Source: Caldilineaceae bacterium
GTDB taxonomy: Bacteria; Chloroflexota; Anaerolineae; Caldilineales; Caldilineaceae
DNA length: 64,000 nucleotides
Assembly (NCBI GenBank): GCA_022821585.1
Contig: JAJEDI010000075.1
Coordinates: forward strand, 1 to 64,000
Reading direction: 5' to 3'
Shown here piece by piece: positions 1-64,000 of this stretch; the stretch's first letter is position 1, and every line of letters begins with the position of its first letter. Both the position numbers and the translations under genes were made by a program. The notes beneath the pieces are model-generated. The model saw only the letters and a list, made by a program, of their open reading frames with translations, was not told the DNA's origin and did not search any database.

Positions 1-442
1 ACCATGAGCGACCACACCAAAGTCTCAACTATCGCACGCCGGCGGAAGAGCACTTCGTGCTCTGTTCAGAGCCGGCCGCGTTCGTCTAAATGCACCTTAT
101 TTTTCCCATTTCGTGGTCTAACGATTGGGGCCAACCATACAATACTCCTTCACGCGCTCCTTGGTGGAGTAACGATCCAGAACGTTACTACCCCTATATC
201 CCTAACCCTCACCCTACCACATACACTCAAACGAAACCCAAAACTGCCCCCGCCACTCTGCATGGGCCGAGCATTTTTGGGCACTCAAGTATGTAGTTCC
301 CATGATATGGGAAGAATGAGGTGCGTCCTGATGAAAGTGCTCGGCTAAATTGAGAGCACGAAAACCTCTTCCTACAGGTTGCGTTCCACATGCTCGGGAC
401 AGGTCTTTCGAGTTACTCAGCGAGTGGTAATTCAGCTTCCGT
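1..442. other. Left-edge stretch without a recognisable gene
   Basis: No frame here has a ribosome binding site, a recognisable motif or codon use like the neighbouring genes. Short open frames exist on both strands but look like chance frames. It lies downstream of the stop of the nuclease gene on the minus strand and may hold its 3' untranslated region; no clear hairpin with a T-run was seen. Confidence 0.5.
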
Positions 443-1333
443 TCACTCACACACCACGCCGTCGCCGTCCGGGTCGCGCATGTAGGGGTAGGCGGGGTGG
501 TCGCTGCGGACGGGGGCGATGTTGTGGCGGCGGGCTTCGGCGCAGGTGATGCGGCCGTTGTTGTTGTCGTCGTAGAGGTCCAGGGGATGGCCTTCGGCTT
601 GGGGGGTTGCGTTCTGGTTGGTTTCGGTGGGTGGGGTGGTGGTTTCTGCGGAGGTGGGGGCTTCTTCGGACGGAGTGATGATTTGCATGGCGAAGGAGGG
701 GCAGGTGGTGAGGACGGCGAGGGCGGCCTGGGCTTCGCGGGGGTCCATGGCGATGCCGTAGCGGCGTTTGACGGCGACGACGCGGTTGACGAACCAGCAG
801 CGGTTGAGGTCGGGCAGCCATTCGGCGACGTCTTTGGCGACTTTCTGGTCACGGTTGAGCTGGGGGGAGGCGAAGGTGAGGTTGAGGGGGTCGCTGGCGA
901 AGGCGAGGCGGGTGAATATGTCGGCGGCGCAGAGGCCGCTGTCGTGGGCTTCGCTGCGGGCGACGATGTGCTCGATGTCGACGTCTTCGCCCCAGTTGAA
1001 GGTCTCGCCGGTGTAGGGGCTGTAGAATGTGCCGCCGGTTTCGGCTACGATTTGGGCTTCGAGGCTTTGGGGGTAGCGGTAGTCGTCGGCGTCGTAGGGG
1101 GTGCAGCGGTTTTCGGGCTGGATTGGGATGCCGGCGAGCCAGTTTTGGGACGCGGAGGCGGCTTCGAGGGCGGCGAGGCGTTGGGTGAGGTCGTCCTGGG
1201 CGGTGAAGAGGCGGTTGATGCGTTGGGCGAGGTCTTCGAGGGTGAGGGTGCCCTGGGCGTGGAGGCGGGGGGCGGTGAGGAGGAGGGTGATGGTTAACGC
1301 GGTTATGATTGTGAGGGTATTTTTGCGTTTCAT
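443..1333 (-). CDS. Secreted HNH-type nuclease with C-terminal Excalibur-like calcium-binding domain
   Basis: About 296 aa. The start MKRKN is chosen because it follows AGGGAAAG and opens a typical signal peptide (Lys/Arg, hydrophobic core, cut near LHAQG, residues 27-28); a longer frame upstream adds only non-signal sequence. Residues 30-60 form a short coiled coil. The central part has D-I-E-H near residues 119-122, DPLNL near 148-152 and LNRDQKVAKD near 159-168, the layout of GmrSD/DUF1524-like HNH nucleases. After a Thr/Pro-rich linker (about 221-248) come an EF-hand-like DDNNNGRITCAEAR (255-268) and a terminal DPDGDGVVCE, the Excalibur signature. The protein is probably exported, perhaps for nutrient or extracellular DNA degradation. 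Alone on its strand; the neighbours do not explain it. Fold is fairly sure, substrate is inference. Confidence 0.75.
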   Translation of the reverse strand: MKRKNTLTIITALTITLLLTAPRLHAQGTLTLEDLAQRINRLFTAQDDLTQRLAALEAASASQNWLAGIPIQPENRCTPYDADDYRYPQSLEAQIVAETGGTFYSPYTGETFNWGEDVDIEHIVARSEAHDSGLCAADIFTRLAFASDPLNLTFASPQLNRDQKVAKDVAEWLPDLNRCWFVNRVVAVKRRYGIAMDPREAQAALAVLTTCPSFAMQIITPSEEAPTSAETTTPPTETNQNATPQAEGHPLDLYDDNNNGRITCAEARRHNIAPVRSDHPAYPYMRDPDGDGVVCE

Positions 1334-1456
1334 GGTCTTTCCCTGGGGGGCGGACGGGCCGATTTGAGGTGTTTTGGTTCCTGGCGAAGGGCGGCGGGGG
1401 TCATAATAACCGGATTCGGTCATATTTTGTCAATTCTGGTTGGGGCGGGCGGGGGA

Positions 1457-1480
1457 GGGCGCCCACAAGGGGTGCCCGTA
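1457..1480 (+). repeat. REP-like hairpin, GGGCGCCC-type variant
   Basis: Arms GGGCGCCC (1457-1464) and GGGTGCCC (1470-1477) with one G-T pair enclose loop ACAAG and are followed by GTAC, where other copies have CTAC. Member of the REP family described at 7344. Confidence 0.6.
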
Positions 1481-1926
1481 CGGTGGAGACAACCGAACAG
1501 GGGGACGAGCTTCACGATCGAAACTGTCGGGAGGCGCGGGTGTTTTTATGGGTGACAGCATCTGCGCCTCTTTTGCTTGGCAGGGGGCGGGTCGACATGA
1601 ACCGAGATCAGGTAGGCTGTCAAACTCGGACCGATACCGTGAGTGGGGCAAGGCGGTCCTTCACAGGTGAGTTGATTTTTCCAGACGCAGGGGGTATTAT
1701 CTGTCAATTCTGTGTGGCATAGCCAAGAGTCGTCAAAGTGGGCTATTATTCGGGGGGTCCTCCTGGTGAGCTACGCAGGTTGGTAGCGACCTTGAAGGTT
1801 AATTCGCCTGTGTCGGGGGCTCGCGGTGGTCGTGGCGGTGAATGTTGGGTATGTATGGGAGTTGCCTCGCCTGGCTTGCTTGCACTGGCACATGCTCGGA
1901 ATGTGCCAAGATGCGGGGTGTGGGGG

Positions 1927-2055
1927 GTTAAGCCCGGCCGCCGCGAGACGACAACTTCATATCAGCCACACACTCGCTACGGCGCGGACAGGGCCGGGGG
2001 CGTTGCGGGGGCGGAGCCCCCGCACAAGGGAGGGCCGAATAGGCCCGACCGCCCG
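1927..2055 (+). repeat. Long dispersed intergenic element, copy 1
   Basis: Shares with copies near 10.2, 14.0, 30.7 and 46.0 kb the block CACACTCGCT followed by CGGCGCG, then GGGGGCGTTGCGGGGGCGG, a GC-rich hairpin (GGGGGC / GCCCCC), CACAAGGGAGGGCCG and AATAGGCCCGACCGCCC. This copy lacks the CTGCAG plus heptamer tail in its usual place, but GGTTAGTTGTCAGAG follows about 30 bp later. About 170 bp upstream of the ThDP enzyme gene. Confidence 0.7.
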
Positions 2056-2224
2056 GAAAAGCAGGGGCGAGGGGCTGGGGGCCAGGGGTTAGTTGTCAGA
2101 GAGATCGCTTTGCCTGCCCCAAGGTTGAGATCGGATTGGCTATGGCTTCGTGGTTGCACTTGGTGATTCCCTTAGCAAGCCCGAAGGAAATGTCGGCGAG
2201 CCCTGGCCCACACATTGGAAATGA

Positions 2225-3859
2225 ATGCCTATGAAGACCGAACGTACCGGCGGCGAAGCACTCGTGCAAGGCCTACTCTCCCACGGCATCGACACGATCT
2301 TCGGACTGCCCGGTGTGCAGGTCGACTACTTTTACAACGCCGTGTACGATGCCGGCGACCGGATACGCGCCATTCATTCGCGCCATGAGCAGGGGGCAGC
2401 GTACATGGCCCTCGGCTACGCGCTTGCCTCGGGACAGACCGGCGTCTATGTTGTCGTGCCCGGGCCGGGTTTCCTCAACACGACCGCCGCACTGTCTACC
2501 GCCTACGCCACAAATGCGCCCGTACTCTGCCTGGCCGGCCAGATCCATCAGGACCAGCTCGGCCGGGGATTCGGCATGTTGCACGAGATCCCGGACCAGC
2601 TGGCTGTGATGCGGTCTTTGACGAAGTGGACGCGGCGCGTCGAAACACCCGGCGAGATCCCGCGGCTCCTGGCTGAAGCGCTGAGCGAAATGCGTTCAGG
2701 CCGCCCGCGGCCGGTCGGGCTGGAGGCGCCTCTGGACGTTCTTGCCGGCAAGGCGGTGTTTGACGACAGTCCCTTTCCGGTGACCGTGCGACGACCGATG
2801 GTGGATAGCGACGCCGTCGAAGAGGCTGCCCGGCTGATGGGAGAGGCACGCAACCCCGTGATAACTGTGGGAGGCGGCGCAATGGACGCGGGGGAAGAGG
2901 TCCGTTCGCTGGCCGAAGCGCTGCAGGCGCCCGTCGTCGCCAGCGGTCGCGGGCGCGGCATTCTCTCAAGCCGTCATCCTTTCAGTCACACGTACGGCGT
3001 GGGTGAGCGGTTGTGGGAAGGGGCCGACGTGGTCATCGCCATCGGCACACGAATTACCAAGCCGTTGATTCAGTGGAAGAGCCAGGACGATATGGCCCTG
3101 ATTCGCATCGACATCGCGGCCGAGGAGTCCGACCTGATAGTGCCGGCGGATGTGACGGTCGCGGCCGACAGCAAGGAGGCCCTGGGCGCCCTGCTGCCAG
3201 TGCTGGCGCGCTACAACCGGCCGCGGCCTTCGCGCGTGGCTGAAATGGTTGCGCTGCGCAAGGAGATGGATGCGCTCTTTGACTCGTTCCAACCGCAGAC
3301 GGACTTCGTGCGCGCTATCCGCGACACGCTGCCGGACGACGGCATCTTTGTGGATGAGATCACGCAGGTTGGCTATGCCAGCATTCTGGCAATGCCCGTC
3401 TACGAGCCGCGTACATTCATTACGCCCAACTATCAGGCGACGCTTGGCTGGGGACTCCCGACTGCGCTGGGCGCAAAGGTAGCGGCTCCCGATCGAGCGG
3501 TCCTCTCGATCAGCGGGGACGGCGGCTTCCTTTTTTGCGTCGGGGAACTGGCGACGGCAGTGCAGCATGGCATAAACACGGTTTCGGTCGTCTTCAACGA
3601 CGGCGCATATGGCAACGTGCGGCGCATGCAGAAGGAGCTCTACGCGGGGCGCACCATCTCCTCAGACCTGGAGAATCCGGACTTTGTTGCCCTGGCAGAG
3701 TCCTTTGGCGCCTCAGGGGTCCGGGTGCAGTCCGCCGACAGTCTGCGTGACGCGCTGACCGATGCCTATGCTGCAGACGTGCCTGTTGTGATCGAAGTGC
3801 CCGTCGGCGAAATGGCCGGGCCCTGGCGGGGCTTGTATCCCGCCGAGGTAGTGATATAG
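2225..3859 (+). CDS. Thiamine diphosphate-dependent enzyme, acetolactate synthase/decarboxylase-like
   Basis: 544 aa, the usual length of the ThDP POX/ALS family. N-terminal PYR domain with GLPGVQVDYF and the catalytic Glu in HEQGAAYMALGYA (near residue 56), a central FAD/CoA-fold domain (about 195-330), and a C-terminal PP domain with the ThDP motif GDGGFLF ending in VVFNDGAYGN. Such enzymes decarboxylate 2-oxo acids or ligate the resulting aldehyde unit. Substrate cannot be read from sequence; it could be a catabolic acetolactate synthase-like protein or an aryl-2-oxo-acid decarboxylase. Prephenate dehydratase, which makes phenylpyruvate, follows 155 bp downstream, so an aromatic 2-oxo acid is a possible but untested substrate. 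Two in-frame ATGs lie at 2225 and 2231 with no strong ribosome site. Confidence 0.85.
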   Translation: MPMKTERTGGEALVQGLLSHGIDTIFGLPGVQVDYFYNAVYDAGDRIRAIHSRHEQGAAYMALGYALASGQTGVYVVVPGPGFLNTTAALSTAYATNAPVLCLAGQIHQDQLGRGFGMLHEIPDQLAVMRSLTKWTRRVETPGEIPRLLAEALSEMRSGRPRPVGLEAPLDVLAGKAVFDDSPFPVTVRRPMVDSDAVEEAARLMGEARNPVITVGGGAMDAGEEVRSLAEALQAPVVASGRGRGILSSRHPFSHTYGVGERLWEGADVVIAIGTRITKPLIQWKSQDDMALIRIDIAAEESDLIVPADVTVAADSKEALGALLPVLARYNRPRPSRVAEMVALRKEMDALFDSFQPQTDFVRAIRDTLPDDGIFVDEITQVGYASILAMPVYEPRTFITPNYQATLGWGLPTALGAKVAAPDRAVLSISGDGGFLFCVGELATAVQHGINTVSVVFNDGAYGNVRRMQKELYAGRTISSDLENPDFVALAESFGASGVRVQSADSLRDALTDAYAADVPVVIEVPVGEMAGPWRGLYPAEVVI

Positions 3860-4014
3860 GGAGGCACTTCCCGGGTATTTGCACAGCGTGTCCGCATTGC
3901 TGATTCCGGCGCAAACCGTTGACACTTAGCGCCGACACCGTTCAGCGGAGAATGGGAGTTTCTCGTTTTGGAGGCCTTATCTTCTTGCGGTTTTGTGATA
4001 AGAGGAGTGGTCCG

Positions 4015-4926
4015 ATGGTAGTGATCGCATTTCAGGGGGAGCACGGCGCATTTTCCGAACAGGCATGCCATCAGCAGTTCGGAGCCGGAGCCCAAACCGT
4101 CTCCTGCAGGACGTTCGAAGAGCTCTTTTCATCTCTGGACGACGATCGCGCCAGTTTGGGCGTCGTACCAGTGGAGAACTCTGCCGCCGGCAGCATCAAC
4201 AAAGCCAGTGATCTGTTGTTGAACCATGACTTCCGGATTCAGGGTGAGATTATTTTGCGCGTGGAACTCAACTTACTGACGATGCCTGGCAATGGCGACA
4301 AGATCAAGCAGGTACGAAGCCATACTCAGGCTTTATTGCAGTGCGAAGGTTTTCTCAACCGCAACAGTTTCGAGGCAGTTCCCTGGTACAATACGGCGGG
4401 CAGCGCCAAAGATCTGGCGGAGTGCCCGGAGCCAAATGTGGGCGTAATTGCCAGTTCTCTGGCCGCAGAGATTTATGGCCTGGAGATCGTGCGGCGGAAC
4501 ATCGAGGACACGAGCTACAACTATACGCGTTTCGTTGTCATCGGAAAAGGCGAAGCGGGACAGACAGATAGTGCCAAGACATCTATCGTTTTTGCCACGC
4601 CGCACAACCCGGACGGGTTGTCAGCCTGTATCCGGGAGTTTGCCGACCGCAAAATCAGGCTACTCAGGTTGGTGAGCCGTCCGCGCCGCGATTATCCGTG
4701 GCAGTATGTATTCTATATGGACGTCGAGGGCCACTGGCGGGAGCCGGACTGCGGGGCCGCTCTTCTTGGTCTGCTCAACAATGCGGCGTTTGTCAAGATG
4801 TTGGGCAGTTATCCGGCGGCAGAACTATCGGTTGCGGATCGATACGCGCGGAAGACGATGTTTCAGGAACAGGTGCAGGGGATACAAATGGACACTGCTA
4901 TTGAAGTCCACGGCAGCCACAGCTGA
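4015..4926 (+). CDS. pheA: Prephenate dehydratase with C-terminal ACT domain
   Basis: 303 aa from the ATG at 4015, preceded by AGAGGAGTGG; the open frame extends upstream but without a ribosome site. The catalytic domain (1-180) opens with [13 protein letters not shown], has [11 protein letters not shown] and ends with the family's T-R-F in NYTRFVVIG. The ACT domain (about 190-270) has the [11 protein letters not shown] version of the ESRP phenylalanine-binding motif. The enzyme converts prephenate to phenylpyruvate in phenylalanine synthesis and is normally feedback-inhibited by phenylalanine. An inverted repeat CTTATC/GATAAG (3976-4002) lies just upstream of the ribosome site and could modulate translation. 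A short membrane protein gene follows 70 bp downstream. Confidence 0.92.
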
Positions 4927-4996
4927 GATTGATAAGGGAAAACCATACGAAAGTGCCACGAATACAGGATTCGACCGGGGGAGGGAGGGCAGTCCT

Positions 4997-5236
4997 GTGG
5001 AGGAGAAACGGGTCTTAATTCAGGGTGCGGTGAGCCTGGCGGCAGTTTTTGCGGTCATGGCATTTGCAGTGTGGGGGCCTGTGTCGGAGGAGTCGAAGTG
5101 GTTCCTGGTGCTCGACCTGATTCCTATGGAGCTGATTTTGCTGTTGACGTCGGTTGCGTTCTTTGCGTCATTGGGAAGATCGATGAAGAAGTGGCTCGTC
5201 GATCCCATTTTGAGGCTGTTGGGTAAGGGGACATGA
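4997..5236 (+). CDS. Small two-helix membrane protein of unknown function
   Basis: 79 aa from a GTG start preceded by a purine-rich GGGGGAGGGAGGGC. Two hydrophobic stretches (about 8-28, GAVSLAAVFAVMAFAVW; and 40-57, LIPMELILLLTSVAFFA) are separated by a short polar loop, with a basic C-terminus (RSMKKWLVDPILRLLGKG). No family is recognised. A strong intrinsic terminator ends the transcript at about 5451. It is the first of three very small membrane proteins in this interval, which may belong to one expression neighbourhood. Confidence 0.55.
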   Translation: MEEKRVLIQGAVSLAAVFAVMAFAVWGPVSEESKWFLVLDLIPMELILLLTSVAFFASLGRSMKKWLVDPILRLLGKGT

Positions 5237-5421
5237 TCAGGATACGGAACAGGTACAGTAGAGGTGAAGTTTCTGTGTTGAAACAACTGTGGCTCGACTG
5301 CAAGTTCATATATGCTTCCTTCTATGTTAATCTTTCCCAGATTTTGGCGTCCATGCGGGCCGATTCCTTGTAGAGGGCCGTACGCGGGTGAAGGGTATAT
5401 GCCGGGGCCGGTTAGAGACAG

Positions 5422-5451
5422 AGCTGCGTCGTATGATGACGCAGCTTTTTT
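5422..5451 (+). terminator. Rho-independent terminator
   Basis: Stem GCTGCGTC (5423-5430) / GACGCAGC (5438-5445), loop GTATGAT, flanking A-T pair, then TTTTTT. It would end transcription from the pheA/small membrane protein side. The rest of 5237-5654 shows no gene. Confidence 0.85.
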
Positions 5452-5654
5452 GTACGGTCAGGTGGTCGGGTCACGGTTATTTGGGGTCAAGTTCAAGTTT
5501 GGCGGAAGCTTGTCACAGCGAGTGAGGAAAAGTGGTCTTACGGGGAGCCGGATGAGTCGCCTGGGTCTGGCTAGGTGTTTTGGTGAATTCGAGGCCTGTT
5601 GGGCTGAGGCGCCCAGCGACCTAGCTCAGGGCGGCCAGAGAATGTGAGGAATCT

Positions 5655-5930
5655 ATGTATTATGTGTACGACCTTACTTTACGCGTCCTCGAAGGCGACA
5701 TCGAAGCGATAGTTACGGTTTCGATTCCCTTAGGGCTGTTGTTGTGGTGGATATTCCACGTTTTCATATTCCCCGCCAGACAGTGGAAGCCCCCCTCAGG
5801 GCCGAAAGAGCGCACCTACTTTTACCGAAAGAGGGAGGAAACTGAGGAGGAGGGGTGGGCCAGAGGATCAAGCCGGCGCAACCAGGGTGGAGAAGCGGGC
5901 GCCGGCGGACCGCCCGATGCGGGGTCCTAG
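5655..5930 (+). CDS. Small single-helix membrane protein of unknown function
   Basis: 91 aa. ATG preceded by GTGAGGA at a good distance. One hydrophobic segment at about residues 19-40 (VTVSIPLGLLLWWIFHVFIF) follows a polar N-terminus; the C-terminal half is highly charged and then Gly-rich (RKREETEEEG, then GGEAGAGGPP). Nothing in it matches a family I know. The hydrophobic helix followed by a basic stretch suggests N-out or N-in anchoring in the inner membrane. Confidence 0.5.
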   Translation: MYYVYDLTLRVLEGDIEAIVTVSIPLGLLLWWIFHVFIFPARQWKPPSGPKERTYFYRKREETEEEGWARGSSRRNQGGEAGAGGPPDAGS

Positions 5931-6250
5931 CGGCTGGCTGCGGGACGGCGGTTCGATAGCCTGCTCTCGCAGACCACTCTTGGGCAGGGGGCCGGGACCT
6001 GACTCGCCGAATCTGCCATGATGGCCTTGATGCCGGATGACAGGCGGAAGGAAGGGTCAGTGAGGCGGAAACTGCGGGCTGGCTTGGGGGGACGTCGTTC
6101 TTGGTCCTTGAACTGGTCCTAGACGTGTTTGGTGATGTCCTCCCGGACATTTTTGCGTCGCGGTCCGGTCATTGGGGTCGGGCTCACTGATGCGGTTGTC
6201 AGAGTGGGGTAATCTTTGTGTGAGACCGGCACACGAAGGAGAGATGACCC
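5931..6250. other. Intergenic stretch without a recognisable gene
   Basis: No coding frame with a ribosome site and no recognisable repeat. It ends with the AAGGAG ribosome site of the 44-residue membrane protein at 6251. No convincing -35/-10 pair was found. Confidence 0.5.
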
Positions 6251-6385
6251 ATGACTGTATTCAACGGAAGAGAGCCTGGCGACCGTAAATGGATTCTGTA
6301 CGATTGCGTCACGTATACGGCCGCGGTGTTGTATGTGCTGTTCGTGGGCGTGATGTACTACGTCCACTATTTTGGGGGAATATAG
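6251..6385 (+). CDS. 44-residue membrane miniprotein
   Basis: A very short gene with an excellent start: AAGGAGAG (6237-6244) then ATG six bases later. It encodes MTVFNGREPGDRKW, then a hydrophobic helix (residues 15-41, with VTYTAAVLYVLFVGVMYYV) ending HYFGGI and TAG. The polar N-terminus with several charges, one aromatic-rich helix and a tight C-terminus look like a genuine single-pass miniprotein rather than noise. No family recognised. It stands alone between the 5655 gene and the RAYT gene. Confidence 0.6.
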   Translation: MTVFNGREPGDRKWILYDCVTYTAAVLYVLFVGVMYYVHYFGGI

Positions 6386-6605
6386 CTGAGTGCCTGAATG
6401 CCTGAACGCATGTAAGCGTTGAGGCAATGGGATCTGTTTAGAGGGCAGGGCCGGCCAAGCAGGCCCCGGTGAGCTGATGCGTTGTGTTTTTTGGCACGCG
6501 GTCCAGAATGTTGGGTCCGCCGGGAGTGGGACGGGGTGCTTGGGAGGTTACGAACGATCGTTGTAGGCGGCGTCATTGTCATCCTGCATATATTGGCAAC
6601 CACCA

Positions 6606-6630
6606 GGGCACCCCAAAAGGGGTGCCCTTT
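6606..6630 (+). terminator. Hairpin with T-rich tail, REP-like, upstream of the RAYT gene
   Basis: Perfect 9-bp stem GGGCACCCC / GGGGTGCCC with loop AAAA, then TTTCT. The arms resemble the GGGCACCC class of REP element at 10127, but loop and tail differ. It can serve as terminator for the 6251 gene and may also be a degenerate REP copy flanking its transposase. Confidence 0.6.
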
Positions 6631-6646
6631 CTGATTGGAAAACCAC

Positions 6647-7198
6647 ATGACCCATGATTCAGACATTCCTCGCCGGAGGTCAATCCGGCTCAGTGGGTAT
6701 GATTACGCGAGCGCCGGAGCGTATTTTGTTTCGATTGTGGCGCAGGGCAGGTTGTGTCTGTTCGGCGAAGTGGTGGACGGGGAGATGCGCCTGAATGGCG
6801 CGGGGGAGATGGTGCGCCGGGTTTGGGAGGGGATGGCGGAGAGGTTTGCGTATGTTGTGGTGGATGCGTATGTGGTGATGCCCAACCATGTGCATGGGGT
6901 TGTTTTTCTCGGCCAGACGGCGGCAACGACGGATGCGTTTACGGGGGAAACAGGAGGGGATGTGCCTACGTTGGGGGATGTGGTGCGTGTGTTTAAGTCT
7001 GTGACGACGGTGGAATATGGGAGGGGTATGCGGGTATTGGGGTGGGAGCGGTTCGAGAAGCGGTTGTGGCAGCGGAATTACTATGAGCGTGTGGTCAGGA
7101 ACGGGTCTGAGATGAGGGCGGTGAGGGAGTATATTGTGAATAATCCCAGGAATTGGGCGTTGGATCGGGAGAATCCCGGTGGGGGTGGGGAGTTTTGA
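6647..7198 (+). CDS. REP-associated tyrosine transposase (RAYT, IS200/Y1-like)
   Basis: 183 aa from ATG 6647 (MTHDSDIPRRRSIRL); a TTG 12 bases upstream is an alternative. The HUH motif is in VVMPNHVHGVVF, the N-terminal RxSIRLSGYDYASAGAYFVS block is typical of the TnpA_REP/Y1 family, and the C-terminal Tyr lies in LWQRNYYERVVR followed by REYIVNNPRNW. RAYTs are single-copy HUH nucleases that process REP hairpins with a GTAG-type head. Just such hairpins stand directly downstream in a tandem array and are scattered through the window, always followed by CTAC (GTAG on the other strand). This context supports the family call. No intact insertion-sequence ends were seen, so it is probably a domesticated or REP-only enzyme. 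Confidence 0.88.
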   Translation: MTHDSDIPRRRSIRLSGYDYASAGAYFVSIVAQGRLCLFGEVVDGEMRLNGAGEMVRRVWEGMAERFAYVVVDAYVVMPNHVHGVVFLGQTAATTDAFTGETGGDVPTLGDVVRVFKSVTTVEYGRGMRVLGWERFEKRLWQRNYYERVVRNGSEMRAVREYIVNNPRNWALDRENPGGGGEF

Positions 7199-7260
7199 GT
7201 TGGCGTGGGGTGGGAGGGTGGGTGCGAGGTCTGTCCTGATCGGAGACTGAGGGTGTACGC

Positions 7261-7285
7261 GGGCAGGCACAAGGCCTGCCCCTTC
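7261..7285 (+). repeat. REP hairpin, array unit 1
   Basis: Arms GGGCAGGC (7261-7268) and GCCTGCCC (7274-7281), loop ACAAG, tail CTTC instead of CTAC. Confidence 0.8.
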
Positions 7286-7343
7286 CGGGGGTTGGGGGAT
7301 GGGACGGAGGGGATGTCGCGTGTGGGAGACTGAGGGTGTACGC

Positions 7344-7368
7344 GGGCAGGCACAAGGCCTGCCCCTAC
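7344..7368 (+). repeat. REP hairpin, array unit 2 (type copy)
   Basis: Arms GGGCAGGC (7344-7351) and GCCTGCCC (7357-7364), loop ACAAG, tail CTAC. Read on the minus strand this is a GTAG head followed by an 8-bp stem with loop CTTGT, the canonical layout of RAYT-linked REP elements. Confidence 0.88.
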
Positions 7369-7426
7369 CGGAGGTTGGGGGATGGGACGGAGGGGATGTC
7401 GCGTGTGGGAGACTGAGGGTGTACGC

Positions 7427-7451
7427 GGGCAGGCACAAGGCCTGCCCCTAC
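7427..7451 (+). repeat. REP hairpin, array unit 3
   Basis: Identical to the type copy: GGGCAGGC, ACAAG, GCCTGCCC, CTAC. Confidence 0.88.
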
Positions 7452-7546
7452 CGGAGGTTTGAGGGTTGGGGCGGAGGAGACGTCGCGTATGGGGGTGGGA
7501 GGGCAGGTACGCGGGCAGGCACTGCGTGCTCTCTCGGAAGAGGCAG

Positions 7547-9949
7547 CTATGGCCGGCGCAGGGCTGCAGTGACCCTGGCGACAAGCTCGGTGGGTGAGAA
7601 GGGTTTGACTATGTAGTCGACGGCGCCTGCGTCCAAGGCGGTTGTAATGATGTCGTCACTGCCGTTGGCGGACAGGAAAATGACGGGTACTTCTGCTGTA
7701 GCCAGGATGCGTTTCATCAGTTCGATGCCGTCGTTGCCCGGCAGCATCAGGTCCATCAGTACAAGGTGTGGAGGGTCTGACCTGACAATGTGGAGGACCT
7801 CATCGGCTTTGGAGGCCACGATGGGAGCGTAGCCCGCCCTGGAGAGGATCCGGCGCACGTTTCTGAGGGTCTGCGGGTCATCGTCTACGGCGAGAATGCG
7901 CGCCGCGTTTTTCTCAAAGGCCGCCGTTTTGTTTGCGTGAGGAGAGGATCTGCCTGCCGCGTTCTCAAACTCCCGGTCGGCAACGGGCAGGGTAAAGGTA
8001 AACCGCGAACCCAGGCCCGGGCCGGCACTTTCGGCCCAGATGCGGCCGCCGTGGGCTTCGACGATGCCTTTGCAGATGGCAAGTCCCAGGCCGGATCCTG
8101 AGATTTGGCGTTGCTCTTCTTCGCCGTGGATGCGGGCGAACTTGCGGAACAGGTAGGGAATGCGATCCGGCGACACGCCGCGGCCATCGTCAGCCACGGA
8201 GAAGGCGACGCGGCCGTCATCAAGGGCGGCGCTCACTCTTATGACCGACGGCTCGGGCGAGTACTTGGCGGCGTTGGAGAGGAGGTTTTCCAATACCTGG
8301 ACAGTGCGCCATCTGTCGGCCATGACCCTGGGCAGGTCTGATTCCAGGTCAACGGAGACGTTGTCGCGACCGCCTCCGCTGAGGAATGTGTTACATGCCT
8401 CGTCCACCAAGAGGGCGGCATCATACGGTTCGGGCGTGACGGAAAGCGAGCCCGTTTCGATCCGCGCGACGTCGAGGAGTTCTCTGAGCAGATCGCGCAT
8501 GCGGTCAGCCTGCATTTCAATGATGCGGATAAACTGGACCATGTCGGCGGGAGTGAACGTGTTCAGCGATTCGCGCAGATTCGAGGCTGAACCTTTGATT
8601 GACGCCAACGGGGACCGCAGTTCGTGGCTGACCATGCCAAGGAATTCGGCGCGCAGCTTTTCGACCTCTTCCATCCAAGACAGGTCCTGCAGGGTTACGA
8701 CCACTGACTTGACCTCATCATCCGGCATTTTGAGAAGTGAAGTGTTTACGAGAACGGCCAACGAGCGCCCGCCGGGCACAGACAGGACCAGCTCCTCTGC
8801 GCGCAGCGTTCCTTTGCCGGGCTGCAATAGTGCGAAAACAAATTCGGCCAACGACATTTCCTGCCCGTGGGTCCAGCGGACAGTCGAGCTGTCCAGCATC
8901 CGCTTCAGGTGGCGATTCGTCGGGTCGAGACCCTTGAAGATTTTCATCGCGGCCTCGTTGAGCGACGTTGGGTCTCCCGACTGGGGGTTGAAGACGGCGA
9001 CACCGACCGGCGTTGTTTCTATGACTGTTTTCAGGCTGAGCGCGGCCTGCCGTGCCTGTCTGAAGCGGCGCGTACTTTCGATCACTATGGCAGCCAGGGA
9101 GGAAAACAGGGTAAGGAGTTCCTCGTCTTCGCGGCTGAAGCCCTGCTCTCCTTTCTCCCTGGCCAGGCAGATGCTACCGAAGCCAGCCCCCTGGTGACGT
9201 ATGGGGGCGGCCAGGACTGGACCTGCGGGCAGAGGACAGTAGCCGGGAAAGCCTTCTGCCTTGGCACGGCTGGGGAAGTCGGGAGTCCGCCAGGGTTGTG
9301 AAAGATTGTTGAGGTATGTGAAGAACTGCATTCCTGCCGGCGCGTTCAGCAGCCGCTGATGCTCTGCGGCATTTAATCCGGTGGAGAAGAGGTCATGCGG
9401 CCGGCCTGAGTCATCGGGCGCGTCCCAGGACACGGTGAGTTCGCCTGGCTGATTGCACACCAAGTCCAGCGCGCCGACCTGTCTAAAGGGTTCCGATTCT
9501 GCGGGCGCGGGCTTGGCGACCTGCGCGTCTGCAGCGGTCACCTTATGGGCGTGCGGGGCGGCGCCAGCCTCGGCAACGCGGCTCCAATCGCCGTAAGGGC
9601 CTTTCTCATAACGGGCGCGCACACGTACCATGTAGCGCTGGCAGGGATTCAGGCCGGTGATCGTGTAGGGGGAGGTCATGGGGAAGGCGTTGATGGAGGG
9701 GTCGAGCCAGGTACGGAAGCGGTCGTCCACGGGCGCCCAGGTGACCCTGTAGTCGCGCGGCGGGTCGGTCAGGAATGCGATTACACCGTAGCGGGCGTTT
9801 GTGATCTCCCGCGCACTGTCAATCACTTCCTGGAGCACGTTTTGCAGGTCTGTTTTCTCTTTAATGCGCGTGACGGCCTGGTTGAGCATGGACAGGCGGG
9901 ATTGCAGGGTTTTGGTGCTGGGCTCGCAGTTGTCTGAATCTTTCATCAT
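7547..9949 (-). CDS. Hybrid sensor histidine kinase/response regulator with FN3-interrupted GAF domain
   Basis: 800 aa from the ATG pair at 9949, which has GGAG nine bases upstream; the open frame runs 27 codons further without support. Order: helical N-terminus (10-45), GAF start (NARYGVIAFLTD, 51-62), an FN3-like insert (about 62-179), GAF remainder (SGRPHDLFSTG onward to about 290, with VLAAPIRHQG), PAS-like region (305-425), HisKA with phospho-acceptor H442 in MVSHELRSPLAS, HATPase with NLLSNAAKY, DDGRG and GSGLGLAI, and a C-terminal receiver domain with D733 in LMDLMLPG and the K in IVKPFSPTEL. Soluble, no membrane helix. The FN3 insert is circularly permuted and flanked by a TCGG repeat 351 bp apart (see findings). 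Target genes are unknown; neighbours do not include a DNA-binding regulator. Confidence 0.93.
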   Translation of the reverse strand: MMKDSDNCEPSTKTLQSRLSMLNQAVTRIKEKTDLQNVLQEVIDSAREITNARYGVIAFLTDPPRDYRVTWAPVDDRFRTWLDPSINAFPMTSPYTITGLNPCQRYMVRVRARYEKGPYGDWSRVAEAGAAPHAHKVTAADAQVAKPAPAESEPFRQVGALDLVCNQPGELTVSWDAPDDSGRPHDLFSTGLNAAEHQRLLNAPAGMQFFTYLNNLSQPWRTPDFPSRAKAEGFPGYCPLPAGPVLAAPIRHQGAGFGSICLAREKGEQGFSREDEELLTLFSSLAAIVIESTRRFRQARQAALSLKTVIETTPVGVAVFNPQSGDPTSLNEAAMKIFKGLDPTNRHLKRMLDSSTVRWTHGQEMSLAEFVFALLQPGKGTLRAEELVLSVPGGRSLAVLVNTSLLKMPDDEVKSVVVTLQDLSWMEEVEKLRAEFLGMVSHELRSPLASIKGSASNLRESLNTFTPADMVQFIRIIEMQADRMRDLLRELLDVARIETGSLSVTPEPYDAALLVDEACNTFLSGGGRDNVSVDLESDLPRVMADRWRTVQVLENLLSNAAKYSPEPSVIRVSAALDDGRVAFSVADDGRGVSPDRIPYLFRKFARIHGEEEQRQISGSGLGLAICKGIVEAHGGRIWAESAGPGLGSRFTFTLPVADREFENAAGRSSPHANKTAAFEKNAARILAVDDDPQTLRNVRRILSRAGYAPIVASKADEVLHIVRSDPPHLVLMDLMLPGNDGIELMKRILATAEVPVIFLSANGSDDIITTALDAGAVDYIVKPFSPTELVARVTAALRRP

Positions 9950-10053
9950 GCATGCTCCATATGACTCCGGACGTGAGCACGGGGCCACATTTGGGCGTAC
10001 TCCGGTGGTCAGAATCGCCGGGATTGGCACGGCATTGGAAGAGATTGCATGTG

Positions 10054-10083
10054 ATTATGCACCATTGTAAGGCGTCATATCAA
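10054..10083 (-). promoter_or_regulatory. Sigma70-like promoter for the hybrid kinase gene
   Basis: On the minus strand TTGATA (10083-10078), 18-bp spacer, CATAAT (10059-10054). The start site would fall near 10046, giving a leader of about 100 nt to the kinase ATG at 9949. Confidence 0.45.
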
Positions 10084-10126
10084 GCTGTTAATTGAATTGG
10101 GTGCAGGGTGGTGGTGGCGCGTACGA

Positions 10127-10151
10127 GGGCACCCACAAGGGGTGCCCCTAC
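10127..10151 (+). repeat. REP hairpin, GGGCACCC subtype
   Basis: Arms GGGCACCC (10127-10134) and GGGTGCCC (10140-10147), same loop ACAAG and tail CTAC as the main type. Both arms have changed together, so the stem is kept by compensating substitutions. Confidence 0.85.
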
Positions 10152-10228
10152 GGGACTGGTAGGGGGAAGCACTGTTGGGTAGGCACGATGGTGGGGAAGA
10201 GTAAGCACGGTGGGTGAGGCTGGTGTAG

Positions 10229-10325
10229 AGGGGGCGTTGCGGGGGCGGTGCCCCCGGACAAGGGAGGGGCGAAGAGGCCCCACCGCACAACTGCAGTAGT
10301 TAGTAGCTAGTAGTTAGTAGTCAGT
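10229..10325 (+). repeat. Long dispersed intergenic element, copy 2
   Basis: GGGGGCGTTGCGGGGGCGG, a GGGGGC/GCCCCC-type hairpin, ACAAGGGAGGGGCG, then CTGCAG followed by five degenerate heptamers of the TAGTAGT / CAGTAGT type. Lies between the 3' end of the MalG-like gene and the promoter side of the kinase gene; the weaker AAGCACGGTGGGTGAGG block at about 10203 is also shared with copy 4. Confidence 0.8.
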
Positions 10326-10335
10326 GGGGAGGTTG

Positions 10336-11229
10336 TTAGCCTTTGAGGCCGGTGAGGGCGATGCCGCGGACGAAGTTTTTCTGGAAGATGAGGAAGACGA
10401 TGAGTGGGGGGATGGAGACGAGGACGGAGCCGGCCATGACGGCCTGGTAGTCGGTGCCGCCGAAGCGGTTGGCCATGCGGGCGATGATGAGGGGGAGGGT
10501 GAGCTTTTTTTCTTCGTTGAGGATGACGAGGGGCCAGAGGTAGGCGTTGAAGGCGCCGAGGAAGACGAAGATGGCGAGGGCGGAGAGGATGGGTTTGGTG
10601 AGGGGGAGGATGATGTTGCGGTAGATGCCGAAGTCGCCGCTGCCGTCGATTTTGGCGGCGTCGTAGAGCTCGCGGGGGATGCCGTAGACGAACTGGCGGC
10701 AGAGGAAGACGCCGAATGAGGAGAAGATGCTGGGCACCCAGACGCCCCAGAGCGAGTTGAGGAGGTTGAGCTCGCGCATGACGATGTAGAGGGGAATGAG
10801 GAGGGTGAGGAAGGGGACCATGGTGGTGGAGAGGACGAAGTAGAAGAGGTAGTCGCGGCCGGGGAACTCAAGGCGGGCGAAGATGAAACCGCCCATGGAT
10901 GAGGTGATGAGGACGCTGATGACGGTGCCGGTGGTGACGATGATGCTGTTGACGTAGGCGATGGGCAGGTTGGCACGGGTGGGATCCATGACCATGAGGT
11001 AGGCACCGAGGGTCCACTTTTTGGGGAGGAGGGAGACGGGCAGGCTGACGATGTCGGCGCCGGTCTTGAAGGAGGAGAAGAGGAGCCAGATGAAGGGGTA
11101 GAACATGGCGAAGCTGAAGAATGCGAGGATGAGAAAGACGACCGCTTTTGTCCACTTGCCGGAGATGATCCAGCGGCGGAAGGGTGAGATGGGGGCGGGG
11201 AGGGTTCTGGAGTCAGCGGTTGTGGCCAT
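10336..11229 (-). CDS. Sugar ABC transporter permease, CUT1 MalG-like
   Basis: 297 aa with six predicted membrane helices, the first at about 28-50 (AVVFLILAFFSFAMFYPFIW). The EAA loop that docks the ATPase reads ELYDAAKIDGSGDFGIY. N-terminal periplasmic part and length match MalG/UgpE/AraQ-type inner-membrane permeases of the CUT1 family. Six bases separate it from the upstream MalF-like gene, so the two are translated together. No ATP-binding subunit is encoded nearby; CUT1 systems often share one MsmK/MalK-type ATPase encoded elsewhere. Confidence 0.93.
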   Translation of the reverse strand: MATTADSRTLPAPISPFRRWIISGKWTKAVVFLILAFFSFAMFYPFIWLLFSSFKTGADIVSLPVSLLPKKWTLGAYLMVMDPTRANLPIAYVNSIIVTTGTVISVLITSSMGGFIFARLEFPGRDYLFYFVLSTTMVPFLTLLIPLYIVMRELNLLNSLWGVWVPSIFSSFGVFLCRQFVYGIPRELYDAAKIDGSGDFGIYRNIILPLTKPILSALAIFVFLGAFNAYLWPLVILNEEKKLTLPLIIARMANRFGGTDYQAVMAGSVLVSIPPLIVFLIFQKNFVRGIALTGLKG

Positions 11230-11235
11230 GTGGCA

Positions 11236-12183
11236 TCAATGTTCCCATTCGATGCGCCAGCGGCGGAGTTGGAAGACGGTGGCGCCGAGCAGCATTATGA
11301 AGATGATCAGGGAGACGGCGGCGCCGTAGCCGAGGTTGAGGGCGCGGAAGCCGAGTTCGTAGGTGTAGAGGGCGAGTGTGCGTGTGCTGAAGCCGGGGCC
11401 GGGGATGAGGAAGAAGGCCTCGAACATCTGCACGGTGCCGATGACGCTGACGACCATCTGGTAGACGAGTACGGGGCGGATCAGCGGCAGGGTGATGCGG
11501 AAGAAGGACTGCCAGAAGCCGGCGCCGTCGAGGCGGGCGGCTTCGAAGAGGCTTTCAGGGACGTCGTTGATGCCGGCGAGGAAGAGGACGATGCCGGTGC
11601 CGAGGTGGGCCCAGATGACGACAAGGGTGATGGCCCAGAGGGCCTGTTGCGGGCTGGCCAGGAATGGCTGCTCGGGCAGGCCGACGCTGCTGAGCAGGGT
11701 GTTGAAGGCGCCGCCGGTGGGGCGGTAGAGCCAGCGCCAGAGGTAGATGGAGACCACCAGCGGGGTGATCACGGGCAGGTAGTAGACGGAGAGGTAGAAG
11801 TTCTGCCACTTGCCGATGACCTGGCTGAGGGCGAGGGCGAAGAGGAGGGCGATGGTGAGGCCGAGGCTGATCTCGACGACCGAGAAGAGGACCGTCTTTT
11901 CCAGAGCTTGCCAGAAGTACTGGTCGGTAAAGGCCTTGGTGAAGTTGCGCAGGCCGACGAACTTGGGATTGGTGATGAAGTCCCAGTTCTGGAAGGCGAG
12001 CCAGATGCCGGTGCCGAAGGGGATGATGAAGATGATGGTATAGAAGACGAGGATGGCGGCAGAGTAGATGAGCGCGAAGGGGCTGGCGCGGCGGAAGCGG
12101 CGCCAGACGCTGTCACGGCGGGCGGTGGGCAGTTGCTGCAGGGCCTGACCACCGGTGGCTGGGTGGTCTTGCAACGTGGTCAT
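11236..12183 (-). CDS. Sugar ABC transporter permease, CUT1 MalF-like
   Basis: 315 aa, six membrane helices starting at about 34-55 (PFALIYSAAILVFYTIIFIIP). The EAA motif is SLFEAARLDGAGFWQSFFRI. The family is the UgpA/MalF side of CUT1 carbohydrate importers. It lies between the binding protein (75 bp upstream) and the MalG-like permease (6 bp downstream), forming a three-gene transcription unit. The transported sugar cannot be read from sequence. Confidence 0.93.
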   Translation of the reverse strand: MTTLQDHPATGGQALQQLPTARRDSVWRRFRRASPFALIYSAAILVFYTIIFIIPFGTGIWLAFQNWDFITNPKFVGLRNFTKAFTDQYFWQALEKTVLFSVVEISLGLTIALLFALALSQVIGKWQNFYLSVYYLPVITPLVVSIYLWRWLYRPTGGAFNTLLSSVGLPEQPFLASPQQALWAITLVVIWAHLGTGIVLFLAGINDVPESLFEAARLDGAGFWQSFFRITLPLIRPVLVYQMVVSVIGTVQMFEAFFLIPGPGFSTRTLALYTYELGFRALNLGYGAAVSLIIFIMLLGATVFQLRRWRIEWEH

Positions 12184-12258
12184 GCGATTGCTTCCGCTTG
12201 TTGGCGGGCGCCGCGTACACGGGTACGCGGCGCCCTCTCAGTCTGAATTTTCGTGAGG

Positions 12259-13599
12259 TCAGGCTGCCAGACGTTCTCGGGCCTGATCTTCCTGTTCCTG
12301 CAGGTAGGCGTCCATGTTGGACAGCGCTTCCTGGATGCTGATTTCCTGGCGCATGGCGCGGTCGAACTCGGCTGCGGCCGGGCCCTGCTGGGCGACGTGG
12401 TCCTGGGGATAGCGAGCGTGGGGCCACATGCCCTCGGCGACACGCTTGGAGACGAGGCCGTATTTGACATCGCCGATGCCGGGGTCGTTGTATACGCCCT
12501 TGGAGGGAACGACGCCGGAGTAGAAGTCGAGGGCCTGGAGGAGGGCGCCGTTGCTGACGATGAGCAGGGCAAAGTCGACGGCGGCATCGAGCTTGGGGGC
12601 GTCCTCGGCGAGCCGCTTGGAAAGGCCATAGCCGGCGACATGCTGCGGGTAGAGTACATAGTCGACGGCGTTGGCGAGGGGCGGCGTGACGATGTTGTCG
12701 GCGGGCACGTCGGCCACGTCGGTCATGACGCTCATGGTCCAGGCGCCGTTGCCCCAGATGGAGACGAGCTGCTGTGTGCAGGCCTCGTACTCGTTGGTGA
12801 ACAGTTCGAAGTCGACGGTATTGTGGACCCAGTAGATGTCATGCAGGATCTGTGCGGCGGCCGCGCCGACTTCGCTGTCGTGGGACCAGACGCCGGTCTC
12901 CTTGTCGAAGAAGTTCCCGCCGAGCTGCCAGATCAGGGTCCAGAGCAGCTGATATTGGGAGCTGGCAATCGAGTAGCCTGAGCGGGTGACTTTGCCCTCA
13001 TCGTTTTTCTGGGTCATGGCGATGCCGGCATCGACCACGTCTTCGTAGGTTCCGAAGTTGAGGTAATCGACGCCTACTTCGGCGCAGTGGTCCATGTTGA
13101 CGGTCATGGCGGCGCCGCGGATGCCGGCGAGCCAGGGCAGGTAGTAGACCTTGTTGCCGGGCACTTCGACGGCCTGGAAAGCGGCGGGCCACATCTTTTC
13201 TTCGAGTTCGGCAGCGCCGCCGGCGGCGTCGGTGATGTCGAGGAAGACGCGGGTGATGTCGGTGGCGACGACCCAGTCGGTGTACATCATCATGACGTCG
13301 CCCTCGGTACCGGAGGCGATGGAGGGCAGCATCTTGTTGAGCAGGTCGCCGTAGCCGATGGCCTGGAGGTCGACGGTGACGTTTTCGTGGTCTTTTTCGA
13401 ACTCTGGCTGGACCCATCCCATGATGCGGTTGGCGCCGTCCCAGTCCTGGTACCAGACGACGAGGTCGATGGGTTCTTCCATTGCGTCGGCAGACCCTGC
13501 GTCCATTTCTGTTGCTACGGGGGCGCAGGCGGCGAGCATAGCAGCGGCGCCGATGCCGGCGCTCACTTTGAGAAACTGGCGACGACTTGTCGTGTGCAT
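12259..13599 (-). CDS. Extracellular sugar-binding lipoprotein (SBP family 1)
   Basis: 446 aa from the ATG at 13599, which follows AGGAGG with a 6-base gap. N-terminus MHTTSRRQFLKVSAG carries a twin-arginine signal, followed by a lipobox LAAC (around residue 24), so the mature protein is probably lipid-anchored after Tat export. The body shows SBP_bac_1 features: WYQDWDGANR, EFEKDHENVTVDL, and DVMMMYTDWV. It delivers an oligosaccharide or sugar alcohol to the two downstream permeases. A near-consensus promoter sits about 100 bp upstream. Confidence 0.93.
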   Translation of the reverse strand: MHTTSRRQFLKVSAGIGAAAMLAACAPVATEMDAGSADAMEEPIDLVVWYQDWDGANRIMGWVQPEFEKDHENVTVDLQAIGYGDLLNKMLPSIASGTEGDVMMMYTDWVVATDITRVFLDITDAAGGAAELEEKMWPAAFQAVEVPGNKVYYLPWLAGIRGAAMTVNMDHCAEVGVDYLNFGTYEDVVDAGIAMTQKNDEGKVTRSGYSIASSQYQLLWTLIWQLGGNFFDKETGVWSHDSEVGAAAAQILHDIYWVHNTVDFELFTNEYEACTQQLVSIWGNGAWTMSVMTDVADVPADNIVTPPLANAVDYVLYPQHVAGYGLSKRLAEDAPKLDAAVDFALLIVSNGALLQALDFYSGVVPSKGVYNDPGIGDVKYGLVSKRVAEGMWPHARYPQDHVAQQGPAAAEFDRAMRQEISIQEALSNMDAYLQEQEDQARERLAA

Positions 13600-13705
13600 C
13601 TTGTCCTCCTGGAGGGGTGAATTGGATGTCAATGGGTAGTGGGATTATATGGTGGGAATCAGTGCAGGAACTACCTCTCCGGATTGAGGTGGAGGCGCGA
13701 TGGGC

Positions 13706-13733
13706 AGTATAGCATTAAGCAGGGATCTGTCAA
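13706..13733 (-). promoter_or_regulatory. Strong sigma70-like promoter for the sugar importer
   Basis: On the minus strand TTGACA (13733-13728), 16-bp spacer, TATACT (13711-13706). The start would lie near 13699, giving a 100-nt leader before the binding-protein ATG. One of the two best promoter matches in the window. Confidence 0.7.
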
Positions 13734-13867
13734 ACCGCTGGTGTCAAGAACTGTCCGGGGGTGCAACCCAAATCAGGGGTGGGAACAGTCTGGCGGCTTT
13801 CGGAAAGACGCAGGGGAGGCCCCTAGCCGGGCATTATCGCGGGTTGCATCAGTTGGAGGGGATGCGA

Positions 13868-13892
13868 GGGCAGGCACAGGGCCGGCCCCTAC
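13868..13892 (+). repeat. REP hairpin with one stem mismatch
   Basis: Arms GGGCAGGC (13868-13875) and GCCGGCCC (13881-13888) with one A-G mismatch, loop ACAGG, tail CTAC. Confidence 0.7.
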
Positions 13893-13990
13893 GGGGATAT
13901 GATGGGACTGGCGCGACGTGGTCTGGCGAAACTCGTTCGATTCGACACCTGCCACCTATGTCGGCACCAGGTCGACGAGGCGTGTTGTCG

Positions 13991-14150
13991 ACCGGGGGGC
14001 GTTGCGGGGGCGGAGCCCTGAACTGCAGTGGTCAGTGGTCAGCGACAGGGCTACTTCTGACTCAGAGCTGATCGCGAGATGGCTGGGGTACCGCTGCTAC
14101 CCGAGGCATGGGAAAGTTCGCCCACATTTGGGATGCATCCCGCGGCTACC
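13991..14150 (+). repeat. Long dispersed intergenic element, copy 3
   Basis: GGGGGGCGTTGCGGGGGCGG and GAGCCCTGAACTGCAGTGG with two TCAGTGG heptamers, then CAGCGACAGGGCTACTTC, TGACTCAGAGCTGATCGCG and TTTGGGATGCATCCC. Relative to other copies, the ACAAGGGAGGGCCG...CCGCCC block is deleted. Ends about 90 bp before the FN3 protein gene. The rest of 13600-14241 shows no gene. Confidence 0.75.
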
Positions 14151-14241
14151 TTGCGTTCGCAATGAAGAGGGTTCCGTTGTAGACTTCAGCCTGAAGCCTG
14201 CACGGAGAGGCTGGCGTTGATGATTACATGGAGGTGCCACC

Positions 14242-15582
14242 ATGGGAACCGGAACGAGAAGACAGTTCATTGGGCCGCGGAGCGTTTTTCTTTCCGTCGC
14301 CCTCTTGATGGTTGTCGCCGCTTTCGCCCTTTCTAAGAATGGCAAACTGAATGCCCAAAGCGGGTCTTTGACTGCGCCGAGTCTGAGCGCGACTGCGAAA
14401 GAGGGAGGCGTTATCGATTTGAGCTGGACATCGGTTTCCGGCGCTGTGAAGTATGAGCTATTGGCGTGGGTCGATGGGGGCAGCAGTTGGGAATCGGTGA
14501 CCGACGAGGCCCTGACGGGCACGGCATACAGCCATAGCGGCCTTACTGCCGGCACGACTTATTTTTATACCGTGCGCGCAGTGGCGGCTGACGACTCAAA
14601 CAGCTCGTGGTCAGGATTTGCGAGCGCGACCGCAATCGGCGGCCCACCGCCGCCCGGGTCAACATCTACGCCAACGTCAACGACAACGCCTACGCCAACG
14701 CCTACGCAGCAGGGCTATGTGCCGCCACCGCCAGCGAGCAATGCGCCACCGCCAGGGAGTGAAGCGGAACAGCCAAGGGATGGTTCGGTACTGCCACCTG
14801 ACACGACTGATCCGAATGAGGAAGGCGGGGATGAACCACCGGAGTCGAGGTCGGTTGCCACGGCAACGTCTACGCCAACATCAACAGCGACACTTACATC
14901 TACATCTACGTCTACAGCAACACCTACCGCAACCGCGGCGGTGCTGATTGCACCGGCGCTGACTGCGGAGGCGACGGAGCGGGGTGTGGTGCTGAGCTGG
15001 GAGGGGACGGCAGGGGCAGTGCGCTACGAGCTCGCGACGTATTGGGACGCGGGGAGCGGTTGGCAGGGGATAGGCGGGAACAGTCTGACCGGCACGACGT
15101 ACACGCATACGGATGTTACGCCGGGGACGAAGTACTATTATTCGATCCAGGCGTTGAACGCGGAGGGGGAGACGAGCGGCTGGCAGTTGGACTATCCCAC
15201 TGCGGTCGCGCTGGCGGCAGCCGCGACTACAACGCCGACCGCAACTCCGACGCCGGGCGGCGCGACGTCAACGCCGACACCGACCGCGACTGCGTCCGCG
15301 CTGTCTGTGCCGGCGCTGGCGGCGCAGGCCACCGCGGGCGGGGTGGTGCTGAGCTGGGGAGCGGTACCGAGCGCGGTGCGCTACGAGCTCATGACGTTGT
15401 GGGGCGTGGGGAGCGGCTGGAGCGGCTGGCAGCCGATAGGCGGCGACAATCTGACCGGTACAGCGTACACGCATACGGGGGTAGTGGCCGGGAGGACGTA
15501 CTACTATTCGATTCGCGCGGTGAATGCGGAGGGTGAGACGAGCGGCTGGCTGACGGACTATCCCACGGCAACAGCGCAGTGA
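14242..15582 (+). CDS. Secreted protein with three fibronectin type III domains and Thr/Pro linkers
   Basis: 446 aa; ATG preceded by GGAGGTG. Residues 10-38 look like a signal peptide or N-terminal anchor with a long basic n-region (SVFLSVALLMVVAAFAL core). FN3 domains at about 44-132, 236-322 and 355-444 share IDLSW/VVLSW, YELLAW/YELATYW and TYFYTVRAV/YYYSIQAL motifs. Domains 2 and 3 are near-identical at the ends (AEGETSGW...DYPTA), suggesting recent duplication. Linkers are low-complexity: TPTPTPT blocks at 143-155 and 208-233, Pro-rich and acidic 160-204. No catalytic domain: likely a surface adhesion or spacer protein. The same Thr/Pro style appears in the Asp-box protein at 30993. Confidence 0.85.
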   Translation: MGTGTRRQFIGPRSVFLSVALLMVVAAFALSKNGKLNAQSGSLTAPSLSATAKEGGVIDLSWTSVSGAVKYELLAWVDGGSSWESVTDEALTGTAYSHSGLTAGTTYFYTVRAVAADDSNSSWSGFASATAIGGPPPPGSTSTPTSTTTPTPTPTQQGYVPPPPASNAPPPGSEAEQPRDGSVLPPDTTDPNEEGGDEPPESRSVATATSTPTSTATLTSTSTSTATPTATAAVLIAPALTAEATERGVVLSWEGTAGAVRYELATYWDAGSGWQGIGGNSLTGTTYTHTDVTPGTKYYYSIQALNAEGETSGWQLDYPTAVALAAAATTTPTATPTPGGATSTPTPTATASALSVPALAAQATAGGVVLSWGAVPSAVRYELMTLWGVGSGWSGWQPIGGDNLTGTAYTHTGVVAGRTYYYSIRAVNAEGETSGWLTDYPTATAQ

Positions 15583-15729
15583 ACAGGACGGGGGCGATGA
15601 GGGGCTGGCTGGTGGAGAATTTCTCTGCCAGCGCGCGTGCGGCCGTCTGTGCGACGGGCACGGTCATGTCGGCAGCCATAGTGAAGCGGCGCGCTCATGG
15701 CGCTTTTGATTCGAGTGACTGTCGTGCGA

Positions 15730-15754
15730 GGGCAGGCACAAGGCCTGCCTTTTC
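15730..15754 (+). terminator. REP-derived intrinsic terminator
   Basis: Arms GGGCAGGC (15730-15737) and GCCTGCC plus T (15743-15750), loop ACAAG, followed by TTTTCTTG instead of CTAC. A REP copy whose tail has become T-rich, well placed to end the FN3 gene transcript. Confidence 0.7.
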
Positions 15755-15769
15755 TTGTTCGGCCCGGCT

Positions 15770-15798
15770 TTGAAGTCGAGCGCAGATGCTGATAGAAT
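15770..15798 (+). promoter_or_regulatory. Sigma70-like promoter for the MFS transporter
   Basis: TTGAAG (15770-15775), 17-bp spacer, TAGAAT (15793-15798). Start near 15805, leader of about 60 nt to the ATG at 15867. Confidence 0.55.
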
Positions 15799-15866
15799 TG
15801 CGCTAAGTGCTTGGGAAAGTTTTCGGCGTAGTAAACCGGTTTACCTCCCCTGCGTGGAAAGAGCAG

Positions 15867-17114
15867 ATGAATCTCAGGCGGCTCAGCGCGGTCTCGTTCG
15901 GTCATATGGCGATCGATATTCTAAATGCATCGATCGCGATGATTCTGGCCGTTCTGGCGGTGCCTTTCAACATTTCGAACGCCCAGATTGCGCTGGGCGG
16001 GATGGCGTACGCGCTGATGGGCTCGCTCACGCAGCCGTTTTTCGGTGTGCTGGCCGACCGTCTGGGCGGGCGCTGGCTGGGAGCGGTGGGGCTGCTGTGG
16101 ACGGCGGTCTTCTACTATGCGGCCACTTTTTCGCAGGATTACTTTACGCTGATCACGCTGATGACGATTGCCTCGCTGGGGAGCGGTGCCTTCCATCCCC
16201 AGGGCGCGATGAACGCGGGCGCGGCGGGGGGACCCAAGGCGACGACGGGGACCTCTGTCTTTTTCCTGCTGGGGCAGTTGGGGCTGGCGCTGGGACCGAT
16301 GATCGCGGGCGTGTTGTTGGAAGAGATCTGGATGCTGGGCCCGCGCATCATGGCGGTTGCGACGCTTCCGTTTGTGGTGTGGTTGGCAGTTGGGCTGCGC
16401 AAGCCGCTGGTGCGCGTTGAGGAGGAGCCGCCTCAGCCTCGGCCGGCAACGCTCGAGGAGCGGCGGCGCCTGCAACAACGCATTTCGCGCGCTCGCGCAG
16501 CGTCGAACAGTGTTGCGCAGCCTAACAAGCGCTGGGTGGCGCTGGTGGCCTTCGCGGTGCTGGTGGCGTTGCGGGCCTCAGTTCACCAGATATTTTATGG
16601 GATGTTGCCCAAATACTTCGCGGACCTGGGGTTTACACCGACACAGTTCGGCTTCATGGTCGGCGTGCCGAGTGTGGCGATCGCTTTGGGCTCGATGGCC
16701 GGAGGTGTCTTAGGCGACCGTTATGATCAGCCGAAGATTCTGCTGTGGTCGTTGCTTGCGGCGACGCCTTTCTCCTGGATGATGCTGGATATCGTGGATG
16801 GATGGGTCTTTTATCCGATTGCCTTTGTGGCCGGCTTCCTGGTTGGGATCCCGCACAGCATTCTGGTGGTGATGGCGCAGCGATTCCTGCCTCACAGGCA
16901 GGGGCTGGCCAGCGGCGCTATTCTTGGGTTCACTTTCGCTTCGGGGGCGGTGGGCATGGGGGTGGCCGGTCCGATTGCGGACTTTTACACACTATCAGCG
17001 GTGATGCACGTGACTGCCCTTATGCCACTGGCCGCGGCTTTTTGCGCTGTGTTTTTGCGTACACGGATTGCGGCGGCGCTGCCGATGGCGCCGGCGGCGG
17101 GGTCGGCGGATTGA
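15867..17114 (+). CDS. MFS transporter, fosmidomycin-resistance-like
   Basis: 415 aa from ATG 15867 preceded by GGAAAGAG; a GTG 60 bases upstream falls right at the predicted transcript start and is unlikely. Twelve hydrophobic segments in two halves of six, with a long cytoplasmic loop (about 190-235, PQPRPATLEERRRLQQRIS). Motif-A-like GVLADRLGGRWLG between helices 2 and 3 and GGVLGDRYDQPK between 8 and 9. ASLGSGAFHPQGA resembles the Fsr branch of the family. It is an inner-membrane exporter or importer of a small organic molecule; substrate unknown. Single gene with its own promoter. Confidence 0.85.
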   Translation: MNLRRLSAVSFGHMAIDILNASIAMILAVLAVPFNISNAQIALGGMAYALMGSLTQPFFGVLADRLGGRWLGAVGLLWTAVFYYAATFSQDYFTLITLMTIASLGSGAFHPQGAMNAGAAGGPKATTGTSVFFLLGQLGLALGPMIAGVLLEEIWMLGPRIMAVATLPFVVWLAVGLRKPLVRVEEEPPQPRPATLEERRRLQQRISRARAASNSVAQPNKRWVALVAFAVLVALRASVHQIFYGMLPKYFADLGFTPTQFGFMVGVPSVAIALGSMAGGVLGDRYDQPKILLWSLLAATPFSWMMLDIVDGWVFYPIAFVAGFLVGIPHSILVVMAQRFLPHRQGLASGAILGFTFASGAVGMGVAGPIADFYTLSAVMHVTALMPLAAAFCAVFLRTRIAAALPMAPAAGSAD

Positions 17115-17161
17115 GGGTGCGATCGCCGACATCCACTTAAACGGCGGACAAGAAAAGAGAC

Positions 17162-17401
17162 TTACAATCGATCCCTCTCGTCCGGTGGCTCTACGTCTGC
17201 CACTTTAGCCATTGCCGCAAGGAACTTCTCTCTGCTCCCCCGTTCCGCACGCGCCTCAAGATAGGCCTCGGTTGCAATCGCCGATGCTTTCTCCGCCATA
17301 GCCAAAGTTATGAACTGTTCAAGGGACATTCCCTCGCGTTCCACTATGTCAAGAACAGTTGTGTGAAGTGACTCAGGAATGGAAAGACTAATTGTTGTCA
17401 T
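17162..17401 (-). CDS. Ribbon-helix-helix-type antitoxin
   Basis: 79 aa, opening MTTISLSIPESLHTTVLDIV, the beta strand plus first helix of CopG/HicB-like DNA-binding proteins, with GMSLEQFITLAMAEKASAI as second helix. The C-terminal tail (45-79, charged, EARAERGSREKF) probably wraps the toxin. Start overlaps the end of the PIN gene by four bases (ATGA), so the pair is translationally coupled with toxin first. Antitoxins of this type usually repress their own operon. Confidence 0.8.
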   Translation of the reverse strand: MTTISLSIPESLHTTVLDIVEREGMSLEQFITLAMAEKASAIATEAYLEARAERGSREKFLAAMAKVADVEPPDERDRL

Positions 17402-17829
17402 TGTAGCAGTCCTATTTGGTCAAGGAATTCTTTCGGGGTCACAACCTGGAACCCGAATTGTTCACTGCCTCTAAAGTCTCTCTTATTATACGTCACTATG
17501 TATTGTACTCGCGCGGCGACTGCTAATTCAAGTACCATGTCATCTCCGGGATCTGGCAGAAATGGACGCCACAAAAAGAATACGCTCCTTCTGTTTGCAA
17601 CAGCACACAGGTGGTCCAGAATATCTTCCAGATTTTGCTCTGACAATGGCATCTGGTCAAGCATCCGTTTTGCAACAGCCTCATACTCGGCAAAAAGCGA
17701 AATCGAAAGGTTGACATCGAACAATCCTCTACCGATAAGCGTCAGCAGCCGATACGCCGCTCCTTGTTGGGAAAGGAGGGCTGAAATAAACACACTGGTG
17801 TCTACAACGATTTGCGGTGGGTTCAACAT
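17398..17829 (-). CDS. PIN-domain ribonuclease toxin
   Basis: 143 aa. The PIN fold starts with QIVVDTSVFISALLS (D10), followed by E48 in LFAEYEAV, DPGDDMVLELA (D96/D97) and YNKRDF (D118), the acidic metal-binding set of PIN nucleases. It resembles the family of putative toxin components with CopG-type partners (COG1569). Ribosome site AGGAAAG lies 6 bases from the ATG. The toxin is expected to cleave RNA and be held by the overlapping antitoxin. Toxin-first order is the less common arrangement in VapBC but usual in this PIN family. Confidence 0.88.
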   Translation of the reverse strand: MLNPPQIVVDTSVFISALLSQQGAAYRLLTLIGRGLFDVNLSISLFAEYEAVAKRMLDQMPLSEQNLEDILDHLCAVANRRSVFFLWRPFLPDPGDDMVLELAVAARVQYIVTYNKRDFRGSEQFGFQVVTPKEFLDQIGLLQ

Positions 17830-18005
17830 GGACTTTCCTAAGATGAATGACGAAGCATGGAATGAGACGGAATCGTTAGTCCTGTCTTCTTCTCATGCTA
17901 AGATCGCAAGAGTAACGATAATTTAGACCTTGATGAAGAAGGATATCTTGGGAAAGAATCCGATATGTGCCGATAGGTGCATTCAGCGCTTTTCTATAGG
18001 TAGAG

Positions 18006-18914
18006 TTAACCTTCACCACGCCAGGCCACTTCCGTAATCTCCGGCTCCACCGTCGGGCCGCGTTCGCCGGGACGCAGGCGGCCGGTGACGATCTGGCTGT
18101 CGTGCTGGAAAACGAGGAGGGCGTTCTTTTCCTCGGCCTGGCGGCGCAGGTTGCGTTTGGCCTCGATGCTGCGCATCGGTTCAAGGTCAAATGCCGGAAC
18201 CCAGGCTATGCGGTCCATGTGGGCAGCCCAGCTGCAGGCGTCGCCCAGGAAGAGGAGCGACTCGCCGGCATCCTCGACCCATACGACCTGCATGCTTGAG
18301 GTATGTCCTGGCACGGTGACAGAGCGTACACCGGGGGCCAGTTCCTGATCGCCGTCCACGATTTCCAGCTGGCCTGTGCGGCGCAGCGGCTCCCAGTTTT
18401 CGGGGTAGTAATGGCCGCGGGTGCGTTCATTGGGGAAGGTTGCCTCGGCCAGCTCGAGGCGCTGGATCAGGTAGCGGGCGTTGGGGAAGGTGGGGACGAC
18501 GTCGCTGTCCGGATCATTGGGGTCGCTATCATTGGGGTCGCTCCAGCGTGTGTTGCCGCCGCAGTGGTCGGCGTGGAGATGGGTCAGGAGGACGATGTCG
18601 ATGTCCTCCGGGCTGAACCCGACGCGGCGCAGATCGGCCTCCAGACGGAGGTTGCTGTCGTCCATTCCGAATTCAGTTCGATACTCGGCGGTGATTTTGT
18701 CGCCCTGGCCCGAATCCACCAGGATCAGCCCTGAGGGCGACTGGATCAGCAGGCAGCGCATCTGCGCGGGAATGCGGTGCTTCTCGTCCGGCTGGATTAC
18801 CCGCTCCCACAGGACGCGGGGCACGAGGCCGAAGAAGCTGCCGCCGTCGATCAGCTGCTGGCCGTCGCTGACGATATGGCATTGGATGGAACCGATCTGG
18901 AGTAAATATGGCAT
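18006..18914 (-). CDS. MBL-fold metallo-hydrolase, copy A
   Basis: 302 aa, cytoplasmic. Metal site HxHxDH in LLTHLHADHCGG (residues about 110-121), third His in SVTVPGHTSS, Asp in LLFLGDACSW, and a last His in VFQHDSQI, the pattern of AHL-lactonase-like beta-lactamase-fold hydrolases. Substrate unknown. It is a tandem paralogue of the gene 6 bases upstream, with most of the length nearly identical; translation is probably coupled. It differs by a SDPND repeat after the metal site, from an exact 15-bp duplication (ATCATTGGGGTCGCT at 18513 and 18528). Confidence 0.88.
   Translation of the reverse strand: MPYLLQIGSIQCHIVSDGQQLIDGGSFFGLVPRVLWERVIQPDEKHRIPAQMRCLLIQSPSGLILVDSGQGDKITAEYRTEFGMDDSNLRLEADLRRVGFSPEDIDIVLLTHLHADHCGGNTRWSDPNDSDPNDPDSDVVPTFPNARYLIQRLELAEATFPNERTRGHYYPENWEPLRRTGQLEIVDGDQELAPGVRSVTVPGHTSSMQVVWVEDAGESLLFLGDACSWAAHMDRIAWVPAFDLEPMRSIEAKRNLRRQAEEKNALLVFQHDSQIVTGRLRPGERGPTVEPEITEVAWRGEG
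18513..18542 (+). repeat. 15-bp tandem duplication inside MBL copy A
   Basis: ATCATTGGGGTCGCT occurs twice in a row and adds five residues (SDPND type) absent from the neighbouring paralogue. In-frame slippage or unequal exchange. Confidence 0.85.
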
Positions 18915-18920
18915 TGCAGC

Positions 18921-19814
18921 CTACTCTCGCTCGGGCCATGCTTCTTCAGTGATTTCCGGCTCCACGACAGGGCCGCGCGCGCCGGGGCGCAAGCGGCCGG
19001 TGACGACCTGGCCGTCGTGCTGGAATACGAGCAGGGCGTTTTTTTCTTCGGCCTGGCGGCGCAGGTTGCGTTTGCCTTCGATGCTGGCCATGGGGTCGAG
19101 GTCGAAGGAGGGGACCCAGGCGAGCCGGTCCAAGTGTGCGGCCCAGCTGCAGGCGTCGCCAAGGAAGAGGAGTGATTGGCCGGCGTCCTCGACCCAGACG
19201 GCCTGGATGCTCTGGGTGTGTCCGGGCACGGTGACGGAGCGGACGCCGTCTGCCAATTCCTGATCGCCGTCGACGAGCTCCAACTGTCCGGTGCGGCGCA
19301 GGGGTTCCCAGTTGTCGGGGAAGTAGGTGCCGCGGGTGCGTTCGTTGGGGAAGGCGGCGTCGGCAATTTCGAGGCGCTGGACGAGATAGCGGGCGTTGGG
19401 GAAGGCGGGGACGGCCTCGCTATCAGGGTCGGCGGGTTCGCTCCAGTGGGTGCAGCCGCCGGCGTGGTCGGCGTGGAGGTGGGTCATGAGGACGACGTCG
19501 ACATCTTCGGGGGTGAATCCGACGCGGCGCAGGTCGGCGGCGAGACGCCGGTTGTCGTCGACCATGCCGAAGATGCGCCGCTCTTTGGCAGTTATTTTGT
19601 CGCCCTGGCCGGTGTCGACCAGGATCAGGCCGGCGGACGATGGGATGAGGAGGGAGCGCATCTGCACGGGGATGCGGTTTTTTTCGTCGGGGCGGATGAC
19701 GCGCTCCCAGAGGACGCGGGGCACGAGGCCGAAGAAGCCGCCGCCGTCGACCAGCTGGCGGCCGTCGCTGACGATGTGGCAGGGAATGGAGCCTATTTGG
19801 AATGAGTAGGGCAT
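18921..19814 (-). CDS. MBL-fold metallo-hydrolase, copy B
   Basis: 297 aa, first gene of the tandem pair. It has LMTHLHADHAGG, SVTVPGHTQS, LLFLGDACSW and VFQHDGQV as the metal-binding set. N-terminus MPYSFQIGSIPCHIVSDG matches that of copy A nearly residue by residue, so the two arose by recent tandem duplication. No Shine-Dalgarno is obvious before the ATG. Lactone or ester hydrolysis is the family expectation; a quorum-quenching role is only a possibility. Confidence 0.88.
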   Translation of the reverse strand: MPYSFQIGSIPCHIVSDGRQLVDGGGFFGLVPRVLWERVIRPDEKNRIPVQMRSLLIPSSAGLILVDTGQGDKITAKERRIFGMVDDNRRLAADLRRVGFTPEDVDVVLMTHLHADHAGGCTHWSEPADPDSEAVPAFPNARYLVQRLEIADAAFPNERTRGTYFPDNWEPLRRTGQLELVDGDQELADGVRSVTVPGHTQSIQAVWVEDAGQSLLFLGDACSWAAHLDRLAWVPSFDLDPMASIEGKRNLRRQAEEKNALLVFQHDGQVVTGRLRPGARGPVVEPEITEEAWPERE

Positions 19815-19974
19815 GGTCAGTTGTGAGAAAGTGAGTGGCGAACAGTTGCGATCTTGTTGAAACGCTGCTTTTGCAGGGGCATTGCGGAGTATAGCACGGG
19901 CCGGTACAGGCTCCCACAGCCGCCAGGTAAGTGAATTCTAGTCCGTTTCATGCAGGCATGCCGTGCAGGCCATT

Positions 19975-20421
19975 CTATTCCTGTCCTTTGTAGAAGCCGG
20001 AGCCGAAGTGCAGGCCGTCATGTCGTATGATCCAGGTATGTTTGCGTTCTTCTTTGTCCGTTTCCGGATTGAAAAAGACGTAGCTAATCCATTTGCCTTC
20101 CTCGGTGGCGCTCACGAGGTCGTCGCCATAGTAGTAGCCGGTGGCGTCGTAGCGATCAGAAGGGCCGAACCCGATTGTGAAGTTGTAGGGGCTGGCGATT
20201 GTATAGCCTTCGCTGTCCAGAATGAAGACATACCACTGTCCATCGAATCTCTGCGGGTCGCTGTAATAGGCGAGTACGGCGTCTTTTCCGTCCTGTTCGT
20301 ATCGGCGGATTGCGTCGCGGACGGCAGATTGCGTGTATGCCTCCGGCTGATTTTTGGTGGGGATTGCTACACAAGCAGTAGTGACGAAAACGAGAGCAAG
20401 CAGCAGGCAAAAGCGATTCAT
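19975..20421 (-). CDS. Lipoprotein with a single cache-like sensor domain
   Basis: 148 aa from the ATG at 20421. Signal MNRFCLLLALVFVTTAC ends in a lipobox (TTAC), so it is an outer-leaflet lipoprotein. The mature part resembles a sCache_2 domain: AVRDAIRRYEQDGKDAVLAYY, WYVFILDSEGYTIASPY, then WISYVFFNPETDKEERKH and a final DGLHFGSGFY. Cache domains bind small extracellular ligands, usually in chemoreceptors or kinases; here the domain stands alone without a membrane-spanning signalling part, so it could be a scavenger or partner protein. Divergent from the HAD gene at 20656. Confidence 0.75.
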   Translation of the reverse strand: MNRFCLLLALVFVTTACVAIPTKNQPEAYTQSAVRDAIRRYEQDGKDAVLAYYSDPQRFDGQWYVFILDSEGYTIASPYNFTIGFGPSDRYDATGYYYGDDLVSATEEGKWISYVFFNPETDKEERKHTWIIRHDGLHFGSGFYKGQE

Positions 20422-20624
20422 ACTGTGAGTCCCTTCGGTTGGTTTCCTGGAAAAGAGATGCTGCGAGAGTCCAGTCAACTGTCGATCCGATCCTGCCACT
20501 GGATTGGGAGTTCTGCCAATTCCGGCGCCCTACCCGCTGAATCTCCTGTCTGTGCGCTACCTTGGCTATAGGAGAAATCAGTTCAGACGGACGGGCTTGC
20601 AACCCAGAAGCGGTACGGGCTGAT

Positions 20625-20654
20625 TTGACAGACAAGGGCACGCCTCCGCATACT
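20625..20654 (+). promoter_or_regulatory. Sigma70-like promoter giving a near-leaderless HAD transcript
   Basis: TTGACA (20625-20630), 18-bp spacer, CATACT (20649-20654). Transcription would begin at about 20661-20662, on or next to the second in-frame ATG of the HAD gene. Confidence 0.5.
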
Positions 20655-20655
20655 A

Positions 20656-21714
20656 ATGCCTATGACAGACAGGCAACCCGGGGAAGCAAACTCTTCCAGC
20701 GCAGACAGTTCCCAATCAGGGCAGGATGAGCAACCCGATGCGCGGGGGATGGAGCCGCTTACGCCACAAGAGTTGGACGAATTCATGCGGCGCGCCAGAG
20801 GGCGGGGCGCCAGTCTGACCCAGGAGGAGGCGCGTGCCCGGCTGGCCCCCGCTGACTCTGAGATGGAGGGATTGGCCCAGAATCAAGGGGTTGAAGAGGT
20901 TGACAGCTCTGCGGCGGCCCGTCTGAGCGAGCAGTTTTTCAGCGGTGAAGCGGCGCAGATGCGCCCACGCAGGTTGGTGCAGGGGTTGGTCTTCGATTTT
21001 GACAATACGCTCGCCCGGCTCAACCGTCCTCACGAAGAGCTGATGAAGCAAGGCGCGCAGACTGCGGTCGACTATATGCGCTCGACGGGGATGACCGATT
21101 TGCCCGACGAGATTGCGGAGCATCTTGTCGAAGCGCGCATCTTCGCGGAAACGAAGTCGGACGATGAGCAGGAGGAGCACACGGCCGACGACACCTTGAG
21201 TTTCCTGTTGCAGTTCGTCGGTTATCCGGCTTCGCGCATGAACGAGGAGGTCCTGCGGCGGGCGGTCGATCTCTTTTATGCGCCGGAGATGACGGCGTGG
21301 GAGCCGATGCCGGGCGCGGTCGAGCTGCTGGAGCGGTTGCGCGGGGAAGGGTTTCCGGTGGCGGTGATCGCCAACTATGCCAGCGACCGGATCTTTCAGC
21401 GCATCGTCGACTATACCGGCCTGCGCGCCTATCTGGACGTCTGTCTGAGCAGCGCGGCTGTGGAGTGGCGCAAGCCGGTGAAAGAGATCTACGATACGGT
21501 GCTGAATCGCTGGGACGCGGAGGCGTATGAGCTGGTCTGCGTCGGCGACAGCCTCAAGCATGACGTCGCCGGCGGGCAGGAGATCGGCGCGCTTACGGTC
21601 CACTGCCGCATGATCCCGCTGGCGGAAGACCAGCGTCTGGTGGACAGCATCAGGCCGGACGCGGTGATTGAAAAACTTTCGGAACTACCTGCACTTATTG
21701 AAAAGTGGTGTTGA
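20656..21714 (+). CDS. HAD-superfamily hydrolase with N-terminal extension
   Basis: 352 aa (or 350 from the ATG at 20662, favoured by the promoter position). Residues 1-105 are a polar extension with TPQELDEFMRRARGRG, no known fold. The HAD core starts at VFDFDNTLARL (motif I, nucleophile Asp), a four-helix cap (about 130-210), VIANYASDR (motif II), EWRKPVKEIYD (Lys) and CVGDSLKHDVAGGQ (motif III). Phosphatase or dehalogenase activity on a small substrate is expected. The Nudix gene starts 2 bases after the stop, so the two are probably co-translated. Confidence 0.85.
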   Translation: MPMTDRQPGEANSSSADSSQSGQDEQPDARGMEPLTPQELDEFMRRARGRGASLTQEEARARLAPADSEMEGLAQNQGVEEVDSSAAARLSEQFFSGEAAQMRPRRLVQGLVFDFDNTLARLNRPHEELMKQGAQTAVDYMRSTGMTDLPDEIAEHLVEARIFAETKSDDEQEEHTADDTLSFLLQFVGYPASRMNEEVLRRAVDLFYAPEMTAWEPMPGAVELLERLRGEGFPVAVIANYASDRIFQRIVDYTGLRAYLDVCLSSAAVEWRKPVKEIYDTVLNRWDAEAYELVCVGDSLKHDVAGGQEIGALTVHCRMIPLAEDQRLVDSIRPDAVIEKLSELPALIEKWC

Positions 21715-21716
21715 GC

Positions 21717-22226
21717 ATGCATAGCGATAAAAGCCCTTCGGAGGCAACCTACCCGGTTACAGTTAGCCGCGAGTATCCGCCGGCGCCACTGGTGGCGGTG
21801 GCTGCTGTGGTGATCGATGACGCCGGCCTTGCTCTGATGGTCGTACGAGGTCGGCCGCCTTCCAAGGGAATGTGGGCGTTACCCGGCGGACTGCTGGATC
21901 TGGGCGAGCCTGTGCGGGCGGGCGTTGAAAGGGAGGTGCGGGAGGAGACGGGCGCGGAGATCGAAATTGTCGGCCTGGTGGACCTATTCGAGCCGATTCA
22001 CCGCGATAGTGCCGGCCGCGTTCGCTATCATTTTGTCGTGATCGACTTCTGGGCTCACTTTCTAGGGGGCGATGTTGCGCCTGCCGACGACGTTGACGAC
22101 GTCGCCTGGGTGCCAGTCGGCAGCCTGGAAGAGATGCCGATGGAGGAGGCGACGCGGCGGGTGGTGCGCAAGGCGCATGATCTGTGGCTGCAGGCCAGAG
22201 ATGACAGAGATGTCTCCCCAACTTAG
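21717..22226 (+). CDS. Nudix hydrolase
   Basis: 169 aa from ATG 21717. The Nudix box GX5EX7REUXEEXGU is complete: GGLLDLGEPVRAG then VEREVREETGAEIEIVG. Upstream PPAPLVAVAAVVID and downstream FVVIDFWAHFLGG strands match ADP-ribose pyrophosphatase-like and ADP-sugar Nudix proteins. It would cleave a nucleoside diphosphate linked to another moiety. It follows the HAD gene with a 2-base gap, suggesting that both clean up phosphorylated metabolites. Confidence 0.9.
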   Translation: MHSDKSPSEATYPVTVSREYPPAPLVAVAAVVIDDAGLALMVVRGRPPSKGMWALPGGLLDLGEPVRAGVEREVREETGAEIEIVGLVDLFEPIHRDSAGRVRYHFVVIDFWAHFLGGDVAPADDVDDVAWVPVGSLEEMPMEEATRRVVRKAHDLWLQARDDRDVSPT

Positions 22227-22350
22227 GCGCCGGCCTATCCGATCTGCCGTCTGACTCCTGATCGATCCCCTCGTAGTGCAACGGATCGCCATTTGCCCCA
22301 CGGCTCACAAGGGAAGAGGGCAATTGTAACTACGCGCCTGCTGTTTCGGC

Positions 22351-24273
22351 TCAGGCGAAGAGTGCCCGCGCCGCGTGCAGATGGTCGAAGGTGCCGACAA
22401 GGGTCAGGTGGTCGCCGTATTCCAGCTGGGTGTTTCCGCGGGGCACGATGAATTCGCCGTCGCGGCGGATTGAGAGGATGAGGACGTCGCCGGGCAGCAC
22501 GAGCTCGCGCAGGGCCTTGTCGCCGTAGTCGTGGTTGTGGACCCAGACTTCGGAGACCTCTTTGTTGTCGTCGGTGCGGGTCAGCAGCTCGTAGATGTCG
22601 GGGTTGCGGGCGAGCAGGCTGAGGAGCGCGGCCTGGTCCAGCGAAGGGTTGAAGACGGTTACGTTGAGCGTTTCAAACTCCACAAGGCGGTTGGTTTCCC
22701 TGACGAGGGTCACGATGTGGTCGATGCCGTAACGGGTGCGGGCGACGTGGCAGATGTGGCGGTTGCGGTCGGTGTCGCTGAGGGTAACGACGACGGTCTC
22801 GGCCAGGTCCAGATGTCCGGCCAGCTTTTCATTCTCATCATCGATGCTGGCGTGCATGACCTCGATGCCTTCGGAGGAGCGTTGCCGGGCTCTGGCAATC
22901 AGATTCTCATCCGGATCTACGAGAACAACCTCTTCGTGGTGGCCCAGCAACTGTTCCGCGACCTGGAGTCCAAGTCTTTCGGCGCCGAAGACCACGATGG
23001 GCCGCGGTGTAGCCGTGGAAGTGCGGGGGACAATGCGGTTGAAGACCAAGGGGGCAGCGGTGACGGTGACGATGGCGACCAGAATGATTATGGTGTTGAC
23101 CGATTCGCTGATGATCCCCATATTGAGGCCGATGGCGGAGGCGGCGACGATCAGGGAGAGGCGCGACGAAAGAAGAAAGCCGGCTGAGAAGGTTTCCCGC
23201 CAGCTGAACTGCAACCGGAAGAGAAGGGCGGGCAGGATTTTGACGAGGAAGGCGGCCAGCACAAGGAAGGGCAACAGGATCAAGGCATCGGTTGACCCGA
23301 GCAGGGCGCCCAGATTGAAATTCACGCCCACCATGATGAAAAAGATGGGGATGAAGAAGCCGAAGCCGACGGCTTCCAACTGGTGCATCGCCTCCAGATC
23401 TTCACGGGTGGAGAGCAGGGATAGCATGGCTCCGGCGATGAAGGCGCCCAGGATGATCTCGGCGCCCAGCACTTCGGCCAGCACCACAAAGAGCAACATG
23501 ATGGTGAAGGCGCCGCGAATCTTTATGCGGGCGGTGGTGTGGCTGAGATCTTCCAGCGTGCGGCGCAAGGAGTCGAACCGGTTCAGGGAGACGATGCCCA
23601 GGCGATAGAGAAGGAAGAAGACGACGAAGAGCAGGCTGATGAGGAGGATGTCGAGCGTCAGACCGTGGGAGATGGTGGCAATGACCACGGTGATCAGGAT
23701 CATGGTGGCGAAGTCAGCGACGAGGGCGGCGATGAGGATAGTTTGCCCGAAGCGGCCGCGGATGAGCTCCTGCTCTTTGAGCACGGGCATGACGACGCCG
23801 AGCGACGTTGTCGACATGATGAGCGCCATCATCCAGGGACTGCTGACCAGGCCGACCCGCAGGAGCGCGAAGCCGACGATGGCGGACAGCGAAAGGGTCA
23901 GGATGAAGCCCATCAGGCTGATGGAAAGCGGGCCGAAGGTGCGGCGCTCGCGGGTCTGAGGCGCAGTGAGGTTTGTGCGCGCGCCGCTGGCGCGGGCGAC
24001 GCCGGGCAGCTCAATGTTCAGGTTGGCGAAGTCGATCTCCATGCCGGCCAGGAACATGAGGAAGACGAAGCCAAACTCGGCCAGGAGCGTGAGCAGCTGG
24101 TCTTCGTGGGTCACCCAGCCGAAGCCGCTGCTGCCGACGATGATTCCGGCCAGGATTTCGCCGACGACGATCGGAAGGCGCAGGCGCTCGAAGCGCGAGA
24201 GCAGCAGCGGCACGATGAATGCCAGCGAAATGACGATAAGTAGGGGCGTAAACGATCCTGCGATCTCTTCCAT
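22351..24273 (-). CDS. CPA2 cation:proton antiporter with RCK (TrkA-N/TrkA-C) domains
   Basis: 640 aa from the ATG at 24273 (MEEIAGSFTPLLIVIS), placing the first helix at the N-terminus; a longer frame adds 42 non-hydrophobic residues. Residues 1-400 hold about 12 membrane helices with GEILAGIIVGSSGFGW and FLMFLAGMEIDF, typical of KefB/KefC-like antiporters. Then an RCK domain with IVVFGAERLGLQVAEQLLG (NAD-binding Rossmann) and LVDPDENLI, and a C-terminal TrkA-C domain (DKALRELVLPGDVLILSI). It exchanges K+ or Na+ for H+ at the inner membrane under control of nucleotide bound to the RCK. Divergent from recD2. Confidence 0.92.
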   Translation of the reverse strand: MEEIAGSFTPLLIVISLAFIVPLLLSRFERLRLPIVVGEILAGIIVGSSGFGWVTHEDQLLTLLAEFGFVFLMFLAGMEIDFANLNIELPGVARASGARTNLTAPQTRERRTFGPLSISLMGFILTLSLSAIVGFALLRVGLVSSPWMMALIMSTTSLGVVMPVLKEQELIRGRFGQTILIAALVADFATMILITVVIATISHGLTLDILLISLLFVVFFLLYRLGIVSLNRFDSLRRTLEDLSHTTARIKIRGAFTIMLLFVVLAEVLGAEIILGAFIAGAMLSLLSTREDLEAMHQLEAVGFGFFIPIFFIMVGVNFNLGALLGSTDALILLPFLVLAAFLVKILPALLFRLQFSWRETFSAGFLLSSRLSLIVAASAIGLNMGIISESVNTIIILVAIVTVTAAPLVFNRIVPRTSTATPRPIVVFGAERLGLQVAEQLLGHHEEVVLVDPDENLIARARQRSSEGIEVMHASIDDENEKLAGHLDLAETVVVTLSDTDRNRHICHVARTRYGIDHIVTLVRETNRLVEFETLNVTVFNPSLDQAALLSLLARNPDIYELLTRTDDNKEVSEVWVHNHDYGDKALRELVLPGDVLILSIRRDGEFIVPRGNTQLEYGDHLTLVGTFDHLHAARALFA

Positions 24274-24386
24274 TTGGAGTTCGCGACTGTCCTGCTTCCG
24301 GTCTCTTTTGTAAAGGGGGCCGGTGAAATGCGGTTCCGCTACCCGGTGGAGCTGCGTTTCTGAGCACGCAGCTTGGGCGGCGCGGG

Positions 24387-24415
24387 TTGATCGGTCCAAA
24401 TCGTTCTGTTACCCT
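24387..24415 (+). promoter_or_regulatory. Possible promoter for a leaderless recD2 transcript
   Basis: TTGATC (24387-24392), 17-bp spacer, TACCCT (24410-24415). The -10 has only the T, A and final T of the consensus, but places the start at about 24422, next to the ATG at 24423, which lacks a Shine-Dalgarno. Confidence 0.35.
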
Positions 24416-24422
24416 AACACTT

Positions 24423-26900
24423 ATGAGCGACGAAACGCAAGAAATTCTGCGCGGCGTTATCGAACGCATCACCTTTCACAACGAGGAAAACGGCTATACC
24501 GTGGCCAAGCTGGCGCCGGAGAAACCGGCGTCTCAACTGCCGCACCGGCAGAGGGAGGCGGCGGTCGTGGGGTCGATGGCCGGCGTCGCGGTTGGGGAGG
24601 CGGTGGAGCTGCGGGGAAGGTGGGAAACGCACCGGCAGTACGGCAAACAGTTCGTGGTTGACGAGATGCGGTCGGTGCTGCCGGCGACGGTGGCCGGCAT
24701 CGAGAAGTATCTCGGCAGCGGGCTGGTGAAAGGGGTCGGGCCGGTGACGGCCAAGCGCATCGTTGCCCATTTTGGCGCGGAGACGCTGGATATCATCGAC
24801 AACGAGCCGCAGCGGCTGTCCGAGGTAGGCGGGGTGGGGCGCAAGCGGGTGTCGATGATCGTTGCAGGGTGGGTGGAGAAGAAGGCGATCAAGGAGGTGA
24901 TGATCTTCCTGCGCGGTCACGAAGTGAGCGGTGCCATGGCGGCGAAGATCTACAAGCGTTACGGCGACAGCGCGGTGGAAACGGTGCAGCGGAATCCTTA
25001 CCGTCTTTCTGAGGACATTTTTGGCATCGGTTTCCTGACCGCGGACAGGATCGGAAGGGCTTTGGGCATCGCTGAAGACGCGCCGCAGCGCATTGCGGCC
25101 GGTGTCGAGTTTGCGCTCAACAGGGGCAGGGATGAGGGACATGTTTATCTGCCAAGCGGGGAGCTGATCGCGAAGGCCGATGAACTGTTGAAGGTAGGGA
25201 AGGAGAAGGCGGCGGCGGGGCTTCAGCATCTGAAGGGGGCGGACCGCATAAAGCTTGCTGCCGGGCCGGGCGAGGAGGCTGAAGCGCTGCACTGGGCGGT
25301 GGCCGGGATCTACGGCGCTTCAGATTCCCAGCCGATGCCTCTGATGCCGGCGGACCGCGGCGCAAACGAAATGCCGACTGCGAAGCAGATTGAAGAACTG
25401 GCGCAGGACGGGCAGGCGGTCTATCTGACGCCGATGTATTACGGCGAAGTGGGCGTCAGCAACCGGGTCGCCGGCCTGATGCGGGTTTCCGGGGGCGCGG
25501 CGCCAGCAGGTGTGCGGGGGTCCGGTGCACTTGCATCCTTTCAGGCGGTGGACTGGGAGCGGAGATTGGCGCAGCTCGAAGCGGGAGCAAGTCGCGAACC
25601 TGGGCCGCTGCGTCTTGCTGCGCGCCAGCGCGAGGCGGTCCTGGCGGCGCTGACCAACCGGCTGACCGTGCTGACCGGGGGGCCCGGCACGGGCAAGACG
25701 ACGGTTGTGCGCACGATCATCGAGCTGTGCGAGGAGGCGGGCGCGAAGGCGATCCTGGCGGCGCCGACCGGACGGGCGGCGAAACGGCTGGCCGAGGCTA
25801 CGGGGCGGCCGGCGAAGACGGTGCACAGGCTGCTGCAGGTGCAGCCGGCTGCGGGGATGTCGTTCAAGCGCAATGAGGAGCATCCGCTGCGCGGGGACCT
25901 GTTGATCGTGGACGAGTCCTCGATGCTGGACCTGATTCTGATGAATCATCTGCTCAAGGCCATTCCTCCGGGTATGTCGCTGCTGCTGGTTGGCGACGTC
26001 GACCAGCTGCCGAGCGTGGGGGCGGGCAATGTGCTGCGCGACGTGATCGCGGCGATTGAAGGGGAGGCTGAAGGGACGGGGCACGCTGCGGAGACGGGAC
26101 CCCGGTCAAGCGCGGCCGTGGTGCGGCTGGACAGGATCTTTCGGCAGGCGGCGGGCAGCTATATTGTCGAGAATGCGCATCGCATCAACCGCGGCCAGAT
26201 GCCGGTGTTGAAACGGTCGGCCCGGGAAGAGGGCGTCGAGGCGGATGACTTTTTCCTTTTTCGCACTGAAGAGCCTGAACGGGCAGCCCAGCTGTGCATG
26301 GAGCTTGTGCATGAGCGCATCCCGCGCCGCTTTGCCATTTCTGCAGAGGATATCCAGGTTCTCAGCCCGATGCACCGGGGTGCGGCCGGGGTGGCGGCAC
26401 TGAACGAGACGATTCAGGATAACCTCAATCCGCCGCAGCCGGACCGGCCGGAGCACAGTTTCGGCAGCCGCGTTTTTCGAGCAGGGGACCGGGTGATGCA
26501 GGTGCGCAACAATTATGATAAAGATGTGTTCAATGGGGATATGGGTTATATTAAGGACGTCGACCTGATTGAACAGCGGGTTACGGTCGAAGTCGACGGG
26601 CGCCGGGTCGAGTACGATTTCCTGGAGCTGGATGAGTTGATCCATGCCTACGCAATCAGCGTACATAAAAGCCAGGGCAGTGAGTTCCCGGTGGTCGTCA
26701 TCCCACTGCTTACAAGCCACTTCATGCTACTTCAGCGGAATCTGCTGTACACGGCGGTCACGCGGGCGAAGCGGCTGGTGGTGCTGGTGGGGCAACTGAA
26801 AGCGATCGGCATGGCCGTGGGCAACGACCAGGTGGCCCAGCGTTACAGTGGGTTGACCGAGCGCATACGGCGTGCGACAGAAATGGAGACTCTTGCATGA
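24423..26900 (+). CDS. recD2: RecD2-type ATP-dependent 5'-3' DNA helicase
   Basis: 825 aa. N-terminal OB-like domain and a helix-hairpin-helix region (LVKGVGPVTAKRIVAHFG; SEVGGVGRKRV) mark the RecD2 branch, which works without RecBC. Helicase motifs: Walker A LTGGPGTGKTTVV (about residue 420), Q-like AARQREAV before it, Walker B LLIVDESSMLD, LVGDVDQLPSVG (motif III), and UvrD-like C-terminal YAISVHKSQGSEFP and LLYTAVTRAKRLV (motifs V/VI). It unwinds DNA in repair and recombination. The last four bases overlap the next gene's start (ATGA), and no RecB/RecC gene is near. Confidence 0.93.
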   Translation: MSDETQEILRGVIERITFHNEENGYTVAKLAPEKPASQLPHRQREAAVVGSMAGVAVGEAVELRGRWETHRQYGKQFVVDEMRSVLPATVAGIEKYLGSGLVKGVGPVTAKRIVAHFGAETLDIIDNEPQRLSEVGGVGRKRVSMIVAGWVEKKAIKEVMIFLRGHEVSGAMAAKIYKRYGDSAVETVQRNPYRLSEDIFGIGFLTADRIGRALGIAEDAPQRIAAGVEFALNRGRDEGHVYLPSGELIAKADELLKVGKEKAAAGLQHLKGADRIKLAAGPGEEAEALHWAVAGIYGASDSQPMPLMPADRGANEMPTAKQIEELAQDGQAVYLTPMYYGEVGVSNRVAGLMRVSGGAAPAGVRGSGALASFQAVDWERRLAQLEAGASREPGPLRLAARQREAVLAALTNRLTVLTGGPGTGKTTVVRTIIELCEEAGAKAILAAPTGRAAKRLAEATGRPAKTVHRLLQVQPAAGMSFKRNEEHPLRGDLLIVDESSMLDLILMNHLLKAIPPGMSLLLVGDVDQLPSVGAGNVLRDVIAAIEGEAEGTGHAAETGPRSSAAVVRLDRIFRQAAGSYIVENAHRINRGQMPVLKRSAREEGVEADDFFLFRTEEPERAAQLCMELVHERIPRRFAISAEDIQVLSPMHRGAAGVAALNETIQDNLNPPQPDRPEHSFGSRVFRAGDRVMQVRNNYDKDVFNGDMGYIKDVDLIEQRVTVEVDGRRVEYDFLELDELIHAYAISVHKSQGSEFPVVVIPLLTSHFMLLQRNLLYTAVTRAKRLVVLVGQLKAIGMAVGNDQVAQRYSGLTERIRRATEMETLA

Positions 26901-27676
26901 GCAACGATAAGCCAACCATCGCCGTACAGCTTTACAGCCTGCGTCACCTTTCGGATAGCTTTGAGGAGGTGGCGGCGGCCGCGGCCGAGGCAGGATATGA
27001 AGGTGTGGAACTGATCTTTCTGCCGGACCATACCGGCGAGCAAGCGAAAGCGATTTTGGAGCGGCACGGGTTGCAGACCGTTTCGGCCCACGTACCTTAC
27101 CATGCCCTGGCCGGGGATTTCGCCGGAACGGTGGCATTTCACCGGGCGGTCGGTAACGACTGTCTCATTCTGCCCATGCCGGATCCGGCCGTGCGGGAGG
27201 CTGCGACCGCAGATGCGTGGCGCGCGTTCGGGCAGACGCTCGACGGGCTGGGACGGCGTTGCCGTGATGAGGGGATGCGGCTGGGCTATCATAACCACGC
27301 TTTTGAGATGGACGAGTTCGATGGAGCGCGGGCGATCGATTGGGTGCTGGAAAACGCAGACGCGGAGAATCTGTTCTGGGAGCCGGACATGGCCTGGATC
27401 ACCGATGGCGGCGCCCGTCCCCTGGAACTGTTGCAGAAGTACGCGGGCCGCTGTCCGCACATCCATGCGAAAGATTTGGCGCCGGCGGGGGAGAACGAGG
27501 ACCAGATGGGCCTGGCCGACGTGGGCTACGGCACGCTGGACTGGGACGCGATCATACCGGCTTGCCGTGCGGCGGGCGCCACGTGCTACGTTGTCGAACA
27601 CGATCTGCCCAAAGAGCCGGTCGCCAGTGTGCGCCGCAGCCGGGAGTTTCTCGAGAGCCGGGCGGCGTTGATGTAG
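26897..27676 (+). CDS. Sugar phosphate isomerase/epimerase (xylose isomerase-like TIM barrel)
   Basis: 259 aa, TIM-barrel family AP_endonuc_2. Starts IAVQLYSLRHL, then AGYEGVELIF, LQTVSAHVPYH, LGYHNHAFEMDEFDG (metal/substrate His), FWEPDMAWITDGG, IHAKDLAP and VVEHDLPKEP, the set of His, Asp and Glu that binds a divalent metal. Family members isomerise or epimerise sugars or inosose-like compounds. Translationally coupled to recD2 by the ATGA overlap, though no functional link is evident. A second gene of unknown function follows 124 bp downstream. Confidence 0.88.
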   Translation: MSNDKPTIAVQLYSLRHLSDSFEEVAAAAAEAGYEGVELIFLPDHTGEQAKAILERHGLQTVSAHVPYHALAGDFAGTVAFHRAVGNDCLILPMPDPAVREAATADAWRAFGQTLDGLGRRCRDEGMRLGYHNHAFEMDEFDGARAIDWVLENADAENLFWEPDMAWITDGGARPLELLQKYAGRCPHIHAKDLAPAGENEDQMGLADVGYGTLDWDAIIPACRAAGATCYVVEHDLPKEPVASVRRSREFLESRAALM

Positions 27677-27800
27677 GGGTTGGCGGAGAAACTTTGTTGC
27701 CTGCCGCGGCGTAGAAGCTGACAGACGGGGTAAAATGCCATTCCTCAGGAATTTAGCCGGAGCAACAGAGGGATTCTGAGAACTGAAATTGGAGAGTACC

Positions 27801-28214
27801 TTGGCAAATTCGGCGATGTTTGAAGGGCTCGTGTTCGACGAACGCCGCAGTGCGGCGCAGGTGAAGCATGTGGGCGAGCGCGCCTGCTACGTCGTAGACG
27901 AGGATGGCTTTCTGCGCCACATCGACGCCGCGCTGGTGGACCAGCAGGTTATCGAGTTTCTGAAGGGCCAGGTGGACCAACACCGAGAGCTGGCCGTGAG
28001 CGGCATGTTGGACCTGATGGGCAAAGACGACATCTTTAGCAAGGCGGCCGTGGAGTCCTCGATCGACAACATCGATCAGGCGGTTGGGCAGGCGATCCCC
28101 GAGCAGTCGCGGCAGTGGTTGGGCATGATGGGTTTTCGCGTCATTATCGACGACCAGGGGCAGGTCGTGGATATCGAGATGCCTGCAGGTGAGATCGAAG
28201 ACGACGAATATTAG
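27801..28214 (+). CDS. Conserved-looking acidic protein of unknown function
   Basis: 137 aa from a TTG start with GGAGAG four bases upstream; ATG 27816 is an alternative. It is acidic and soluble, with no signal peptide or membrane helix. VKHVGERACYVVDEDGFLRHI (here broken in reading as VKHVGERACY plus VVDEDGFLRHI) and VIIDDQGQVVDIEMP look like two related beta-hairpin ends, with a helical middle (VDQQVIEFLKGQVDQ). C-terminus is DDEY. I do not recognise the family. A TAAAAT -10-like box lies at 27731-27736 without a matching -35. Confidence 0.6.
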   Translation: MANSAMFEGLVFDERRSAAQVKHVGERACYVVDEDGFLRHIDAALVDQQVIEFLKGQVDQHRELAVSGMLDLMGKDDIFSKAAVESSIDNIDQAVGQAIPEQSRQWLGMMGFRVIIDDQGQVVDIEMPAGEIEDDEY

Positions 28215-28273
28215 GGGCTGACAGCTATTCAGAACAGGTTTTGCCTGAATCCTGCAATAGCAAGACCTATCGA

Positions 28274-28301
28274 TCCGCGAAGTGACGCGAAGGGTCGCGA
28301 A
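28274..28301 (+). repeat. Short CGCGAAG-type intergenic repeat
   Basis: CCGCGAAG, TGACGCGAAG and GGTCGCGAA in succession, a 9-10 bp periodic unit. The same motif occurs more extensively at 48105-48168. Confidence 0.5.
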
Positions 28302-28418
28302 TAGCACCAAAGGCGTATTGGGTTTTTCGGGCGTTACAGTGCGGCCCCGCGGGGATTAACCGAACCTTGGTCGCGCGAAACGCCTATCAGGCAAAAGTGA
28401 ACGAGCAATCGACATAGA

Positions 28419-28459
28419 GCGGGGAGGAGGGATCGAATTCTGTGTTCCCTCCTCCCCGC
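28419..28459. terminator. Bidirectional hairpin between convergent genes
   Basis: 14-bp perfect stem GCGGGGAGGAGGGA (28419-28432) / TCCCTCCTCCCCGC (28446-28459), 13-nt loop, between the 27801 gene and the phosphodiesterase stop. T-runs are weak on both sides, so it may act as a 3'-end stabiliser. Confidence 0.7.
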
Positions 28460-28464
28460 CGTTC

Positions 28465-30372
28465 TTACTCATTGAGGTGCCAGTCGGGATCGGTGAGCGC
28501 CTCGTATACGACCCCGCCTTCGACGTTGCGCGGCATGGGAAGCCCCAGAAGATAACATAGGGTCGGAGCCACATCGACCACCCGCACCTGTCCCTGCAGC
28601 GCCAGTCCTTCTTTTACGCCGGGGCCGGCCAGGACGAAGGTGCAGTGCTGTCCGGCGATGCCGAAGCTGACTGAGGGCAGCTGTTTGCCGTGGGCGCCGT
28701 CGAACTCCGGCCGCAGGGCGTAGACCACGTCGCCGGTGGTGTCGCCCCAGAGGTTGACCATCTCGGCATCTTCTCGCGTTATCGCCAGGGCGAATGGATG
28801 GCGGCCGGTGGCGGGGTCTTTGTAGGCGTGCAGGGCGGCGATGATCTCCAGTTGGGTATCCTTATAGTCGTCCGGAGACACGATTCCATCGGGCTCGCGT
28901 CCCTCCAGATTGATGAACACGTGCACCAGGCCTACTGACGCGGCGCGCGTGCGTGACCAGTCCACCGTCCGCTTGCCGTTTTCTTCCTTATAGACCAGGA
29001 GACCTGCCTCTTCCAGCACCTCGTCGATCTCAATGGCGCGGTATTGGTTGGGTGTGCCGCCGTGATCGGAGACGAGACAGATGAGCGTGTCGTCGCCGGC
29101 GAGGGCGGCGACGCGGCCGATCATGTCGTCGATGGAGCTGTAGGTGCGGACGACGCCGTCGAGACAACGTTGCTGGGTCTCTACATCGGCGCCGCTGAAC
29201 TCTTCGGCCTGGCCGAGGAAGAAGTGGCTGGTGTAGTCGGAGGCGTGGGTTTCGATGAAGAGCATAGTCCAGTCTTGGCGGCTGGATGTGAGATAGTCGG
29301 CCACATCGGCGAGGCGCTGGTGGTGGAAGTCGAGCGACTCGAAGTAGGTGTCGTCATCCATGATGCCCAGGGCGTCTCGGGCGGGGTTTTGCAGAAAGTT
29401 GCCCACGTGCCGGTCGATCTCGTCGGCCACTTCCAGCGGCTTCGTGTAGCCACTGTCCGGCCAGATCTGGGGGACGAACAGCTCGAAGGCGCCGGCGTCG
29501 GACGTGAGGTTGACCAGCTTCATGCGCACGTAGCCGCCAATCCCTTCGTCGTCGATTTCGAACTGGTCGAGCCACCAGTCGCTCCAGTCGCCCATCCCCA
29601 GTTCAGTTACCGCGCTGTCCCCGTCGCGTGAGCGGCAGATGCGTACGCGGTCGTAGCCGTTGTCTGCGGATGCATAGATGAGGCCGTAGAAGGTTACGGG
29701 CGTGCCTTTTTCGCCGCGCAACATGGGGCCGCGGCCGCGCGCAAGGGGCTGGATCGTCAGCTTCACCTCTTTGGGCGGGCGGCTTGAGGCCGGAAGACCG
29801 GTCCAATTGCGGGCATCTTCGACGGAGACGGGGTCGACGTCGGAGCCTGTCTGCAGGGCGCTGGGGTCCAGTGTTTCGGGATCGCGCTGGCCGCCGATTG
29901 CGCGCCGCTGCCACTGGCCGGCGACGAAGAGGTGATAGCCGGCGATCTGGTGATGGTTGGAGACGCCGGGGCCGGTGCCTTCGACTTGCACGCCGCTGGT
30001 CACGGTGGGCGGCCAGGACATTTCCCATTTGACCAGCAGGGGCGTGCCGCCGGCGCGTTCGACGGTATTCCAGAGGTATTCGGCACGTGACAGGTCGGTG
30101 TTAATTCCCCAGACCGTTTCATCGAGTGGGGCGCCCAGCTTGCGGATGTTGAAGTCCATGACGCCGTGGTTTCCCGGCCAGGCGCCGGTGGAGGTGGCGG
30201 TCCAGCCCGGCGGCGTGAGGGTCGGGAAAACGCCGATCATGGGGCGGTACACGCCTCGTTCTACTATTTTGGCAAGATTGGGCATGTGGCCCCCGTTTAC
30301 CATATTGATCACCAGTTCCATGGCGGCGCCGTCCATGCCGATCATGATTGCGCGCCGTGCCGGGCTCTGCAT
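28465..30372 (-). CDS. Alkaline phosphatase superfamily, type I phosphodiesterase/nucleotide pyrophosphatase
   Basis: 635 aa from the ATG at 30372 after AAAGGAG. MIGMDGAAMELV carries the first metal Asp, PTLTPPGWTATSTGAW the nucleophilic Thr region, followed by HGVMDFN, LFIETHASDYTSHFF (Asp and His), and LICLVSDHGGTPNQY (second Asp-His pair), the metal sites of the phosphodiesterase/pyrophosphatase and phosphoglycerate mutase-like fold. The middle (about 150-330) has a WSDWWLDQFEID beta insert. No signal peptide, so probably cytoplasmic. It hydrolyses a phosphate mono- or diester; substrate unknown. Upstream lies a REP element and the opposite-strand Asp-box gene. Confidence 0.87.
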   Translation of the reverse strand: MQSPARRAIMIGMDGAAMELVINMVNGGHMPNLAKIVERGVYRPMIGVFPTLTPPGWTATSTGAWPGNHGVMDFNIRKLGAPLDETVWGINTDLSRAEYLWNTVERAGGTPLLVKWEMSWPPTVTSGVQVEGTGPGVSNHHQIAGYHLFVAGQWQRRAIGGQRDPETLDPSALQTGSDVDPVSVEDARNWTGLPASSRPPKEVKLTIQPLARGRGPMLRGEKGTPVTFYGLIYASADNGYDRVRICRSRDGDSAVTELGMGDWSDWWLDQFEIDDEGIGGYVRMKLVNLTSDAGAFELFVPQIWPDSGYTKPLEVADEIDRHVGNFLQNPARDALGIMDDDTYFESLDFHHQRLADVADYLTSSRQDWTMLFIETHASDYTSHFFLGQAEEFSGADVETQQRCLDGVVRTYSSIDDMIGRVAALAGDDTLICLVSDHGGTPNQYRAIEIDEVLEEAGLLVYKEENGKRTVDWSRTRAASVGLVHVFINLEGREPDGIVSPDDYKDTQLEIIAALHAYKDPATGRHPFALAITREDAEMVNLWGDTTGDVVYALRPEFDGAHGKQLPSVSFGIAGQHCTFVLAGPGVKEGLALQGQVRVVDVAPTLCYLLGLPMPRNVEGGVVYEALTDPDWHLNE

Positions 30373-30585
30373 CTCGTTCTCCTTTGGCGGGTTGCGTTTG
30401 GTTTGAAGGGCCGCCCGATCTGCAGGGCGGACGCCGGGTTTTGTGAGCAGGTGGATAATGACATACATGATAACTTGCAACCGGGTAGAATTCACAAAGC
30501 GGGCGGTGGAGGGAGAGAGTCGGGAGGCTTTCTTTTCCCTGTTCAAGAATTCAAAGCGGGTGCATCCAGATATTGGGACTGGATA

Positions 30586-30610
30586 GGGCAGGCACAAGGC
30601 CTGCCCCTAC
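30586..30610 (+). repeat. REP hairpin, main type
   Basis: Identical to the type copy at 7344: arms GGGCAGGC and GCCTGCCC, loop ACAAG, tail CTAC. About 60 bp before a long dispersed element. Confidence 0.87.
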
Positions 30611-30634
30611 TGGAGCGGGATGGGTGAGGGGGGT

Positions 30635-30905
30635 GAAGCACGGTGGCCGCGGGTGGACAACGTCACATTGGCCACACACTCGCTGCGGCGCGAGCAGGGC
30701 CGGGGGCGTTGCGGGGGCGGAGCCCCTGCACAAGGGAGGGCCGAATAGGCCCGACCGCCCAAACTGCAGTAGTCAGTAGTCAGTTGGAAGTGGTCAGTGA
30801 CGGCGCATCGCTTACATCAGAGATGATCGTGGAACGGGCAGGTTTGGCTGCAGCCAGAGATTTACGCGATTGCACTCCCGTTTTGGGATGCAGCCGTCAA
30901 AGCTT
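30635..30905 (+). repeat. Long dispersed intergenic element, copy 4 (most complete)
   Basis: GAAGCACGGTGGCCGCGGG, CACACTCGCTGCGGCGCG, GGGGGCGTTGCGGGGGCGG with hairpin, CACAAGGGAGGGCCGAATA, CTGCAG with AGTAGTC heptamers, GTCAGTGACGGCGC, CATCAGAGATGATCG and TTTTGGGATGCAGCC. The order is shared with copy 5 over about 270 bp. Ends within 90 bp of the Asp-box gene. Confidence 0.85.
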
Positions 30906-30929
30906 TCGGTTGGGCAAAATCGGGCGCCT

Positions 30930-30957
30930 TTGTGCTATAGTTTGGGTGACGTATAAT
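30930..30957 (+). promoter_or_regulatory. Sigma70-like promoter for the Asp-box/MurE-like pair
   Basis: TTGTGC (30930-30935), 16-bp spacer, consensus TATAAT (30952-30957). Start near 30964, about 30 nt before the ATG at 30993. Confidence 0.5.
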
Positions 30958-30992
30958 TGGAATTTCCTCTCCGGTTCCCATTGGGAGACTCT

Positions 30993-32777
30993 ATGCGCGC
31001 TCGTTACCAGCAAGAACTGTGCGGCATACGGCGCACAGGAACGGCGTATTTCAAGCGACTGAAGTTACCCCACCTGTGGCGGCCTCTCGTTGTTCTGACG
31101 GCACTGGCTGCGCTGGCCAGCGGTCAGGTCTTTGCCCAATCCGGCTTTGTGCCGTTTTCGAACAGTATCATTGGGCTGGATGTCTCGCCGGATGATGCCA
31201 GCATCGTTGTGGCGGGCACGCTGAACGTGCCGGTGCCGGCGGGCATCTATCGCAGCACGGACGGCGGGCACACGTGGAGCCGGGCGGACGTGGAACTACC
31301 GGCCGATACTTCGGTGGCTTCGATTCGGTTCGATCCGCAGGATGGAAACCGTGTGCTGGCCGCGGACGGGGGCGCCGGCAATCTGTTCATCAGCGAAGAC
31401 GGCGGCCAGAGCTGGCGGCAGGAGTTCTCGGTCAACCAGGTGCTCACTCCGAACAGCGGCATCGGCCGCCTGTTCACGCGCGTTGAAGACGGGGTGACCG
31501 TTTTCTATGCGGGTACCCGCTACGACGGTGTCGTGCGCAGCAGGGACGGCGGCCTGAATTGGGCGTGGTTCGGCGAGGGTCTGACAGGGAGCGCCTTGCG
31601 GGTGCGCGCGTTTGCGGATAAGGCGGGCGCGCTCTATGCGGGGACCCACGACGGCGTCTGGCGACTGACGGCGGGTGCCGCGTCCTGGGAGCGGGTCGAC
31701 CTGCCCGCGGGTATCATCGCGCGGGGAATGACTATTCTGGATGGCCGCCTGTACGTGGGAACGTTCGCTTCAGGTCTCTATCTGAGCGAGGACGGTTACA
31801 ACTGGGTCCAGGACCCAGCTTTCCCGGCGGGGCCCGTCATCTACGACGTGACGGTCAGCGGGCAGAAAGTCGTCGTCGGCACGAATGTCGGACTGTGGAC
31901 GCAGAGCGTACCGGACTGGACGCGGGTGACGGTCAACGGCGCTGCCTATACCAATCCTGTTTTCCGGCTGGCCACATCGACGACCTTCTTCGGCGTCACC
32001 TATGCGGGGACCGAGCAGGACGGCGTGCTGCGTACGCTTGACGGCGGCGAAAGTTTTCTGTCATCGGCCCAGATAACGCCGCTTAATCCGGCGGAACTGT
32101 CCAGAGTGCCGACGCCAACGCCTACTGAAACGCCGCCTCCGTCGGACACGTCCACCCCGACGGCAACGCCGACGATTACTCCTACACCTGACCCGGGCGC
32201 GCCGACGGAGACGCCAACAGCCACCGATACGGCGACGGCGACGCCGGATCCCGATGCGCCAACCGCTACGCCCACTGTGGAGTGTTTGCCAATCGCTCTG
32301 CACCATCCCATCGAAACGGCAACGAGCACGGTTACGGTGACGCCGGATCCCAATGCGCCGGCCGGGACGCCGACGGCCACCGGCACAGTGACGGCAACGC
32401 CAGATCCCAATTTGCCGGCAGATGCGCCGCCTGTCGAATGCACGCCGGTCCCGACCCCGGACGCCGATGTGCCCGCGGATCAGCCGAAGGCGGATTCACC
32501 GGCTTCGTCACCGGCTGCGTCGACTGCTGTTCCCGAAACGCCGCCGCCCCTTCCTGGAATTGACAACACGCCGACCAGCACGCCGACCCCCTCGGAGGGC
32601 GGTGCGCAGCCGACGGCGACCGCGACAACGACCTCTGTGAGCTCGGGGCGCGTCAACGAGAGGCTGGCGCAGATACCCCCCATCTGGATAGGGGGCGCGG
32701 CGGTCTTTTTCCTCCTGATTGTGGTCGCCGGCATTTCGGTTGCACGGGACGGAGGCTCCGGGAATGAGGAGCTATGA
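30993..32777 (+). CDS. Exported Asp-box beta-propeller protein with Thr/Pro stalk and C-terminal anchor
   Basis: 594 aa from the ATG at 30993 (GGGAGA upstream). N-terminal basic region and hydrophobic core to VFAQSG (about residue 51) form a signal peptide. Residues 52-370 hold at least five Asp-boxes: YRSTDGGHTW, FISEDGGQSW, VRSRDGGLNW, YLSEDGYNW and LRTLDGGESF, typical of sortilin/YCF48-like propellers. A long Thr/Pro stalk (about 370-560, with PDPNAPAGTPTAT repeats) leads to a membrane helix (WIGGAAVFFLLIVVAGISV) and a short tail. The stop overlaps the MurE-like start (ATGA). A surface-exposed binding protein, possibly for cell-wall or adhesion roles; ligand unknown. Confidence 0.87.
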   Translation: MRARYQQELCGIRRTGTAYFKRLKLPHLWRPLVVLTALAALASGQVFAQSGFVPFSNSIIGLDVSPDDASIVVAGTLNVPVPAGIYRSTDGGHTWSRADVELPADTSVASIRFDPQDGNRVLAADGGAGNLFISEDGGQSWRQEFSVNQVLTPNSGIGRLFTRVEDGVTVFYAGTRYDGVVRSRDGGLNWAWFGEGLTGSALRVRAFADKAGALYAGTHDGVWRLTAGAASWERVDLPAGIIARGMTILDGRLYVGTFASGLYLSEDGYNWVQDPAFPAGPVIYDVTVSGQKVVVGTNVGLWTQSVPDWTRVTVNGAAYTNPVFRLATSTTFFGVTYAGTEQDGVLRTLDGGESFLSSAQITPLNPAELSRVPTPTPTETPPPSDTSTPTATPTITPTPDPGAPTETPTATDTATATPDPDAPTATPTVECLPIALHHPIETATSTVTVTPDPNAPAGTPTATGTVTATPDPNLPADAPPVECTPVPTPDADVPADQPKADSPASSPAASTAVPETPPPLPGIDNTPTSTPTPSEGGAQPTATATTTSVSSGRVNERLAQIPPIWIGGAAVFFLLIVVAGISVARDGGSGNEEL

Positions 32778-34513
32778 CGGCGAGTGCACCAAAGGCCCCC
32801 AAATCTGAGACCGGAGCCGCGGCGGGCGGGACCCCAACACAAGTGATTGGGAACGGGCAAGCGCTGGCAGGTCTTCTTGCGCAGCTGCCGGACGGTCTGC
32901 TGGTTCACAGTGACGAAGCGGTGCCGGACGTTGCGGTGGTTCGCATTGCCGAGGACAGCCGGGAGGTGGGCGCGGGTACGGTGTTCGTCGCGGTGGAAGG
33001 GCTGCAGCAGGACGGTCACCGCTTCATTGCGCAGGCGGTTGCTGCCGGCGCCGCGGCTGTGGTCGGCAGCAACTCATCAGTCAGGCTGGAAGAACTGAAC
33101 TGGTGGCCCCCGAACGCCGGCGTTCCCTATGTGCAGGTGACCGACAGCAGGGAAGCGCTGGCGTGGCTGAGCGCGGCCCTTTACGGTTTTCCCAGCCGCG
33201 GGCAGACGGTCATTGGGGTCACGGGCACGGACGGCAAGACGACGACATGCGCGCTGTTGGAGGCGATTCTGAGCCGCAGCGCTGACGTGGGTGTCGTCAC
33301 AACGGTCGGCGCGCGAATTGCCGGCGTCGAGCAGGAGACCGGGCTGCATGTGACGACGCCGGATGCGCCGACCGTACAGGCGTTTCTGGCGCAGATGCGT
33401 TCGGCAGGTTGCGGCTACGCGGTGGTCGAGAGCACCAGTTTCGGGCTTGATCAGAAACGGGTGGCGGCGGTTGCTTATGATGTGGCAGCGCTGACGAATA
33501 TCACGCATGAGCACCTGGACATTCACGGTTCGTTCGAGGCGTACCGGGAGGCGAAGTTCCTGCTGTTCCGGAGCCTGTTTCGTTCCGAGCGCAAGCCGGG
33601 TGTGCCCCGTATCGCCGTTTTCAACCTGGACGACAGCAGCTGCCAGCCGTTGCGAGAGGTGCTGGCTGAAGAGCGTGCGCGCAACGGGGCAGCCGGCGTT
33701 ACTTCATATATATATAGTGTAGCCGACCCGAACGCCGACGTGTACGCCCGGCAGATCGAGTACCTGCCTGAAGCCACCCGATTTGAGCTGGTCTGGCCGG
33801 GCGGCAGCCTGCCGATGGAGACGCGGCTGATCGGCGAGTTCAACGTGTCGAATGTACTTTGCGCGGCTGCGGCGGCTCTTGGGCTGGGCGTTCCGCCTGA
33901 GCAGGTGCAGGAGGGTGTTGCCTCCCTGCCGGCCGTATTGGGCCGGATGCAGCGCATGGACTGCGGGCAGGCGTTTCTGGCAGTGGTGGACTTCGCCCAT
34001 TCGCCTGCCAGCCTGGAGCGGGCGCTGGAGACGCTGCGTCCGCTTGTGGCTGAGGACGGCGGCAGACTGATTGCTGTTTTCGGCTGCGCGGGTCTGCGAG
34101 ACCGGGGCAAGCGGCGGCTGATGGGCCAGGTCAGCGGGCGGCTGGCGGACTTTACCGTCATCACCGCGGAGGACCCCCGGACTGAAGATCTGGGTGAGAT
34201 TAACCGGGAGATCGCGGCCGGTGTAGGAGAGGCAGTCGAAGGCGGGGCTGGGGGAGAGGGCGTGCCGGCGCGCGACGACATTGATGGCGCTGGGGAGCCT
34301 TGGAGGCAAACGGCGGACGCCTCTTCTTACCACGCAATCGTTCCCGACCGGGCCGAGGCGATTCGATTTGGGGTCGAGATGGCGCGTGCAGGCGACGTCG
34401 TGGCCTCCTTTGGCAAGGGTCACGAACGCAGTATGTGCTACGGCGAGACGGAGTATCCCTGGAACGAGCAGGAGGCGATGCTGAATGCCCTGCGCGAAGT
34501 GACAGAAAGGTGA
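32774..34513 (+). CDS. murE: MurE-like Mur ligase
   Basis: 579 aa, cytoplasmic. Mur ligase N domain (about 50-130, IAEDSREVGAGTVFVAVEG), central ATP-binding VIGVTGTDGKTTTCALL, VVESTSFGLDQKRV and ALTNITHEHLDIHGSFEAY, C-terminal VDFAHSPASLERAL, FGCAGLRDRGKRRLMG and ITAEDPRTEDL. The last replaces the DNPR signature of diaminopimelate-adding MurE by EDPR, so the amino acid added may differ. An about 40-residue Gly-rich insert (GVGEAVEGGAGGEG) lies before the last helix. Reaction: addition of a third residue to UDP-MurNAc-dipeptide. Translationally coupled to the surface propeller gene. Confidence 0.82.
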   Translation: MTASAPKAPKSETGAAAGGTPTQVIGNGQALAGLLAQLPDGLLVHSDEAVPDVAVVRIAEDSREVGAGTVFVAVEGLQQDGHRFIAQAVAAGAAAVVGSNSSVRLEELNWWPPNAGVPYVQVTDSREALAWLSAALYGFPSRGQTVIGVTGTDGKTTTCALLEAILSRSADVGVVTTVGARIAGVEQETGLHVTTPDAPTVQAFLAQMRSAGCGYAVVESTSFGLDQKRVAAVAYDVAALTNITHEHLDIHGSFEAYREAKFLLFRSLFRSERKPGVPRIAVFNLDDSSCQPLREVLAEERARNGAAGVTSYIYSVADPNADVYARQIEYLPEATRFELVWPGGSLPMETRLIGEFNVSNVLCAAAAALGLGVPPEQVQEGVASLPAVLGRMQRMDCGQAFLAVVDFAHSPASLERALETLRPLVAEDGGRLIAVFGCAGLRDRGKRRLMGQVSGRLADFTVITAEDPRTEDLGEINREIAAGVGEAVEGGAGGEGVPARDDIDGAGEPWRQTADASSYHAIVPDRAEAIRFGVEMARAGDVVASFGKGHERSMCYGETEYPWNEQEAMLNALREVTER

Positions 34514-34968
34514 GGAGAGAGCGTAGAGGAAAGAGGAGCGAGAAACACCTTTACCGGCCTCACTTACCATCCGATCCTTCCAAGGGTTAGTCGTTGCCCG
34601 GTCAGGGAGCAAATCAGTACAGGTTGAGTACGGTAAGAGTCCGTCTTTCGCCGTCACTCTGGAGCCGGGGCGTCTATCTGTGTCTGAGATGCCGGTTTTG
34701 TGTCTCCCCACGAACTATTGTAAGATGTGTGTTAACCTTGGACAGTGCCCCACACGTTTGGCTGGCGACCTCTCGGCGGGCCAGGCGGCGGGCTGTCAGG
34801 TCATTGAGTACGACTTCTGTTCGCGGTCGAACAGAGTGAAACATTCGGCATTGTCATTCCGAACCAATCGTGATATAACAGTGCCAACGGTGATCGGCTG
34901 ACGCGCCGGCGGCGCGCGGTACGCTTTTATCTGCATTTTATTGGTACGCACCCAAAAGGAGGCGGCTC
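34514..34968. other. Intergenic region with a promoter and one doubtful short frame
   Basis: Apart from the promoter at 34851, a frame at 34692-34901 encodes MPVLCLPTNYCKMCVNLGQC and more cysteines, but it lacks a ribosome site and runs over the promoter, so it is not called a gene. No other structure was seen; no tRNA fold was found. Confidence 0.5.
34851..34879 (+). promoter_or_regulatory. Sigma70-like promoter for the repeat lipoprotein gene
   Basis: TTGTCA (34851-34856), 17-bp spacer, extended -10 TG-A-TATAAC (34871-34879). Start near 34886, leader of about 83 nt to the GTG at 34969. Confidence 0.55.
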
Positions 34969-37449
34969 GTGCCGGCCTTACTCCGCAGATTTATTGTAGT
35001 TCTGGTCTTTATTCTGGCACTGGGCGCCTGTGCTGGCGGCGGTGACGGCGGTTCTACGTGGTTCAACCTCCCGTCTGTTCCGATCAGGGTTGACGGCAAT
35101 GGCTATGGCACTGCGCTGGGCTTCCCTGCCGGGCCGATTCTTCAGCAGCCGATGTTGGACCAGTTCGCCGCTGCAGGAGTCGATGTCCTGGAAGTCCGCA
35201 TCGGCTATCACGGCGTCTTTCTGCACGCGGATGGAGAGCCCCTCCCCTATCTGAAATGGAGCGATGAATCGGCGGAACTTGTGGGTCGCGTTCTGGCCAA
35301 TGTCCCCCAGGCTGCGCAGGGGGCAGATGCATTGACCTGGTTGCGGCGCGTTGGCCTCGGCGCGATCATCATTTTACCCACGGCCGGCGACGACATTCCT
35401 TACTGGCAGGGCGAGGAGCTGGTTAGAACGGAAAGTGCGTCGGAAACCACAATCGGACCGCTTCAGTTTGCCAGCCTGGCCTTCGATGCTGACGGTCAGG
35501 CGTCGTTCGAGGGAACCCCCTTGGCGGAGATCGAGCAGGCCCTGGGCGCGTCGCTCGGTGTGGCGCTGCCGCCGATGGCTTTAGACATTCTGTCGGCGGT
35601 GGGCGCGGAGCAGTTCTCGCTTGCCACGCAACCGAACGCCATCGATCTTGCGCTTGACAGCACGGCGCTGCCCAGTCTCGCCTATGATAGCGAGCGTCTG
35701 AACAACCTCATGCCGGTCCTCAACGCCTTTGTGGACCCGTCGATGGGCGGCATGATCGGCGAAGTCGTCGCCAAGCTGCAGGGCGCGGACCTGGACATAA
35801 TCGTTTCCTTTACCGGCGAACCGGCTGCTGAAACGCAGCTGCCAACGATTCCGGTCAGTGTAGGCGAAGACGGCTCGTTGGGCGCATGGGGCATTCCGCT
35901 GGGAACGGGTTCCCTTCTGCCTGCGGACATACTCGACATACTTGGGGCTACGAACGCGCAAAGGCTGGATCTGAGCATTCAGGCCGACGGCCTGTACCTG
36001 GCGCTCAATCAGGAGCCACTGCCGACCATTCTGTGGACGGATACGTCGCTGGACACGATCGGCGGAATCGCCGTAGACCTGCTGGGCGTGTCGCCCGGGA
36101 TGGTTGACGCGGGGCTGACGGTGCTGCGCAGTTTGCTGGCCAAGACGAATATCGGCCTGTCTCTGGACTTGCCGGGTGCGGATGCCGCGGCATTCGGCGC
36201 TGATTTTGACGTGTCGGCGCCCAACTTCGCGGCGGCGCCGGAGGGGATGGAGCCGGCACTGCGGATCGGTGCAGCGATCGACAGGGATGGGTACGTTCAG
36301 TCGGCGCTGGGGCTTTCACTCGCCGATTTGGCCGGCCTTTTGCCGCCGGTCAGCCTGCCGCCGCTGGTCATGAATATCGTCGGCGGTGTTGGATCGGACT
36401 CGCTGCAGCTTACGACTTCCGCCGGCGGCATTGACCTGGTGGGGGATGCCGGCAGCTTACTGACGCTGCAATACGACGAAGCGGCTCTCAACCGTCTTCT
36501 GGTCGTGGTATCCTCACTGTCAGACAAGATCGCCTTTATCGGCACGATAAACGAGTATCTGCCGCATCTGCCGCCGGTGCTCTCATCGGGCCTGGATGTG
36601 CAGCTGGCGCTGGCGGGGCAGGAGGCTCCGGAGACGAAGCTGGACTCGCTGCCCGTGGAGGTCAAGGCGGACGGCTCGCTGGCGTTGATGGGTATCCCAC
36701 TGGGAGACCAGTCGATTCTGCAGCCGCGCTTCATTACCGACATGCAGGCCCTGGGCATCCAGAGGCTGGACCTCAATATCATTGACGCCAGCCTGTATCT
36801 GGCCTCGAACGGCGGTCATCTGCCGGTCATTTCGTGGACGGATGAGTCGATGGCGACAGTTCAGCGGGTCGTGAGCGAACTGCTTCCGGTACCACCGGGC
36901 GTGCTGGACGTGGGGATTGGATTCCTGCAGAAGACGGACATCGGCGTCGCCCTCTCGATTCCGGCGGCAAACGGGGCTGCGGCAGTGGACGTGCCGCCGG
37001 CGTTTGACGTTACCGCGGTGCGCATGGAACCGCCCGACATCGATGCCGAGTACCGACCGGTGCTTGCGCTCAGGCTCATGCTGGACGGCTCGGAGATCCA
37101 GTCAGTTGGCGGCGTGCCGGCGAGTGTTTTTGCGGAGAACGGTGTAAGTCTGCCCTCATTGCCTGCAAACATTGCCTCGATTCTTTACGACGGCCTGCAG
37201 GTGTCGGAGTTGGAGTTGACCTCGTCGGCAAACCAGCTGAACGTGGTCGCCGACGAGGAGGTCCTCCTAACCGTTCACTATGATTCGCCTTCGATCCTGC
37301 GTACGCTGGACCTGGCGGCGCCGTTCCTTCCGGAGGATGTCGCCAAGATCCTGGCGGATCCCAACGTTTCGACACTGTTCGCAGAGGAACTTCTGCCTCT
37401 GATCGTAGGCGCCCATCTGGACGTAACCGCCGAGTTGAATCAGGAGTAG
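34969..37449 (+). CDS. Lipoprotein built of three two-part repeats, unknown function
   Basis: 826 aa from GTG 34969 with AAGGAGG upstream. Signal peptide and lipobox LGAC put Cys21 at the mature end. The rest is three A-B repeats of about 260 residues. A units start at about 34, 291 and 559 (LPSVPIRV, LPTIPVSV, LDSLPVEV) and share MGIPLG-type turns and YLKWSDES / ILWTDTS / ISWTDES. B units start at about 165, 430 and 696 and share DSLQLTTSAGG / EQFSLATQPN-type strands and LAYDSERLN / LQYDEAALN / VHYDSPSIL. A TDIGVALSIP-type link precedes each B and a GADLDIIVSF-type link follows it. Pattern suggests an all-beta/helix surface protein. No family recognised; a terminator ends the gene. Confidence 0.82.
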   Translation: MPALLRRFIVVLVFILALGACAGGGDGGSTWFNLPSVPIRVDGNGYGTALGFPAGPILQQPMLDQFAAAGVDVLEVRIGYHGVFLHADGEPLPYLKWSDESAELVGRVLANVPQAAQGADALTWLRRVGLGAIIILPTAGDDIPYWQGEELVRTESASETTIGPLQFASLAFDADGQASFEGTPLAEIEQALGASLGVALPPMALDILSAVGAEQFSLATQPNAIDLALDSTALPSLAYDSERLNNLMPVLNAFVDPSMGGMIGEVVAKLQGADLDIIVSFTGEPAAETQLPTIPVSVGEDGSLGAWGIPLGTGSLLPADILDILGATNAQRLDLSIQADGLYLALNQEPLPTILWTDTSLDTIGGIAVDLLGVSPGMVDAGLTVLRSLLAKTNIGLSLDLPGADAAAFGADFDVSAPNFAAAPEGMEPALRIGAAIDRDGYVQSALGLSLADLAGLLPPVSLPPLVMNIVGGVGSDSLQLTTSAGGIDLVGDAGSLLTLQYDEAALNRLLVVVSSLSDKIAFIGTINEYLPHLPPVLSSGLDVQLALAGQEAPETKLDSLPVEVKADGSLALMGIPLGDQSILQPRFITDMQALGIQRLDLNIIDASLYLASNGGHLPVISWTDESMATVQRVVSELLPVPPGVLDVGIGFLQKTDIGVALSIPAANGAAAVDVPPAFDVTAVRMEPPDIDAEYRPVLALRLMLDGSEIQSVGGVPASVFAENGVSLPSLPANIASILYDGLQVSELELTSSANQLNVVADEEVLLTVHYDSPSILRTLDLAAPFLPEDVAKILADPNVSTLFAEELLPLIVGAHLDVTAELNQE

Positions 37450-37485
37450 CTTTCGCTGCCGTAGCGGCATTTGATTCGAATAGAG

Positions 37486-37515
37486 GCGAGAGCGGAGTCC
37501 CGCTCTCGCTTTTTT
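37486..37515 (+). terminator. Rho-independent terminator
   Basis: 10-bp stem GCGAGAGCGG (37486-37495) / CCGCTCTCGC (37500-37509), loop AGTC, then TTTTTT. Ends the repeat-lipoprotein transcript; the next gene starts 25 bases later. Confidence 0.92.
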
Positions 37516-37540
37516 GTACTTCAAGAAGGAGATTCTCATC

Positions 37541-38047
37541 ATGCCCAACGGGGGTTCGGACTGCTGTGGGACCTGCTGGTTCAACCGCAGGAACCGCGGT
37601 GAAAGGGGTTACGACAGGGCTCACGACAGGGATGTGGAATCCTTCTGCGAGATCAGGGATGTTCTGATCGAGAATCCCTTCTGGACGTACTGCGCAAATC
37701 ATCCGCACAGGCGGCCTCAGCGGGACCCGATTCCGATTGGACCGATCATGCGAGCAAGCGAAGGAGACAGTTCGGGAATGGGAACTGGGCGTGAGGTGTG
37801 GATGCCATCGCCTGACTCGGAGGAGGTACGTCAGCACCTGCTTGATCTCCTGGAGAGATTGCCTGCACACGTCGCCAATGACCGCTATCCAGCCCGGCCC
37901 GGTTTGGGCGAGGTTGTGGTGCGGCAACTCGGTGAATTCAAGGAAGGGAGAGCTGAGAAGAAGATCCGGTGGCTGAGCGAGAAATTGCCGGAGTCGTGGG
38001 CGGGGGTGGCGCGGGAGGCGTTAGCTAAGATCAGGGCGGAGGAGTGA
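37541..38047 (+). CDS. Cys-rich N-terminus protein of unknown function
   Basis: 168 aa from ATG 37541, which has AAGAAGGAG upstream. Residues 1-50 carry CCGTCWFNRR, FCEIR and WTYCANHPH: a C-C-x2-C, C and C-x2-H set that could bind one zinc ion. A basic linker (RRPQRDPIPIGPI) and a helical C-terminus (about 95-165, HLLDLLERLPAHV; GVAREALAKIRAEE) follow. No signal peptide. Lies directly after a terminator and so needs its own promoter, which I could not see, or read-through. Family not recognised; role perhaps redox or metal-related, by inference only. Confidence 0.7.
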   Translation: MPNGGSDCCGTCWFNRRNRGERGYDRAHDRDVESFCEIRDVLIENPFWTYCANHPHRRPQRDPIPIGPIMRASEGDSSGMGTGREVWMPSPDSEEVRQHLLDLLERLPAHVANDRYPARPGLGEVVVRQLGEFKEGRAEKKIRWLSEKLPESWAGVAREALAKIRAEE

Positions 38048-38298
38048 GAGAAAGGAAGGCCCCGCCCGAAGCGGAACGCGCCCCGACAGACGACACAAGA
38101 GTTGTGACAGTCGTCTCTTTCTTCGATAGCGCCCCAGGTCGGGACACTTTGACAAGCGATCGGGTCGGCTCGACACGTTTCATTTTCCGTTCATTTCCAT
38201 ATGATTTCGTGTAGCTAAATGAAGAATATGGCCCGATGCGGCAGGCCGCACTTTGCCGGCTGACGGGTCAGGGCGAACGGGCATGTCGAAGGGAGGGA

Positions 38299-38327
38299 TT
38301 GACCCGTCAAACCCCTTGTGGTAGATT
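38299..38327 (+). promoter_or_regulatory. Sigma70-like promoter of the catabolic gene run
   Basis: TTGACC (38299-38304), 17-bp spacer, TAGATT (38322-38327). Start near 38334, followed by an untranslated leader of about 200 nt. Confidence 0.6.
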
Positions 38328-38333
38328 CTGGCA

Positions 38334-38534
38334 AAACTTGGAGAGGATACCAGGCAGCGAGCAGGCTCTGACCATCTCATCTGGACCGGATTCAGAGGTT
38401 ATGGTCAAAGCCTCTGCCTTGGAGGCGCCAGATCGCGTCACCGTGCGTCCAGAATCGGAGCAGTCGTACATGGAAAGACTGCGTCTTCGGCGCTGGCGAC
38501 GTTGAATTCAAAGCACATCATATGTGAGGAACAG
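38334..38534 (+). promoter_or_regulatory. Long structured 5' leader before the SDR gene
   Basis: The leader contains CAGAGG (38393-38398) / CCTCTG (38411-38416) and GCAGTC (38460-38465) / GACTGC (38477-38482) stems, with GTGAGGA as ribosome site at the end. It matches no riboswitch I know. The region 38048-38298 upstream shows nothing else. Confidence 0.35.
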
Positions 38535-39338
38535 ATGACAGATCGTGTGAAGGGGAAAGTTGCGCTTGTTACGGGGGCCGGATCCGTGGGGCCCGGCTGG
38601 GGGAACGGGAAGGCGGCGGCGGTGCTCTATGCCCGTGAAGGGGCGAAGGTGTTTCTGGTCGATTACAACCCGGATGCCGCCAGTGAGACGCAGGGCATCA
38701 TCGAGCAGGAAGGGGGAGAATGCACCACGTTCGAGGCCGACGTGACCGATTCGCAGGCTGTTGAGCGGATGGCGGCGGCGTGTATCGAGACCTACGGCCG
38801 GATCGACATCCTGCACAACAATGTGGGGATCATCGAAGTGGGCGGGCCGGTCGAGATCAGCGAGGAAAACTGGGACCGGCTGCTGGACGTCAATGTGAAG
38901 GGGATGTTTCTGACCTGCAAGTTCTGTATCCCACATATGGAGAGGCAAGGGGGCGGTGCTATCGTCAATATTTCTTCGATTGCCGCCATTCGGTATACGG
39001 GCTATCCGAGTGTCTCCTACAACGCTTCCAAGGGTGCCATCAATCAGCTGACGCAGAATATCGCGATGCAGTATGCGCAGAAGGGCATACGGGCGAACTG
39101 TGTGCTGCCGGGTCTGATGAATACGCCTTTCATCACCCAAGGCCTCCAGGACGCCTATTCTGATGAGGGCGTCGAAGAGATGATCCGGCAGCGGGACAAC
39201 CTGTGCCCGATGAAAAAGATGGGGGATGCCTGGGACGTCGCCTATGCGGCCCTGTTCCTGGCGTCCGACGAGGCCAAGTACATTACCGGCGTCAATCTGC
39301 TCGTGGATGGCGGTTTGACGTGCGGATTTGCTCCCTAA
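38535..39338 (+). CDS. Short-chain dehydrogenase/reductase
   Basis: 267 aa from ATG 38535 after GTGAGGA. Rossmann motif VTGAGSVGPGWGNGKAAA (a slightly long Gly loop), DV-type DVTDSQAV, NNVG, catalytic Ser in VNISSIAAI and YNASKGAI (Tyr, Lys), and the C-terminal GVNLLVDGGLTCGFAP of classical SDRs. NAD(P)-dependent oxidation of an alcohol or keto reduction. First gene of a plus-strand run of dehydrogenases, six bases before the MDR gene. Possible role: beta-hydroxy group oxidation ahead of the BKACE enzyme. Confidence 0.92.
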   Translation: MTDRVKGKVALVTGAGSVGPGWGNGKAAAVLYAREGAKVFLVDYNPDAASETQGIIEQEGGECTTFEADVTDSQAVERMAAACIETYGRIDILHNNVGIIEVGGPVEISEENWDRLLDVNVKGMFLTCKFCIPHMERQGGGAIVNISSIAAIRYTGYPSVSYNASKGAINQLTQNIAMQYAQKGIRANCVLPGLMNTPFITQGLQDAYSDEGVEEMIRQRDNLCPMKKMGDAWDVAYAALFLASDEAKYITGVNLLVDGGLTCGFAP

Positions 39339-39344
39339 CTGCCC

Positions 39345-40445
39345 ATGCCGAAGGAAGTCCTGTTTGTCGGTCCCCGTCAGGTGGAAATAGGCGAATATGC
39401 CGACCCGCCGCTTGGTCCCAGGGACGTGAAGGTCGTCAATCTTTACTCCGGGATCAGCCACGGCACTGAACGCTCGCATTTTCGCGGTGAGGCGGTCTGG
39501 CATGGGCGCAGCGTGGAGACGGACGGCTTCGTAACCGAGGGGCGTTCGATGAAGTACCCCTTTACCTATGGGTACGAGGATGTCGCGCGCGTGGTGGAGG
39601 TCGGCGCGGAGGTGAGCGAGCTGGCGGTCGGCGACGTGGTGATGGGTTCGGCGCACCATCGCGAGACCCGAAACTTCAACCTGGATCTGGCGAAGGTCGG
39701 GGCGACGACCAAGGGCGTCGGTGTGAGCGCTTTTCCCTACCCGCTGCCGCCCGACGATGATTTTGAGAAGTACATATTCGTGAGCCTAGGCACGGTCGCT
39801 CTGGACGCGGTTCTCGTCGGGCCGGTTCGGATAGGGGAGAGCGCGGTAGTTGTCGGTCAGGGGATTGTCGGGCTGCTGACGATGCAGCTGTGCAAGCTTT
39901 CCGGCGCCGACCCGGTCATCGCGATCGATCTGCTCGATGAACGGCTGGAAACGGCGAAACGCCTGGGCGCCGACCATGCCCTCAACCCCAGTCACGGCGA
40001 CGTCGGGCGTGAGGTGAAGCGCATCCTTGGCGGGCCGGGTGCGGACGTCTGTTTCGAGTGCTCCGGCCAGACGGGCGGCATTGGGCTGGCGATGCACTGC
40101 GGGACGCCTTTCCCGAAGGTCGTTGCCGTGGGGATGTACGACGGTCCGGCCGATGACCTCTACCTTGGAGAAGAGTTCTGCCGCAGCGCCGGGCAGATTC
40201 TCCACTCGCGCAGCGGAGGCTACCGTCTACCTCCCGAGAATCCAGAGAGTGGTCTCTATCATCGCCGCTGGGACATTGTTCGCGTGCACAATGTGATCAT
40301 CAAGCTGTTGCACACCGGCCGGCTCGATGTCAGCGGCCTGATCACGCATCGATTCGCCCTGGAAGAAGCTCCGCAGGCGTACAAGCTGATCGACGAGGGG
40401 GCGGAGGGGATGATGAAGGTCATCTTCGACCTGACTACGGCGTAG
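39345..40445 (+). CDS. MDR-family zinc-type dehydrogenase
   Basis: 366 aa. GroES-like fold with SGISHGTER and YGYEDVARVVEVG, then a nucleotide-binding domain with AVVVGQGIVGLLTMQL and AIDLLDERLETAKRLGADHAL. The usual catalytic Cys is absent (SGISHGT at that place) and there is no four-Cys structural zinc loop, so it belongs to the MDR branch without the zinc lobe. HCGTPFPKVVAVGMYDG near 240 is substrate-side. Starts 6 bases after the SDR stop with no ribosome site of its own, so translation is coupled. Confidence 0.87.
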   Translation: MPKEVLFVGPRQVEIGEYADPPLGPRDVKVVNLYSGISHGTERSHFRGEAVWHGRSVETDGFVTEGRSMKYPFTYGYEDVARVVEVGAEVSELAVGDVVMGSAHHRETRNFNLDLAKVGATTKGVGVSAFPYPLPPDDDFEKYIFVSLGTVALDAVLVGPVRIGESAVVVGQGIVGLLTMQLCKLSGADPVIAIDLLDERLETAKRLGADHALNPSHGDVGREVKRILGGPGADVCFECSGQTGGIGLAMHCGTPFPKVVAVGMYDGPADDLYLGEEFCRSAGQILHSRSGGYRLPPENPESGLYHRRWDIVRVHNVIIKLLHTGRLDVSGLITHRFALEEAPQAYKLIDEGAEGMMKVIFDLTTA

Positions 40446-40507
40446 TTTCTTCTATTTCGCAGTGCCTTCAAACTGAAAGCTCGTTCCTGTCGATGGAGGG
40501 GTCTGCC

Positions 40508-41596
40508 TTGTCGAGCAAAGTCAACGCAGCGGTTGTCGTCACCACGCGGGAGATGGAGATCCAGGCTTTCGACATGCCGGTCATCGGCGAAGACGACGGG
40601 CTGCTGAGAGTCGAGATGTGCGGCGTCTGCGGCAGCGATCCCCGAATCTACAACTGGACAGAATCCCACCGGTTTCCGCTCATAATGGGTCATGAGCTAG
40701 TCGGGTACATCGAAGAAGTCGGGAGCCGGGCCGCGGCGCGCTGGGGCGTCGAGGCCGGCGACAGAGTCATCGTCGAGCACCTGTTTGGGTGCGGACATTG
40801 CCGCTGGTGCCTGCTGGGCGAGTACCGGTTCTGCAAGGCGCATCAGGGCTACGGGGGGACGACGCCGTCCAGCGTGCCGCCACACCTGTGGGGGGCATAC
40901 AGCCAGTACATGTATCTGGCGCCGAATTCGCGCGTGCACCGCATTGCGGAGGATGTGCCGGCCGAGGCGGCGGCGATGACGTGCGCCAACATCGGCAACG
41001 GGCTGCGTTGGGTACGCACGAAAGGCGGGGCCGCGATCGGCGACAACGTGGTGGTAATCGGGCCGGGCGGGCAGGGGCTGGCGGCGATCCTGGCGGCCAA
41101 TGAGGCCGGCGCGTCGAGGATCATCGCGCTTGGCCTGAGTCAGGATGAACACCGGTTCGAGCTGTCCAGGCAGTTCGGGGCGACGCACATCATCAATCTC
41201 GAACGTGAAGACCCGGTCGAAGCGGTTCTGGAGCTCACCGACGGCATACTGGCTGATATGGTCGTGGACCTTACCGGTGCAACGGCTTCCTTTCCCCTGG
41301 CTCTGGACCTGGCGAGGCCGATGGGTGTTGTGGTCGTTGGTTCGAACACCGGCGAGCAGGAGGTTTCCATCGTTCCCAGTAAGATTCCGATCAAGGAGCT
41401 GCGCGTGCAGGGCGTGAATACGCACGATACGCCGGCCGTGCAGGCCGCGATCAAGATCGTCGAGTCGCGGCGCTATCCCATTGAAAAGATGGTCACACAT
41501 CATTTTTCGCTGGCTGAGGCAGAGACAGCTGTGCTTGCGGCCGGCGGCGAAATCGAATTGGACGGCTTTATCAAAGGCGTGATCGTACCGAACTGA
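40508..41596 (+). CDS. Zinc-dependent alcohol dehydrogenase
   Basis: 362 aa from TTG 40508, chosen because GGAGGGG stands 6 bases upstream; the ATG at 40493 is an alternative with the ribosome site inside the frame. Catalytic zinc ligands in MCGVCGSDPRI (Cys) and MGHELVGYIEEVG (His, Glu); structural zinc loop CGHCRWC and YRFC. Rossmann motif VVVIGPGGQGLAA. C-terminal FSLAEAETAV completes a threonine/sorbitol dehydrogenase-like architecture. Oxidises a secondary alcohol with NAD. Third dehydrogenase in the run, 11 bases before the BKACE gene. Confidence 0.9.
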   Translation: MSSKVNAAVVVTTREMEIQAFDMPVIGEDDGLLRVEMCGVCGSDPRIYNWTESHRFPLIMGHELVGYIEEVGSRAAARWGVEAGDRVIVEHLFGCGHCRWCLLGEYRFCKAHQGYGGTTPSSVPPHLWGAYSQYMYLAPNSRVHRIAEDVPAEAAAMTCANIGNGLRWVRTKGGAAIGDNVVVIGPGGQGLAAILAANEAGASRIIALGLSQDEHRFELSRQFGATHIINLEREDPVEAVLELTDGILADMVVDLTGATASFPLALDLARPMGVVVVGSNTGEQEVSIVPSKIPIKELRVQGVNTHDTPAVQAAIKIVESRRYPIEKMVTHHFSLAEAETAVLAAGGEIELDGFIKGVIVPN

Positions 41597-41607
41597 GGAG
41601 CGTTGAC

Positions 41608-42552
41608 ATGGACATCACCTGGGATTACACGAACCAACGCGAGTATGTCAGACGAATCAGCGGGGGCATGCCGCCGCTGATTATCAGTGCGGTGGTGACG
41701 GGCGGGCATCAGAAGAGCGAGAATCCGGCGATGCCGGTGACAGCCGAGGAGCAGGCGGATGCTGCGGCCGAGGTATTTGCAGCCGGCGCGACCATCATTC
41801 ACATTCACGCCCGCCAGGCTGAAGACCCAACCCAAGCATCGCACGAGGCGGACCGATATCGCGAAATCAACGAAATGATGCGCGCCAAGGCGCCGCAGAT
41901 CCTGGTGGACAATTCGCAGGGGATCGCCGATCTGACGACCGAAGGCAGCGATTTCGTTGGAACGGCACACCACTACAAATCTGCGCCGATCGAGGCCGGC
42001 CCCGATATCATGGCCTTCAACCCCGGCCCGATGACCTTTCGCGGCGGCGCGGCCTATACCGGCGGGGGAAGCGGGCCGAGCAAGGTCACGCTGGCCACAT
42101 TTGACGACTCGGAGCGTACGGCGCACCGTCTGCGGGAACGCGGCATCAAGCCGCAGGTGTTCCTCTACCACCCGGGTCATCTCGACATTCTGGACTATCT
42201 GATCCAGCGCGACGCGCTAGACAAACCCTACTTCCTGCAGCTGGTTTTCGGGCAGCAGAGCGGCATCAACACGAGCATGGACAGCTTCCTCTACATGGTG
42301 CGCAACTTGCCGGAAGACTCCCTGTTCCAGACGTGCGCGCTGGGCCTGGAAGAGATCCAGGTGAATGTGATGGCGATGCTGCTGGGCGGTCACGTGCGCA
42401 CCGGACTGGAGGACTGTATCCATTACCAGCGGGGTGAACTGGCACAGAGCAACGCGCAGATGGTGGAGCGGATTGCACGCATTGCCAACGACCTGGGACG
42501 GGGCGTTGCCACGATCGACGAAACGCGCAGTATGTTGGGAATCGACAGGTAG
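41608..42552 (+). CDS. Beta-keto acid cleavage enzyme (BKACE, DUF849)
   Basis: 314 aa after GAGGAG. TIM barrel family with IISAVVTGGHQKSENP, IIHIHARQAED (metal HxH), QILVDNSQG, and GGHVRTGLEDCI near the end, all characteristic of 3-keto-5-aminohexanoate cleavage-like enzymes. These split a beta-keto acid with acetyl-CoA into acetoacetate and a CoA ester; the family is known to include the dehydrocarnitine-cleaving enzyme. Dehydrogenases upstream would supply a beta-keto acid, and a sarcosine oxidase-like gene follows, so a carnitine-related amine is one inferred substrate. Confidence 0.9.
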   Translation: MDITWDYTNQREYVRRISGGMPPLIISAVVTGGHQKSENPAMPVTAEEQADAAAEVFAAGATIIHIHARQAEDPTQASHEADRYREINEMMRAKAPQILVDNSQGIADLTTEGSDFVGTAHHYKSAPIEAGPDIMAFNPGPMTFRGGAAYTGGGSGPSKVTLATFDDSERTAHRLRERGIKPQVFLYHPGHLDILDYLIQRDALDKPYFLQLVFGQQSGINTSMDSFLYMVRNLPEDSLFQTCALGLEEIQVNVMAMLLGGHVRTGLEDCIHYQRGELAQSNAQMVERIARIANDLGRGVATIDETRSMLGIDR

Positions 42553-42651
42553 GAAAAGAGTCGATCCAACAGGCGGCCGCGCCGGCCAAGGCGATGACGA
42601 GGCCATCAAGCCACAGCAAGAGCCCGACTAGAAAACAGTAATTTTTTTCAC

Positions 42652-42680
42652 TTGGAACGGGGCCGTCTTCTGCATATAAT
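42652..42680 (+). promoter_or_regulatory. Sigma70-like promoter for the sarcosine oxidase-like gene
   Basis: TTGGAA (42652-42657), 17-bp spacer, consensus TATAAT (42675-42680). Start near 42687, leader of about 76 nt to ATG 42763. Confidence 0.6.
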
Positions 42681-42762
42681 GCAGACCAAACCTCTGTTAG
42701 CCGAACCCGTTCCGATCTTCCTACATTCCACCTTTTCCACACAGTTTTCAGCACAAGACAAC

Positions 42763-43890
42763 ATGCAAAACGCTAAAATCGTAGTAGTTGGACTGGGCGC
42801 TATGGGAAGTGCAGCCCTCTACCACCTCGCTCGCCGAGGGGTTGCTGCTTTCGGCATCGAGCAGTTTGAGCTCGGCCACGCTCTCGGCAGCTCACACGGC
42901 TTTTCCAGGATTTTCCGCGACATTTATGAGCATCCTGACTACATAAAGCTCGCTGAAGCGACCATTCCGCTGTGGCAAGAGTTGGATTCTCTCGCCGCCG
43001 ACCAGCTGATGCACTTTACGGGACTGCTCTACTTTGCACGCCATGGGAACCCAAAAATTGCACAGAGAATCGGCGTAATGGAAGCGCTGGGCAGGTCGAT
43101 CGAATGTTTTACTCCTCAGGAAGTGACCGCCCGTTACCCCGCGCTGCATCTGCCCCCGGATACCGTCACCTGTTTCACCGCCCGGGCCGGCCTTCTGAAT
43201 GTCGGCCGCTGTATTCTGGAGCATCTTGAACAGGCGCAGCGCGCCGGCGCGACCGTCCAGGAGCGGGAACGCGTGCACCGCGTGGATATCAGCCAGGAGA
43301 CGCCCCTGCTAGAGACGTCCGCCGGCCAGATTCGCTGTGACAGACTGATCATTTCGCCCGGTCCCTGGGCACCCGAGATCCTCGAAGATCTTTCGCTTCC
43401 ATTACACGTGACACGGCAGCAGGAGTTTTACTTCCGGCCCGAACACCGGGACCGTTACAAGCCCGGCCAGCTGCCGGTCTTCGGCGATATGGACACCAAG
43501 TTCTACGGCTTTCCCGACTACGGCCCAGGCGTGAAGACCGCCGACGATGGGCTCGGGGTCGAAACTTCAGCTTCGGAGGTCGATCGAACACTGGACCTCG
43601 ACAAGCGTGATGAACTGCAGGCGTGGCTGTCATCGATCATGCCGGACAGCGGCTTCTCCTACGTCGAAGGCACCACCTGCATGTATACGTCAACGCCCGA
43701 CCGGGATTTCGTCATCGGTACACATCCCAGCAATGAAAACGTGCTGGTCGCCGCCGGATTCTCGGGGCACGGGTTCAAATTCTCAACTCTCGTGGGCAAG
43801 ATCGTGGCCGATCTGGCCGCGGACGGGTCGACCGAGTACCCGATCGAGCGGTTCCGGCCGGACAGGTTCGACAAGGACAGTGCGTCCTGA
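42763..43890 (+). CDS. Monomeric sarcosine oxidase / N-methyltryptophan oxidase-like flavoprotein
   Basis: 375 aa from ATG 42763. FAD-binding VVVGLGAMGSAALYHLARRG at the N-terminus, GSSHGFSRIFRDIY (flavin-side His/Arg), and VEGTTCMYTSTPDRDF with the Cys that holds covalent FAD in monomeric sarcosine oxidases. It oxidatively demethylates N-methyl amino acids to the parent amine, formaldehyde and hydrogen peroxide. The upstream promoter makes it independent of the BKACE run, though both read the same way. Likely substrates: sarcosine or another N-methylated compound produced by the preceding pathway. Confidence 0.92.
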   Translation: MQNAKIVVVGLGAMGSAALYHLARRGVAAFGIEQFELGHALGSSHGFSRIFRDIYEHPDYIKLAEATIPLWQELDSLAADQLMHFTGLLYFARHGNPKIAQRIGVMEALGRSIECFTPQEVTARYPALHLPPDTVTCFTARAGLLNVGRCILEHLEQAQRAGATVQERERVHRVDISQETPLLETSAGQIRCDRLIISPGPWAPEILEDLSLPLHVTRQQEFYFRPEHRDRYKPGQLPVFGDMDTKFYGFPDYGPGVKTADDGLGVETSASEVDRTLDLDKRDELQAWLSSIMPDSGFSYVEGTTCMYTSTPDRDFVIGTHPSNENVLVAAGFSGHGFKFSTLVGKIVADLAADGSTEYPIERFRPDRFDKDSAS

Positions 43891-43981
43891 GATGCGATGC
43901 CGGCGGTCGCACCAGTGCTGACGCGGGACCCAGCAGTTCATTTTGTCCCGTTCGCAGCCCGGTGAACCGGGACAGTTCGTT

Positions 43982-44014
43982 GCGGGCACTCCGGCGGGGG
44001 TGCTCGCATTCTTT
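43982..44014 (+). terminator. Possible terminator after the sarcosine oxidase-like gene
   Basis: 8-bp stem GCGGGCAC (43982-43989) / GTGCTCGC (44000-44007) with one G-T pair, then ATTCTTTCC. The tail is only moderately T-rich. Confidence 0.4.
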
Positions 44015-44092
44015 CCAACGACGTTTCACCGCGAACGGTTTTTTTGGAACACCGGGTCCAACTGCCATTTCTGTATACACGGGAGGTGAAGT

Positions 44093-45619
44093 ATGACCAG
44101 AGCAGCCGCGGAAACAGCGGGTGAGAGCCGGGAGAGACTTTCATCCGACCCGTACCGGCCGGCCTACCACTTTCTGGCCCCGTGCAACTGGCTGAACGAT
44201 CCGAACGGGACGATCTTCTGGCAGGGCAGATATCACCTTTTCTACCAGAACAACCCCCACGCCGCCTTCCACGGCGGGGCGACGGGAACGATCCACTGGG
44301 GCCATGCGGTCAGCGAAGATCTCGTACACTGGCAGGACCTACCTATCGCGCTGGCACCAGTGGACAGTTACGACCGGGACGGCTGCTACAGCGGCACGGC
44401 CTTCGTCAACATGGAGGGCGTGCCGACGATCATCTATCATGGCGTTCCGGGTGGGATCTGCCTGGCAACAAGCCAGGATGAGTTGCTGGTCGAATGGGAA
44501 AAACATCAGGCGAACCCGGTCATCCCGACACCCGAACCCGGCAGCGGCTACACGGTGGACGGCGCTCCGTGCGCGTGGATAGAAGGCGATACGTACTACG
44601 CGCTCACGGGAAACACCAGCCGGGAGGAGTTCGAGGGTCAAAAGCCGGACAGGGCCTTCCTGTACAGGTCAGTCGATCTGGCGAACTGGGCGTACCTGCA
44701 TCCTCTCTATGAAGGGGGAAGGTACACGGAAGTGGGCGAGGACTGCGCGGTGCCCGACTTTTTTCCGATGGGCGACAAGCATGTCCTGCTCTTTGCCAGC
44801 CATCATCGCGGGCCGCACTATTACACGGGAACCTATGCGAACCAGAGATTCACACCCGTGCGACATGGGCGAATGGCTTTCGGCGAGACGAACTTTTCCA
44901 ACAGGACCGGCATTCTGAACGAGTGCCAGACGCTGCTGGATGGAAACGGCAGGCGTGTCATGTTCGGCCGGTTATCCGAGGGGCGTTACGGCTACGTCCA
45001 GCGGGCATCGGGCTGGTCCGGGATCATGGGGTTGCCGATGGCGCTCACCATGGGTGAACAGGGCGAGTTGCATCTGAACCCGGTGAAGGAGCTGGAGGCG
45101 CTGCGCCGCAACCCTGTGCGCTTGTCGGACATCAAACTGGCGGGAGATTCGTCGATCACGCTTGACGGCGTGCGCGGCAACCGGCTGGAGATCCGGGCGG
45201 TCTTCAGTTGGGAGAGCGCCGAAGAGTTCGGCCTGCGTGTGTGCTGTTCGCCCGACGGCGCAGAGCAGACGATGATCCGGTTCAACGTCAATCCGAATGA
45301 CTCGATACAGCCGCAGGAGAAGCTGGGCCCTGACAGGTTGCTGGTCCTAGACGTTACGCGCTCGAGTGTCAGCCAGGAGGTGAAGAACCGTGAGTCACAG
45401 CGCTGTACCGTGAGGCACGCCTACGGTGAGCCGATCGAGCTGCGCGTCTTTGTCGACCGCAGCGTGGTCGAGGTCTTTGGTCAGGGCGGCCACTACCTGG
45501 GCAAACGCATCTATCCGGCGCGGGCGGACAGCCTGGGCGTGCAGCTCTATTCGCTGGGCGGCGGAGCAACCCTTCTTTCTCTGGAAGCATGGGAGATGGA
45601 GGCCATCTGGCCGATCTGA
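44093..45619 (+). CDS. GH32-like glycoside hydrolase (fructosidase family)
   Basis: 508 aa after GGGAGGTG. Five-bladed propeller signatures: catalytic nucleophile in NWLNDPNGTIFW (about residue 33-40), HWGHAVSEDLVHW, CYSGTAF, and the acid/base Glu in ILNECQTLLDG. C-terminal beta-sandwich (about 345-500) with IELRVFVDRSVVEVFGQGG. The usual RDP transition-state motif appears as YTVDGAPCAW, lacking the Arg, so activity may be altered. No signal peptide, therefore cytoplasmic, acting on imported sucrose-like or fructosyl substrates. Preceded by its own intergenic space; followed by the long repeat-rich gap. Confidence 0.83.
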   Translation: MTRAAAETAGESRERLSSDPYRPAYHFLAPCNWLNDPNGTIFWQGRYHLFYQNNPHAAFHGGATGTIHWGHAVSEDLVHWQDLPIALAPVDSYDRDGCYSGTAFVNMEGVPTIIYHGVPGGICLATSQDELLVEWEKHQANPVIPTPEPGSGYTVDGAPCAWIEGDTYYALTGNTSREEFEGQKPDRAFLYRSVDLANWAYLHPLYEGGRYTEVGEDCAVPDFFPMGDKHVLLFASHHRGPHYYTGTYANQRFTPVRHGRMAFGETNFSNRTGILNECQTLLDGNGRRVMFGRLSEGRYGYVQRASGWSGIMGLPMALTMGEQGELHLNPVKELEALRRNPVRLSDIKLAGDSSITLDGVRGNRLEIRAVFSWESAEEFGLRVCCSPDGAEQTMIRFNVNPNDSIQPQEKLGPDRLLVLDVTRSSVSQEVKNRESQRCTVRHAYGEPIELRVFVDRSVVEVFGQGGHYLGKRIYPARADSLGVQLYSLGGGATLLSLEAWEMEAIWPI

Positions 45620-46256
45620 AGTCGCTGGATCGTGCAGCCCCCTGTACCCCTTCGGGGGGCGACAATATCTGATGTGCGCAAAAGTCGAGAATGCGCCTTC
45701 TGCGTATTGCGTACTTTCTTAACTGCTAAGCCTCATTATGTACGCACTGTGTCCCTTTTGCCTGGGACCGGAATGACGGAACGCAGCGGCAGGATTTCTA
45801 TGGCGGGCTCATGCCGGTCATCGCGGTGTACGTTAGGCCAGAAGGGGCGTAGCCGCGTCCGCCCTGCCTGCGCTGGCTCACACTCGGAACGAGCCACGAC
45901 GCGGGGGAAGCACCGGTCGCCGCGGGACGCCAAGGTCGAATTGCGCGCACACTGGCTGCGGCGCGATTTGGGCCGGGGGCGTTGCGGGGGCGGGGCCCCC
46001 CCACAAGGGAGGGCCGAATAGGCCCGACCGCCCAAACTGCAGTGGTTAGTAGCTAGTGGTCAGTTGTCAGAGACTGCGTTTCCTCTGACACAGAGTTTGT
46101 CGCGGCGTGGCAATGGTTGGTCTGGCGCCGAGAGTATGCGTGAGTGTGCCTCCATTTTGGGATGGGTGCCTCTTTTCGGGTCCTAACTCCTTAGGGGGTT
46201 GGTAGGCTATACTTATGGGTGAACCGAGCTCCCACAATAATCAGGAGGCCAGACCC
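45620..46256. other. Intergenic region with one long dispersed element
   Basis: No coding frame. A GCCCCC/GGGGGGC hairpin near 45636-45660 may help end the GH32 transcript. Copy 5 of the dispersed element covers 45905-46175, and TATACT (46208-46213) is a -10-like box without a clear -35. Confidence 0.55.
45905..46175 (+). repeat. Long dispersed intergenic element, copy 5
   Basis: Shares with copy 4: GAAGCACCGGTCGCCGCGG, CACACTGGCTGCGGCGCG, GGGGGCGTTGCGGGGGCGG, CACAAGGGAGGGCCGAATA, CTGCAGTGGTTAGTAGC with heptamers, CAGAGACTGCG, CTCTGACACAGAG and TTTTGGGATGGGTGCC. Ends about 80 bp before the PIG-L gene. Confidence 0.83.
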
Positions 46257-47120
46257 ATGTCCGAGTCGCTACGTATTCTTTCGGTCGGCGCGCATCCCGC
46301 CGACATTTTCGATCAGTCGGGCGGGACGATGGCCCATCATGCGGCGCGCGGCGACTATGTCGGCTGTGTCGTGCTTACGCACGGTGCGCGCGTGCATGAT
46401 AAGGTCATCAGCGACGAGATGCACCATGCCAGTGAAGTGCCCCCGGCCGATGAGCTGAAGTCTCTGATGGCGGAACGGTCCGACGTGAAGGCGGAGGAGG
46501 CGCGCAAGGCGTGCAGTCTGTTGGGGGTTGAAGACGTATACTTTTTCGGCGCGGATGACGCGGTTCTGCTGGTGACGGACGAGGCTGTCAGGCGACTGGC
46601 GCGGCTCTTTCGCCAGTTGAAGCCGGACATTATTCTTACGCATTTCCCCAAGGAGGGCGACGGGTTGACCAACGCGCATGCGATTGCCGGGCAGATCGTG
46701 CTGCACGCGATGGCATTGGCATCGGGCGTGGACCCCGGCGACCGCAATCCGCCGCACAAGGCGGCCCAGGTCTTCTTTTTCGGCACGGGCGCGGCCTCGA
46801 TCCCGCGCAATGTGTGGCAGTCCGAAGGCGGGTACTACAACGACGTGTTCATTGACATCACCGACGTGGTGGACAAGAAGCTGGCTTGCCTGGACTGTCT
46901 GGTCAGCCAGGGCTACGGCGGGGTCTACGCGCGCAAGCGCATCGAGACGAGCGACGGCGCGTTCGGGATGTCGGGCGGTGTTGCGTATGCGGAGGGGTTT
47001 ATCTCGCTGAATGCTGAAACGCACTACTATCTGCCGGTCACGGAGCGGGCGATGATCAATGCACGGGCTTCCGACCATGAGCGGATTGAGGAGACTTCCT
47101 ACCGGGTGCCGGTTGACTGA
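46257..47120 (+). CDS. PIG-L (LmbE-like) deacetylase family protein lacking the catalytic Asp
   Basis: 287 aa from ATG 46257 after AGGAGG. The zinc motif AHPDD reads AHPAD in LSVGAHPADIFDQSGGT, so the catalytic base Asp of MshB-type deacetylases is Ala, while the zinc His and Asp remain. GLTNAHAIAGQIV supplies the third His in place of HPDH. YFFGADDAVLLV and IILTHFPKEGDG follow the fold. GlcNAc- or amide-deacetylation is expected for the family, but the altered site argues for a changed activity. Upstream: dispersed element; downstream: two dioxygenases. Confidence 0.85.
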   Translation: MSESLRILSVGAHPADIFDQSGGTMAHHAARGDYVGCVVLTHGARVHDKVISDEMHHASEVPPADELKSLMAERSDVKAEEARKACSLLGVEDVYFFGADDAVLLVTDEAVRRLARLFRQLKPDIILTHFPKEGDGLTNAHAIAGQIVLHAMALASGVDPGDRNPPHKAAQVFFFGTGAASIPRNVWQSEGGYYNDVFIDITDVVDKKLACLDCLVSQGYGGVYARKRIETSDGAFGMSGGVAYAEGFISLNAETHYYLPVTERAMINARASDHERIEETSYRVPVD

Positions 47121-47222
47121 GGACTTACATACTTGAGGCAACTGTTACCTGTCCAAAGCGCGGGCCCGGCCGGCCGCGGCGGAAAAACCCTGTAGGCAAC
47201 CTTATGACTGAACTTTGCGTTG

Positions 47223-48053
47223 ATGGAGGAGCCGACCTTGGGATCGTCAACCCAATATGACCTTGATTTGAAGCTGGCGGAGCTTCGTATCAACGGCTAT
47301 GTGCTTTTTGAAGACCTGATCCCGGTCGGGAAGATCGACCGGATCCGGGAGGCATTTCTGCCCTATCTGGAGCAGGTGCGAACGCACGGCGCACCGGAAA
47401 ACGGCGTGATGCTGCATGGTCGCAGCGATGACCGGCTTGTCTTTGAGGGGAGGCTGCAGGTAGTGAATCGCTATACGCTCTACGTGCCTTGGGAGCAGCC
47501 GTTTGCGGATCCAGAGATCTACGAGAACCCGGTCTTGTTGGACTTTCTGGACCGTTACTGGGGGACACAGGACTACCGCATCACCTGCTATCATTCAAAT
47601 AACCCCTATCCGGGCAGCGACTATCAGCGGTGGCACCGCGATGCAGGTATCTCCAAACTTGTGCCTCACGTGGGTCTGGAGGTCTGCCCGCATTTCGGTG
47701 TCAAGTTCCCGCTGGTGGACACGTATGAGGAAAATGGCAGCTTCGAAATACTGCCGTGTACGCAGTATCTTGCCGACCCGGAGATGGAGACACAGTACGA
47801 TGAGATCCTGGAGGCTGGAGATTTCCCCACCCGGCGGCGCCTCAATCTGAAGAAGGGGACGCTGTGGATTCAGGACCCGCGCACGCTGCACCGCGGCACG
47901 CCTAACCGCTCGGACCATGCGCGGCCGGAGCTGGTGATCTGCTACTCGCTGCCCTGGTTCGGTCAGCGTGTGCCAATCGAGATGACGCAGTCGGAGTACG
48001 ACAAGATTTCGGAGAGAGGCCGCAGACTGCATGCTACCTGTCGGGTCATCTAG
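47223..48053 (+). CDS. Phytanoyl-CoA dioxygenase family protein, copy 1
   Basis: 276 aa from ATG 47223; the TTG at 47238 behind GGAGGAG is a good alternative start. Double-stranded beta-helix Fe(II)/2-oxoglutarate oxygenase with H-x-D in YQRWHRDAGI, VKFPLVDTYEENGSFEILPC and the distal His plus 2OG-binding Arg region in RTLHRGTPNRSDHARPEL. It hydroxylates a small organic substrate. Only the metal-binding core resembles the next gene, so the two are distant paralogues with different substrates. Confidence 0.87.
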   Translation: MEEPTLGSSTQYDLDLKLAELRINGYVLFEDLIPVGKIDRIREAFLPYLEQVRTHGAPENGVMLHGRSDDRLVFEGRLQVVNRYTLYVPWEQPFADPEIYENPVLLDFLDRYWGTQDYRITCYHSNNPYPGSDYQRWHRDAGISKLVPHVGLEVCPHFGVKFPLVDTYEENGSFEILPCTQYLADPEMETQYDEILEAGDFPTRRRLNLKKGTLWIQDPRTLHRGTPNRSDHARPELVICYSLPWFGQRVPIEMTQSEYDKISERGRRLHATCRVI

Positions 48054-48104
48054 GGCTTTCTGATGTTTATGTGAACTGAGATCTGCCAGGGCAAGATCCG
48101 TTCA

Positions 48105-48168
48105 TTCCGCGGAGGGCCGCGGAGAACACTTTTCTTATCCACGAAGGGCCGCGAAGGGTCACGAAGAA
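48105..48168 (+). repeat. CGCGGAG/CGCGAAG-type repeat tract
   Basis: CCGCGGAGGGCCGCGGAG, a break, then CCACGAAGGGCCGCGAAGG and GTCACGAAG, a 9-10 bp periodic degenerate repeat like that at 28274. Such tracts occur between genes in many bacterial genomes. Confidence 0.6.
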
Positions 48169-48248
48169 AACCTTTTTTGGTCCACAGAGAGCATTGAGGG
48201 TCAGATCGGGAAACGGCTTCTTGTGAAGAGGAAGAAGGGGATGCAGCC

Positions 48249-49466
48249 ATGGAATTCAGCCGCGATCAGTTTCTGGAAGAGGGGTACGTGATTCTGCGGG
48301 GCGTCATTCCGCCGCAAGAGCTGGATGGGCTGCGGCGGGCCTATGAAGAGTTGGTCGAGCGGCAGAAGGTGATCTGGGCGCGTGAGCGGGGGCCGGACGA
48401 CCCGCCGGGCGGTGTCTGGGAGACGCACGCGCAGCCGCGCCTGAATCTGGGGGCGCTGGCGGGTGAGATCGATGCGCAGACGGTCGGGGCGGTCGAGATC
48501 TGGCTGCACGAGAACATGCAGGGAGTCAGCAGCCGCTTGCTGGGCGTGGAAGACGCGGCTGTGACCGAGATGATGCTGATGTGCAACCCGGTGCGCGACC
48601 ACGAGACGGGCGGTCATCGCGGCTGGCACCGCGACTTCTACCCGCCGCACACGGCGCCGCTGCAGGGCTACGCCGACGACATCCTGGAGAATGGGCCGCG
48701 TTACGTGCAATGGAATCTGCCGCTGTACGACGACAACGTACTCTGGGTCGTGCCGGGCAGCCACAATCGTCTCAACACGGACGAGGAGAACGCGGCGATG
48801 AACGCGGATGCACGTACGCCCGTGCCTGGCGCGGTCCAGACTCATCTGGCGGCCGGTGACGGCGCGGCCTATATCCTGCCGTTGCTGCACTGGGGCAGCC
48901 GCTACAATGCGACGATGCGGCGCACGATCCACGGCGGTTTTTCGGAGTACACGACGCACAAGGAGTTGCCTTATCTTGAACATCTGTCACCTACGTCGCA
49001 AGAATCATTCCTTCGCTGGAATGAGCGCAGCACGCGGGCGTTCGAACGGACCGAGGCGGCGCTGCGGGCGGTCGTTGACGGTGACGGCGCCGCGTACAAG
49101 GCCGCTCTGGACCGGCTCCATCCGGGACGCGGCGACAAGGGCAATTTGCTCTCAACAATTTTTCTGAGCAAGAGCGCTAAGCGAATTCATCAGCTCAAGA
49201 GCCCGGATTTCGACAGCCTGCCCGAGCAGGAGCGGAATTGGGCGACGGGCATTCATCCGATGACGCTACAGTGGGGCAGGCCGCTGGCCGACCGCTTCAG
49301 CGATCAAGAGGCGGACGTCCTGTGGGCGCGCTTCAAGTTCGTCGACGATCTGCTGCAGGATGATGAAGACCAGTGGACGCCCGGGTTTCAGGGTGAGGAG
49401 ACGCGATACTACTTCGATCGGGTGCCGGCTGATCTCAGTGTTGAGGCGTTTCTCGCCACATTCTGA
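48249..49466 (+). CDS. Phytanoyl-CoA dioxygenase family protein, copy 2 with C-terminal extension
   Basis: 405 aa. Fe(II) site H-x-D in GWHRDFYPPHT, VQWNLPLYDDNVLWVVPGSH, and distal LLHWGSRYNATMRRTIHGGF (His and Arg). The last 160 residues form a helical extension absent from copy 1 (RAFERTEAALRAVVDG; DRLHPGRGDKGNLL), with DLLQDDEDQW near the end. Probably hydroxylates a different small molecule from copy 1. The Gfo/Idh/MocA gene starts 90 bp further on, probably part of the same run. Confidence 0.88.
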   Translation: MEFSRDQFLEEGYVILRGVIPPQELDGLRRAYEELVERQKVIWARERGPDDPPGGVWETHAQPRLNLGALAGEIDAQTVGAVEIWLHENMQGVSSRLLGVEDAAVTEMMLMCNPVRDHETGGHRGWHRDFYPPHTAPLQGYADDILENGPRYVQWNLPLYDDNVLWVVPGSHNRLNTDEENAAMNADARTPVPGAVQTHLAAGDGAAYILPLLHWGSRYNATMRRTIHGGFSEYTTHKELPYLEHLSPTSQESFLRWNERSTRAFERTEAALRAVVDGDGAAYKAALDRLHPGRGDKGNLLSTIFLSKSAKRIHQLKSPDFDSLPEQERNWATGIHPMTLQWGRPLADRFSDQEADVLWARFKFVDDLLQDDEDQWTPGFQGEETRYYFDRVPADLSVEAFLATF

Positions 49467-49556
49467 GCCGGGTCGGGCCTTCAGGCATCGTATTCAAGGC
49501 AGTATGCGCGGCGCAGTTTGATCGCGGCGCCGGTTGCCGTGCGAAGGAGTCAAAAC

Positions 49557-50630
49557 GTGGGAAACAAGCCAGTCAGAATCGGGTTGATCGGTACCGGCAT
49601 GGTCGCACAGGTGATGCACTTGCCGCATCTGTCGGAATTGCCGGAACTGTTCGAGGTTGCGGCACTGTGTGACCTGTCCCCCGGTACGGTGCGGGCTGTG
49701 GGCGCGAAGTACGGCATCCGGCACACGTTTTCCGACTATCGTGAGATGCTGGAACGCGCCGATCTGGATGCGGTGATGGTTCTGACGCAGGACCATGCCC
49801 AACCGGCGACGGACGCATTGCGAGCGGGAAAGCATGTCTTCATCGAGAAACCGATGTGCCACAATCTGGATGAGGCCGATGAACTCCTGGACGCGCAGGC
49901 GCAGAGCGGTTGTGTGGCCCAGCTCGGCCATCACAAAATATACGATCCCGGTTATGTAGCAGGGCGAGAGCGCATCCAGCAAATGCAAAGCCCCCATCTG
50001 ATCCGCCTTTACGATATCAACGGCCCCAACGACCTGTTTCTGGAGCACTATGACATCGTGCGCGTTGATGATATCGACGCGGCCGAGAAGGACAGGCTGG
50101 GGCGGCTCCGCCAGGAGGGTCTGCGACGCGCCATCGGCGTCCAACCCGAAGCGGTCATGCGCGCCTACGGAAAGATGCTGGGTCTGTCGATTCACGACAT
50201 CTATATTTTGGACGCAGCTTTCGGGCTGCCGGAGCGGGTTGTTTCGACCGAGATTTGGAATGGGGGCGGGGCGTTTGTCTCGATCCTGGCCTATCCGAAC
50301 AATCTGCGTTGTATACTGGACACCGCCGGTGTCCGCGACCTGCGGCTCTTCGACGAGACGATGACGGTTTATTCGCCGGACAGCATCGTGTCGATCGTGT
50401 TTCCCAGTCCGTTCCTGAAGAACGCGGCCACGGTGGTCGAGGAGTGGAGTATGGATGGGACAGAGTTTCGCGAGTCGACAATCACGGCTTCATACGAGGA
50501 GGCGTTCAAGCTGGAGCTGATTCATTTTCACGATTGTATTGTGAATGGGAAGACGCCGCGAACGCCTGCGTCTGGAGGCCGTGCGCAGATCGCGCTGTTA
50601 ATTGATATGATAAAGGCTTACCGCCTGTAG
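49557..50630 (+). CDS. Gfo/Idh/MocA family oxidoreductase
   Basis: 357 aa from GTG 49557 behind AAGGAG. NAD(P)-binding RIGLIGTGMVAQVMHLPHL, then LCDLSPGTVRAV, DAVMVLTQDHAQPATDALR and HVFIEKPMCHNLDEADELL (the EKP motif) with a C-terminal alpha/beta domain. Lys of EKP and downstream GHHKIYDPGYVAG belong to the catalytic core. It oxidises or reduces a sugar or inositol-like substrate. Last gene of the plus-strand run; the intergenic 50631-50894 separates it from the convergent peptide importer. Confidence 0.9.
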   Translation: MGNKPVRIGLIGTGMVAQVMHLPHLSELPELFEVAALCDLSPGTVRAVGAKYGIRHTFSDYREMLERADLDAVMVLTQDHAQPATDALRAGKHVFIEKPMCHNLDEADELLDAQAQSGCVAQLGHHKIYDPGYVAGRERIQQMQSPHLIRLYDINGPNDLFLEHYDIVRVDDIDAAEKDRLGRLRQEGLRRAIGVQPEAVMRAYGKMLGLSIHDIYILDAAFGLPERVVSTEIWNGGGAFVSILAYPNNLRCILDTAGVRDLRLFDETMTVYSPDSIVSIVFPSPFLKNAATVVEEWSMDGTEFRESTITASYEEAFKLELIHFHDCIVNGKTPRTPASGGRAQIALLIDMIKAYRL

Positions 50631-50894
50631 GAATCGATGTGAAGCGCAGCCCGGTGTCGGGGCAATAGTCTCCAAGGTCCTCCACTGAGAACTGAGCATA
50701 GCCAAGGCGCGGGCCATGCTGGGCTACAATCCGACCAGGGACGTTTTTCAGATGGTTGACGAAGGCTGGGCGAAGAAGTCCTGAGGGGCGACCCTTAAGG
50801 GAGAGAGTTCCTTACGCCGACACTCTCTCGATGCTGTATTCCACACCGACCAAAGCCGAAAAGCGAGAATTGGATAAAAGGGTTTGCGGACCGG

Positions 50895-51938
50895 CTACGA
50901 GTGCGCGGTCTGTGGGACGGGCGCGTCCAGGGTGCCTGCGAGGTCCAGTTCGAGGGCGCGGTGGCAGCTTACGGCGTGGCCGGGGGCGACCTCTTCCAGA
51001 ACGGGCGTTTTTTCGCGGCAGAGGTCGACGGCGTAGCGGCAGCGGGGGTGGAAGTAGCAGCCGGACGGCGGGTTGGCGGGGTCGGCTACTTCGCCTTCGA
51101 GGATGATTCGCTGCGAGCGGAGGGTGGGGTCCGGTTGGGGCACGGCGGAGAGCAGGGCTTCGGTGTAGGGGTGTTTGGGGGATTCAAAGAGCTGCTGCGT
51201 TTCGGCGGTCTCGACGACGCGACCGACATACATGACGGCGACGCGATCGCAGATGTGCTTGACAACGCTAAGGTCGTGCGCCACGAACAGGTAGGTGAGG
51301 CCGAGGCGCTCCTGCAACTCAAGCAGGAGGTTGAGGATCTGTGCCTGCACCGACACGTCGAGCGCGGAAACGGGCTCGTCGGCCACGATAAGGCTCGGGT
51401 TGAGGGCGAGGGCGCGGGCGATGCCGATGCGCTGGCGCTGGCCGCCACTGAAGGCGTGGGGGAAGCGCTGCAGGAATTCGGGCCGCAGGCCCACCAGGGC
51501 GAGCAGCTCCTCCACGCGTTCGATGCGCTGCTGCCGGTCCGCCATCCCGTTCACGAGCAGGGGTTCGCCGATGATGTCGAACAGGGTCATGCGCGGGTTC
51601 AGCGAGGAGAAGGGGTCCTGGAAGATCATCTGCATGTGGCGGCGCAAGGGCCGCAATTCGTCTCTCGACAGGTTGGCAACGTCGGTCATTTCGCCGCCGT
51701 CGGCGCGGAAGTGGATTTCTCCGGCCGAAGGCTGCAGTGCGCGCACGATACAGCGGGCAGCGGTCGTTTTGCCGCAGCCGCTCTCACCGACGATGCCGAA
51801 TGTCTCTCCCTTGTAAACGTGGAAGTCAATGCCGTCCACGGCGCGGACCTGGCCCACGGCGCGTTGCAAAAAGCCCTTCCGTATGGGGAAGTATTTTCTC
51901 AGTCCTTTGACCTCCAGCAGTACGTTATCGTTTTCCAT
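50895..51938 (-). CDS. Oligopeptide ABC transporter ATP-binding protein, OppF/DppF-like
   Basis: 347 aa. Walker [16 protein letters not shown], signature [19 protein letters not shown], Walker [13 protein letters not shown] and switch [11 protein letters not shown]. The oligopeptide-type C-terminal Cys-rich zone ([19 protein letters not shown]) could bind an iron-sulphur cluster or zinc, as in other Opp/Dpp ATPases. It powers import together with the second ATPase, upstream. Last gene of the five-gene importer. Confidence 0.95.
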
Positions 51939-51990
51939 ATTGGCAATTGTTTACGGGCTGCAACTGTTAACCGGTCGTCGCATCAGACCG

Positions 51991-53025
51991 CTACGAGCTG
52001 GTTTCCGGTACAGGATGATAGAGGAAACAGCTCACCAGGTGCTCATCTCCTACCGACTGCAGTTCAGGTTCGTGGTGGTCGCAGACGCCCGGGATAAAGT
52101 CCGGGCAGCGGGGATGGAAGGGGCAGCCGGCCGGGCGGTTATACGGGTGGGGGATGGTTCCGGTGATGGTTGGCAGGTGTACTTTGGGTGTCGAGTGGAT
52201 GCTGGGGATCGAGCGCAACAGGGACTGTGTGTAAGGATGCTTTGATTCGCCAAAGACGGTGTCTACAGGGCCTTCCTCCACGACGCGGCCGAGGTACATC
52301 ACCACCACCTGATCGGCCATTTCTGCGATCACGCCCATGTCGTGGGTGATCAGCATGATAGCCATTCCATTCTGTTCCTGCAGGGAGCGCAGGAGATCGA
52401 GAATCTGGGCCTGGGTGGTCACGTCGAGGGCGGTCGTTGGTTCGTCGGCGATGAGAAGCCTCGGGTCGCAGGAGAGTGCGAGCGCGATCAGGGCGCGCTG
52501 GCGCAGGCCGCCACTAAGCTGGAATGGATAGGCGTCAATGGCCCCCTCGGCCCGGGGGATGCCTACCAGGCTGAGCAGTTCGACCGCCAACTCGCTGGCT
52601 TCCTGCTTGGTGAGTTTGCGGTGCAGGCGGGCGGCGCCGATGATCTGGTTGCCGATCGTGTGAACGGGGCTGAGCGAGGTCATCGGCTCCTGGAAGACGA
52701 GCGCGATCTCGGCGCCGCGGATTGAACGCATCTCGCTGCTGCTGTCGCCGAGGGAGGTCAGCGCGATCTCTTGCGCTTGGCCGTTCTCGGGTTCGCGGCG
52801 CAGCAGGATTTCTCCTTCGACGATGCGGCCTGGACGGGGTACGATGCCAAGAATAGAGAGCGCGGTTACGCTCTTGCCGCAGCCGCTCTCACCGACGATG
52901 CCGAGCGTCTGGCCGAGGTGAACTTCGAAGCTGGCGCCATCCACGGCGCGAACGATGCCCTCGTCGGTGAAGAAGCTCGTTTTCAGATTGCGTACCGACA
53001 GAATCGGTTGGCGGTCATCTTGCAT
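51991..53025 (-). CDS. Oligopeptide ABC transporter ATP-binding protein, OppD/DppD-like
   Basis: 344 aa. Walker [16 protein letters not shown], signature LSGGLRQRALIALALS (GGLRQR instead of GGQRQR), Walker B LLIADEPTTALDVTTQ and LITHDMGVIAEMADQ. C-terminal CPFHPRCPDFIPGVCDHHEP with four cysteines and two histidines is the usual OppD tail. 52 bp before the OppF start, 44 bp after the OppC stop. Confidence 0.95.
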   Translation of the reverse strand: MQDDRQPILSVRNLKTSFFTDEGIVRAVDGASFEVHLGQTLGIVGESGCGKSVTALSILGIVPRPGRIVEGEILLRREPENGQAQEIALTSLGDSSSEMRSIRGAEIALVFQEPMTSLSPVHTIGNQIIGAARLHRKLTKQEASELAVELLSLVGIPRAEGAIDAYPFQLSGGLRQRALIALALSCDPRLLIADEPTTALDVTTQAQILDLLRSLQEQNGMAIMLITHDMGVIAEMADQVVVMYLGRVVEEGPVDTVFGESKHPYTQSLLRSIPSIHSTPKVHLPTITGTIPHPYNRPAGCPFHPRCPDFIPGVCDHHEPELQSVGDEHLVSCFLYHPVPETSS

Positions 53026-53069
53026 GACTTTAGAGGCGGGTGGGGGAAGTTATCAGAAAATAGTTTTAC

Positions 53070-54188
53070 TCATATGCCATAGGGGTCGGCAGCGTCACGC
53101 AGACCGTCGCCCATGAAGTTGAAGGCCAGGGTCACTATAATCACGGGGGCGGCCGAGACCAGCAACCAGGGTGACAGGGCGACGGCCTCGACATTCTGCA
53201 CCTGCTGTAGCATGACGCCCCAACTGATTGCCGGTGGGCGCAGGCCCAATCCCAGGTAGCTCAACGCGGTCTCAGCAAGGATCATGGCCGGGATGGACAG
53301 CGTGGCGGCGGCGATGATATGGCTCTGGAAGGAGGGTATCATGTGGCGGAAAATGATGCGCTTGCGGCTGCAACCGGCCAAGTCGGCGGCCGTCACAAAG
53401 TCCTCCTCGCGCAGGGAAAGAAAGCGGCCGCGCACCTCGCGTGCCAGCCCAGTCCAGCCGCGCAAGGCGATGACAATTGTAATGGCAAAGTAGATCTGCT
53501 CGACGCTCCATTCGCGGGGAAAGGCGGCGGCCATGCCCATCCACAGCGGGATGGTGGGAATCGAACGCAGAATCTCGATGAGGCGCTGGATGATGGAGTC
53601 AATCGCGCCGCCGTAGAAGCCGGAAATCCCTCCCAACAGCACGCCGAGCACGAGGCTAAGCACTACTGCCACAAGGCCGATGGTGAGCGAAGTGCGGGTC
53701 GCGACCATCATGCGCGACCAGACATCGCGCCCCTTTTCGTCCGTGCCAAGCAGGAAGAGTGACTCCGCGGCGGTAGCGCCCTCGACGCCGATCAGATGGC
53801 GGTCGGTGCGGATGAAGCCGAAGAGTTTGTATTTGTAGCCGCGGGCGAAAAAGCGCACTGTCAGTTTATTGTTGGGGTCTGCCTCGTAAACGCGTTTGAA
53901 GGTCCTCAGGTCACGCTTGCCGGATACGGCGTAGACGTGGGGTCGGAAGCTGCCATTGTCGAAGAAGCGAATCGGTTGGGGCGGCATCAGCAAGCGGTAG
54001 GCCTCGGTCGTGTTGGGATCGGTGTAGGCGAGGAAGTCGGCGGCCAGCACGACGACATAGAAGGCGACGACGACAAAGGTAGCGACCACGGCCACGCGGT
54101 GCTTGCGGAAGCGCCACCACATCAGTTGCATCTGACCGGCAACGAAGATCCGTTCCTCGCTGTCGGAACTATTGTGTTCTTCGGCCAC
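53070..54188 (-). CDS. Oligopeptide ABC transporter permease, OppC/DppC-like
   Basis: 372 aa. N-terminal helix (about 32-55, HRVAVVATFVVVAFYVVVLA), an unusually large periplasmic loop of about 100 residues (PNTTEAYRLLMPPQPIRFF to TDRHLIGVEGA), then five C-terminal helices with the EAA motif DFVTAADLAGCSRKRII. Longer loop than standard DppC is also seen in other Chloroflexota-style members, by memory rather than comparison. Sits between OppD and OppB. Confidence 0.92.
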   Translation of the reverse strand: MAEEHNSSDSEERIFVAGQMQLMWWRFRKHRVAVVATFVVVAFYVVVLAADFLAYTDPNTTEAYRLLMPPQPIRFFDNGSFRPHVYAVSGKRDLRTFKRVYEADPNNKLTVRFFARGYKYKLFGFIRTDRHLIGVEGATAAESLFLLGTDEKGRDVWSRMMVATRTSLTIGLVAVVLSLVLGVLLGGISGFYGGAIDSIIQRLIEILRSIPTIPLWMGMAAAFPREWSVEQIYFAITIVIALRGWTGLAREVRGRFLSLREEDFVTAADLAGCSRKRIIFRHMIPSFQSHIIAAATLSIPAMILAETALSYLGLGLRPPAISWGVMLQQVQNVEAVALSPWLLVSAAPVIIVTLAFNFMGDGLRDAADPYGI

Positions 54189-54260
54189 AGTTCACCTGTA
54201 ATGCACGGCACGTGCGGGAGGGTGGGAACCGGCGCCCCGGCACGCGCCACTGATTTACGG

Positions 54261-55253
54261 TTATTGAACCATTTCAAAACGGATGCGCGGGTCGATCCAC
54301 ATCAGCAGCAGGTCGGACAAAAATGTGCCGATGACGGTCAGGGCACCGAGCATCATGACGATTGTCCCTGCCAGGAACATGTCCTGGGCGACAAGGGATC
54401 CCAGGAGCAGCGGGCCGAGCGTGGGCAGACCCAGTACGACGGAGACGATAACGCTGCCCGACAAGATATAGGGCAGAAGATAGCCGACGGTGCTGGCGAA
54501 CGGATTGAGGGCCACGCGCACCGGGTATTTGAGTACGAGGCTGCGTTCCGACATGCCGGCGGCGCGGGCGGTGATCACATAGGGTTTGCGCAGTTCATCC
54601 AGCAGGTTGGCGCGCATCACGCGGATCAGTTCAGCGGTGCCGCTGAGGCCGATAATGATGGCAGGGAGCGGAAGATGATAGAGCAGGTCCTTCACTTTGC
54701 CCCAACTCCAGGGCTCCAACTGGTATTCGGGAGAGAAGAGCCCGCCGATGTCTGAGTCGAAGAGGGTGAAACCGAGATACATCAGGACGAGGGCGAGGAG
54801 GAAACTGGGCACCCCCAGGCCGATGAACCCGATGAAGGTGAAGACGTAGTCGCCGATGGAGTACTGGCGCACGGCCGAGTAGATGCCAATCGGCAGGGCG
54901 ATGGCCCAGGTCAAGATAATCGCGCCCAGCGAGAGTACCATGGTCATGGCGAGGCGGTCGCCGATCACGTCGAGCACCGACTTGCGCCACATCATCGAGG
55001 TACCGAAATCTCCGCTGAAGACGCCGCTCATCCATTTGAGGTATTGCACGTACATCGGTCTGTCGAGCGCGTACTGGCGGCGCAGGGACTCGAAGTGCTG
55101 CTCGGAGACGTTGGACTGCGTGGCAGACAACTGAGCCATGTAGGCGTCGACAAAGTCACCGGGCGGCAGCTGGATGATGATGAATGAGAGCACCGTGACC
55201 GTCCACAGAGTGAAAATGGCGAGGACGAGTCTCCGGGCGGCGTAGGCGAGCAT
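54261..55253 (-). CDS. Oligopeptide ABC transporter permease, OppB/DppB-like
   Basis: 330 aa. First helix MLAYAARRLVLAIFTLWTVT with FIIIQLPPGDFVDAYM, the OppB N-terminal hallmark, and further helices to the C-terminus; EAA motif PYVITARAAGMSERSLVLKY. The short LPPGDFV loop and the absent large loop distinguish it from OppC. Partner permease for import of peptides or related compounds. 72 bp before OppC start. Confidence 0.93.
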   Translation of the reverse strand: MLAYAARRLVLAIFTLWTVTVLSFIIIQLPPGDFVDAYMAQLSATQSNVSEQHFESLRRQYALDRPMYVQYLKWMSGVFSGDFGTSMMWRKSVLDVIGDRLAMTMVLSLGAIILTWAIALPIGIYSAVRQYSIGDYVFTFIGFIGLGVPSFLLALVLMYLGFTLFDSDIGGLFSPEYQLEPWSWGKVKDLLYHLPLPAIIIGLSGTAELIRVMRANLLDELRKPYVITARAAGMSERSLVLKYPVRVALNPFASTVGYLLPYILSGSVIVSVVLGLPTLGPLLLGSLVAQDMFLAGTIVMMLGALTVIGTFLSDLLLMWIDPRIRFEMVQ

Positions 55254-55326
55254 GGAGCGCTCCGGCGGTCGGGGGCCTGCAGCCAGGGAGGCGACCCCTG
55301 ACCACAGGCCTGAGATTCAGACTCGA

Positions 55327-57408
55327 CTAATCCTTGAAGTAGTAGGTGGGTGGATGGCTGGTTGCGGGCGTGCGGCAGTGCTGGGCCGGGCACTGGTTGC
55401 GCGGCACATTGCCCAGTCTGTTGCTGGTAACAGCGATGCCGGCGCCCTGGCCGACGGTGCCGATCTGCCAGACCTCGTCGACGACGAGCGCCCAGATCTC
55501 CTGGGCGAGCTTGTTGCGTTCGTCGCCGCCGACGCCGTAGCCCTGGCGGAAGAGATCAAGCGCGTGCTCCATTTCGGGATAGGGCGGCGCCATGCCTTCC
55601 TCGCCGCCGCTGTTGTACCAGCGGGCGATTTCGGGGCCCATGTAGGCTTCGACCAGGTTGACCGGCAGAACGTGGCGCGGGTATAGCCAGAGAGCCGAGG
55701 AGCCGCCGTTGGTCCAGACTGCGAGCTGATGATTATTGGCGCGTGATTCGGTCTCGAACAGGCTGCGCTCCTGGATCTTGAGGTCGGCCCAGATGCCGAT
55801 CGCCGTCCAATGGTCTTTGATCATCTCGAGCATGCCGTCCCATTCCCAGCCGATGTTGGCGGGAGCGGCAAGTTCGATGCGCAGCCGGTCACCGGAGCCG
55901 TCGGGTCGGAGGCGCCAGCCTTCGTCGTCCTTGGCCTCTAGGCCGATCGAATCGAGCAGCGCGTTGGCTTGATCGGGCTCGAAGGTGGCCCATTTCTCAA
56001 CGTACTCCTCGCCGGGTGTGGAGGGCAGACTGGCGGCGATCATGGACGAGCCGGGCACGCCAAGACCGAGGAAGATGGCTTCATTGATCTGGTCGCGCCG
56101 GATTCCCATTGAGAGCGCGCGGCGGAAGTCGCGGTTTTGGATCAGTTTCTGGATTTCGGCGTCGCCGTCGTAGCTGTGGTTGAAGCTGACGACGTTGTTG
56201 TGGAAGAAGGCGCGGCTCATGTCGATACGGTAGTTGCCCTCCTCCATGTTCTCAAGGAAGACGGGCAGTTTCGAGATCGAGATGTGGCGGCCCTGGTGGT
56301 CGTATTCACCGGCGATGGCGCGCAGCGCGAGTACCTCACTGTCCTGCGCCAGCGTTACGACGATTTCGTCGATGTAGGGCAGCTGGTTGCCTTCGGTGTC
56401 AACGGCCCAGTAGTAGGGGTTGCGGACCTCGGACCAGACGGCCTCATTGACGGGCGTAACCGTCTTCCACGGCCCCATCGTCGGCACATCGGGGTTGTGT
56501 GGCAGATAGGCCATATAGCTGAACATTTCCAGCCAGCTTTGGAAGCCTTCGGCCTCGGCCTTGGCCGTCACCTCTGCCTCGGAGGAGTACGCGGGCAGGA
56601 ACTGGCTCATGTAGTGCTTGGGCATGTAACCGCCGCCGTTCCATGCACCCTCCGTGTCCGGGCCAACGCCGACAGCGTTGTGACCGGCAAGGATGTCCAG
56701 GAACAGCGGATAGGGCGCGGCGAATGTCCAGCGCACCGTGAAGTCGTCGATCGCTTCCAGAAGGCCGACTTCGCCGCCGATCATCATCTCATTAGGCGGG
56801 GTGGGCCAGATCTCCTCGTTCAGCGCGACGTCCTCGTACCAGAAGAGGATGTCTTCGGCGGTGAAGGGGTGGCCGTCAGACCACTTGGCGCCGCGGCGCA
56901 GATGGAGCGTGTACTGCGTGTGGTCCTCGTTGATCTCCCAGTCTTTGATCAGGCTGGGGATGATCTTGGAGGCGTCGTAGTTCCAGGTGAGCAGACGGGA
57001 CGAGGAGTTGATGCGCATCAGGTTCTCGCCGTCGGCGGGCCCGGTGAAGCCGCGTCGCCATGTGCCGCCGTACTTGCCGATCTCATGGAGCGGCTCGATG
57101 ACGTAGATGTCTTCGGGATCGGGCAGCCGTTCTTCCACCGGCGGCAGCTCGCCGGCGGCCACCATTTCGGCCAGCATCGGTGCTTCGCTGAACTCGGTGG
57201 GGAACATGGCCGGGTCGAGGATCACTTCCGGCCCTTCAATCGGGACGATCTGGGGCAGTTCGGCCGGCCCCGCGGCCTCTTCCTCTGCGGCTGCCGGGGC
57301 GGCCTCCTCGGCCGGGGCAGCCTGTTCTGCCGGGGCACCGCAGGCCGAAAGCACAAGGGCTACAACCATCACGATTCCCAACAGCCACGAATAATTCGTC
57401 CGGTTCAT
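55327..57408 (-). CDS. Extracellular solute-binding lipoprotein, family 5 (peptide-type)
   Basis: 693 aa from ATG 57408 after AAAAGGAGGG. Lipobox LSACGAPAEQ after MNRTNYSWLLGIVMVVALV anchors it outside. A poly-Ala/Glu low-complexity linker (about 25-55) precedes the SBP_bac_5 core: YTLHLRRGAKWSDGHPFTAE, DDFTVRWTFAAPYPLFL and RDFRRALSMGIRRDQIN. Rather large for the family (about 500-600 usual). It captures the ligand for the OppB-C-D-F system; true cargo may be a peptide, an opine-like compound or another amine. Directly downstream of the ferritin-like gene. Confidence 0.93.
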   Translation of the reverse strand: MNRTNYSWLLGIVMVVALVLSACGAPAEQAAPAEEAAPAAAEEEAAGPAELPQIVPIEGPEVILDPAMFPTEFSEAPMLAEMVAAGELPPVEERLPDPEDIYVIEPLHEIGKYGGTWRRGFTGPADGENLMRINSSSRLLTWNYDASKIIPSLIKDWEINEDHTQYTLHLRRGAKWSDGHPFTAEDILFWYEDVALNEEIWPTPPNEMMIGGEVGLLEAIDDFTVRWTFAAPYPLFLDILAGHNAVGVGPDTEGAWNGGGYMPKHYMSQFLPAYSSEAEVTAKAEAEGFQSWLEMFSYMAYLPHNPDVPTMGPWKTVTPVNEAVWSEVRNPYYWAVDTEGNQLPYIDEIVVTLAQDSEVLALRAIAGEYDHQGRHISISKLPVFLENMEEGNYRIDMSRAFFHNNVVSFNHSYDGDAEIQKLIQNRDFRRALSMGIRRDQINEAIFLGLGVPGSSMIAASLPSTPGEEYVEKWATFEPDQANALLDSIGLEAKDDEGWRLRPDGSGDRLRIELAAPANIGWEWDGMLEMIKDHWTAIGIWADLKIQERSLFETESRANNHQLAVWTNGGSSALWLYPRHVLPVNLVEAYMGPEIARWYNSGGEEGMAPPYPEMEHALDLFRQGYGVGGDERNKLAQEIWALVVDEVWQIGTVGQGAGIAVTSNRLGNVPRNQCPAQHCRTPATSHPPTYYFKD

Positions 57409-57543
57409 CTTTGTCCCTCCTTTTGGGATGATGAAAGTCCTTCTGTGGGTCGATTGGATGGATTCACCTCTGGATATTGGTGAGGACAAAGGCCTTCGCG
57501 CTTCGTCCCAGGCGTCCGCGCACGCACAACACCGTACAAGCCG

Positions 57544-58869
57544 TCAGTTTGGTGCCGGAGCCTGCTGCTCTCCCTGACGGGGAATCTGCTGAAAAAAGTC
57601 ATCCCACCACTCCGCCCTGGGGAGTGCCTGGTCCTGGTCGAGGATAGCCTGGAAGCGCGCCAGGACCTCCTCGTAGCGCTGCTGCATGGCATCCATCGAT
57701 TCAAAGGCCGGCAGCAGCCATCTGCGTCCTATCTGAGCATGCAGTACTTCGTCCGCCCAATCGAAGTCCTGGAACGCAGTCGACAGCGGGTCGCCCGATT
57801 CGCGGGCGACTTTGTACTCAAGTTGCTTGCCGTCCGGTTTCATCAGCCCCTGTTCGATCCCCCACAGAAGGCAGTGCCGGTCGGCGGGCTCGAGCTGGGT
57901 ATTGGGAAATTCGCCAAAGCTGATTTCGTGCGGAACTGTCGCCCAATTCAGACCATGCAACTCGAAGGCGATCTCGCCCATCATGGCGTGGCGCGCTTCA
58001 TCCCAGAGCTGGCGGGCCATGTCGTGGTAGAACTCCCAGGGCCGGTCGTCCCAGTCGTAGATGATCAATGCCATCAGTTCAGGGACGTGCATTTCGGTCA
58101 GCCGCATGTAGAGCTGAAACCAGTTGCGCTCGGTGGCGGAGATGTCGCCGGTGGGGAGGCGCCCGCGTGAGTGCCAGACCCTGGTGAATCGTTCATCTCT
58201 TTGCGGGGTCCGGACTGGGTTGAATGGTTGATTGGCTCTGGCCGGCGGCAGCTCGTTCCCGGTTGCGCGATCACGATCGGCGGCGATTCCGCCGGCGGCA
58301 TCCAGGTATGCCTGAAGATGCGTAGCCCAACTTTCCTCCGTTTCGGTACATTCTTTATCGATCAGGCTGCGCAGTGCGGCATCGCCCCAGGCAAACTGCT
58401 CTTCTTCCTCAAGCAGAATGAACCTGAGCAGGCGCCGCGTAGGTTGATCGACCAGCGGGTTCGCTTCCAACAGGTGGCGCTGCATGGCTGCGATGCTGGC
58501 CGGTTTGAGGACCCGGTATACGCCGGTCAGCAGCTCAACTGTTGTGCGGGAACGGATCAGTTCCTGGAAAAAGGCATCCAGGGCCGGGTCGGGGATGCTG
58601 TCGAGGTGCAGAGGCGGCGTGCGCATCTCTTTGACGCGGTTGCGCAGCCATGTGCAGTGTTCTGCATCCTGCCACAGATGGAGCGCAAGACCGCACTTCA
58701 CCTCCCACTCGGGCACAGCGTTCAGGTGGGCGGCCAGACAGCGCATCGTCTGGCTCTCGACAAACAGATAGCGCCGCAGCAACCGTACAGTGCGTTCGAC
58801 ACTGTAGCCCGGCTGGCCGCCCTGCGCATAGGTGCAGAGACCGGCTAACGGCGGTGCAGTTGCGTTCAT
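57544..58869 (-). CDS. Double ferritin-like protein
   Basis: 441 aa, soluble. The N-terminal half (about 30-165) has FVESQTMRCLAAHL, LHLWQDAEHCTWLRNRV and FILLEEEEQFAWG, a four-helix bundle with Glu/His at metal positions. The C-terminal half (about 240-425) has RLTEMHVPELMALI, QLWDEARHAMMGEIAFE and DFDWADEVLHAQIGRRW, a second set. Two ferritin-like bundles could each hold a diiron centre, as in small oxygenases. Exact family not recognised. It lies between the NHL/SDR quartet and the peptide-type importer, all in one direction, so it probably acts on the imported compound or its product. Confidence 0.78.
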   Translation of the reverse strand: MNATAPPLAGLCTYAQGGQPGYSVERTVRLLRRYLFVESQTMRCLAAHLNAVPEWEVKCGLALHLWQDAEHCTWLRNRVKEMRTPPLHLDSIPDPALDAFFQELIRSRTTVELLTGVYRVLKPASIAAMQRHLLEANPLVDQPTRRLLRFILLEEEEQFAWGDAALRSLIDKECTETEESWATHLQAYLDAAGGIAADRDRATGNELPPARANQPFNPVRTPQRDERFTRVWHSRGRLPTGDISATERNWFQLYMRLTEMHVPELMALIIYDWDDRPWEFYHDMARQLWDEARHAMMGEIAFELHGLNWATVPHEISFGEFPNTQLEPADRHCLLWGIEQGLMKPDGKQLEYKVARESGDPLSTAFQDFDWADEVLHAQIGRRWLLPAFESMDAMQQRYEEVLARFQAILDQDQALPRAEWWDDFFQQIPRQGEQQAPAPN

Positions 58870-58982
58870 CGGCTCGCTACTTCCTCTTCAGGCCAGGCAA
58901 ACTCGCTCTCGAGAAGGGAGTCAGTTCGTCCTCACACGCTTAATCAGGCTGAGGACCAGATGCAGTTCTAAATCGTTCCCCG

Positions 58983-59879
58983 TCAGATCTTGACCAGCTT
59001 GCGTGCCTTGTTGCCGTCGGTGCCCAGCTCGGCTACGAAAATATTTCCCTTTGAGTCGCACCAGATGCCGTGCGGCATCGACAGGCCGGTTTCTTCGCCG
59101 CGGAAGCGGCCGACCAGTTCGCCGGATTCGTGGAATATCGAAACGCCGATCGGCGCGGGGCCTTTGCCGAGGGAGCCGCCCTGTTCGGCGACATAAATCA
59201 ACTGGTCGGGGCTGCAGTAGACATCGCCGGGGCCGTTGACGTCTTCCCACATGGTGATGAACTCGCCCTCGCGGTCGAAGAACTGAATGCGGCTGGACTC
59301 CCGATCGCAGATCAGGATTCGGTCCTGCGAGTCGATGCCTATCTGGTGCACGAGCGCGAACTGCCCCGGCTCGATGCCGGAGGTCCCCCAGGAGATTTCC
59401 AACTCGCCCTCTGCGGTGAAGCGGTGGACCTGGCGGTTGCCGTAGCCGTCGGCGGTGAAGATGCTGCCGTCGCTGGCGATGGCCACGCCGGCGGGCATGT
59501 TGAAGGGGGGATCCAGGGTGGTGCCGTAGGGTGTTACCGTCATCATGGCCCAGCCGCGGCGGCCGAGCTCGAGCAGCTTTTCGCCGTGCTGGGTGTGCTT
59601 GGTGACGACGTGCTCCTGGCGGTCGGTGACCCACACATGGTCTTCGGCATCGATGAAGATGCCGTGCGGCTCGGTGAACTCTCCTTCGCCCCAGGAGGTG
59701 ATGAAATCTCCGGTCTCGGCCTCGAAGGCGACGACGGGGTGTTTGTGGCGGCAGAAGACGAAGACGCGGTCGCGGGAATCGACTGCCACATCGGGCACGG
59801 AACCGAGCGACCATCCTTCGGGCACTTTCGGCCAGGAATCGTCCAGTTCGTAGCGAAAATCGCCATATCCAACTGTCAT
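58983..59879 (-). CDS. NHL-repeat beta-propeller protein, copy 1
   Basis: 298 aa after GGAGGA. No signal peptide. NHL motifs: GSVPDVAVDSRDRVFVF, FTEPHGIFIDAEDHVWVTD, MPAGVAIASDGSIFTADGYG, FALVHQIGIDSQDRILICD and SMPHGIWCDSKGNIFVAELG. Six-bladed propellers of this kind include peptidyl-amidoglycolate lyases and binding proteins. It is nearly identical to the paralogue at 61804. The upstream SDR gene (51 bp) is also duplicated. Function unknown; could be a lyase or a scaffold. Confidence 0.85.
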   Translation of the reverse strand: MTVGYGDFRYELDDSWPKVPEGWSLGSVPDVAVDSRDRVFVFCRHKHPVVAFEAETGDFITSWGEGEFTEPHGIFIDAEDHVWVTDRQEHVVTKHTQHGEKLLELGRRGWAMMTVTPYGTTLDPPFNMPAGVAIASDGSIFTADGYGNRQVHRFTAEGELEISWGTSGIEPGQFALVHQIGIDSQDRILICDRESSRIQFFDREGEFITMWEDVNGPGDVYCSPDQLIYVAEQGGSLGKGPAPIGVSIFHESGELVGRFRGEETGLSMPHGIWCDSKGNIFVAELGTDGNKARKLVKI

Positions 59880-59930
59880 AATCAGCAGTCCTCCGATGTC
59901 GCGCGCGAGAGCGGCGCGCAGGGGTGAAGG

Positions 59931-60722
59931 TTACTCCCTGCGCCAGTGGTCGTCGGCGCTGTCGACGGGCATGAAGTCGAGCAGTTCCCAGGCGTAGGGC
60001 GTATCGTAAATCTTCCAAGTGTTGTTGGACGCGCCGTAAATGATCTCGTAGTTGATGTTGGGGCGCTCGACGCAGGCGCGGAAGAAGCCCTTGGCGTCGC
60101 GGTGGCTGAACCAGCTGACGAGCGAGCGGTAGTCCTTGCCGGGGGCGTTCGCGGGCGGGAGTGTGCCGAGACGGACGCAGATGACTTCCATGGGTCGTTC
60201 GTCGGGGCGGTCGATGTTTGCGCCTTCGGTGTAGTAGCGGCCGAGGGACTCGCCGAAGACCTTGGTTGCGCCGTAGCGGCTGTCGGGCCTGGCGTCATCG
60301 TCGCCCTTGACGAGGGGGATGGAGGCCGGGTCGAGGCCGTCGAGGCGGCCCGAGACGATGGAGGCGTAGGGCTCGTCAAATTCGTAGCAGCCCATGACGT
60401 GCATGGAGCTGGCGAAGATCACGCGGCGGACGCCGGCATCGTGGGCGGCGTCAAACATGCGCGCGGTGGCGATCAGGTTGGGGTTGGTGAGAACGTCCCA
60501 GCCGATCTCGACCTCGTGGCGGGGGTCGGCGGCGAGGTGGATGACGACGTCCATGCCTTCAAAGACGGGTGGCAAGGCGGCGGGTTCGCAAAGGTCGACC
60601 TGGGTGGAGTTGGGCCAGTCGGACGGTTTGAGGTCGATGCCGTAGACATCGTGGTCGCGGCTGAGGTCGGGCGCCAGGAAAGTTCCTATGGTACCGCTGA
60701 TGCCGGTTATGAGGATTTTCAT
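59931..60722 (-). CDS. NAD-dependent epimerase/dehydratase, copy 1
   Basis: 263 aa after AAGGAG. Extended-SDR Rossmann motif ITGISGTIGTFLAP, DVVIHLAADPRH, FASSMHVMGCYEFDEPYA and the YGATK catalytic pair in DSRYGATKVFGESLG. C-terminal FRACVERPNINYEIIYGASNN is typical of sugar- or uronate-active epimerase/dehydrogenases. Almost a duplicate of the next gene. A consensus promoter sits about 27 bp upstream of the ATG. Substrate unknown; linked genes suggest a role in processing the imported compound. Confidence 0.9.
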   Translation of the reverse strand: MKILITGISGTIGTFLAPDLSRDHDVYGIDLKPSDWPNSTQVDLCEPAALPPVFEGMDVVIHLAADPRHEVEIGWDVLTNPNLIATARMFDAAHDAGVRRVIFASSMHVMGCYEFDEPYASIVSGRLDGLDPASIPLVKGDDDARPDSRYGATKVFGESLGRYYTEGANIDRPDERPMEVICVRLGTLPPANAPGKDYRSLVSWFSHRDAKGFFRACVERPNINYEIIYGASNNTWKIYDTPYAWELLDFMPVDSADDHWRRE

Positions 60723-60748
60723 TGAGGTCTCCTTGTGGGATTGCGCCC

Positions 60749-60776
60749 ATTATAAGCGGGGGGGGTATCTTGTCAA
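60749..60776 (-). promoter_or_regulatory. Consensus sigma70 promoter inside the NHL/SDR quartet
   Basis: On the minus strand TTGACA (60776-60771), 16-bp spacer, TATAAT (60754-60749). Start near 60742, about 20 nt before SDR copy 1. It can drive SDR, NHL, ferritin-like and importer genes independently of the upstream half. Confidence 0.72.
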
Positions 60777-60904
60777 GCACCCGGAAAAGGGGCGCAAGGC
60801 CGGAAGTGTGGTCAAAGATCCCGCTGTGGGCCGGGCGCGCCAGACAGTGACGTGCCGCTGGTGGAGGCTGCCGCAACGGGCAGGGAGCATGGGCCAGGCC
60901 CTTG

Positions 60905-61696
60905 CTAGTCCTTGCGCCAGTGATCTGAAGCGTTGTCCTGGGGGACGAAACCGAGCAGGTCCCAGGCGTAAGGCGTGTCGTAGATTTTCCAGGTGTTGTT
61001 GGAGGCGCCGTAGAGAATCTCGTAGGAGATGTTTGGGCGTTCGACGCAGGCGCGGAAGAAGCCGATGGCGTCGCGATGGCTGAACCAGCTGACGAGGGAG
61101 CGGTAGTCCTGTTCGGGCCGGTCGAAGCCGGGCAGAGTGCCGAGCCGGGCGCAGATGACCTCCATGGGTCGTTCGTCGGGGCGGTCGATGTTTGCGCCCT
61201 CGGTGTAATAGCGGCCGAGAGATTCGCCGAAGATTTTGGTTGCGCCGTAGCGGCTGTCCGGCCTGCCGGGATCGTCGCCCTTGACGAGGGGGATGGCGGC
61301 GGGGTCAAGGCCGTCGAGGCGGCCGGAGACGATGGAGGCGTAGGGTTCATCGAACTCGTAGCAGCCCATGACGTGCATGGAGCTGGCGAAGATGACGCGG
61401 CGCACGCCGGCGTCATGGGCGGCGTCAAACATGCGGGCGGTGGCGATGAGGTTGGGGTTGGTGAGCTCTTCCCAGCCGATTTCAAGCTCGTGGCGCGGTT
61501 CGGCGGCCAGGTGGATGACGACTTCCATTCCCTCGAAGACCGGCGGCAGAGCGGCGGGGTCGCAGAGGTCGGCCTGGGTTGCATTGGGCCATTCGGAGGG
61601 TCTCAGGTCGATGCCGTGCACTTCGTGGTCGCGGCCGAGCGCGGGCGCGAGGAAGGTGCCTATGGTACCGCTGATGCCGGTGATAAGGATCTTCAT
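60905..61696 (-). CDS. NAD-dependent epimerase/dehydratase, copy 2
   Basis: 263 aa from ATG 61696 after CCAGGAGAC; the frame extends upstream without support. Motifs as in copy 1: ITGISGTIGTFLAP, EVVIHLAAEPRH, FASSMHVMGCYEFDEPYA, DSRYGATKIFGESLG and FRACVERPNISYEILYGASNN. High identity to copy 1 throughout shows a recent duplication. It stands next to NHL copy 2, but the order in the quartet is N-S-S-N rather than N-S-N-S. Possibly differs in substrate preference. Confidence 0.9.
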   Translation of the reverse strand: MKILITGISGTIGTFLAPALGRDHEVHGIDLRPSEWPNATQADLCDPAALPPVFEGMEVVIHLAAEPRHELEIGWEELTNPNLIATARMFDAAHDAGVRRVIFASSMHVMGCYEFDEPYASIVSGRLDGLDPAAIPLVKGDDPGRPDSRYGATKIFGESLGRYYTEGANIDRPDERPMEVICARLGTLPGFDRPEQDYRSLVSWFSHRDAIGFFRACVERPNISYEILYGASNNTWKIYDTPYAWDLLGFVPQDNASDHWRKD

Positions 61697-61803
61697 TCTT
61701 GTCTCCTGGAGGGCGTTGATAGCAGTTGATTTGCCGGATCTACCCGCTTCTACTGAGAATCTCCGGCGCCTCGGCGCAGGTTCCGGCTTCAGTCTGTGAA
61801 TTC

Positions 61804-62700
61804 TCAGATCTTGACAAATTTGCGGGCGCGGTTGCCTTCTTCGCCGAGCTCGGCCACGAAGATGTTGCCCTTCGAGTCGCACCAGATGCCGTGGGGCATG
61901 CGCAGGCCGGTTTCGGGGCCGCGGAAGCGGCAGACCAGCTCGCCCGATTCGTGGAAGATGGAGATGCCGCAGGGGAGAGGCCCCACCCCCATGGCGCTGC
62001 CCTGCTCGGCGACGTAGACGAACTGGTCGGGGCTGCAGTAGACGTCGCCCGGCCGGTGTACGTCTTCGAACATGGTGATGTAGTTGCCGTCGCGATCGAA
62101 GAGCTGGATGCGGTTGGCCTCGCGGTCGCAGATGAGGACGCGGCCCTGCGTGTCGATGCCGATATTGTGCACTAGCGCGAACTGGCCCGGCTCGAGGCCG
62201 GAGGTCCCCCAGGAGACTTCCAGCTCACCTTCCGCTGAGAAGCGGTGGACCTGGCGGTTGCCGTAGCCGTCGGCGGCGAAGATGCTGCCGTCGTGGGCGG
62301 TGGCCACGCCGGCGGGCATGTTGAAGGGCGGGTCCAGTGAGGTGCCGTAAGGTGTAACGGTCATCATGGCCCAGCCGCGTCTGCCCAGTTCAAGCAGCTT
62401 CTCACCGTGCTGCGTGTGCTTGGTGACGACGTGCTCCTGGCGGTCGGTGACCCAGACATAGTCGTCGGCGTCGATGAAGATGCCGTGCGGTTCGGTGAAT
62501 TCGTTTTCACCCCAGGAGGTGACGAATTTCCCGGTGTCGGCCTCAAAGGCGACGACGGGGTGTTTGTGGCGGCAGAAGACAAAGACGCGATCGCGTGAAT
62601 CGACGGCCAGATCGGGCACCGAGCCGAGCGACCAGCCTTCGGGCAGCGTCGGCCAGGAGTCGTCCAATTCGTAGCGGAAGTCGCCGTATCCGACTGTCAT
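61804..62700 (-). CDS. NHL-repeat beta-propeller protein, copy 2
   Basis: 298 aa after GGGAGGACC. Same six-blade pattern as copy 1: GSVPDLAVDSRDRVFVF, FTEPHGIFIDADDYVWVTD, MPAGVATAHDGSIFAADGYG, FALVHNIGIDTQGRVLICD, RMPHGIWCDSKGNIFVAELG. About nine tenths of residues match copy 1 by eye. It is the first gene after the third phytanoyl-CoA dioxygenase, across a 201-bp gap in which no clear promoter was found. Confidence 0.86.
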   Translation of the reverse strand: MTVGYGDFRYELDDSWPTLPEGWSLGSVPDLAVDSRDRVFVFCRHKHPVVAFEADTGKFVTSWGENEFTEPHGIFIDADDYVWVTDRQEHVVTKHTQHGEKLLELGRRGWAMMTVTPYGTSLDPPFNMPAGVATAHDGSIFAADGYGNRQVHRFSAEGELEVSWGTSGLEPGQFALVHNIGIDTQGRVLICDREANRIQLFDRDGNYITMFEDVHRPGDVYCSPDQFVYVAEQGSAMGVGPLPCGISIFHESGELVCRFRGPETGLRMPHGIWCDSKGNIFVAELGEEGNRARKFVKI

Positions 62701-62901
62701 GATCTTTGGTCCTCCCTTGTTGGCTCGCGGTCGCGTGCAAGTTCTGGCGCCAGGTACCTGTGAGTCTTCCCCGTAGTGCCAGTGAAATGCACCTTCACTT
62801 CTTTCTTCTGCTGGGGAGTTTGGGACTATGTTTAGCGGACACAGGTCCGCTGTTCAAGGTTATATCTCGCGGCAAGTTGCCACGACAATGGCGGCAAACG
62901 C

Positions 62902-63771
62902 CTAGCCAGCGGCAGCCGCCTCAGGCCAGCGCAGGCGCTCGTCGGGCGTCCGATTCTGCTGCATCGGCTCGACGGTGCCCTGGTAGTCGGGGATGAGGGG
63001 CTCGATTTTGGCGAGCGCGTCCGGCGGCCAGTCGGCGTGCTGTCTGTGCATGAAGTCGTGGATCCAACTCTGCGTCGGTTCCAGAAGGTCGGAGTAGAAG
63101 GGGTGAAACCAGATGGTGATTACAGTACGTTTTTCGTCTGAGAGGTTGGCGTGGGCCGAGTGGAACATGCGCGCGTCGCCGACCACAACGTCGCCGGCTT
63201 TGACGGGTACGTCGACCTCGCCGGGATAGTCGCGGAAACGGGGGTCGTCGGGGTCGTCGATGCGGTTGATCTCGCGTGTGTGGGCCTCGCCCTTGTCGTG
63301 GAGGAGGTGGCGATGGCGGTGGGTGCCTGGGAGAAGGCGCAGGCAGCCGTTATGGCGGGTGGTGTCCTCCAGGTAGTACATCAGGAAGATCATGGGCGGG
63401 CTGTCGCTGTAGGCGCGCGGGTCCTGCCACATCAGGCAGTCCTGGTGCCAGTAGAGGCGGGGTCCGCCCGGCGGCTTGCTGATGATGACCGCTTTCCAGA
63501 ACTTGATGTCCTTGAGACCCATGCGGTCGAGCTCGGCAAGGGCGCGGGGGTTGCCGATCAGATCGGCCAGCTCAGGGTAGTCGTTGGAGTCGATCAGGCT
63601 GCCGGGCGACTTTGTTCTAACCAGCCGTTCGGGGTCCACCTCGGCCAGGGCCTTGTCAACGCAGGCCCGCGTATGGTTCAGGAGCCACTCGTCGGCTACG
63701 TTCTCGATGATGCAGAAGCCGTTCTGCTTGAGTTCGGCCATGCGCGCTTCGGGAGTCTTGTTGGCAGTCAT
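62902..63771 (-). CDS. Phytanoyl-CoA dioxygenase family protein, copy 3
   Basis: 289 aa after CAAGGAG. Fe(II)/2OG core with H-x-D in RLYWHQDCLMWQD, MIFLMYYLEDTTRHNGCL, LLPGTHRHRHLL and the distal MFHSAHANLSDEKRTVI (His, Arg). It has the same fold but differs from copies 1 and 2 outside the core. It begins the run NHL-SDR-SDR-NHL-ferritin-importer on this strand. The partial FGE/SUMF-like gene ends 61 bp upstream. Confidence 0.9.
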   Translation of the reverse strand: MTANKTPEARMAELKQNGFCIIENVADEWLLNHTRACVDKALAEVDPERLVRTKSPGSLIDSNDYPELADLIGNPRALAELDRMGLKDIKFWKAVIISKPPGGPRLYWHQDCLMWQDPRAYSDSPPMIFLMYYLEDTTRHNGCLRLLPGTHRHRHLLHDKGEAHTREINRIDDPDDPRFRDYPGEVDVPVKAGDVVVGDARMFHSAHANLSDEKRTVITIWFHPFYSDLLEPTQSWIHDFMHRQHADWPPDALAKIEPLIPDYQGTVEPMQQNRTPDERLRWPEAAAAG

Positions 63772-63832
63772 CTGTTCTCCTTGCGAGAAATGGGAACTAC
63801 AAGAGCCGGCCTACTTCAGTACCTAGGGCTCG

Positions 63833-64000
63833 CTATTCGGTGGGGGCAACGTCCTTGACGCAGCGGAAACCGACCGTGCCGCAGCGGTCCAAACCGGGGT
63901 ACATGAGCAGTATCTTTTCGTGGCAGTCGTTGGGCTGCGCGCCGCTGGCGTTGTACCAGATGCTGCCCTCTACCTTGAGGTAGCTGCCTCCGCGAATGAT
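63833..64000 (-). CDS. FGE/SUMF1-like (formylglycine-generating-type) protein, 3' end only
   Basis: The last 55 codons of a gene that continues past the window edge. RGGSYLKVEGSIWYN and RCGTVGFRCVKDVAP match the C-terminal end of the formylglycine-generating enzyme/sulfatase-modifying factor superfamily, whose members use the fold for sulfatase activation or ligand binding. Start and catalytic cysteines lie outside the window, so the exact role cannot be judged. Same strand as and 61 bp upstream of the phytanoyl-CoA dioxygenase. Confidence 0.75.
   Translation of the reverse strand: MIRGGSYLKVEGSIWYNASGAQPNDCHEKILLMYPGLDRCGTVGFRCVKDVAPTE

Follow-up and report, generated by a model that had tools for sequence, protein, structure and literature searches.

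The closest described systems are the REP/RAYT pairs and the IS200/IS605 group. TnpA-REP cleaves the single-stranded GTAG strand of its target and leaves the complement uncut (PMC8266576), and in IS608 and ISDra2 the strand that moves is the one lying in the lagging-strand template (PMC5371812). For the spread of REPs, a link to the replication fork has been suggested on the model of IS608. The usual model genomes carry their REPs in inverted pairs, so that any polarity signature would be hidden, and in Pseudomonas fluorescens SBW25 the orientation of a few tandem REP arrays is opposite from one side of the chromosome to the other (PMC3116915). A search confined to the open-access literature returned no account in which REPs, or dispersed repeats as a whole, take their orientation from replication. 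REP/RAYT itself being already known, the system described here would, as far as that literature goes, be a new variant, its novelty being unpaired, fork-polar REPs.

The window analyzed is a stretch of 64,000 nucleotides from a Caldilineaceae bacterium (class Anaerolineae; contig JAJEDI010000075.1, positions 1 to 64,000), and its features are listed in Table 1. The HUH/Tyr enzyme placed at 6647 by the original prediction, which had been made from the letters alone, corresponds to an open reading frame (P0001) in which the HUH motif reads NHVH (residues 80-83) and the Tyr/Asn pair lies in EYIVNNP from residue 161. By far its best family was NCBIfam NF047646 REP_Tyr_transpos (E 2.7e-13), at 50 bits against a cut-off of 80 bits; the Pfam Y1_Tnp score was 22.2 bits against a cut-off of 23. 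An AlphaFold model built on a six-sequence alignment (pLDDT 72.6) gave 30 PDB fold matches (E<=0.001), every one of them a Y1 transposase, and ISDra2, IS608 and E. coli TnpA-REP were among them. The last of these, 4er8, is bound to its hairpin and matched the model with a TMq of 0.51, and the EYIVNNP segment of P0001 aligned to it. A PHROGs search gave no match, and a single RAYT relative was found in viral contigs. P0001 is a divergent RAYT, present in its own genome as one intact copy accompanied by relics, and by homology its expected target for binding and cleavage is the single-stranded GTAG hairpin.

In homologues of P0001 from other bacterial groups, the same REP was seen as an in-frame part of the transposase gene, at the linker that follows the HUH motif (L226:2963; L195, minus strand, own-strand positions 1644 and 1702; L208:3264; L218:3926), where its two strands translate as VGAPLVGA and GAPTRGAPT. 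The two intragenic copies of L195 are paired in inverted orientation. The corresponding linker of P0001 differs from that of these REP-bearing homologues.

Table 1. Features of the RAYT locus and of the dispersed repeats in the window
Feature	Position	Strand	Evidence or remark
REP hairpin, decayed to GTAC	1457..1481	-	
CGTT/ATAGG composite repeat	1916..2054	+	
10-bp-stem hairpin GGGCACCCC-AAAA-GGGGTGCCC, no GTAG, then TTTCT	6605..6628	+	-13.3 kcal/mol, 0/200 shuffles
RAYT gene P0001, 183 aa, HUH/Y1 single-strand endonuclease/transposase	6647..7198	+	profile scores, motifs, fold matches
Tandem array of three 83-bp units, one REP hairpin each, 3' of RAYT gene	7242..7490	-	hairpins 7261, 7344, 7427
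REP hairpin, tetranucleotide decayed to GAAG	7261..7285	-	
REP hairpin, intact GTAG, AGGCC variant	7344..7368	-	fold test
REP hairpin, intact GTAG, AGGCC variant	7427..7451	-	
REP hairpin, intact GTAG, ACCCC variant	10127..10151	-	fold test
CGTT/ATAGG composite repeat, 3' of REP at 10127	10230..10290	+	
REP hairpin, intact GTAG, one stem mismatch	13868..13892	-	
CGTT hairpin core, 3' of REP at 13868	13995..14018	+	
REP hairpin, GTAG lost (GAAA)	15730..15754	-	
REP hairpin, intact GTAG, head of composite repeat	30586..30610	-	
Composite after REP: CGTT hairpin, ATAGG hairpin, heptamer start	30622..30760	+	
CGTT/ATAGG composite repeat, no REP nearby	45895..46033	+	

The window holds eight REP hairpins, all minus-strand. 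Each hairpin tested has an 8-bp stem and a 5-nt CTTGT loop and folds as single-stranded DNA at -10.3 to -10.6 kcal/mol, a value equalled by 0-1 of 200 shuffles, and GTAG stands directly 5' of the short palindrome, the arrangement by which a REP is recognized. The original prediction was right about the positions and strand of all eight; the tetranucleotide is intact in the five at 7344, 7427, 10127, 13868 and 30586, and its claim of GTAG failed for those at 1457, 7261 and 15730. The single orientation that it described is true of the window and is moreover a genome-wide rule, and the intergenic placement was borne out, just 1 of 188 examined copies lying inside a called gene. Its picture of a compact case spanning 30 kb was mistaken, since the system extends over the whole genome, with ~190 copies counted in the 2.68 Mb that were read, and over the genus. 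Nor did it note the tie to the replication strand or the fact that non-RAYT repeats have the same polarity. The RAYT gene is flanked by three REPs on its 3' side and on its 5' side only by the GTAG-less hairpin at 6605-6628, which combines the REP1 stem sequence with an AAAA loop and ends 18 bp before the RAYT start; this hairpin may be terminator-like, an attenuator, or a relic or derivative of a REP.

The genome of origin (G000) comprises 5.49 Mb in 102 contigs, of which detailed reading covered 2.3 to 2.68 Mb. Absence of the hairpin from the rest of this genome had been named as an observation that would count against the REP/RAYT reading, and the opposite was found: a loose REP pattern matched 157 times genome-wide against 17 for the reversed control, and the exact CACCCC variant 77 times against 0. 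The hairpin count is not due to chance. Two main stem variants occur among the genomic REPs. The middle stem triplet is complementary in 107 of 118 own copies, compared with 61 expected from the marginals, but this covariation adds little because the two variants dominate.

Within the genus the hairpin was present in all 17 genomes (1 to 228 copies), as against 1 of the 29 genomes from elsewhere in the family. A RAYT that is intact or nearly so was detected in six of the 17, the gene of G415 carrying an internal TAG. Hairpin counts were 127, 217, 158, 228, 20 and 117 in these six and 37, 10, 181, 59, 1, 30, 21, 63, 14, 42 and 30 in the 11 without a detected RAYT, with medians of ~142 and 30, respectively (Mann-Whitney, p = 0.03), a comparison to be read with the caveat that draft genomes may lose repeat-flanked genes. 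Equal abundance in relatives lacking the gene had been the second observation named as adverse; the hairpin is indeed present in such relatives, but at the lower median. A single-contig genome with no detected RAYT (G419) retains 30 copies, and the draft G407, in which likewise no RAYT was detected, has 181. The fold, the motifs, the GTAG hairpins with their copy number and intergenic placement, and the larger number of copies in RAYT genomes together support the identity of the system.

At orthologous sites in relatives that are ~90% identical, both the number and the presence of REPs vary: one versus three copies were counted at C35 and L162 and one versus two at C43 and L219, and a REP array in L183 is absent from the genome's own C71. 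A diverged RAYT relic in G000 (C9:1602-1796; 48 aa, 44% identical) lies between two same-orientation REPs, and L206 has a single REP at this site. No clean empty site for the exact inserted unit was found in the relatives, their intergenic DNA being too diverged. REP turnover is ongoing.

GTAG was located on the C-rich strand in 184 of 188 copies and, when only loci >1 kb apart were counted, in 139 of 144; as arrays are collapsed in the latter count, chance clustering or tandem duplication is ruled out. The skew at four of the five exceptional loci is under 0.04, leaving C34:7311 as the single clear exception. This wrong-way REP reads GTAGGGGCACACCTTGTGGGTGCCC and lies on a 330-kb contig that is otherwise all plus. 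In the genome-wide pattern search all copies on a given contig were on the same strand, and REP orientation followed the replication strand along contigs of up to 330 kb. In 56 of 59 contigs its sign was the reverse of that of the GC skew, a relation that persisted with skew computed from intergenic DNA alone (55 of 58) or from third codon positions (53 of 58). On multi-locus contigs 2 of 120 loci were in the minority orientation; in 20,000 simulations the mean was 35.9 and the minimum 22. Neighboring REPs are direct and 49-83 bp apart, with 2 minority copies in 173. The inverted pairs known as REPIN/BIME were looked for and are absent here; they are present in other Chloroflexota (G133, G246). 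REP density is uneven. It was also seen to climb with the strength of GC skew, from 0.65 per 20 kb below 0.05 to 2.4 above 0.15.

Known REPs lie mostly 3' of genes (PMC3733652), which would suit an orientation that merely reflects the direction of neighboring genes (for example, as 3' UTR elements), or else base composition. Orientation relative to genes, a check that the original prediction had proposed, was counted over the part of the genome that was read, and proved constant in every gene context: the flanking-gene classes gave 46:1 (both genes on the C-rich strand), 81:1, and 28:2 (both genes on the G-rich strand), and divergent genes flank 54 of the 159 flanked copies. As to composition, G outnumbers C in the GTAG strand of the repeat, which nonetheless lies on the C-rich strand, and the REP core octamers are hardly skewed outside the repeats (ACAAGGGG 25:19, GGGCACCC 30:39). 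These counts contradict gene direction and base composition as the cause, and such an origin is highly improbable.

The same polarity recurs in relatives. It was found at 28 of 28 REP loci in named Caldilineaceae MAGs, in which four other repeat motifs were polar in 22 of 22 cases, and in 28 contigs from four genomes of the genus 1 of 84 copies was in the minority orientation. Polarity is equally strong in genomes where no RAYT was detected, among them the drafts G404 and G407. By way of control, an E. coli REP consensus matched equally in both orientations in 100 kb of one E. coli replichore. Loci of other phyla that contain an identical hairpin showed no consistent polarity.

Operons for ribosomal proteins, RNA polymerase and similar housekeeping functions are co-oriented with the fork in nearly all bacteria, and T-richness is expected of the leading strand. 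Here, the S10-spc-alpha (C75), str and rpoBC (C19), rplKAJL (C76) and nuo (C34) operons are all on the G-rich strand, which also tends to be T-rich. Contrary signs are that tRNA genes favor the C-rich strand by 14:6 and that 54% of coding length is found there. On the basis of the four operons and the base skew, the G-rich strand is very probably the leading strand. Further markers were sought: the assembly contains no 16S gene that could mark the leading strand, and the dnaA contig (C78), tried as an origin marker, shows no clear skew switch. No structured RNA was found near dnaA. If the G-rich strand is leading, GTAG is a lagging-strand sequence, that is, on the nascent Okazaki side or in the leading-strand template. 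The GTAG strand is then opposite to the lagging-strand template, and the IS608 rule is not simply transferable.

Polarity is not confined to REPs. All intergenic families with at least 8 copies are polar, including a CGTT hairpin (68:3), an ATAGG hairpin (58:0), heptamers (78:0 and 54:0) and GCGAAG (33:0). Among repeat pairs at least 85% identical, the two members had the same fork orientation in a ratio of 2450:85 in intergenic DNA, compared with 303:171 in coding DNA (303 of 474, 64%); the exceptional intergenic pairs that were inspected came mainly from the ends of contigs or from stretches with almost no skew. The heptamers and GCGAAG being as polar as the REPs, RAYT alone is an insufficient explanation. 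As observed separately, the CGTT-tagged hairpins form a fork-polar family of >70 copies, GGCGTT GCGGGGGC GGA GCCCCCGC, which differs from the published CGTC REPs and for which a dedicated enzyme was not found; the heptamers form dispersed arrays, (AGTAGTC/AGTGGTC)n, at 63 loci (on C11, C12, C16 and others), with the G-rich strand used in all but one.

These equally polar families bear on a scheme of removal, in which insertion would be random and RAYT would cut or excise, at each round of replication, copies whose GTAG strand is exposed in the lagging-strand template, so that only the silent orientation survives. Such removal predicts the sign that is seen: the enzyme works on the GTAG strand but not on its complement (PMC8266576), and in this genome GTAG avoids the lagging-strand template. 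Repeats that lack GTAG, among them heptamers and GCGAAG, are nevertheless just as polar, and so are the genomes without a detected RAYT (for example, G404 and G407), which makes removal decidedly improbable.

Several families are linked in a composite repeat of ~450 bp, in which a REP is followed at 105-129 bp by a CGTT hairpin, with an ATAGG hairpin and heptamers as the further parts. With 49 of 77 CGTT hairpins lying 105-195 bp from a REP in fixed order, and the ATAGG hairpin and heptamers behind, a single polar composite mobile element, IS200/IS605-like with two different hairpin ends, could have spread with the fork and left the other repeats as its fragments. Against this, no member of another family occurs within 300 bp of 102 of the 191 REPs, and 39 heptamer loci (polar 39:0), like the majority of GCGAAG copies, are situated at a distance from composites. 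Lone REPs, these heptamer loci and the GCGAAG copies are independent of the composite, and its fragmentation is quite unlikely to account for them.

Polarity might instead be selected, either for oriented signals (FtsK/KOPS-like, Chi-like, a fork barrier or a polar terminator) or through the purging of copies inverted within a replichore, which cause harmful inversions. The near-perfect polarity does resemble that of KOPS, and composite copies of 100-500 bp could recombine. However, the families share no common motif, the core octamers are hardly skewed outside the repeats, and a 25-bp REP offers little length for recombination. REPs are also unevenly distributed, and their copies show turnover when close relatives are compared. 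Selection is accordingly considered unlikely.

For repeats whose identity, copy number, polarity, independence from gene direction and recurrence in relatives are matters of observation, the best explanation is fork-coupled single-strand spread, which is favored somewhat above even chances. The repeats would spread as single-stranded DNA at replication forks, with the single-stranded repeat entering the nascent lagging strand on the Okazaki side; a new copy would then retain the fork orientation of its parent, whatever the sequence so copied, and RAYT would feed REPs into this lagging-strand route. As heptamers and GCGAAG follow the same rule, a host lagging-strand route would also have to accommodate sequences on which no RAYT action is known. 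Tentatively, the host may have a general route by which intergenic repeats of any kind are copied, in single-stranded form, into the nascent lagging strand, so that all dispersed repeats, RAYT-linked or not, bear a permanent mark of fork direction; this broader proposal is a possibility rather than an expectation. The combination of unpaired copies with a near-perfect strand signature allows tests of whether spread is coupled to the fork, on which strand, and how far this depends on RAYT, within one genus that has members with and without the gene, and REP orientation can serve as a marker of replication direction on draft contigs.

In comparison with the REP/RAYT systems of E. coli and Stenotrophomonas maltophilia (REPtron, TnpA-REP), the present system shares an HUH/Y1 enzyme beside GTAG palindromes and high-copy intergenic hairpins, and the perfect 8-bp stem is like that of group 3 REPs (PMC8266576). 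It differs in that copies are single or head-to-tail rather than in inverted pairs (REPIN/BIME), are strictly fork-polar and are often placed between divergent genes, and in that REPs beside the RAYT gene were seen only on its 3' side. The REPINs of P. fluorescens are likewise dispersed RAYT-linked repeats with some side-dependent tandem arrays (PMC3116915), but 93% of doublets there are inverted pairs and singlets are read as decayed remnants, whereas singlets are the rule here. The heptameric repeats of Xanthomonas are similarly dispersed intergenic 7-mers, but without leading/lagging preference (PMC4692102). With IS200/IS605 elements (IS608, ISDra2) the system has in common the Y1 fold and a genomic orientation that tracks replication (PMC5371812); unlike them, it has no autonomous multicopy element with two end hairpins, no TnpB was seen, and, if the G-rich strand is leading, its GTAG strand is opposite to the lagging-strand template.
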